From assembly GCA_025454475.1 (NCBI GenBank), contig JALOOJ010000028.1, positions 1 to 32,624 of the forward strand: DNA of 32,624 bases, read 5' to 3'. The stretch is from Anaerolineae bacterium (GTDB lineage: Bacteria > Chloroflexota > Anaerolineae > B4-G1 > SLSP01). The notes under the pieces are model-generated. The model was not told the DNA's origin and did not search any database. It saw only the letters and a list, made by a program, of their open reading frames with translations. The number at the start of each line of letters is the position of its first letter. Within the stretch, counting starts at the first letter, position 1. Shown here piece by piece: positions 1-32,624 of the stretch. A program made the position numbers and the translations under genes.

Positions 1-1
1 G

Positions 2-154
2 ACGACGGCGGATCGAGTCCTGCGCGCTCGGCGGCAGGGGACCCTGCGCGACCTAAGCCACCTGCGCCAACTCGGCATCTTCGTGCAGCGCGCCGCGCCC
101 TTCGTATTGGTCGACGGGCGCCAGTCGCCGCGGCAGCTCACCTTCTGGGCCTGA
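2..154 (+). CDS. C-terminal fragment, possibly radical SAM/HhH DNA-repair-type protein (partial)
   Basis: An open frame enters from the left edge and stops at TGA 152-154, giving about 50 residues. It has a basic helical stretch, then LRQLGIFVQRAAPFVLVDGR, and ends QLTFWA. The 'L-x-x-LG-hydrophobic-x-x-RA-x-x-F' pattern followed by a short Gln-Leu tail resembles the C-terminus of the putative DNA modification/repair radical SAM proteins with a helix-hairpin-helix end (COG4277-like). That identification rests on memory of the tail alone and is tentative. The coding status is more certain than the family, because the frame is open throughout, GC-rich at third positions, and followed directly by a terminator-like hairpin. 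It converges with enolase. Confidence 0.4.
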   Translation, partial: TTADRVLRARRQGTLRDLSHLRQLGIFVQRAAPFVLVDGRQSPRQLTFWA

Positions 155-246
155 ATCCTCTCAATGCCGGGGACGCGCCTCAGAGGGCGTCGGAGAGCCC
201 CTGGTGCTTTCCGCAGCGTCGGGTGCCAGTCTAGCGGCACGAAGAA

Positions 247-270
247 CGGGGGCCCCAGTCGGGGCCCCCG
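247..270. terminator. Bidirectional intrinsic-terminator-like hairpin
   Basis: A perfect 10-bp stem (247-256 with 261-270) made only of G and C closes a 4-base AGTC loop. The plus-strand side is followed by TTT and the minus-strand side by TTCTT. It lies between the converging left-edge gene and enolase, just beyond the enolase stop, so it probably ends transcription from both sides. The U-tract is short on both sides. Confidence 0.6.
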
Positions 271-289
271 TTTGCGTGCCGGGATGGTG

Positions 290-1654
<1,365 letters not shown>

Positions 1655-1736
1655 GAAACCGCGCGCGGAGTGCGCCCTTCGGGATGCCGCAGCCACTCTA
1701 CCCCTTTCCTTACTTGCACCCCGCAGAAACCGTGCG

Positions 1737-1765
1737 TTGACACTGGAGGCGGGCGCGCCTATACT
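1737..1765 (+). promoter_or_regulatory. Near-consensus sigma-70 promoter of the vWA/PP2C/LRR/kinase cluster
   Basis: A perfect TTGACA (1737-1742) is followed by a 17-base spacer and TATACT (1760-1765), 11 of 12 consensus positions with ideal spacing. Transcription would start near 1772, leaving a leader of about 95 bases before the vWA gene at 1867. This is one of the strongest-looking promoters in the window and suggests substantial basal expression by the housekeeping sigma factor. The leader shows no riboswitch or strong hairpin that I can recognise. Confidence 0.7.
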
Positions 1766-1866
1766 ATGCAGTGAACGCAGCCGTTCGGCAGCCGTCGCGT
1801 AGCCTGCTGGTGTGCATCAGGCGGGCGACCGGCGAGCCTCTAGACGATTGGCAAGGAGGTAGTTCG

Positions 1867-2583
1867 ATGAACAGACGACCTGGTGGTGAGCTCGCCACCC
1901 GACCCCTTCACTTCATCTGGATCGCTGACTGCTCGGGGTCGATGAAGACCGATGGCAAGATCCAGTCGCTGAACGTGGCGATCCGCGAGGCGATTCCTCA
2001 CATGCAGAAGGTGGCCGCCGAGAACCCTAACGCGCAGGTGCTCGTGCGCGCGATCAAATTCTCGAGCGGCGCTCAGTGGCACATCTCACAGCCGACACTG
2101 GTTGAGGATTTCAAGTGGGTGGACCTGCAGGCCGATGGCGTAACCGACATGGGGAAGGCGCTGTCAATGGTTGCTGAACAGCTCAAGATCCCGCCGATGA
2201 CCGATCGCGCTCTGCCTCCGGTCCTGGTCCTGATCTCCGATGGGCAGCCAACAGACAGCTTCGAGAAGGGATTGTCTGAGCTGATGGATCAACCTTGGGG
2301 CACGAAGGCGGTCAGGATCGCGATTGCCATCGGTTCCGATGCAGACCACGACGTGCTGCAGAAGTTTATCGGGCACGTCGAGATCAAGCCCCTGCAGGCG
2401 AACAACCCCGAATCGCTCGTCAATTACATCAAGTGGGTCTCGACCGCGGTCCTGAAGTCCGCCTCATCGCCGGCCAGCCAGTCTGCGGGGGCTGCGCCGG
2501 TCTCGAACGTTCCGGTGCCCGCTGTACCCACGGCGGCGCCGTCATCCGGGGGCGGACCCGTTACGGCCGACGACGTCTGGTAG
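1867..2583 (+). CDS. TerY-like von Willebrand factor A (vWA) domain protein
   Basis: The 238-aa protein is a single vWA domain plus a Pro/Ala/Ser-rich tail ending in DDVW. The metal-ion-dependent adhesion site is complete: D21-C-S23-G-S25 near the N-terminus, a Thr in GVTDMG, and an Asp in ISDGQPTD. There is no signal peptide, so it should be cytosolic. It fits the TerY class of vWA proteins, which are genetically linked with a PP2C phosphatase and a kinase; both follow here. The open frame extends upstream to 1771, but AAGGAGGT at 1853-1860 sits just before the ATG at 1867, so that start is preferred. It is first in the operon, 20 bases ahead of the phosphatase gene. Its role as a metal-dependent adaptor assembling the phospho-signalling complex is inferred from the family. 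Confidence 0.88.
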   Translation: MNRRPGGELATRPLHFIWIADCSGSMKTDGKIQSLNVAIREAIPHMQKVAAENPNAQVLVRAIKFSSGAQWHISQPTLVEDFKWVDLQADGVTDMGKALSMVAEQLKIPPMTDRALPPVLVLISDGQPTDSFEKGLSELMDQPWGTKAVRIAIAIGSDADHDVLQKFIGHVEIKPLQANNPESLVNYIKWVSTAVLKSASSPASQSAGAAPVSNVPVPAVPTAAPSSGGGPVTADDVW

Positions 2584-2603
2584 CGGTAGAGCCGGTCAAT
2601 GCT

Positions 2604-3734
2604 ATGAGTCAAGCACCAGAGTGGCGCGTGACGGGTGCGTCGGTTCGCGGTGCAGCGCATGTGCGCGCTGCATTGCCCAACCAGGATGCGATCCTGTGGT
2701 GGCCCGACGGCCAAACCGGGCCTCCGCTGATTCTCGTCGTCTCTGACGGGCACGGCAGCGACAAGAGTTTCCGCAGCGACGTCGGCTCGCGGTTGGCAGT
2801 TGAGTGCGCCGCTGCCTTGCTGCGCGAGCTGCTGCTGATTCAGCCTGCAGCTAAGCACCTCTCTGCGATTAAGCGAGCACTGGAGGAGCGCCTACCGCTG
2901 GAGCTGGTGAAGGACTGGCGATCCGCAGTGGATGTGGACCTTGCGGCGGCGCCGTTCACTGAAGCCGAACTAGCGCGAGTCGAACAGAGGCGTGGCCCTG
3001 CCGGCAGGCAGGAGGTTGTGGAGAATCCCCGCCTCGCATATGGTGCAACGCTGCTGGCTGCGGTCGTGGCGCAGGAGTTCATCGCATACCTGCAGCTTGG
3101 TGATGGTGACATCCTGACGATCGCGCGCGACGGCGCAGTGATGCGCCCGTTCGCTCATGATGCACGGCTGATCGCCAACGAGACGACGTCTCTCTGCATG
3201 GAACACGCAGCGCGTGAGGTGCGAATTCGGTTCCAGGCAGCGTACGGCGAGGAGCCTGCCTTGATCCTGCTGGCCACGGATGGCTACGCCAACTCGTTCG
3301 TGAACGAGGAGGCGTTCCTCAAGGTGGGCACCGATCTGCTCGACATCCTTCGGGAGGACGGAGCGACCGTGGTAGCCGGTGCGTTGCCGGGCTGGCTGGA
3401 GGACGCATCGACTGCGGGCAGCGGCGATGACATCTCTCTGGGGATTCTGTTCCGTGGGGATATCCAGGTCTCCGCGGACGCGCCCGCTGATGATGGAGCG
3501 CCGGAGATCGCCGATACGTCATTGTTGGTCGAGTCGTCCAGGCCGTCGCACAAAGGCGCCACCGCCGCTGAACCCGAATCCACTGACGAGGGGGCACAGC
3601 GGAGCCGGTTCGTAGCGCGCATCAAGCAGCGGGGTCCGACCGAACCCAGCAAGCGAGGTCGTCTTGCGGACTTGGGATTGGCCGAGGCCGGCGCTTCCGA
3701 CGCTGGGCATGCCGAGGGTGATGAGGGGGCGTAG
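2604..3734 (+). CDS. PP2C-family Ser/Thr protein phosphatase
   Basis: The 376-aa protein carries the PP2C metal-binding motifs in order: VVSDGHGSDKSFRSDVGSR near residue 50, LQLGDGDIL near 165, LATDGYANSF near 220, and GSGDDISLGILF near 275. The N-terminal phrase with ALPNQDAI also fits PP2C-type phosphatases that remove phosphate from Ser/Thr. About 90 C-terminal residues form a charged, low-complexity tail with no recognised domain. No signal peptide or membrane segment is visible. The longest open frame begins at 2295, but that part overlaps the vWA gene and does not look conserved. ATG 2604 begins just before the recognisable domain and lies 20 bases after the vWA stop, without a strong SD. 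It probably counteracts the kinase encoded at 5502-6824. Confidence 0.88.
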   Translation: MSQAPEWRVTGASVRGAAHVRAALPNQDAILWWPDGQTGPPLILVVSDGHGSDKSFRSDVGSRLAVECAAALLRELLLIQPAAKHLSAIKRALEERLPLELVKDWRSAVDVDLAAAPFTEAELARVEQRRGPAGRQEVVENPRLAYGATLLAAVVAQEFIAYLQLGDGDILTIARDGAVMRPFAHDARLIANETTSLCMEHAAREVRIRFQAAYGEEPALILLATDGYANSFVNEEAFLKVGTDLLDILREDGATVVAGALPGWLEDASTAGSGDDISLGILFRGDIQVSADAPADDGAPEIADTSLLVESSRPSHKGATAAEPESTDEGAQRSRFVARIKQRGPTEPSKRGRLADLGLAEAGASDAGHAEGDEGA

Positions 3735-3836
3735 CGTTGACACAGGTCACTTGCCCTGCCAGACCCGCGGCCTACGTTTCCCGATACCTGCTGTGCGCCA
3801 TCGCCTCAGACCCGAACGCGTGACCGGTTGGTTGGT

Positions 3837-5468
3837 GTGAACGACGTGCCCCGCCGGATGCTTCGGGAGATCGTCCAACGCTATGGGCGCGATGTGCTGC
3901 GCGACCCGCGCCGTTGTCGTGCGCTTCTGCTCGATCTCTGCGGCGAGTATAGGGGGGAGATCAACCTGCTGGAGATGGCGCTGCGAGAGGATCTCGCCCG
4001 CGAAGTCGCTGAATCGTCCCCACATTATCCCCGAGCGCTTCTCGTCGCACGGCTCGCCCAGCGTCTACGCGATGCCTACTACTTGCCCGAGGAAGCGGCG
4101 CGGTGGGCGGTCATCGCCTGTGTTGAGGCGCTCGACGACGGCGCCGCTGGCGCGCCTGAGGGATCGCGTGTCTTGCGCTCCGGCGTGGCGGCCCGGGTGC
4201 TGGTTCGGCGTTGGTTGGACCCCGATGACGCGTGGCGTGAGATTGGTGCGACGCCTGGGGATGTCGTCGTTCCAGCGGACCTCGAGGTCAGTGTTGTCTC
4301 CCGTGTAGACGATGCTGCTCTCCCGGTCCTGGCGCGAGACCTCGCGGCGTTCGGTGAGATCCAGCGGCTTGATCTGAGCTATTCCGCCGTCAGCGGCGCG
4401 ACCCTCAACGCCCTTGATGTCGTCGAAGGGTTGCTTTGTCTTGATCTCTCGCGGACACACGTCGCAGATGATGCGCTCGCCTTCGTCGCTGACCACGCCC
4501 AGCTGATGGAGCTTGACCTCTGGGGCTGTGATTCCGTCACCGATATCGGGATGTCGCACCTGGGAGCTATGCCGCGGTTACAGCGTCTCGAACTGGGGCA
4601 GGTCGGCGGCATTACGAGCTCCGGCCTGCCTGCACTAGCGGTGCTGCCCCGCCTGAGCGCTCTGGGCGTCTCTGGCACGCGCGTTGACGACAGCGGTCTC
4701 GCGGCACTTCGCCCGATGCGCTCGCTCAAGCGGCTCGATCTAGCTCACACGAGCATCGTGGGATCAGGGTTGCCCTCCTTGGTTGAGTGCCCTGAGTTGT
4801 GGTCGCTCAGCCTCTTCGGATGCGTGGGACTGCGGCCGGAGACGTTAGCGGCGCTGCGACGGCTGCACGCGCTGTCGGCGCTGAACCTTGGGCGTTGTGG
4901 CCTGCTGTCTGATCAGGCAATGGTCTACCTCCGCCCCCTGCGCATGCTGTCTGAGCTGCGACTCGAGGGCATTCCCATCACCGACGGTGGCATCCTGTAT
5001 GTGACCGATCTACACGGCCTCGCGGTGCTCGATCTGAGCTGGACGCGTGTGGCAGATGCCGGCGTCGCACGCCTTGGGGTGCTGCGGGGGCTGCGTACAC
5101 TGATGCTGGCGGGAACGGGTCTGACGGACACGGGGACTGTGTCCCTGGCGTCGTTGCGCGGACTCGCCGAACTGGATATCTCGAACACCCGCGTCACTGA
5201 CGCTGGGCTTAGGACTCTGAGTGCTCTGGAGACACTGGAGAGCCTGGACCTGGAGGCTACGGACGTACACGACGCCGGGCTTGTGCACCTGGGTGAGTTC
5301 CCTCAGCTACGCAAGCTCTACCTGGGCCGAACGCCCGTCACGGACAAGGGCCTCGAGCTGCTACAACGCGTGACTCACCTGGATCAGATCGATCTGACCA
5401 TGTGCAGACGGGTCACCGCCGACGGCGTGAGACGGCTGGAGGAGGCAGGTGTGGCCGTCTCCTGTTAG
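3837..5468 (+). CDS. Leucine-rich-repeat protein with an N-terminal helical module
   Basis: This is a protein of about 543 aa. Residues 1 to about 100 form a helical module (LREIVQRYGRDVL, then DPRRCRALLLDLCGEYRGEI, then a helix around EEAARWAV). I recognise it as a recurring segment of multi-domain bacterial signalling proteins but cannot name it. From about 4345 to the end there are 15 tandem LRRs of 24-25 residues, with the pattern L-x-x-L-x-L-x-x-T-x-[VI]-x-D-x-G-L-x-x-L, as in cysteine-containing/AMN1-like LRRs. No signal peptide or membrane segment is visible, so a cytosolic binding scaffold is likely. It lies between the phosphatase (about 100 bases away) and the kinase (33 bases away). 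The start is uncertain because TTG 3828, GTG 3837, GTG 3846 and ATG 3858 are all in frame and none has a good SD. Confidence 0.85.
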   Translation: MNDVPRRMLREIVQRYGRDVLRDPRRCRALLLDLCGEYRGEINLLEMALREDLAREVAESSPHYPRALLVARLAQRLRDAYYLPEEAARWAVIACVEALDDGAAGAPEGSRVLRSGVAARVLVRRWLDPDDAWREIGATPGDVVVPADLEVSVVSRVDDAALPVLARDLAAFGEIQRLDLSYSAVSGATLNALDVVEGLLCLDLSRTHVADDALAFVADHAQLMELDLWGCDSVTDIGMSHLGAMPRLQRLELGQVGGITSSGLPALAVLPRLSALGVSGTRVDDSGLAALRPMRSLKRLDLAHTSIVGSGLPSLVECPELWSLSLFGCVGLRPETLAALRRLHALSALNLGRCGLLSDQAMVYLRPLRMLSELRLEGIPITDGGILYVTDLHGLAVLDLSWTRVADAGVARLGVLRGLRTLMLAGTGLTDTGTVSLASLRGLAELDISNTRVTDAGLRTLSALETLESLDLEATDVHDAGLVHLGEFPQLRKLYLGRTPVTDKGLELLQRVTHLDQIDLTMCRRVTADGVRRLEEAGVAVSC

Positions 5469-5501
5469 CTGGGGAGGGCACCGCAAGATAGGGAGGTAGA
5501 T

Positions 5502-6824
5502 ATGCCGATACTGCGAGATGGTCAGGAAGTGCAGACGACTACGTCGAGAATGTCGTGTAAGGTGGAGGCGTTTCTGGGCGGCGGGGGCCAGGGAGAGGTC
5601 TACCGTGCAGTCCTCGACGGCAAGGTAATCGCCCTGAAGTGGTACTTCCCGGCGCAGGCGACGCCTGAACAGCGCTCTGCGCTGGAGGTGTTGGCCAAGA
5701 AGGGGCCCCCTACGGCCAAGTTTCTGTGGCCGATGGAGTTGGCCGAGTCGCCCGATGTCGTTGGGTTCGGCTACGTGATGCCGCTGCGCGAGTCGCGCTA
5801 CAAAAGCATTGTTGACCTCATGAAGCGACGAGCTGAACCCACGTTTCGTGCACTGGCGACGGCGGGGCTGGAGCTTGCGCACAGTTTCCTCGATCTCCAT
5901 GCGATGGGGCTGTGCTATCGAGACATCTCGTTCGGCAATGTCTTCTTCGATCCGGACTCGGGCGAGGTCCTGATCTGCGACAATGACAACGTTGCGGTTG
6001 ACGGGCAGGGTGAGGCCGGTGTTCTGGGTACGCCGCGGTTCATGGCGCCGGAGATCGTGCGGGGCGAGGCTTTGCCGAGCGCGAACACGGACCTCTTCTC
6101 ACTGGCGGTCCTCCTGTTTTATATGCTGGTGATGCACCATCCGCTCGAGGGACAGCGGGAGCAGGAGATCAAGTGCCTTGATCTGCCCGCGATGAACAGG
6201 CTTTACGGCACCGATCCGTTGTTCATCTACGATCCCGTTGATGCCTCGAACCGTCCTGTGGCAGGTGTTCACGACAATGCAGTCGTGTTCTGGTCGCTCT
6301 ACCCTCAGTTCGTCCGCGATCTGTTCACCCGTTCCTTCACGACGGGGCTGCGCGACCCGGTGAATGGGCGGGTTCGCGAAAGCGAGTGGCGCGCCGCGAT
6401 GTCACGTCTGCGGGATAGCATCTACTACTGCGGGCATTGCGGCGCCGAGGCCTTCTATGACGTGGATGCGCTTCGTGCTTCGAGCGGTGTTCCCGGTGTG
6501 TGCTGGTCATGCGGCACTGCGCTTGTCCTGCCTCCGCGGATTCGCATCGGCGACGTCGTACTGATGCTCAACTATGATGCGCGGCTCTATCCGCACCATG
6601 TGGATGACGATCGGCTGTACGACTTCACAAAGCCTGTGGCCGAGGTCGCTCAGCACCCCAGGGATCCCAGCATCTGGGGTCTACGGAATGTAGGCGACGA
6701 CAAGTGGACGGTGACGACGGATGGGGGACAGACCTATCAGGACGTTGTGCCTGGCCGGAGCGTCACGCTAGCGGTTGGGACGCGGATAAACTTCGGGAAG
6801 CAGGAAGGCGAGATTAGGGTCTAG
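5502..6824 (+). CDS. Ser/Thr-type protein kinase with C-terminal zinc ribbon (TerY-P triad kinase)
   Basis: The 440-aa protein has a kinase domain over residues 20 to about 300. The glycine loop is GGGGQGEVY (26-34), the ATP-binding Lys is K46 in IALKWY, the catalytic loop is YRDISFGN (D141, N146), and APE is at 182-184. The usual DFG is replaced by DND (160-162), so the metal-binding Asp is kept but Phe-Gly is lost. A four-cysteine zinc ribbon (CGHCGAE then CWSCGTA) starts near residue 309. A C-terminal beta-rich domain with YPHHVDDDRLYDF and INFGKQEGEIRV follows. There is no membrane segment. AGGGAGGT just upstream fixes the start. The domain layout and the vWA and PP2C partners match the kinase of TerY-P triads. 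It is the last gene of the operon, followed by a long hairpin at 6847. Confidence 0.9.
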   Translation: MPILRDGQEVQTTTSRMSCKVEAFLGGGGQGEVYRAVLDGKVIALKWYFPAQATPEQRSALEVLAKKGPPTAKFLWPMELAESPDVVGFGYVMPLRESRYKSIVDLMKRRAEPTFRALATAGLELAHSFLDLHAMGLCYRDISFGNVFFDPDSGEVLICDNDNVAVDGQGEAGVLGTPRFMAPEIVRGEALPSANTDLFSLAVLLFYMLVMHHPLEGQREQEIKCLDLPAMNRLYGTDPLFIYDPVDASNRPVAGVHDNAVVFWSLYPQFVRDLFTRSFTTGLRDPVNGRVRESEWRAAMSRLRDSIYYCGHCGAEAFYDVDALRASSGVPGVCWSCGTALVLPPRIRIGDVVLMLNYDARLYPHHVDDDRLYDFTKPVAEVAQHPRDPSIWGLRNVGDDKWTVTTDGGQTYQDVVPGRSVTLAVGTRINFGKQEGEIRV

Positions 6825-6846
6825 CCACGCATTCGCCACCCTGGTC

Positions 6847-6879
6847 GGCTCCCGCCGGACGTCTGGTCCGGCGGGAGCC
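6847..6879. terminator. Bidirectional terminator-like hairpin
   Basis: A perfect 14-bp stem (6847-6860 with 6866-6879) has a 5-base GTCTG loop. It lies between the converging kinase and TadG-like genes. No clear U-tract follows on either side, so it may act as a Rho-dependent or processing/stabilising element rather than a classic intrinsic terminator. Confidence 0.5.
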
Positions 6880-6891
6880 GACGCTGAGTTC

Positions 6892-8106
6892 CTATTCCCA
6901 GAGCATTACACCAACGGTCATGGGCAGGCAGCTCGGGCCGCCCATCCCCTCGCCTGGTTGGATCTCTCCTGGGCGGATAGTTACCTCCTGGAACGTGCCG
7001 TAGATCGACTTTCCATCGACCTCAGTTAGCTCCGCAGCGACGATGCCGATGATGTGATAGTAGTAGGCCGAGCTTCCGGTAATCCACTTGTTCACCGGCT
7101 GGGGTTTCCCGGGAAACTCCGTCTCCATACATACCTCCTCTTTCGAGGAGTTGCAGGTTCCCGTGTAGATGTAGTCGAAGACGGGCATGTAGACTGTCTG
7201 ACCGATGTACTTCTGGATCTGCGGGCGCGCTGCAGCGATCTCGCCCGTGGCGCCTAGGATGAAGTCACCACCCAGAGTGCCCTCTGTGCCCAACCAGAGC
7301 GGGTAGGGATACTCGCAGTTGGCGGGATCGGCCCAACCCACGAGACCGGTTGCGCCGATATCAGGCAGCTTGCACCCTGTGGCGTTCATCGTCTGTGAGA
7401 AGGCGCGCTGGATTACGTTTGGGTCGGCGTTGTAGATGTGGCCGATCTGCAGCCAGCCGCGTTGCGAGTAGGGATCGGAGCCACCGAAACACAAATCGTC
7501 GTGCACTCGGCAGAACTGGCCTTGGTCATCATCTTTGATCTCGAACTCTTCCCCAACCCCCAAGCCCTTGAGCGCGATCACAGGTACTGCGATCGGCAGG
7601 AAGCCGCCCTTGAACTGCGTGATCCGGCCGGCCATCGCCATAGCCTGCCCCACACCGACGATGTTCCGCTGCCCGAAGAGCTTCATGAACGTGGTTGTCT
7701 CAGTCGCGACGGTGCTCGCCGCGACGCCTGTTGCGCCTGACGGGATTGGCACATCATTCCGGATCGCGCCGAGGTTAGCTCCGCCGGCATTCACGTACCA
7801 CGCCGTGACATCGCCGTCAGGGCTGAACTCATCAATGTTGTTAAGCCTGGCGTAATCGAGCACGATGTTCATAATAGCTGTGTTCCCAGCCACAGTTCTT
7901 GGCGCACATTCCGAGAGGAGTGTGCCTAGATGACGCGCGCCTGCCAGAGCTGCAGCGTCCGCAGCGTTCTGTGCCTGGCGCCGCAGCGTGTAGAGGCGCC
8001 CGCCGTCAATGGCAAGCCCCACAAGCGCTGCCAACGCGATTACGGCGAAGACCATGATGACGATCGCCTGCCCCTCCTGTCGGTCACTTCTCAGTTCCAT
8101 TGCCAT
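6892..8106 (-). CDS. TadG-like (Tad-domain) surface protein
   Basis: The 404-aa protein has a short basic N-terminus, then GQAIVIMVFAVIALAALVG and AIDGGRLYTLRRQAQNAAD, the hallmark of TadG-like proteins (Pfam 'Tad' type): one N-terminal membrane helix, then Asp-Gly-Gly and an Ala-rich amphipathic helix. The remaining 350 residues should lie outside the membrane. They are rich in Gly, Pro and aromatics with scattered Cys, and show no vWA motif that I can see. Start ATG 8106 has AGGAGG at 5 bases. It is the last gene of the seven-gene operon that starts with the ECF sigma factor. No pilin, TadA ATPase or RcpA secretin is nearby, so a classical Flp pilus cannot be claimed. Confidence 0.85.
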   Translation of the reverse strand: MAMELRSDRQEGQAIVIMVFAVIALAALVGLAIDGGRLYTLRRQAQNAADAAALAGARHLGTLLSECAPRTVAGNTAIMNIVLDYARLNNIDEFSPDGDVTAWYVNAGGANLGAIRNDVPIPSGATGVAASTVATETTTFMKLFGQRNIVGVGQAMAMAGRITQFKGGFLPIAVPVIALKGLGVGEEFEIKDDDQGQFCRVHDDLCFGGSDPYSQRGWLQIGHIYNADPNVIQRAFSQTMNATGCKLPDIGATGLVGWADPANCEYPYPLWLGTEGTLGGDFILGATGEIAAARPQIQKYIGQTVYMPVFDYIYTGTCNSSKEEVCMETEFPGKPQPVNKWITGSSAYYYHIIGIVAAELTEVDGKSIYGTFQEVTIRPGEIQPGEGMGGPSCLPMTVGVMLWE

Positions 8107-8156
8107 ATCCTCCTTCTGAGGTTGCTGTATAGCGTGTGGTCGTAGGCACTGCAGCG

Positions 8157-8567
8157 TTAACGCGTGCTGACGAGCGCGTGTGTAGCACTGCCGTGCAGCT
8201 CAAGCTCACTGCTGGGCACAAATGCGTTAGCAAAGGGTGTGTAGAGCCGCAGCACCAGCTTGGTTGTGACCGTGACGGGTGCTCCCGCGAAAAGTGCGGG
8301 CGGGTAGATGACGGTGACGTCGTTGGGCTGGATCGGTGCGAGTTGGCGTGAGGCCTCAGATGCCCGCTGCCTGATCCCGGTTACATCGGATGGCTGGTAT
8401 GAGGCGTAGGTGGCGCCCTCGTCCGCCGCGTCCTTGAGCGACACGACCGCGTAGTAGGCGCGTCCGAAGTCCAGGAGTCCCAGCATCAGCATCACAAGGA
8501 CGGGCAGCGCCAGGGCCGCCTCGACCAGACTCTGTCCTCGGATGCGTGTTCGCAGCTTCGTACCCAT
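8157..8567 (-). CDS. TadE-like protein
   Basis: This is a 136-aa pseudopilin-like protein. After a basic N-terminus comes GQSLVEAALALPVLVMLML, then LLDFGRAYYAVVSLKDAADE, the TadE signature with its conserved Glu within the membrane helix. The C-terminal half is beta-rich. It should be an inner-membrane-anchored minor pilin-like subunit. The frame also offers ATG at 8579, but GAGG lies 6 bases before ATG 8567, which is preferred. It lies about 37 bases downstream of the single-TM protein and 50 bases upstream of the TadG gene, in one operon. Confidence 0.85.
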   Translation of the reverse strand: MGTKLRTRIRGQSLVEAALALPVLVMLMLGLLDFGRAYYAVVSLKDAADEGATYASYQPSDVTGIRQRASEASRQLAPIQPNDVTVIYPPALFAGAPVTVTTKLVLRLYTPFANAFVPSSELELHGSATHALVSTR

Positions 8568-8604
8568 AGATGACCTCATTTCCCGCCGCCAAGGTGCGGC
8601 TTGC

Positions 8605-9234
8605 TCACATGCCGGGCGTCAGGACCGATCCTGACACCGCGTCGAGCCTTACTTCGGTGAACTCACCATCGGCATATGCCGACACCGTCCACACCGGGCG
8701 ACCCTCTGATTGCTGTAGCCGAAAGCTGACCTGCGCCTCGGGGTGTTCACGCACAAATGCATCGCCCCCGGCCGCTCGAAACGAGAGCCACGCAGTATCA
8801 ACGCCGTAGGCAGGAACGCCGCTGCCCAGGGGTGTGGGTACCATCGGTATCTCGAAGGGCGGGACCCACAGCGTGGTATCGTCGTCGATCACGACGCCCG
8901 CGAGGCTTGCCGTAGCCTTGGAAAAGTAGGTGAACGCCCAGGCCACCGGTGGCACCGCCATCCCAGCCTGTCCGGGCGTCAGGTACCAGGCAGCTTCTGC
9001 CCGCACGAGGTAGGCGTCTGCGGCCCAGGCTGCAGCTCGGTCTCCGGCTCGCGCGTGTGCGTCGGCGAGGCTGACGTTTGAGGTCACCCCTCGCAACGTA
9101 ACCCTTGGCTGTGCACCCGTGCGGCTGTCTGCACCCACGAGGGGGGCGAGGTTCCACAGCAGCAACAGCAGGGTCACCACCAGCAACAGGATGACGACGA
9201 TGAGCACGGGCCGGGCTGCTGAACGGGATTCCAT
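8605..9234 (-). CDS. Single-pass membrane protein of unknown function
   Basis: The 209-aa protein has one strong N-terminal hydrophobic helix (VLIVVILLLVVTLLLLLW, about residues 10-28) and an extracytoplasmic remainder. I do not recognise the family. The last 50 residues (SFRLQQSEGRPVWTVSAYAD followed by a TEVRLDAVSGSVL-type strand) resemble a PepSY-like strand pattern, but only weakly. AGGT precedes the ATG at a short spacing. It sits between an exported beta-propeller protein (8-base gap) and the TadE gene, so it is probably an accessory part of the same surface structure. Confidence 0.75.
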   Translation of the reverse strand: MESRSAARPVLIVVILLLVVTLLLLLWNLAPLVGADSRTGAQPRVTLRGVTSNVSLADAHARAGDRAAAWAADAYLVRAEAAWYLTPGQAGMAVPPVAWAFTYFSKATASLAGVVIDDDTTLWVPPFEIPMVPTPLGSGVPAYGVDTAWLSFRAAGGDAFVREHPEAQVSFRLQQSEGRPVWTVSAYADGEFTEVRLDAVSGSVLTPGM

Positions 9235-9242
9235 TCGACCTG

Positions 9243-10589
9243 CTACTTTCCCCTTGTCACGAACGGCAGGAAGACACGGCCATCGTCTCTCGGTGGCGGG
9301 CCACTGCGGTAGTAGACGCCCTTAGGCATCCAGTTACTGCCACCAAGTTCGTACTCCGCCCACGCGGCGTGCACGTTGCCGGTGGCAGTCAGTCCGATCT
9401 CAGGGTAGACGGAGAGCAGGACAGGGCTGTCCGACACGGTGTCGCTGATCTGCCAGCTCACGCCACCATCGTCAGAGCAGCGGAGCGTCGTTTCCTCAAG
9501 TCCTACCCCGACGTACCCGTGCCAAGCTGCACAGACGACTTCGCCCTGCGCGGCGATGGAGGTGCGGGCATACCTGGGTGCCCGGTTGCTGACCCCGACC
9601 GGCGCGAGGTTCAGCTGCCTGGAGGTGCTGCTGCTCGGCCCAAGGTAGTAGATATGTTGGTCGGCCGGTCCCAGGTACTTTGTCCAGAGCACGTGGACGC
9701 CCTGCTGTTCGTCGATGAGGAGGCTAGGCCTGACGAATAGCGCGGCGTCGGTTGGCGAAGGCGATAGACGTACAGGCTCAGACCACGCGGTGGTCGTTCC
9801 CGAGGTCGTGCCCGTAACCATCCAGATGGACTCGTGAACACTGCCTGTCTGTACATACCGCTGTTGCCACACGATGCGCACGGTAGCCCCAGAGTCAGCG
9901 ACCGCCACACGGGGGTACCAGATGCCACCGGTCTGGGCACCGGGATCGAGGACGGCCGAATGCGTGATGACGACCGATGAGGCGGTCCAGGGCTCGTCCG
10001 GTGCTGCCCGAAAGGCATGGTAGAGGTTGATCCTGGCCCCCGTACAGTCGGCCTCCGACTGCGGGGCGGCGAAGACCAAGTGCCACCCGGAGCCACCCAC
10101 TGCTAGGTCCGGCGCCACACTTGTGCAATACGCACCGTCAAAAACCGCAGTCGCTGAGGGATCTCCCTCGTCCTGCTGCATCACACGCTTCGGGTTGCTG
10201 ATCGTGTTCGTGATGCCCTCGACCCAGGCAACCCCAACCGTGCCCGAGCGAAGGGCCAGCGCAGGTGACCACGCGTACCGGCCGGCGCCCGGGCTTTCCA
10301 TGGCGAACGGCGCTGCCCAGCCCCCGTCGAGATCCCGCATGGCGATCTGGATTCCCGCAGCGGGTTCAACGCTGGGCCACGCCACGTAGAGCGCATCCGA
10401 ATCCAGCGCCACGTCGATCGTGTCCTCGACCCTTACATCCTCTGTGCCTACCAGCTTGACAGGCGGGCTCCACCCGATCGCCTCGACGACGGTGATGCTA
10501 GCGAGCGCCGCAGCCAGAACTGCAGCGGCTGCCGCGAATCCATTCCGCCAAAGAGCAACTGCTGGCACCCTCCATCGTCCGGCGGTCAC
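9243..10589 (-). CDS. Exported sialidase-like (BNR-type) beta-propeller protein
   Basis: The 448-aa protein has an N-terminal hydrophobic export segment (about residues 15-38). Repeated blades follow, each with a core like LYVAWP, VGVAWVEG, VRIVWQQR, VHVLWTKYLG, VVCAAWHGYV and VHAAWAEYEL. A SDDGGVSWQ segment is a typical Asp-box/BNR motif. This pattern fits sialidase-fold propellers, but the Arg-triad and Tyr/Glu catalytic set of true sialidases was not found, so a binding role is more likely than hydrolysis. The protein ends GRVFLPFVTRGK, a tail type also seen on the amidase at 20692-24078. Its ATG overlaps the upstream TadE/CARDB stop as ATGA, which fixes the start and implies translational coupling. 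Confidence 0.75.
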   Translation of the reverse strand: MTAGRWRVPAVALWRNGFAAAAAVLAAALASITVVEAIGWSPPVKLVGTEDVRVEDTIDVALDSDALYVAWPSVEPAAGIQIAMRDLDGGWAAPFAMESPGAGRYAWSPALALRSGTVGVAWVEGITNTISNPKRVMQQDEGDPSATAVFDGAYCTSVAPDLAVGGSGWHLVFAAPQSEADCTGARINLYHAFRAAPDEPWTASSVVITHSAVLDPGAQTGGIWYPRVAVADSGATVRIVWQQRYVQTGSVHESIWMVTGTTSGTTTAWSEPVRLSPSPTDAALFVRPSLLIDEQQGVHVLWTKYLGPADQHIYYLGPSSSTSRQLNLAPVGVSNRAPRYARTSIAAQGEVVCAAWHGYVGVGLEETTLRCSDDGGVSWQISDTVSDSPVLLSVYPEIGLTATGNVHAAWAEYELGGSNWMPKGVYYRSGPPPRDDGRVFLPFVTRGK

Positions 10590-12457
10590 GGCAGCGCCTC
10601 CAGGTACAGGTCGACGATCGAGTAGGCCGCGCCGACTACAGTGACTGGCTCCATCGCCATGTAGAACACGTCGCCAAGCCTCAGCTGTCCCACCACCGTG
10701 TACTCACCCTCGTTCATATCGACAAGCTGATAGAGGCCGTTGGCGTCAGAGCGAGCTGAAGCCCAGAGACGACCGTCGGCATCGTAGAGAAAGACGGCGA
10801 CGTTCGCCTGGTCCAGCGATCCCAGTCTGGTTGTGCCCATAATGATGCCCGTCGGACCGGGCGTCACCTCCGGGGTGGGGGTTGGTGCCAGGTTGCCGAT
10901 GGTTAGGCGTATCGACAACGGGACACTGACGTTGTTCGTCTCGTCAAGTTCAGCGATCTGATCCCACGTGTCGACCATCGCGATCAGCGTGTGGTTGCCG
11001 ACAGTCGTGAACCCATCTGGGACGTACATCGTGAACGTGATGGTTGACCCGGCACCGAGTGCGTTGACTGCGACGTAGTCCACGCTGGCCTGCTCCGGCA
11101 GCGGTGTGAGCGGATCGTAGTCGGCAAACAGGTCGACCCAGAAGAGCGATGTGACGTCGGCAGTCCCGGCGTTGTGGACGGCAATGGAGAGGTGTATGCG
11201 GTCGTAGGTGCCGGGAAGTGGGTCATCGGTGATGGTGAGGCTCGAGATCACCAGGTCGGGTTTGTTCTCAGGAGCGCACATAGGGACCGTCGTCTGGAGT
11301 GAGAGTTCGACCTTGCCGTTGCCGGCAAGAATCTCGACTGCCAGAGTGTGCGTGCTGGGTTCGTAGGAGCCAATGGTGATGCTCACCGGAACATCGAACG
11401 ACTGCGCATTGTAGTCGTAGTCCTCCTCGCTGATGGCTTCGCCATCCCACAGGATGCGCAGCGTTACATACTTCTTGTTGTTGGAGATGTTGCGCCCGCG
11501 CACGGTGACATTGAACGTGCCAACACGGAGGCACACTTCGTCGATGGTGATATATGCCCCCGCGGGCGTAGCGGTTGGCACGGGGGAGGCCGTCGGGGTC
11601 GCCGTCACAGTTGGGGTCAGGCTATCCTGGACAATCGTGAGGTCCTGACTGTCGTAGCCCTGAACCACCACCGTGTGCCCCACGATCAGCTCGGGCAACC
11701 CGGAGAACGTGAAGGTACCCCCCGCATCAACCGCTACGGTGCGCTGGAGGCCTGTCTGGATGATCCTCAGCGTCACGCCCCAGCCGGGTGCCGCGGTGCC
11801 GGTCACCATCGTATCGCCGGCCATCACGGGCCGATCGATGACGATGCCGGGGATGGGTGTCGGCGTGAACGTGGGCGTTGGTGTCGGCGTCTGTGTCGCG
11901 GTTGGCGGCAGCGTTTCGGTGGGCGCCGGAGTGAACGTTCTAGTCGGCGTTGGGCCCCCCGGCGTGGGTGTGCTAGTGGGCGCGATGTAGGGCGGTGGCG
12001 CAGGCGCCGCCAGCGTGCTCGGAACATCCGTGCGTACGGTCTGAATGGTTCGGCGATTCTCGGCTCTGAGCATCATTCCTGTGGACATAAAGGGCCGCAT
12101 GAGCGGTGTCAGCGGCTGAATCGTGTACTGCAGCGTGACGATGACGCGCGCCGACGAGAATACCTGGTCAACGGGTATCGGAGCTGTGCCCGGACCGCGG
12201 TCATAGGTGATGTTCATAAAGATGTCGCTGGGTGAGACAAGCTCAAGCCGATCCGTGACATGGTTGATGATGCCGTTCTGATCCTTGGGATGCACCATCC
12301 CGTAACGGGTGCCTTCGCGAGCTGCGTTGTTGATGTTCGTGTAGATAAACAGGATCCGACCGAACTCAATCGTGCCAACCATTATCAGCAGCAGCACAGG
12401 CAACAACAGCGCAAACTCGACGAGTCCCTGTCCCCAGAGTCGACGGCGCTCATTCAT
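10586..12457 (-). CDS. TadE-like protein fused to Ig-like/CARDB adhesive domains
   Basis: The 623-aa protein opens with a TadE segment (GQGLVEFALLLPVLLLIMVG, then IEFGRI and NNAAREGTRYG). A Pro/Thr-rich linker of about 55 residues spans 11846-12022. Next come an Ig-like strand-rich domain (around GIVIDRPVMAGDTMVTGTAA), a further beta domain, and a CARDB-type domain (PDLVISSLTITDDPLPG through WDQIAELDETNN). The last 90 residues look like a carboxypeptidase-regulatory/SdrB-like fold (DADGRLWASARSDANGLYQL). A pseudopilin-like base carrying a long adhesive arm is an unusual fusion. Start ATG 12457 overlaps the upstream stop (ATGA) and has GGGAG at 8 bases; the alternative ATG at 12472 is less well supported. 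Confidence 0.85.
   Translation of the reverse strand: MNERRRLWGQGLVEFALLLPVLLLIMVGTIEFGRILFIYTNINNAAREGTRYGMVHPKDQNGIINHVTDRLELVSPSDIFMNITYDRGPGTAPIPVDQVFSSARVIVTLQYTIQPLTPLMRPFMSTGMMLRAENRRTIQTVRTDVPSTLAAPAPPPYIAPTSTPTPGGPTPTRTFTPAPTETLPPTATQTPTPTPTFTPTPIPGIVIDRPVMAGDTMVTGTAAPGWGVTLRIIQTGLQRTVAVDAGGTFTFSGLPELIVGHTVVVQGYDSQDLTIVQDSLTPTVTATPTASPVPTATPAGAYITIDEVCLRVGTFNVTVRGRNISNNKKYVTLRILWDGEAISEEDYDYNAQSFDVPVSITIGSYEPSTHTLAVEILAGNGKVELSLQTTVPMCAPENKPDLVISSLTITDDPLPGTYDRIHLSIAVHNAGTADVTSLFWVDLFADYDPLTPLPEQASVDYVAVNALGAGSTITFTMYVPDGFTTVGNHTLIAMVDTWDQIAELDETNNVSVPLSIRLTIGNLAPTPTPEVTPGPTGIIMGTTRLGSLDQANVAVFLYDADGRLWASARSDANGLYQLVDMNEGEYTVVGQLRLGDVFYMAMEPVTVVGAAYSIVDLYLEALP
11846..12022 (-). repeat. 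Pro/Thr-rich low-complexity linker
   Basis: The DNA is a degenerate run of hexamer-like units coding for alternating T-P/P-T residues between the TadE helix and the Ig-like domains. It is in frame with the gene and acts as a flexible, probably cell-wall-spanning stalk. It is not a CRISPR or regulatory repeat. Confidence 0.75.
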
Positions 12458-13329
12458 AGCGGTGTCTCCCATAGTCCTGACGCTTGGTCGATCATAACAG
12501 ATCCTCCGTTCAACGGCCGCTCGCCAGGCAAGAGGAACAGCTCGGGGCGACCGATCCGGTAAGCTGCCCGGAACTCAGCAGGATGGTCCAGCGCACGAAC
12601 GGTGATGAGATAGGCTCTGCGGCAGGCCTGAGTCACGTCCGCGAGACCGGCCTGAGCTTCGGCCCCAGCGATCTGCTCCAGCCCAAACAGCACCTTCAGA
12701 TATGCGGCGAGTTGTAGACGCGAATACTCAATAACGTCCGGTAGCGAGGCCTCAGACGTCTCAGCGACTGCCTGCAGCAGCTGATAGGTCAGTTGCTGCA
12801 CCTCAGCCGAGAAAGCGCCATCGAGGGCACGACGCTGGCTCACGACGGCTTGGGCCTCCGCGACCCTCTCGCCCAGAAAGGCGAGACTGAGCGCGACCCG
12901 GACGTCGGGCTGTTCCGCACCGGCGTATTGAACCCGTTCCACGTGGGTCTTCAGCGGGTAGAGCAGGTGCCCTGGCGCGCTGTCCCGTGCGGCGCGTACG
13001 ATGCCGCGGCCGAGAGGCGCCAGGAGGGCAAGCAACACGGCGATCGCTGCTGCTGCCCTTGCGAATGACAAGATGCCGGTGCCTGCGAGGGCGCGCTTCC
13101 CGGTTCCCTCGGATGACCTGGACGCGGCAAGGGCGAGGAATCGCGAGCGCCCCAGCCGTAGCTGGCCCGGGGGCGTTGGTACGGCCTGCTGCCACAGCTC
13201 AGTCAGCGTAACGGCCATCTGTATGAGGCCACGGACCGCGGGAGACTCGTTGGCGCACTGCGTGGCGTCTACTGGGCCGTCCAGGCCCTCTGCCAGGGCC
13301 CTGTATGCACTTCTGTGTTTTCGCATCAT
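12454..13329 (-). CDS. DUF5667-like membrane protein, putative anti-sigma partner
   Basis: The 291-aa protein has a cytosolic N-terminal part of about 90 residues, one membrane helix (about 95-112, AAAAIAVLLALLAPLG) and an external helical domain. That domain begins RDSAPGHLLYPLKTHVERVQ and continues with ALSLAFLGERVAEAQAVV. The 'D-S-x-P-G-x-x-L-Y-P-[LV]-K' phrase is the signature I associate with DUF5667 proteins, which often sit directly after ECF sigma factors in Chloroflexota and Actinomycetota. The gene starts 11 bases after the sigma stop and overlaps the next gene by ATGA. An anti-sigma role is inferred from topology and position; no zinc-binding HxxxCxxC motif is visible. ATG 13329 and 13326 are both possible starts. 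Confidence 0.7.
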   Translation of the reverse strand: MMRKHRSAYRALAEGLDGPVDATQCANESPAVRGLIQMAVTLTELWQQAVPTPPGQLRLGRSRFLALAASRSSEGTGKRALAGTGILSFARAAAAIAVLLALLAPLGRGIVRAARDSAPGHLLYPLKTHVERVQYAGAEQPDVRVALSLAFLGERVAEAQAVVSQRRALDGAFSAEVQQLTYQLLQAVAETSEASLPDVIEYSRLQLAAYLKVLFGLEQIAGAEAQAGLADVTQACRRAYLITVRALDHPAEFRAAYRIGRPELFLLPGERPLNGGSVMIDQASGLWETPL

Positions 13330-13340
13330 CGCTATGTTGC

Positions 13341-13874
13341 CTACTCGTTGAGCCGTTCTTTCAGTGCGGACAGGGCGCGGTGCTGCAGTGCCTCGATCGC
13401 GCCCACACTCTTGTCCAGTACCTCGGCGATCTCGCGCACCTTGAGCCCTTCGCCGAACCTAAGCAGCAGCACCTGCTGTTGTACCTCGGTCAGATCTCGA
13501 ATAGCGATCCGAAGCTCCTCTCGCGACCAGGCTTCCGTGTTGTCGGAGTCCTGCGTTCGCGCTGCGGCTTCAACGACCCCATCGTCCATATCCTGGTGGA
13601 TCCGCGCACCACCTCGGCGATACCAGTCAACGACGACGTTATGTGCGATCCGATAGAGCCACGCCTTGAATGAGAGCTGCCACGCCTTGCGTGCCCGAAT
13701 CGCCTCGAGCATTCTAAGAAACACATCGCCGGTAAGGTCCTCCGCTATCTGCGCGCTGCCAACGCGGCGGTACAGGTACGCGTAGATGCGCTGTGCGTAG
13801 GCGTCGTAAATCTCAGCTAGGGCGGCTGGGTCGAAGTCCCGCGCTCGGTCCAGCAGGTCCCGATCCTCGGCCAT
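13341..13874 (-). CDS. ECF-type sigma-70 family RNA polymerase sigma factor
   Basis: The 177-aa protein has region 2 (ALAEIYDAYAQRIYAYLYRR, then AEDLTGDVFLRML and FKAWLYRIAHNVVVDWYRR). After a short acidic linker comes region 4 (LTEVQQQVLLLRFGEGLKVR, EIAEVLDKSVGAIEALQHRA), the -35-binding helix-turn-helix. Regions 1 and 3 are absent, as expected for an ECF factor. The open frame reaches 13931, but ATG 13874 begins the conserved part and has GAGG about 9 bases upstream. It heads the TadE/TadG operon, so it probably controls these surface genes, possibly with autoregulation; the target promoter was not identified. Confidence 0.9.
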   Translation of the reverse strand: MAEDRDLLDRARDFDPAALAEIYDAYAQRIYAYLYRRVGSAQIAEDLTGDVFLRMLEAIRARKAWQLSFKAWLYRIAHNVVVDWYRRGGARIHQDMDDGVVEAAARTQDSDNTEAWSREELRIAIRDLTEVQQQVLLLRFGEGLKVREIAEVLDKSVGAIEALQHRALSALKERLNE

Positions 13875-14142
13875 CACGCGCCGCCTCTGTATACTATGAC
13901 GCGCATTCTTACTGAAAGCATACGCAAACACCTATGAAAGTAAGTAAACCGTTATTAGGCGTGGTCGCCAGCGCCATGACAGACGCGCCACGGATAGCTG
14001 ACAGGGAGGCGCTCTTACCCAGATCATACCAAAGGCTCCCCAACTGACAAGCGATGTTGGTTGGAGTGCGTAGGTTGACACATCGCTGGGGAAGGCTATC
14101 TTCTGATGTAGCAGAGCGATCCCAAGAATGGTGGAAGGCACT
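13875..14142. other. Divergent intergenic region between sigma-factor and MFS genes
   Basis: These 268 bases separate two divergent operons and contain no gene that I can support. The right half holds a good promoter for the MFS gene (14075-14102). The left part is AT-richer than the surroundings (around 13880-13950), as expected for a promoter of the sigma/tad operon, but no pair of boxes with good spacing could be chosen there. Confidence 0.5.
14075..14102 (+). promoter_or_regulatory. Sigma-70-type promoter for the MFS/phosphotriesterase pair
   Basis: A perfect TTGACA (14075-14080) is followed 16 bases later by TATCTT (14097-14102, 4 of 6). It lies about 40 bases upstream of the MFS start, so the predicted leader is short and includes the GGAAGG ribosome-binding site. 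Confidence 0.5.
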
Positions 14143-14145
14143 ATG

Positions 14146-15366
14146 ATGGTTACCTCAGCGGAAGCGTACCGGCCCAGTCGGACGGCTTGGGTCACAACCT
14201 TGGCCTACTGCGCGGCCTTCGTCGCGTTGGGGCTTTCGCATGCATCGCTCGGACCCACCTTGGTGAGTTTGGCGGCTCAGGTGGGGGTGGGCCTGGTGCA
14301 GATCAGCTACGGGCTCAGCGCTCGATCGGCAGGCTACCTACTCGGCTCGGTGCTGGGCGGCCGGCTCTACGACGCCGTGAAGGGACACCCGCTGATCGCC
14401 GCGATGCTCGCGCTTATTGCCATCGGACTAGCCGCCTTGCCGCTGGCTCCAGGGCTCTGGCTATTGGTCGTAGTGCTCTTCGGTCTGGGTGTAGCTGAGG
14501 GCGCTCTCGACGTGGGCGTAAACACGCTTGTTGTGTGGGTGCATCGGCGCAACGTAAGCCCTTATATGAACGCGTTGCACTTCTTCTTTGGACTGGGAGC
14601 GTTTCTGTCGCCGATCATCGTGGCACAGGCTGTGCGGTTGGGAGGCGGCATGCGGGCCGCGTACTGGGTGCTGGCGGCGCTCATGCTGCCCGTGGCTTCA
14701 GTTGTCGCGCGCGTGCCAAGCCCTTCCGCGGTGGAACAGACCGGCGATGCTTCCCCCGAGCCCGGCATCGAGGTGCGCGCTCGAGGCAACGACGCGCTTC
14801 TGCTGTTCCTGCTGCCGTTGTTCTTCTTTCTGCTAGTTGGCGTCGAGGGCAGTTTCGGCAACTGGATTGCTACATACGCCCAAGCGATGGGCCTGGGTGA
14901 TGCCTCCACGGCTGCATACCTGACTTCGGCCTTCTGGGGTGCGCTCACGTTGGGCAGGCTGCTGTCGGTACCTTTGGCAGTGCGTCTGGCGCCACGACAG
15001 GTCCTTGCCATCGATCTCGCCGGCTGTCTGCTGAGCGTTGGTGTGTTGCTCATATGGCCCGGCGTTCGCATAGCGACCTGGGTAGGAACCTTTGGCGCCG
15101 GCCTATGCATGGCCTCGGCCTTTCCGACAACTCTCTCCCTGGCCGAGCGTCATCTACGAATCACCGGAGCTGTTACGAGTCTGTTCTTCGTGGGGGGAAG
15201 CCTTGGCGGCATGGTGTTGCCGTGGATCATTGGGCAGCTCTTTGAGCGCATCGGCCCATCGGTGACGATCGGAGCGATGGCCACGGCATTGACGCTCTGC
15301 ATCACCGCATTCGGGGCCATTGTCGTGCGCACACGGGCACGAGGAGGGAAGGTCCGATATGGCTGA
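14146..15366 (+). CDS. MFS transporter (MFSD4/FucP-like)
   Basis: This integral membrane protein of about 406 aa has some 12 hydrophobic helices in two halves. The segment with VAEGALDVGVNTLVVWV, then PYMNALHFFFGLGAFLSPII, resembles the MFSD4/NaGLT1 and FucP-like branch of the major facilitator superfamily, whose characterised members move sugars. The substrate here is unknown. In-frame starts exist at 14128, 14143 and 14146; GGAAGG at 14133-14138 supports 14143 or 14146, and spacing favours 14146. The last 8 bases overlap the phosphotriesterase-like gene, so the two proteins are probably made together, with the transporter supplying or removing that enzyme's substrate or product. Confidence 0.85.
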   Translation: MVTSAEAYRPSRTAWVTTLAYCAAFVALGLSHASLGPTLVSLAAQVGVGLVQISYGLSARSAGYLLGSVLGGRLYDAVKGHPLIAAMLALIAIGLAALPLAPGLWLLVVVLFGLGVAEGALDVGVNTLVVWVHRRNVSPYMNALHFFFGLGAFLSPIIVAQAVRLGGGMRAAYWVLAALMLPVASVVARVPSPSAVEQTGDASPEPGIEVRARGNDALLLFLLPLFFFLLVGVEGSFGNWIATYAQAMGLGDASTAAYLTSAFWGALTLGRLLSVPLAVRLAPRQVLAIDLAGCLLSVGVLLIWPGVRIATWVGTFGAGLCMASAFPTTLSLAERHLRITGAVTSLFFVGGSLGGMVLPWIIGQLFERIGPSVTIGAMATALTLCITAFGAIVVRTRARGGKVRYG

Positions 15367-16285
15367 GCTTATCACAACATTGGGTATACGTGGACTTGGT
15401 GATCTTGAGCCCGGAATCGTGCTTCCCCACGAGCACGTCTTCGTCGACATGCGTGGGGCCAACCATCCGGAACAAGGAGACGCCGACTTGGATGCTGTCG
15501 TCGCGCTGATGGCGCCCGAGCTCGTGCGCGCGCGTGAAGCCGGCGTTGCGGCGATCGTGGTCTGCACTCCTGTGGGCGTGGGACGCCGTGCCGATATCGA
15601 GCTTGCCGTATCTCGGGCAGGGGGGCTTCCGCTGGTCGTGCCGACGGGAGTCTACCGCGAGCCCTGGATCCCAGCATGGGTGTTCGCGGCAAGCGAGGGA
15701 GAGTTGCGCGACTGGATGGTGGGGGAGCTCCTGGACGAGATCGGGAACACCGGGGTGCGGGCCGCGTGGATCAAACTGAGCGCTGGCGACGATGGTCTGA
15801 CGGCCACCGAGGCTAAGGTGCTGCGGGCTGCCGCTGCCGCAGGCGCAGCGACCGGCGCAGCGATCGGCAGCCACACGGTCCGGGGGCGCGTCGCGTTGGA
15901 CCAGCTCGAGATCATCGAACGCGCGGGCTACGATCCGGGACGGTTCATCTGGATTCACGCCCAGAACGAACCTGACCTCGCGCTGCATGCGACGATCGCG
16001 CGCCGCGGCGCGTGGATCGAATACGACGCCATCGGGAGCTCACCGGGAACGGACGAGGCCTATCTAGCCCACGTCCACCGGATGCTCGATGATGGTTTTG
16101 GGGACCAGGTCCTGTTGAGCCACGACCGGGGTTGGTACGACCCCGCCAAGCCGGGAGGGGGCCAGCCGCGCCCATTCACCTACATTGCGGACACCTTCCT
16201 GCCCAAGCTGCGCGACTCGGGAGTCGCGGCGCCCGTGATAGAGACGCTCACACGGGCTAACCCCTTCGGCGCGTTCGCCCGGTAA
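15359..16285 (+). CDS. Phosphotriesterase-family metallohydrolase (putative lactonase/organophosphate hydrolase)
   Basis: The 308-aa TIM-barrel amidohydrolase has all the binuclear metal ligands of the phosphotriesterase family in order: H24-E-H26 (LPHEHVFVD), a candidate carbamylated Lys K139 (AWIKLSAG), H172 (IGSHTVRG), H200 (IWIHAQNEPD) and D256 (LLSHDRGWYDP). Relatives hydrolyse lactones, phosphotriesters or sugar-phosphate lactones; the substrate cannot be read from the sequence. No signal peptide is visible. The longest frame starts at 15320, but AGGGAAGG upstream of ATG 15359 and the alignment-like N-terminus support 15359. It overlaps the transporter gene by 8 bases, and the next gene converges from the right. 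Confidence 0.88.
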   Translation: MAELITTLGIRGLGDLEPGIVLPHEHVFVDMRGANHPEQGDADLDAVVALMAPELVRAREAGVAAIVVCTPVGVGRRADIELAVSRAGGLPLVVPTGVYREPWIPAWVFAASEGELRDWMVGELLDEIGNTGVRAAWIKLSAGDDGLTATEAKVLRAAAAAGAATGAAIGSHTVRGRVALDQLEIIERAGYDPGRFIWIHAQNEPDLALHATIARRGAWIEYDAIGSSPGTDEAYLAHVHRMLDDGFGDQVLLSHDRGWYDPAKPGGGQPRPFTYIADTFLPKLRDSGVAAPVIETLTRANPFGAFAR

Positions 16286-16334
16286 CGTTCGCCAGCGTTT
16301 CGCGCGGGAGCTGGTCGGTCCAGCAGCGGACTGC

Positions 16335-18977
16335 CTACGTCATACACAATGGCAGCTGGACGACGAAGCGGGTTCCCGGATGGTCGGGGTCATCAGAGAT
16401 CGGGCTGTCTGCCGCGATCGTGCCTCTGTGCCTCTCGACGATGGCTTTGACCAGCGCCAGTCCCAGCCCCGTGCCGCCGTACTTGCGCTTTGCGCTGCCA
16501 TCAACCTGGTAGAAGCGCTCGAAGATAAGATCCAGGTGCTCCTTGGAGACGCCAATGCCGGTATCCGACACCTGCATAGTTGCCCAACCGTCCTCGCTTG
16601 ACAGGCTGACGGAGATAGTGCCGCCTCTTGGGGTGAACTTGAGCGCGTTGCTGATGAGGTTGTCGAGCACTCGACGGAGCTGGAGCGGGATTCCGAGCAC
16701 CTTGACCGCCCCGTGCGGCGTGTCGGCGGCGATGCTCAGTCCCTTCGCTTCCGCCTGGGCGCTGAAGTCGGCAACGGCCATTGTGACCGTCTCCGTGAGG
16801 TTCACCTGTTCCAGATCCTCCATCCTGCGCTCGAGGTGCCAGAGCAGAGCGATATCCTCAACGAGGCTGCGCAGCATCCGGCTGCGTCGCACGATAATGC
16901 CTATGGCCTCCGCTTGCTCCTGAGATAGCGGGCCGAGCCGGCCCGATTCCAGAATCTCGGCGTAACCCATCACAAGCGCCAGCGGCGTGCGAAGCTCGTG
17001 AGAGACGTTCTGGATAAGCTCGTCTTTCATCCGATCGAGCTCCTCCTGTCGCCGCAGCGCAGTGGCCATCGCCGCCGCCTGGCTTGCGGCGCGCTCGAAG
17101 TAGCGAGCATTCTGCAGTGCCAGCCCGACCGGGGGACCAAATGCCAGGACGAGGTCGGCATCGTCGGCATCGAATCCGCTGGAGCGTTGGGTCGCGAACG
17201 AGAGGATACCAACCAGTTCGCCATGGGCCTCCAACGGGAGGTCGAGCACCTGTGCGTCCTCGTACTCGAGTTGGCCCAATACATTCCAGTGCGGACCGCG
17301 GCCACTCGCTCCACCTCGGTGCCACTCGTTGATCCTTGACGCTAGCTCCGGGCCAGTGTTCACCAGGCCCCGGGTCAGCGCGGCGGCCGATTCTGCCGAC
17401 ACGCCCGCAATGCCCGCTGTTGTCAGTACGCCAGTCTCACCATCCCACAAGAAAAGCCACCCCGCATCTGCGCCAAGGACGGGGCCGATCTGAACCAGGG
17501 CGCGTGTCGCGACCTCCTGGACCCTCAGGGTCTCAGCGAGGGCATGGGATAGCGCGTTCAGCACCCGTAGCCGGTTGCGCTCCGCCTCGAGAGATGAGAC
17601 AAGCCTCAGATGCTGCACGGTCGCGGCGACGTGGTCGGCGAACAGTCGCAGATGCCTTCCGTCTTCCTCCGTGAATTGGTCGGGGACGGTTGCCTCGGCG
17701 CACATCACGCCGATCATGTCTCCCCGCACCACCAGAGGGGCACCAGCGAAGGACCGAGGTCCTGAACCGGGCTGGCCGGGAGCAACGAAGTGCGCTACGT
17801 CGAGCACAACCGTGGTCCGGTCGCCAAGTAAGGGCCTGATGCCCGGAATCTGGGCCAGAGGTACGCCCGCATCGATGAGCGCGGCCACGGCGCTGGTGGT
17901 GGTGGGAACTGCGGAGCGGGCAGCCACGGCTGCCTGGCTGCCGCGGAGCTCAATGATGCAGGCCGCATTGCACGGAAGGATGTTATGCAGCTCGCCAACG
18001 GCCCCATCCAGGGCTTGCTGCGGCGTCTGGGCAGCCGATAGCGCGAGCCCCGTCGTTGCCAGCGCCTCCAGCCGACGGCGGGAGGCCTCGCGCTCTGTCA
18101 CATCCAGTATCGTCGCGATGACTGCCAACCGCTGGGCGTGGACTGTGCGGGCTCCGTGCTCCTCGACGTCGAAGACTCTGCCGTCGCGCCGCAGACCGCG
18201 GTACTGGAGGCTGGCGGCTCTGACCTGACCCAGGATGCGCTTCTCGATGGCATCGGCAACTAGGCGACGATCGTCCGGCGCGGTCAGATCCAGTGGTCCT
18301 AGCTGGTCGATGATGTCGCGCGGAGCATCGTACCCGAACATCCTGGCAAATGCCGGGTTAACGTACCGGTAGAGGTCGTTCTGGATGAGCACAATCCCGA
18401 CTGTTGCATGCTCGGACAGCCGCCTGAAGCGGTCTTCCGAGATCCTGAGTGCCTCCTCAGCCATCCGAGTGCGCCTCTCGGACTCCACGGTCTCGAGAGC
18501 GTATGCTACATCACTGGCCATCTCCTGGAGAAGGCTGACCTCCTCATTGCCAAACGTCTCACCGGCGCTTCTCACAACGACCAGCGCGATCACAAGATCC
18601 TGGCCAACGGCCGCGGGCAGTACCGCCGCCGGTCCGGCGGCTTTCACCGCTCCGTCGAGCCCCAGATCGGCGCAGTGGACCAATTTCGGTCTCCCCTGCT
18701 CTGCGGTCGCGCGTACCTGGCTGACGAGCGCCGGGGGAGGCGCATTTGCCTCAAGCGCAGAGGCCTGAAGGCCCTGTGATGCGGCTCTGATGATCTCACC
18801 GTCACGCCTCATCTCGCCCATCCAGACCACGTCGTACCCGAGCTCGTCATAGATCGTGGACGCCGTGTCGTTGACAAGCTGGTCCGGGTCCAGGCGCACA
18901 CGGGAGATCACCTGGTTAATGCGGCTCAACGCGACAAGCATCCGGTTCGGTCGGTGCGGTGTGCTCGTCTGTTCCAT
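16335..18977 (-). CDS. Soluble multi-sensor histidine kinase (GAF-PAS-GAF-GAF-HisKA-HATPase)
   Basis: The 880-aa protein has no membrane helix and should be cytosolic. Order: an N-terminal GAF-like domain (about 15-165), a PAS domain (about 180-300; SEHATVGIVLIQNDLYRYVN), two GAF-like domains (about 310-460 and 470-640), HisKA (about 655-720) with phospho-acceptor His in NVSHELRTPLALVMGY, and HATPase_c with VLDNLISNALKFTPRGG, VSDTGIGVSKEHLD and YGGTGLGLALVKAIVERH. All catalytic boxes are intact. No response regulator is adjacent. ATG 18977 has GAGGGGG just upstream and is preferred over ATG 19004, which has no SD. It lies 28 bases after the amidohydrolase stop and is probably co-transcribed with it. 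The signal is unknown. Confidence 0.93.
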   Translation of the reverse strand: MEQTSTPHRPNRMLVALSRINQVISRVRLDPDQLVNDTASTIYDELGYDVVWMGEMRRDGEIIRAASQGLQASALEANAPPPALVSQVRATAEQGRPKLVHCADLGLDGAVKAAGPAAVLPAAVGQDLVIALVVVRSAGETFGNEEVSLLQEMASDVAYALETVESERRTRMAEEALRISEDRFRRLSEHATVGIVLIQNDLYRYVNPAFARMFGYDAPRDIIDQLGPLDLTAPDDRRLVADAIEKRILGQVRAASLQYRGLRRDGRVFDVEEHGARTVHAQRLAVIATILDVTEREASRRRLEALATTGLALSAAQTPQQALDGAVGELHNILPCNAACIIELRGSQAAVAARSAVPTTTSAVAALIDAGVPLAQIPGIRPLLGDRTTVVLDVAHFVAPGQPGSGPRSFAGAPLVVRGDMIGVMCAEATVPDQFTEEDGRHLRLFADHVAATVQHLRLVSSLEAERNRLRVLNALSHALAETLRVQEVATRALVQIGPVLGADAGWLFLWDGETGVLTTAGIAGVSAESAAALTRGLVNTGPELASRINEWHRGGASGRGPHWNVLGQLEYEDAQVLDLPLEAHGELVGILSFATQRSSGFDADDADLVLAFGPPVGLALQNARYFERAASQAAAMATALRRQEELDRMKDELIQNVSHELRTPLALVMGYAEILESGRLGPLSQEQAEAIGIIVRRSRMLRSLVEDIALLWHLERRMEDLEQVNLTETVTMAVADFSAQAEAKGLSIAADTPHGAVKVLGIPLQLRRVLDNLISNALKFTPRGGTISVSLSSEDGWATMQVSDTGIGVSKEHLDLIFERFYQVDGSAKRKYGGTGLGLALVKAIVERHRGTIAADSPISDDPDHPGTRFVVQLPLCMT

Positions 18978-19005
18978 TGACCCCCTCGTGGAACTTGGTC
19001 CCATG

Positions 19006-20370
19006 TTACTGGAAAGGCCTACTCAGCAGGCTTAGCGAGCACCGATTGTGCTGCTCGATCACCGCGGGCAGATCGATGGTCAGCAACTGACCACGCTCGA
19101 CGATCACGCGACCGTTTACGATTGAGAGATCTACCGTCTGCGGAGCGCAGAAGATAGCGGCAGCTAACGGATCGTGAATAGCCCCACCTGCGAGCCCCAG
19201 TGTGTCCAACCGCAGGGCGATGAGGTCTGCCGCCTTTCCCGGAGCCAGAACGCCGATGTCGTCTCGCCCCAAAACCTCAGCGCCACCGCGCGTCGCCGCC
19301 CAGAGCGCCTCCTCCGCGGAGAGAGCTGCCGGCCCACCGAGAACCCGTTGGAGCAACATAGCCATTCGCGCTTCGGACAGGAGGTGCGAGCTGTCGTTGC
19401 TCGCAGAGCCGTCAACCCCGATTCCAACAGGGACGCCGGCATCGAGGAAAGCCCGCACAGGGGCAATGCCTGAGGCCAGCCGCATGTTGCTCGACGGACA
19501 GTGCGCGACGCCGGTTCTGGTCTGGGCTAGCTGCGTGACCTCGTCCTGGGCGACATGGACGCCGTGCGCATACCATACATCGTTGCCCAGCCAGCCAAGT
19601 GCCTCGGCGTAGGCCACTGGCCGCTTACCCACCGTCTGCAGACAATACAGCTCCTCGTCCTTGGTCTCCGCGAGGTGCGTGTGCAAGCGTACGCCATAGG
19701 CGCGTGCGAGGCGAGCAGACTCGCGCATAAGGTCCTCGGTAACGGAGAACGGAGAGCAAGGCGCCACAGCAATCCGCAGCATTGCATAGCGACCCGGATC
19801 GTGGTACGCCTCGATCACGCGGCGAGTGTCAAGCAGGATCCCCTCTTCCGACTCAACCACGCGATCAGGCGGTAGCCCGCCCTGACTCTCTCCGCGGCTC
19901 ATAGAGCCCCTGGTCGCGTGGAACCTGATGCCGATCTCCCGGGCGGCGCGGATCTCGTCGTCCAGTGTGACATCGTTGGGAAAGATGTAGAGGTGATCGG
20001 ACGCCGTCGTGCAGCCGGACAGGATCAACTCGGCCAGGCCAGTAAGCGCGCTGACGTAGACGGCCTCCGACGTCAGATTGGCCCAGATCGGATAGAGCGT
20101 CCTGAGCCATGTGAAGAGCTCTGCGTTCTGGGCGCCCGGCACTGCTCGCGTCAGGGTCTGGTAGAGGTGATGATGCGTGTTGATCAGACCGGGCATCACG
20201 AGGCATCCGCGCGCGTCGATGACCCGATCGGCAGCGTTCGGCAGGTCTGCGGTTGGCCCGACACGCTCAATCACTCGATCGCGGATGAACACGGCACCAT
20301 CAGGAATCCGGCTGTGCTGGTCATCCATAGGCACGATGAGGTCGGCGTGGGTAAGTAACAGCGTCGTCAC
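19006..20370 (-). CDS. Amidohydrolase, probable 8-oxoguanine deaminase
   Basis: This is a 454-aa metal-dependent deaminase. Zinc ligands are H66-x-H68 (INTHHHLYQT), H232 (LHTHLAE), H269 (WYAHGVH) and D320 (GVDGSASND), as in the AtzA/guanine-deaminase subgroup. SRGESQGGLPPDRVVES at about 158-174 is the substrate-loop phrase I associate with 8-oxoguanine deaminases, which convert 8-oxoguanine to urate and ammonia; hydroxydechloroatrazine-type hydrolases are close relatives. The longest frame starts at 20445, but GTG 20370 has GGGAGGG about 9 bases upstream and gives the usual family length. It precedes the histidine kinase in an operon. Cytosolic. Confidence 0.82.
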   Translation of the reverse strand: MTTLLLTHADLIVPMDDQHSRIPDGAVFIRDRVIERVGPTADLPNAADRVIDARGCLVMPGLINTHHHLYQTLTRAVPGAQNAELFTWLRTLYPIWANLTSEAVYVSALTGLAELILSGCTTASDHLYIFPNDVTLDDEIRAAREIGIRFHATRGSMSRGESQGGLPPDRVVESEEGILLDTRRVIEAYHDPGRYAMLRIAVAPCSPFSVTEDLMRESARLARAYGVRLHTHLAETKDEELYCLQTVGKRPVAYAEALGWLGNDVWYAHGVHVAQDEVTQLAQTRTGVAHCPSSNMRLASGIAPVRAFLDAGVPVGIGVDGSASNDSSHLLSEARMAMLLQRVLGGPAALSAEEALWAATRGGAEVLGRDDIGVLAPGKAADLIALRLDTLGLAGGAIHDPLAAAIFCAPQTVDLSIVNGRVIVERGQLLTIDLPAVIEQHNRCSLSLLSRPFQ

Positions 20371-20691
20371 TTGTCGGTACCCTCCCAGATGCTGTGGATC
20401 GAGTGCCACTGCCCTCGGTCTGCCCGAGCCCGCGCTGTAGGCCACTGCGAGGAGTGTAGCATTGTCGTGTGGCAGCGCAAATCAGGCGATGACGCACCCG
20501 AGCGCCTTGCCGGAGCGTAATCCGGCCTGTGCCTGAACCTCTCTACCACATGCCTCTAAGTCTGCCGCCAGCCCGTCCCAAGGTGACCGCCCCAGTGTGC
20601 CAGCGCCGCCGTACACTGGCTGTGATATGATATGGCCATAGCCGACTGCGTGGGTTGGCCCACGGGGCACGCGGGAGAACTGGAGGCGCGT
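20371..20691. other. Divergent intergenic region between deaminase and amidase genes
   Basis: These 321 bases hold the upstream signals for two divergent genes. I see a weak possible promoter for the deaminase (TTGCGC, 16 bases, TACACT on the minus strand, 20453-20480) and an extended -10 promoter for the amidase (20623-20631). No small gene or RNA could be supported. Confidence 0.45.
20623..20631 (+). promoter_or_regulatory. Extended -10 promoter element for the secreted amidase
   Basis: TGATATGAT matches the extended -10 form TG-n-TATAAT with one change. No good -35 box lies at the expected distance, as is usual for extended -10 promoters. The predicted start near 20638 leaves a leader of about 54 bases before ATG 20692. 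Confidence 0.4.
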
Positions 20692-23600
20692 ATGGATAGG
20701 CGGCGGCATCGGCCATTTGCCTGGTTGGTCTTGGTAGCTCTTGTGACCCTGGCCCCGGCGGTGCTAGCTGCCCCGCAGCGCCCGGCTGCCCCGCAGCGCC
20801 CGGCTGCCCCGCAGCCGCCTGATCTGGCAGGCGCGGCAGAAGCCCTCCTGGTAGGGCTGAACCAAGGTGACGCTGCGCTGCGAAGCGTTGTGGTCGATGG
20901 TGACGCGCTGACGGTATGTCTGGATGCGCCCATTGCCGCGATGTCCGCTGATAGCTGGCTGGGAATCGAACAGCTCGTCGACGCAGTTCGGCAGGATCTG
21001 CTGGAGCTCCCGTGGCGGTACCTCTCCGTCCAGGCTTGGGACGAGGAAGCCGGACGGTGCCGACCGCTCTCGGACTACGCGCCGCGCGCCTCTGCGGTGC
21101 CAGGGCAAGAGGTCGATCCCGATGGGCTTGCGGGCGTCCCGATACCCGTGCCATCGTCGCCCGATCTCCCCGTGTCTGGCTCAGCGATAGCGGCAGTGGC
21201 GTACCCGGGCTCCCTCGCGGGCAAGACCGTCTATCTCAGTGCCGGGCACGGTTGGTATTGGACAGGCAGCACCTGGCGTACACAGCGGCCAGTGTATCAG
21301 GGCTTCATCGAGGACCACAACAACGCGGAGGTCGTGACCCAGTACCTGATTCCCTATCTGGAGAATGCCGGTGCGACCGTCGTATACGCGCGTGAGCGTG
21401 ACTGGAACGCGGCTCGCGCGATCGCGGACAACGATAGTGGGCTGCCGACCTACTCGGAGTCGGGATCTTGGATTCCGGGAGCGAGTGGACCGGGTTACCT
21501 GGGCGGGAGTTACCGGTATGCCATCACAGACCCCTCAGGAGCTCTAACTGCGCGGGCGACGTGGACGGTGTCGGTGCCCGCCCAGGGGCGCTATGCTGTC
21601 TACGCCTGGGTCTACCCCGGAGCGAACCGCGTGCGCGATGCCCATTACACAGTGTTCCACGCCGGAGGAGCGACTGAAGTCATCATCGATCAGTCGGCTG
21701 ACCCCCGCACGTGGCGATATCTGGGAACATTCCCCTTCTATGCCGGTCCTGCGACGGTGACGCTTGATAATCGCACATCAGACACCACGCTTCGCGCGGT
21801 CATCGCAGACGCGATTCGGCTGGGAGGCGGATCGTTCGACTCCTTCGATGGCATACCGCTTTCTGCGCCAGCCCCCCCGCTGCCCGCCTTAGCACCTTAC
21901 AAGCCCTGGTGGGAGTCTGGTGCCTTCCACTGGACGCAGTGGTCCGTCATGGACCCGAGCGATGCGTCACTAGTGCCCTATCTCAATGACATCGTGGCGC
22001 GCCCCATCTACGCGCGCTGGTACGAGCGCGCCGGCGATGCCAACGGTGTCTTCATCTCGTGGCACACAAACGGGTCCAGCGGAACTGCGCGCGGCACGGT
22101 CTCGTACGTGCACAACGGCGAGACCCTTCCTGTTACCGCCGGCAGCGTGGCGCTCCAAACAGCCGTGCACACGGAGCTCGTTTCCGACATCCGGGCGGGC
22201 TGGGATTCGGGCTGGGCCGATCTTGGTCAGCGGAGCTTGAACCTCGGTGAGCTTCGGATGCTCTATGATGAAAACGTCAGCTCTGCCAGTATTCCGGGCG
22301 TGCTCCTCGAGATCGCTTTTCACGACAACTATGATGATGCGCTGGCGCTCAAGGAACCGGGCTTTGCTCGGCTCACTGCGCGAGCTGTCTACCAGGGCAT
22401 TGTGCGCTATTTCGAGGGGCGGGACTCAGTGAACTTGGCGTACGCTCCTGAGCCGCCGACGCACCTGCGGGCACAAAACGTCGGTGACGGCCAGGTTCGG
22501 GTGGCATGGTCGCCGTCTCCCGTCGACGGCATTGGCGGTGAGGCTGCTACGATCTACCGGGTGTCGACAAGCCCCGACTGCTTCGCTTGGCGACACGCCG
22601 CTGAGACGACGGGCACATCCGTGCTGCTCAGTGGTCTGGCACCGGGCCAGACTGTCTACGTTCGTGTGACGGCGGCGAATGCGGGTGGGGAGTCTTTCCC
22701 CACCGAAGCCCTGGGGGCGAGGGTGGGGGATGCGCGGCTGCTCATCGTCAACGGGTTTGACAGGCTGGATCGGTTTGGCCTCGTCCGCGAGGTGGATCCG
22801 GTGGAGGGAGCCAACCTGCGGATGTGGATCGACCGAATGAACAGCTTCGGGTATGTGGCTCACCACGGGCAGGCGGTTCCGGCGGCCTACGCCTGGGACA
22901 GCGCCAGCAATGAGGCGGTGCAGAGCGGTGCTGTCACGCTGCCGTCCTACGATGTCGTTGACTGGATCCTTGGTGAGGAGTCATCGGTGGTGGATGGCTC
23001 GCTCAACAGCACGGAGCGGAGCCTCGTGTCCGCCTATCTGGCATCGGGCAACGCGCTCTTGGTCAGTGGGTCAGAGTTCGCGTGGCACCTGGAGGCGCTG
23101 GGCGGTGATCCGACCTTTCTGCACACGCAGTTACGTACTGACTACGTTGCGGATGACGCCGGCACGTACACGGCTCAGCCTGTGGCGGGTGGCGCGCTGT
23201 CCGGACTGGGCTATCTCCATTTTGATGCCTCCGCCGAGTACGATGCGGATTACCCGGATGTACTGGGGCCGCTGTTGGGTGGCCAGACTGCGCTGACGTA
23301 TGTCAACGCGACGACACCCGGGGGCGCCGCGATCCAGTATGCGCAGGGCTGTCAGCGGTTGCTGGTTCTTGGGTTTCCTTTCGAGACGCTGCGGCCTGCT
23401 GAGCGGGCGCCCGCGATGGCAGCGGCACTGGCGTATCTCGATGCCTGTCACATCGATACGCAGATCGTCTACCCAACCAGTGGCTCTTACGTCAACCTGA
23501 CTCCAGTGTTACAGGGGACCGCAACCGGGGCCGACCTGACGCGCGTGGAGCTGCAGCTGACGCGACTGTCCGACCACAACTACTGGACTGGCACTGTCTG

Positions 23601-24078
23601 GGCAGCATCACCGATCTGGTTCTCAGCACAGGGGACTACGGCGTGGTCGTACTCGTTCCTTGCCTGGTCCGATGGCGCCTATGCGTTGAGAGCTCGGGCG
23701 GTTGGGTCGATCACTGACGAGAGCCCTGCCGACATTGCCTTCACCCTCGACCGCAGCGCGCCGTCGTCGCCCCCAGTGGTGATCGAGCCCACGGCGAGTG
23801 AGGTGCTCACAGGGCCGCTGATCTCTCTCGTGTGGGTGCCTGTGACACAGGACAGTGGCTCACCGCTCCTGTACGGCGTGGAGCTCGATGGCGGCGCAGG
23901 CGGCATCAGACGGTTCGCAACGTCGCCGGGCACCGTGGGCCTTGGCAACGGCGTTCACGCCTGGCGCGTTCGCACCGAAGATGCGGCGGGCAACGTGAGC
24001 GGCTGGAGTGCCTCGAATAGCTTCGAGGTGCGCGGCGTCAAGCAGTCTTTCCTGCCCCTTGTGCTGAAGGCGCAGTAG
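20692..24078 (+). CDS. Secreted N-acetylmuramoyl-L-alanine amidase (Amidase_3) with inserted golvesin-like domain
   Basis: The 1128-aa protein has a signal peptide (RRRHRPFAWLVLVALVTLAP to about residue 27), a short APQRP repeat and an N-terminal region. The Amidase_3 domain starts at TVYLSAGHGW; zinc ligands are His in SAGHG, Glu in the DHNNAEVV segment and His in ISWHTNG, with catalytic Glu in LLEIAFHDN. Between ligands two and three is an insert of about 150 residues (YAVYAWVYPGANRVRDAHY, VIADAIRLGGGS) typical of the golvesin/xanthan-lyase C-terminal-like domain. A fibronectin III domain (PEPPTHLRAQNVGDGQVRVA), a GATase-like alpha/beta region and another Ig/Fn3 pair follow. It ends SFLPLVLKAQ. 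GGAGG 5 bases before ATG 20692 sets the start. It should cleave the amide bond between MurNAc and the stem peptide outside the cell. Confidence 0.9.
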   Translation: MDRRRHRPFAWLVLVALVTLAPAVLAAPQRPAAPQRPAAPQPPDLAGAAEALLVGLNQGDAALRSVVVDGDALTVCLDAPIAAMSADSWLGIEQLVDAVRQDLLELPWRYLSVQAWDEEAGRCRPLSDYAPRASAVPGQEVDPDGLAGVPIPVPSSPDLPVSGSAIAAVAYPGSLAGKTVYLSAGHGWYWTGSTWRTQRPVYQGFIEDHNNAEVVTQYLIPYLENAGATVVYARERDWNAARAIADNDSGLPTYSESGSWIPGASGPGYLGGSYRYAITDPSGALTARATWTVSVPAQGRYAVYAWVYPGANRVRDAHYTVFHAGGATEVIIDQSADPRTWRYLGTFPFYAGPATVTLDNRTSDTTLRAVIADAIRLGGGSFDSFDGIPLSAPAPPLPALAPYKPWWESGAFHWTQWSVMDPSDASLVPYLNDIVARPIYARWYERAGDANGVFISWHTNGSSGTARGTVSYVHNGETLPVTAGSVALQTAVHTELVSDIRAGWDSGWADLGQRSLNLGELRMLYDENVSSASIPGVLLEIAFHDNYDDALALKEPGFARLTARAVYQGIVRYFEGRDSVNLAYAPEPPTHLRAQNVGDGQVRVAWSPSPVDGIGGEAATIYRVSTSPDCFAWRHAAETTGTSVLLSGLAPGQTVYVRVTAANAGGESFPTEALGARVGDARLLIVNGFDRLDRFGLVREVDPVEGANLRMWIDRMNSFGYVAHHGQAVPAAYAWDSASNEAVQSGAVTLPSYDVVDWILGEESSVVDGSLNSTERSLVSAYLASGNALLVSGSEFAWHLEALGGDPTFLHTQLRTDYVADDAGTYTAQPVAGGALSGLGYLHFDASAEYDADYPDVLGPLLGGQTALTYVNATTPGGAAIQYAQGCQRLLVLGFPFETLRPAERAPAMAAALAYLDACHIDTQIVYPTSGSYVNLTPVLQGTATGADLTRVELQLTRLSDHNYWTGTVWAASPIWFSAQGTTAWSYSFLAWSDGAYALRARAVGSITDESPADIAFTLDRSAPSSPPVVIEPTASEVLTGPLISLVWVPVTQDSGSPLLYGVELDGGAGGIRRFATSPGTVGLGNGVHAWRVRTEDAAGNVSGWSASNSFEVRGVKQSFLPLVLKAQ
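20768..20821 (+). repeat. 18-bp tandem repeat (three copies, last imperfect)
   Basis: Two identical 18-base units (20768-20785, 20786-20803) and a third diverged copy encode A-A-P-Q-R-P repeats directly after the signal peptide of the amidase. Because the unit is a multiple of three, slippage would change linker length without breaking the frame. Confidence 0.8.
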
Positions 24079-24096
24079 GCCGCCCACGTCCACAGG

Positions 24097-24999
24097 CTAT
24101 GTCCCGGCGGCGACCCCGTTTGCTTCGACGATCTTGCTCCAATCCCATAGCCAGTAGGCAAGACCTCCCCACGGATGCCACTGCTCGAAATAGTTCTGGA
24201 CGGCGCGCTCCGGGAACTCGTCTGTGGCGCCCAGGTAGCGCCCAAGACGGGCGCGAGCGAGGGTGTCGGTCGGCACGTGGTCATACCGCCCAAGACGAAG
24301 CATGACCTGCCCCAGGGCGCCTGGGTCCAGGGGCAGCAGCAGCGATAGCTTGGCACCAAGCTCGACGGCGGACAGAGGGCGTCGCACCAGGGACTCGATC
24401 GACTGCGCCTGCGTGTGGAACGTGGAAGCTGTGCCGATGATCTGCCTCGCCGTGTCGTCGCCCAGTGTGTCGAGAAGGTAGGGCTGATCAGCCAGCATAC
24501 GGTCAGGTGTCGGAAAGGCGTGTAGTGTGGGATTGCTGGGTAGCGGGAGCCCAAGCCGGTTGCAAAGCGAGATAGGCACCCTGAAGTCGGGCGTGCCCTC
24601 AAGGTCCCAAGTCGTCGTCATGGCTGTGACAACATCTTCGAACAGCGTCGTGCCGCGAAGCAGGCGTGCGCCGCGTTGCCTGACCGAGGCCAATGCATCG
24701 ATTCTGTCGGCGATGCGCAGGAAGGGCGCGAGATCCTCCTCGAGCCGCAGCATACGCCAGATCCGTCGGCTGACCTCCTCCGTCTCCTGACCGTTCAGGC
24801 GCGCGTCCGTACGCAACACGAGGCCAGCAGGTACTTGCTCAATCGTCAGACCCACGACGCTATTCTGACCGAGAGCCTCCACACGGTAGAGCTGCTGCCC
24901 TGAGGCAAGCGCTCGAACGGCAGGCGGGTAGCGCCGCCCGCAGCGGCGTATCACCTGACGTAACGAGAACGTCTCAGCAGTCGACAGTAGCCAGTGCAT
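24097..24999 (-). CDS. HhH-GPD-like DNA glycosylase (AlkA/OGG-type)
   Basis: The 300-aa protein has an N-terminal beta-rich part (FSLRQVIRRCG, then YRVEALGQNSVVGLTIEQV) as in AlkA/OGG1 relatives. A helical core begins GARLLRGTTLFEDVVTAMTT, matching the 'G-x-R-x-L-R-x-x-x-x-E-x-L-x-x-x-I' helix of the family. RYDHVPTDTLAR has the position of the catalytic Asp. The canonical hairpin 'L-P-G-[VI]-G' is degenerate here (LLPLDPGALGQVMLRLG), so activity and lesion specificity are uncertain. GGAG at 5 bases supports ATG 24999. It converges on the amidase gene with an 18-base gap and lies downstream of the phosphohexomutase gene, separated by a strong hairpin. Confidence 0.6.
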   Translation of the reverse strand: MHWLLSTAETFSLRQVIRRCGRRYPPAVRALASGQQLYRVEALGQNSVVGLTIEQVPAGLVLRTDARLNGQETEEVSRRIWRMLRLEEDLAPFLRIADRIDALASVRQRGARLLRGTTLFEDVVTAMTTTWDLEGTPDFRVPISLCNRLGLPLPSNPTLHAFPTPDRMLADQPYLLDTLGDDTARQIIGTASTFHTQAQSIESLVRRPLSAVELGAKLSLLLPLDPGALGQVMLRLGRYDHVPTDTLARARLGRYLGATDEFPERAVQNYFEQWHPWGGLAYWLWDWSKIVEANGVAAGT

Positions 25000-25084
25000 A
25001 CCTCTCCCCTGCTGATCTCAGGATAGCACTACGGGCCTGGGGGGTGGTTTCATCCACGTTACAGCTTCGTTAATCCGAACAACG

Positions 25085-25124
25085 TGCGACCTCGCGAAGG
25101 TCCATTGTCCTTCGCGAGGTCGCA
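25085..25124. terminator. Long hairpin, probable terminator of the rmd-gmd-phosphomutase operon
   Basis: A perfect 16-bp stem (25085-25100 with 25109-25124) closes an 8-base loop, 60 bases past the phosphohexomutase stop. On the minus strand it is followed by a moderately T-rich CGTTGTTCGG, with no long U-run. It separates this operon from the downstream glycosylase gene. Confidence 0.6.
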
Positions 25125-25183
25125 GGAGCTGCTCTTGCCGGGCGCAGTACACGCCGCAAGGGCACAGATGGATGGCGGCGGAG

Positions 25184-26608
25184 CTAGCTCAGACCTGCAA
25201 GGCGCATTCCGGCGCCGAGTACCGGCTCCACGAGGGCTTGATCTGTAACCTCGCAGTAGACTCGCATGATGGGCTCAGTACCGGAAAACCGGATGAGTAG
25301 CCAGCCCTTGTCGCCCAAGATGAACTTTCGTCCATCGATGGTGACGATGTCCGTCACCGCAACCCCAGCCACGTGGGTGGGATGTGCGGTGTCGATCAGG
25401 GCACGTGTCTCCGGGCGCTTTTCAGCGGGGAAGCGCACATCAATGCGATCGTAGTAGTAGGACTGCCCCAGGATCCCGAAGAGATGCTCCACGAGCTGTG
25501 CTGGGGTTTTCCCGGTCCGCAGCATCAGGTCGAGGAAGTACAAGTTGCCCAGGATGCCATCGCGCTCCGGCACGTTGCCACGGAAGGCATAGCCCCCGCT
25601 TTCCTCGCCGCCAATCAGGGCATCGACCTCGACTACCTTCGGCGCAACGTACTTGAACCCGACCCCAGTCTCGTAGAGACCTACGCCGTACATCTCGGCC
25701 AGCCGGTCGAGCATCGAGGATGCACTGATGGTCTTCACGATGGGGCCTCGCACGCCGCGCACCTCCAGGAGGTAATAGGCGAGCAGACTGAATGCGCGGA
25801 GCTGGTCAATGTACTGGCCATTCTCGTCACCGATGCCCATTCTGTCCGCATCGCCGTCAGTGATTAACAAGACGTCGGCGCCCAGTTCCACGGTACGCGA
25901 CAGAGCTGGGGTGATGTTCGGCTCGATCGGCTCGGGGCGTCCCATCTCGGGAAAGAGCGGGTTGTGGCCGGCGTGCGTCTCCCAGATGGTGTTGTTTCCT
26001 CCGCCCAACAGGCGCGGGAACCACCCTGCGGCATTGCCCCACATCGGCTCGACCAGGATCTTGAGCCCGGCGTTCCGAAGCCTCTGCACGTCGACCAGCG
26101 TCTCGATGTGGGCAATATAGGCGGGATTGGGGTCCCAGCGCTTGACCAACCCTATCTGCTCGGCCTGCTCAATCGCCATACGCCGCGTTCCCGTCACCGA
26201 ACCAGGGATGGCGCTTTCTATCTCCTCCAGCCCATCGGGCGAGATCGCTGCGCCCATGGAGTCGCGCACCTTGAACCCGTTGTCGGTGGGCGGGTTGTGG
26301 CTCGCGGTTATGTTGATCGCCCCGCCGGCCTCACGCTCGACAACGCTGTAGCTCACCACTGGAGTCGGCGAGTTCGTGGCGGTCAGCCATACGCGGATGC
26401 CGTTCCCGGCCAGGATCTCGGCAGCCGCCTCAGCGAAGTGGCCCGAGCTGAATCGCTGATCGTAGCCGATCACGATGCCCTTGCTCGCAAGACCGTGGCC
26501 CTTGAGGTACTCCGCGTAGCCCTGCGTGACCCTACGCACGTTATCGAACGTGTAGTCTTCCGCGATCCTTGCTCGCCAGCCATCCGTTCCGAACTTGATG
26601 TCTCCCAT
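25184..26608 (-). CDS. Phosphoglucomutase/phosphomannomutase family protein
   Basis: The 474-aa alpha-D-phosphohexomutase has all four active-site loops: catalytic phosphoserine S103 in TASHNPP, the Mg2+ loop DGDADRMG near residue 255, the sugar-binding loop GGEESGG near 325, and the phosphate-binding RFSGTEPIMRVY near the C-terminus. The N-terminus IKFGTDGWRA is typical. It interconverts hexose 6-phosphate and hexose 1-phosphate. In this operon, mannose 6-phosphate to mannose 1-phosphate for GDP-mannose synthesis is the likely reaction, but glucose cannot be excluded. GGAGG at 4 bases marks the start. It is third in the rmd-gmd operon, 22 bases after gmd. Confidence 0.92.
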   Translation of the reverse strand: MGDIKFGTDGWRARIAEDYTFDNVRRVTQGYAEYLKGHGLASKGIVIGYDQRFSSGHFAEAAAEILAGNGIRVWLTATNSPTPVVSYSVVEREAGGAINITASHNPPTDNGFKVRDSMGAAISPDGLEEIESAIPGSVTGTRRMAIEQAEQIGLVKRWDPNPAYIAHIETLVDVQRLRNAGLKILVEPMWGNAAGWFPRLLGGGNNTIWETHAGHNPLFPEMGRPEPIEPNITPALSRTVELGADVLLITDGDADRMGIGDENGQYIDQLRAFSLLAYYLLEVRGVRGPIVKTISASSMLDRLAEMYGVGLYETGVGFKYVAPKVVEVDALIGGEESGGYAFRGNVPERDGILGNLYFLDLMLRTGKTPAQLVEHLFGILGQSYYYDRIDVRFPAEKRPETRALIDTAHPTHVAGVAVTDIVTIDGRKFILGDKGWLLIRFSGTEPIMRVYCEVTDQALVEPVLGAGMRLAGLS

Positions 26609-26630
26609 GGATCCTCCCTCACCTCGTATC

Positions 26631-27638
<1,008 letters not shown>

Positions 27639-28616
27639 TCAGGCGCTCTGAGGCGCCGAACCCGTGACTCCGTGGCGATCCCGCCACTCGCGAAGCACAT
27701 CCTCGACCGTCTGTTCTATGGGTATCCGGGGCAGCCATCCCGTGTCAAGATGGAGTCTGGCCGAACTACCGTATATGATCGGGATGTCCGCCGGGCGGTA
27801 CCGCTTGGCGTCGATACGCACCTCGATCTCGGTGTCGGTACAGGCGATCAACTGATCAAGTAGCGACTGGATTGTGACGCCGCGGCCCGAAGCGACATTG
27901 TAGACCTCGCCGGCAATGCCGTGGAGGAGCGCGAGGCGGTACGCCTCGACGACATCGCGGACATCGGTGAAATCGCGTGCAGGCGCGAGGTTGCCTACAT
28001 CGATCACAGGAGCGTGCTTGCCCGCCTCGATCTCTGCGACTTGGCTCGCGAAAGCCGGGAGCACGAAGCGGGTCGACTGGCCTGGCCCGATGTGGTTGAA
28101 CGGGCGGACTCGCACGATGGGCAGCCTGTGAGAGATGAAGTACTGGTACCCCATCACGTCCTGCGTCACCTTACTGACGCTATAGGGGTTCTCAGGCCGC
28201 AAAGGATGGTCTTCCGTCAGCGGCAACGCGGAAGCCGCCGCTCGGCCGTACTCCTCACCCGATCCGATCACCAGGATCCTGGGGTGCTGCTCAGTGCTCA
28301 CACAGGACTCCAGCAGGTTGAGCTGGCCCAGCACATTGTTGCGCAGGGTGCCCCAGGGGTCACGGTACGCCGTAGGAACGTGGGATTGCGCGGCCAGGTG
28401 CACGATGAGATCGGGCCGCTCCGCGTCGAGCAACGCTCTTGTCGAATCGGCATCAGTCAGATCGAGCGCCAGCAGCCGGTCGCGGCTATCGCCTGCTGGG
28501 GTAGGGGGCGGCTCGGGAAAAGTCGTGCCGACTATCTCCCAATCGGTCTCTGCCAGTAGGTGATGCCGCAGGTGCGTGCCTACGAACCCACTTGCTCCGG
28601 TGATCAGTACACGCAT
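27639..28616 (-). CDS. rmd: GDP-4-keto-6-deoxy-D-mannose reductase (GDP-D-rhamnose forming)
   Basis: This is a 325-aa extended SDR. Cofactor loop GASGFVG is at 7-13, followed by LAAQSHVPTAYRDPWGT, GSGEEYG and the catalytic Tyr/Lys in PYSVSKVTQDVMGYQY. RVRPFNHIGPGQ is a phrase typical of Rmd. It would reduce the Gmd product to GDP-D-rhamnose. A GDP-L-fucose synthase would be an alternative, but that family's hallmark residues were not seen. The longest frame starts at 28691; ATG 28616 has GGGAG at 4 bases and begins at the Rossmann strand. It is first in the operon, behind a perfect TATAAT box. Confidence 0.88.
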   Translation of the reverse strand: MRVLITGASGFVGTHLRHHLLAETDWEIVGTTFPEPPPTPAGDSRDRLLALDLTDADSTRALLDAERPDLIVHLAAQSHVPTAYRDPWGTLRNNVLGQLNLLESCVSTEQHPRILVIGSGEEYGRAAASALPLTEDHPLRPENPYSVSKVTQDVMGYQYFISHRLPIVRVRPFNHIGPGQSTRFVLPAFASQVAEIEAGKHAPVIDVGNLAPARDFTDVRDVVEAYRLALLHGIAGEVYNVASGRGVTIQSLLDQLIACTDTEIEVRIDAKRYRPADIPIIYGSSARLHLDTGWLPRIPIEQTVEDVLREWRDRHGVTGSAPQSA

Positions 28617-28696
28617 AGCGCTCCCTTGCCTGGCGATGTGCGTAATGCGACCCGGGGAGCGGCGCACCCGCCAAGGCGCGTCGCCACTCAACAGTC

Positions 28697-28724
28697 ATTA
28701 TACCCGCCTCCCGAAGCAGGCCAA
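28697..28724 (-). promoter_or_regulatory. Sigma-70 promoter of the rmd-gmd-phosphomutase operon
   Basis: On the minus strand TTGGCC (28724-28719) is followed by a 16-base spacer and a perfect TATAAT (28702-28697). The predicted start near 28690 gives a leader of about 74 bases before ATG 28616. Confidence 0.65.
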
Positions 28725-28741
28725 TGCTGCGTGAGCGCGCC

Positions 28742-29248
28742 TTAACGCCATCGCAGCAGCGTCGCCCCGCCCTCATTCGTGAGCACCCGCGCTACCCCAG
28801 CATCAGGCTCAAGAATGAGGACATCGCCAAGCTCAATGTAGGCGACGGCCGCGCCGTCGGGGCTCCACGCCCACTCCGGCGCATCGAGCCCGCCGTGTGA
28901 CTGCTGCGGGTGGATCATCGTTTGATTGGAGCCGTCGCGATCCACGACCTGGAGCGCGTAAGCGCTGGTCGCGCTCTGGTACGGAACGATGGCCCGCCCG
29001 TAAAGCAGCTGCTCACCGTCAGGCGAGAACCTTGGGGTGGCCCACATACCAACCTCGGTCGCGAGTGTTGCACTGATTGCGCCGTCGCTCGACACTGTGG
29101 CTAGATGGAACACAGGGCTCTCTTCATCGGACTGAGTACCGCCATCGACGGCATGGACAACCGTGGCTATGAGCTCACCGTCGGGCGACCATGAAACGAT
29201 CGGGTTCCAGGCCCAACTGCTGTAGGTGCAGAACCTGGCGTCGTGCCG
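28742..29248 (-). pseudogene. 3' part of frameshifted TolB-like/G5 lipoprotein gene
   Basis: This frame encodes the continuation of the beta-propeller of the gene at 29175-30203, but in another reading frame. Read without a start codon from about 29243 it gives ARFCTYSSWAWNPIVSWSPD, then GELIATVVHAVDGG, then WATPRFSPDGEQLLYG, WSPDGAAVAYI and a stop at 28742. The 'W-S-P-D-G' blade motifs continue those of the upstream frame, so the two halves belong together. The first ATG in this frame is at 29113, inside a blade and without a good SD, so independent translation is unlikely. It may be a true pseudogene or a sequencing/assembly error. Confidence 0.75.
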
Positions 29249-30203
29249 TCAGCGTGCTCCTGTCGGTTACTGTGGCGACCCACAGATCGTTCAGGCCGCG
29301 CCATCCCGGCGCCGGATCGGCGACCTCTGCGGTTGTCCACGCTATCGAGCGTCCAGCCGGCTGTCGCACTGGCAGCCAATCCGCCCATAGGACATCTCTA
29401 ACGTTTAGAGGTACCGGGTTGGGTGAGGCCTCGGTCGTGCGCACGAGCCATAGTTCGTTGATGTGTTCGCTCTCTGTTACGGTCCGGCTGAACAGCAGAA
29501 CCTGAGCGTCGGGCGACAGGCTGAAGACGCGGCCGTCAAGGTCACCCAGAGCCGTCGTGCGGCGCCGCTGGAAGGAGCTCTCCCGGATCACCCAGGCATC
29601 CTGGTTGGCCAGGTAGGCAAGTGTCCCCGTGATGACCACGTTCTCCGGTTGGGGCCGTGCACCGATCAGACGTATCTCCGGCTGGGGCGACTGGACCAGA
29701 ACCTCGCGGGCGAGTACGCGTTCACGTTCGACATGGTCTTCGATCGTCACGCGATAGTAGCGCTCTAGTAGACCCGCCTGGCCCACTTGGAGCAGTCTGT
29801 TTTCGCCTTCGGGGACTGCTGCGTCACGCACGACCTGGCGCCCGAAGGGTACGGTCTGCGTCAACACGTGAGTCTGGACCTCAACGCGCGTAACCCGGAC
29901 CGTCATCATGTCGGCAAGGGCGGCGACCTCGGGCGGCTGGACGCGATCCAACTCGCCAAGCTCGATGCCTGCTTCCGTGAGGAGTCCCTGTACGGTGGAA
30001 GCGGTCTCCGTCTCAATGACCTGCTGGACGCCGTCCGCCACCAGTGTGATCCGGTAGTGCGGACTAGGCAGCGCGGGCGGCGCGGCGCATGCTGAGGCCA
30101 TCGCGAATGCAGCGGCCAGACCGATCACGAGCGCCACTGTCCGTCTGGGTGCTGTGCGCCAGAGGGAAGGGGAGCTGTGGCCTAGGGATGGGTTTCTGAC
30201 CAC
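29175..30203 (-). CDS. G5-domain lipoprotein with TolB-like propeller, 5' part of a frameshifted gene
   Basis: This frame encodes about 342 aa. A hydrophobic signal segment ends in a lipobox-like ASAC (Cys at residue 39 from GTG 30203). A ubiquitin-like DUF348 domain (YRITLVADGVQQVIETETAS, TVQGLLTEAGIEL) is followed by a G5 domain (QTHVLTQTVPFGRQVVRD, VERERVLAREVL), then the first blades of a TolB/WD40-like propeller (RVFSLSPDAQVLLFSR). It should be a surface lipoprotein; G5 domains are linked with cell-wall glycan binding. The frame ends in a non-homologous EPDRFMVARR tail after a +1 shift around 29228-29246. The start is uncertain: GTG 30245 and GTG 30203 both overlap the upstream gene and neither has a good SD. 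Confidence 0.75.
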   Translation of the reverse strand: MVRNPSLGHSSPSLWRTAPRRTVALVIGLAAAFAMASACAAPPALPSPHYRITLVADGVQQVIETETASTVQGLLTEAGIELGELDRVQPPEVAALADMMTVRVTRVEVQTHVLTQTVPFGRQVVRDAAVPEGENRLLQVGQAGLLERYYRVTIEDHVERERVLAREVLVQSPQPEIRLIGARPQPENVVITGTLAYLANQDAWVIRESSFQRRRTTALGDLDGRVFSLSPDAQVLLFSRTVTESEHINELWLVRTTEASPNPVPLNVRDVLWADWLPVRQPAGRSIAWTTAEVADPAPGWRGLNDLWVATVTDRSTLTARRQVLHLQQLGLEPDRFMVARR

Positions 30204-31678
30204 GAAATGCGCGTTGCTCCCCGCAACAGCTCGTCTACTGCCCACAGCGCCGGCGGATCCATGATGCCCAGCACTGTCGGCTCGCCTTCGCCGTTCACGT
30301 GGACAAAGGCGCTCCCGCTTTGGCTCCAGATCAGGCCGCCCTGGTCCGCGAGGTCATTCGGCATTAAGGCAACAACGGCAGCCGCCGTGTCGCCTGGAGC
30401 CGCTTCACGGTCTACAGCGTACACACCGCCATACATTCCGGGACTGGCTGCCTGTAGCACGGCCAAGTTGGCAGGCGGAAGCAGGTAAGGGCTGTCAGCG
30501 AGAGGCGATCGTGGGTGGAGTGCGAAGTTCGGAGTACCGCACGAAACGACCTCTGGCTGGACGGCTTGCGCACCGTCTCCGGCTGTTGTCTCTGGGATCC
30601 TGCCATAGCACCCCTGGCCTGGCGTATCCCAGGTGACCCACAGTTCAGCGCCACCCCCCTCCACGTTCGCCCAAGTCGTACCGATGGCGCACGGGGTCGG
30701 GCAAAGTGGGGACGGGGCCAGCAATAGACCGGTGGCCTCCGCCGACAGAACGATGAGTGAGGGCATACCACCGACAACCATGTCGAGCACAAGAGCCTGC
30801 CCGTCAGGAGACCAACCGCGGAGCCGGGCGCCTTCCTGGTCGCTGTGGGCCAACAGACGGGGCTCAACCCGTGCGTCGAGGTCGACGCGCCACAGCCCGT
30901 TCGCATCCAGAACTGCAAGCCGAGAACCGTCGGGCGACAGTAGAAAGCCCTGGCACGGACGCTCGGGAGTGCCCATACACGAGCCAATGAGCTGCTGCAA
31001 CTGCCGGGGATCGCCCACCGATATCGCCAGCAGCGCACCACTGCCGTCGCTGTCGATCGCGGGACCGGGGTTCGCCTGGACACCCCAGCTCAGATAGATG
31101 ACTTTTTCGCCATCGGGCACGATGTCGAACCAGGCCACTCCGTGCCCGATAACGGCGCCCGAGGTGGGAAGGTAGATGTGCGTGAACGAGGGACGGTCAA
31201 AAGCATAGAGCTCCCCCGCATCCGTAACATAGGCGATCCGGCGTTGATCAAGGCTGACGCGATAGTCGATGATCGTTCGGCCGCGGGCCTGCACTGAGAC
31301 CGGGAGCTCCATCGGGACGTTACCTTCGGCTGGGCATACTCCTAGAACGCCCTCACGCAGGAAGTACAGATCAGCAGGCAGGGGAGGACACGTATCCGCG
31401 ATCGTCGCATAGGGTGGCAGGACCAACTCAGGGGGGAGCGTCGGCGTCGGCGTTGGGGTGGGTGTGCTTGTTGGGAGGGGCGTCGCGGTCGACGTCGGCG
31501 TGAGCGTCGCGGTGGGAAGGATCGGTGTACGAGTCGCTGTAGGCGTCGGTATTGGCTCCAGCGTCTGACAACCCGCTAGCCCTGTGACGCTCACGAGTAG
31601 CAGCGACGCGACCCACCATATGCCAGCGACGATGCGCGATCTCTCCTGTCGTGAGCTGGCGGGATGTCCGGCCCTCAT
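30182..31678 (-). CDS. PT-rich TolB-like beta-propeller lipoprotein
   Basis: The 498-aa protein has a type II signal peptide (IVAGIWWVASLLLVSVTG) with lipobox LAGC (Cys37). A Thr/Pro stalk of about 42 residues is followed by a propeller with repeated 'SPDG' blade motifs (FLLSPDGSRLAVLDANGLW, RGWSPDGQALVLDMV, DIVPDGEKVIYLSW). It should be anchored to the outer face of the membrane. The longest frame begins at 31951, but GGAGG 6 bases before ATG 31678 and an ATGA overlap with the CCA-adding-enzyme gene fix the start. Its 3' end overlaps the downstream G5 lipoprotein gene, which shares the same kind of propeller; the two look like diverged paralogues. Confidence 0.85.
   Translation of the reverse strand: MRAGHPASSRQERSRIVAGIWWVASLLLVSVTGLAGCQTLEPIPTPTATRTPILPTATLTPTSTATPLPTSTPTPTPTPTLPPELVLPPYATIADTCPPLPADLYFLREGVLGVCPAEGNVPMELPVSVQARGRTIIDYRVSLDQRRIAYVTDAGELYAFDRPSFTHIYLPTSGAVIGHGVAWFDIVPDGEKVIYLSWGVQANPGPAIDSDGSGALLAISVGDPRQLQQLIGSCMGTPERPCQGFLLSPDGSRLAVLDANGLWRVDLDARVEPRLLAHSDQEGARLRGWSPDGQALVLDMVVGGMPSLIVLSAEATGLLLAPSPLCPTPCAIGTTWANVEGGGAELWVTWDTPGQGCYGRIPETTAGDGAQAVQPEVVSCGTPNFALHPRSPLADSPYLLPPANLAVLQAASPGMYGGVYAVDREAAPGDTAAAVVALMPNDLADQGGLIWSQSGSAFVHVNGEGEPTVLGIMDPPALWAVDELLRGATRISWSETHP
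31430..31555 (-). repeat. Thr/Pro-rich stalk repeat in lipoprotein
   Basis: Degenerate short units encode T-P-T-P type residues between lipidated Cys37 and the propeller. This is the same type of linker as at 11846-12022 in the TadE/CARDB gene, but the proteins are otherwise unrelated. Confidence 0.7.
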
Positions 31679-32624
31679 GCTGGGCCTCCGGGAGCCAGCA
31701 AGGAAAGGCAGTCGCCCCCTTGGACTGCCCGCAGCACAAGGGCGCGGGCCTGCGCCACCGTACTCACCGCACCCACGGCCTGGGCTTCGCGCAGGAGCGC
31801 CGCGGCTGTGCCGACAGGGCGACCCGGCGCGACGCCCAAAGCCATCAGGTCGTGCCCCGACAGCAAGGGTGCTGGATCGATCCACGACCCGCGCTGTGTG
31901 AAGTAGGCTTGGACCATGGTTCGTGCGGTAGCCACGTAGGCCGGACTGCACTCTGGTGACGGGTAGATGTGCCGTGTTTCGGATATGGCCAGGGCGAGGA
32001 GCGCCCCAGCGACCCCGGCTGCGCGCGCATCGCGGTAGTACCTGTAGATCGTTCGACGGGCTTCTGGGTCGGATCCGTAATCGGTCTCGGTGAGGGTTCC
32101 GACTGAGGCGACATTCTCGAACGCCCCGCGGGAGGCCAAGACGAGCCCGACGAACTCGATTGCGGCTCTGCTGAAGCGCAGCGCCGACAGCCGATTGCGC
32201 GCCGCAAGCGTTCCGGTACCTTGGTCTGGCGAGAGTGTTAGCGGAGCGAACAGCGCCGCCCAGCGAACCAGCGTGGCCCGGGCAGTCTCAGCGCCCATCT
32301 GTTCAGACAGGTAGGCCTTGAGGCCTGTGAGCGAGGGAGGGCTGGTGTCGGCTAATGCTCGCGCGAAGGCAGCTCTGGCCGGTACCTCAAGCGGCCACCG
32401 CTCCACAGACTCGAGTTGCCGGATCAGGGCAGCGACGACTCTGATTCGGCCGGCCGCTTCGGCCAACCGGTCGGAGCGCGGCTCCGCAACTTGGCTCGCA
32501 GCCTGCTCGAGCTCAGGTAGCGTGTGGTCAACGAGTCCAAGCTCAACAAGCAACGCCAGGGCAGTCGCCGCGGCAGGCAGCGCCACTAGCGCCACCAGCT
32601 CTGCACGTACACGCTCGGGCGCGG
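31675..32624 (-). CDS. CCA tRNA nucleotidyltransferase family protein, C-terminal part (partial)
   Basis: The gene runs off the right edge, so the N-terminal head and catalytic palm (GxDxD) are outside the window. The 316 visible residues begin ERVRAELVALVALPAAATAL, then LLVELGLVDHTLPELE, the neck region that follows the nucleotidyltransferase core in poly(A) polymerase/CCA-adding enzymes. After a long helical body comes LLSGHDLMALGVAPGRPVGT, the conserved tail phrase 'G-x-D-L-[MI]-x-x-G-[VL]-x-P-G' of this family. The enzyme would add or repair the 3' CCA of tRNA, though A-adding or related activity is possible. The stop overlaps the lipoprotein start by ATGA. Confidence 0.8.
   Translation of the reverse strand, partial: APERVRAELVALVALPAAATALALLVELGLVDHTLPELEQAASQVAEPRSDRLAEAAGRIRVVAALIRQLESVERWPLEVPARAAFARALADTSPPSLTGLKAYLSEQMGAETARATLVRWAALFAPLTLSPDQGTGTLAARNRLSALRFSRAAIEFVGLVLASRGAFENVASVGTLTETDYGSDPEARRTIYRYYRDARAAGVAGALLALAISETRHIYPSPECSPAYVATARTMVQAYFTQRGSWIDPAPLLSGHDLMALGVAPGRPVGTAAALLREAQAVGAVSTVAQARALVLRAVQGGDCLSLLAPGGPA

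Follow-up and report, generated by a model that had tools for sequence, protein, structure and literature searches.

A TerY-P-type kinase, phosphatase and vWA locus of an Anaerolineae bacterium with a probable family of swappable adaptor-receptors

Introduction

TerY-P triads have reportedly been known since 2012. The locus analysed here lies in a window of 32,624 nucleotides (the whole stretch of DNA that was analysed), one contig of an Anaerolineae-type genome, and has the three genes of such a triad together with a fourth gene, which encodes an LRR protein. This raises the question of whether the LRR protein belongs to the triad and what it may contribute to it. The preliminary description had proposed a four-gene variant in which the LRR protein is the system's own recognition subunit. 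The locus, its proteins and their relatives across bacteria were analysed with this proposal in view.

Results

The organization of the locus was analysed. The vWA, PP2C, LRR and kinase genes follow each other on the plus strand, downstream of one sigma-70-type promoter TTGACA-N17-TATACT (1737..1765, plus strand), a consensus match only, which agrees at 11 of 12 positions. It was the sole site detected in 1577-7000, where 0.6 were expected at 9 or more of 12 positions. The intergenic gaps are 20 nt (vWA/PP2C), about 100 nt (PP2C/LRR) and 33 nt (LRR/kinase). The same scan found no terminator-like site inside the four-gene cluster, and a weak terminator-like hairpin 3' of the kinase gene (6869..6886, plus strand) is within chance expectation. 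A single transcript of the four genes is predicted as likely. The preliminary description had placed a vWA protein with a complete MIDAS, a PP2C and a zinc-ribbon kinase behind one promoter, with the LRR gene between phosphatase and kinase in one direction; Pfam, the motifs and the promoter match confirmed the first point, and the gene coordinates the second.

The three proteins of the triad were examined individually. The TerY-like vWA protein (1867..2583, plus strand, 238 aa; Pfam VWA 1e-6) has the complete MIDAS DCSGS...T...D, is 72-96% identical to its orthologues and 31-34% identical to vWA proteins of plasmid ter clusters and other TerY-like ones (E 9e-12 to 2e-23), the identity to TerY itself being 31% in the alignment. 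Its Pro-rich linker is followed by an ADDVW tail, which is nearly invariant at the C-terminus (window 2550-2580 and orthologues). The PP2C Ser/Thr phosphatase (2604..3734, plus strand, 376 aa; PP2C_2 1e-42) has the metal-binding Asp motifs (SDGHG, TDGY, GDD) and a disordered-looking tail; PP2C tails finish in motifs such as EPSKKLPDIFYDD or LWYDD. The tail motifs of both proteins are possible docking peptides.

The Ser/Thr kinase (5502..6824, plus strand, 440 aa; Pkinase 1e-16) retains the Gly loop, the VAIK-type Lys, the RD and Asn of the catalytic loop and CxxC...CxxC in the family alignment. The zinc ribbon CxxC...CxxC (6429..6512, plus strand) has four Cys, which 13 family kinases share and which vary little or not at all among 33 diverse kinases. 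At the DFG position stands DND (ICDNDNV; residues 160-163, window 5979-5990), invariant in the 13 family kinases. The ribbon is followed by a further C-terminal domain formed by the last ~95 residues (6534..6821, plus strand), well conserved and without a family match; an FHA-like domain, suspected here by eye, was rejected because none of 33 members matched FHA in Pfam and the PDB gave nothing relevant. The kinase is about 27% identical to ter-cluster plasmid kinases over residues 5-339 (E about 1e-20 to 1e-22), and its nearest match in named records belongs to a Thermoflexales MAG.

A TerY-P module is defined, in passages of PMC11090510, as a TerY-like vWA, a PP2C-like enzyme and a kinase with a C-terminal zinc ribbon. 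Judged by sequence, the window triad corresponds to this published definition: the vWA has the MIDAS and the TerY similarity, the phosphatase is PP2C-like, the kinase carries the ribbon and resembles ter kinases up to residue 339, and the three genes stand together in an order that is kept in relatives. The earlier assignment to TerY-P is upheld by the matches of vWA and kinase to enterobacterial ter-cluster proteins. The search with defence HMM sets that it had called for agreed for the vWA, which PADLOC recognised weakly as TerY (E 2e-4), but not for the kinase, whose matches were only generic; the proposed Pfam search identified all four proteins. A TerY_C domain was not found in the window. 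Among relatives TerY_C (PF15616) occurs as a separate gene of ~120 aa or fused to PP2C (L056:2009-2371, L065:9349-9705, L046:4915-6207), and this occurrence ties the clade to TerY-P.

The LRR protein is encoded at 3837..5468 (plus strand) with a GTG start at 3837, a TTG at 3828 being possible, and matches LRR_8 (1.6e-17) and other LRR models. Its AlphaFold model (mean pLDDT 91.6) revealed a helical domain (residues 7-103), a beta region (113-157) and a 16-strand solenoid. The ~100-residue N-terminal helical domain of the fourth-component proteins is here named NDOM; in the window it lies at 3840..4136 (plus strand; HMM match E 5e-37) and is modelled as seven helices without other structure (pLDDT 93.4). 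It is followed by the short beta region (4164..4298, plus strand; model strands 113-127, 137-149 and 153-157) and by the modelled solenoid (4365..5465, plus strand), which has a ribonuclease-inhibitor/FBXL/RipG4-like curvature. The repeats number 15-16, and the earlier reading of 15 LRRs behind a helical module is correct because the model shows a helical domain and a 16-strand solenoid. On the concave side, variability among orthologues peaks within the repeat at positions x2 and x3, and x5 and x7 are fairly conserved; the ligand may equally well be fixed or changing. The case for a hypervariable concave face is accordingly balanced, x2/x3 being highest and x5/x7 low.

NDOM gave no convincing match in Pfam, NCBIfam or PDB sequences, a missing family entry being no proof of a new fold. 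Foldseek against the PDB returned nothing at E <= 0.001 (best E 1.3), and the best VIA-align Z of 5.3 is not above common helical arrangements. Against the EAD profiles in Pfam (23 and 51 NDOM members scanned) only EAD2 appeared, at E 0.15-0.17 and below the cut-off; kinship with EAD2 was rejected, the E value being just 0.15 and a genome search finding no EAD2 in the window genome. Open-access passages on TerY-P and conflict systems hold no mention of NDOM, an earlier mention in the 2012 TerY-P description being possible.

The distribution of the system was analysed by a kinase-profile scan of one genome per species (84,980 species). The 80 loci obtained are spread over more than a dozen phyla, namely Chloroflexota, Pseudomonadota, Acidobacteriota, Verrucomicrobiota, Planctomycetota, Actinomycetota, Bacteroidota, Ignavibacteriota, Lentisphaerota, Armatimonadota, Atribacterota, Bacillota, Cyanobacteriota and others. 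A viral origin was rejected, as 50,697 phage records yielded one distant kinase match. For locus counts the clade was taken as L042-L114 minus the distant L110-L113. An NDOM protein was present at 48 of its 52 complete triads, and at all 33 complete triads having at least 3 kb on both sides of the kinase. Of the four remaining, two stop at the kinase and two (L052, L072) have NDOM elsewhere in the genome; with the further clade kinases of L064, L077 and L095, kinases of this last kind total five. More than 20 arrangements of the genes occur, with NDOM between the PP2C and kinase genes, downstream of the kinase, in front or split; the gene set remains together although the order changes freely. 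Among the distant kinases, the genomes of L112 and L115 are without NDOM, and those of L110 and L113 have a divergent NDOM.

The genome counts are in accordance with the locus counts. Of 301 Chloroflexota genomes, 4 have the kinase and 5 have NDOM, all 4 kinase genomes being among the 5; the probability of such an overlap by chance is about 1.5e-8 (hypergeometric hand calculation, relatedness ignored). Among 60 near relatives the kinase and NDOM each occur in 18 with an overlap of 17, again with relatedness ignored, and in the exceptions (G001 and G004) the locus is cut by contig ends. Homologues of the LRR protein were found in 19 of the 60 related genomes; the region common to them is the first ~100 residues, and the related loci read vWA-PP2C-(one or two NDOM proteins)-kinase across the family. 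The phyla are interleaved in the kinase tree, therefore transfer of the whole set is likely, and co-occurrence within one clade is partly due to common descent and whole-cassette transfer. NDOM is dedicated to this kinase clade, and the constant fourth component is the N-terminal helical domain, not the LRR. The proposal of a four-gene variant that has a recognition subunit of its own is supported, with the correction that the LRR is one of many modules and NDOM the constant part.

The modules behind NDOM were compared. They comprise LRR, WD40, TPR, ankyrin, FGE, Lcl_C (C-type-lectin-like), beta-helix, SH3 after a TM helix, MORN, RDD multi-TM, vWA, a zinc ribbon with Lcl_C and some unnamed ones, so that at least ten recognition modules are joined to NDOM in different bacteria. 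No catalytic effector was recognised in the 20 representatives scanned. FGE has a C-type-lectin fold and is a ligand-binding domain in conflict systems, according to passages of PMC8195603 and PMC10907252. Diversity-generating retroelements beside FGE/Lcl_C-type NDOM proteins were sought by a crude motif search of flanking ORFs and rejected, the two matches both lying at other loci and being unconvincing. A single core can be accompanied by as many as five NDOM genes, as on the Methylomonas plasmid (L123). Some Caldilineaceae NDOM proteins have two tandem NDOM copies (L087:11161-17404, L089, L085). NDOM is fused once to a TerY-like vWA (L096), and PP2C, NDOM and LRR form one open frame of 776 aa in L031 (6904-9234). 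L032 and L037, which are closely related to L031, have PP2C and NDOM-LRR as separate genes, and a frameshift in a single assembly could explain the PP2C-NDOM fusion.

The genome of the window has a second NDOM protein, in which NDOM is joined to WD40 repeats. This orphan gene lies on another contig (C172 = L041:6476-11823) and is followed by SBP-like, SBP-vWA and coiled-coil genes, the same cassette that stands immediately behind the kinase in L031, L036, L037, L050 and L054. On the simplest reading an ancestral cluster of ~8 genes was split in two in this genome, and the NDOM-WD40 protein still serves the window kinase in trans. The coiled-coil protein has two probable TM stretches, and the cassette suggests a membrane-linked input or output. 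Relatives show extra genes. A second kinase of 844-898 aa, the C-terminal part of which is a TerY-P-type kinase with zinc ribbon, follows the first in L022:212-2857, L023:2209-4761, L025:2281-4977 and L026:11014-13548, the last with an extra kinase-like match in its N-terminal part. A methyltransferase-like gene and its partner, which probably encodes a restriction enzyme, interrupt the series of cluster genes in L022:9009-10683, L024:8606-10170 and L025:8131-9686, and an adenosine-deaminase-like gene lies between the LRR gene and the kinase gene in L022, L023 and L027.

Discussion

The locus was compared with known systems. The TerY-P triad of ter clusters (IncH plasmids; L122, CP128691.1) has the same order vWA - PP2C - kinase, a similar vWA, and a kinase whose similarity covers the zinc ribbon. 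It differs in that L122 has no NDOM protein, whereas no TerD/TerB genes adjoin the cluster in the window; in ter clusters TerY_C is fused to the vWA, and in the clade, as noted above, it is separate or PP2C-fused. The GAP1-N2 systems share the kinase(-zinc ribbon-beta domain)/PP2C/vWA theme in passages of PMC7159879, but the window locus showed no GAP1/GTPase gene, and the GAP1-N2 section of that paper does not mention NDOM. The EADs, as presented in passages of PMC7159879 and PMC8195603, are likewise small non-catalytic domains at one protein end, with changing partners (FGS/FGE, TPR, WD40 and others) and several copies per locus. NDOM is also a small helical non-catalytic domain with swapped partners, but none of its members reaches the Pfam EAD cut-off, its partners are binding modules rather than catalytic effectors, and the core of its system is a kinase/phosphatase pair and not an NTPase. 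By layout NDOM resembles the EADs, but its sequence does not match their profiles.

The reading we prefer, at a probability of roughly 0.6, is a TerY-P-type switch based on reversible Ser/Thr phosphorylation and served by a fourth, dedicated family of adaptor-receptors, with NDOM as the docking end of plug-in receptors. The kinase and PP2C would oppose each other on a shared target and so determine its phosphorylation state, and the vWA, with its MIDAS metal site, Pro-rich linker and conserved tail, may scaffold the two. The fourth protein would dock physically on this core through NDOM and bring its input module. In the window, a cytoplasmic LRR solenoid would bind a protein or other ligand and tip the kinase/phosphatase balance. 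Elsewhere NDOM would present other input modules, some behind a TM helix, so that one core may serve many inputs. The components and their conservation, the dedicated association of NDOM with the core, the module swapping and the fusions of NDOM to vWA and PP2C were observed; docking, direction of signalling, ligand, target and physiological role are inferred.

The topology of some relatives bears on this arrangement. SH3 domains bind the cell wall outside the cell in other systems. In the NDOM-TM-SH3 proteins (L073, L082, L086) NDOM is likely the cytoplasmic end of a receptor, and by analogy the LRR protein of the window may be a cytoplasmic receptor.

An anti-phage immune system, with the TerY-P core as switch, the NDOM-LRR protein as sensor of a phage protein and an effector not yet recognised, seems somewhat unlikely. 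Protection against T7-like phages is known for TerY-P modules with a kinase and OB fold (Gao et al. 2020, as cited in passages of PMC7699616 and PMC11090510), and passages of PMC11090510 have TerY-P modules accompanying CoCoNuT restriction systems. The OB-fold modules share vWA, phosphatase and kinase with the window system, but the window kinase ends in a zinc ribbon and another domain, and a fourth component is present. The swapping of sensors and the EAD-like layout resemble the conflict systems in passages of PMC7159879 and PMC8195603, and some clusters contain an inserted type II restriction-modification pair. Against this, the cluster neighbours in the window are enolase and Tad-type pilus genes, a neighbourhood with no sign of a defence island; HflX and citrate synthase genes stand behind the cluster in L080; PADLOC gave only the TerY and generic kinase matches; and no nuclease, protease, TIR or pore module was recognised on any NDOM protein scanned.

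We hold it unlikely that the NDOM proteins are substrate-recruiting adaptors, in which NDOM docks on the kinase or PP2C and the LRR, WD40 or TPR module picks the protein to be phosphorylated or dephosphorylated. F-box LRR and WD40 proteins select ubiquitin-ligase substrates and offer a parallel. The LRR and WD40 solenoids of FBXL/RNase-inhibitor shape, the several NDOM proteins with different modules at one core and the fact that every recognised module is a binding module agree with such a role, but the several NDOM proteins with TM and SH3 fit receptors better than substrate adaptors. An ordinary TerY-P triad with the LRR gene beside it by chance was ruled out by the locus and genome counts: the LRR as such is missing from many clade triads, but LRR proteins occupy the same slot across the family, contrary to the absence from all other triad loci that the preliminary description had named as refutation, and NDOM is dedicated to this kinase clade and fused with core proteins.

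Conclusion

The adaptor-receptor reading has a wider form, for which the odds seem about even, that NDOM is an unrecognised, widespread receptor class in which one docking domain would wire at least ten kinds of cytoplasmic, membrane-spanning and extracytoplasmic sensor into a kinase/phosphatase/vWA core, like receptor families that share one signalling domain. The dedicated, swappable fourth component is a concrete candidate for the input side of TerY-P triads. The swappable module makes TerY-P sensing testable, and the NDOM profile is a means to find and annotate such receptors in many phyla.
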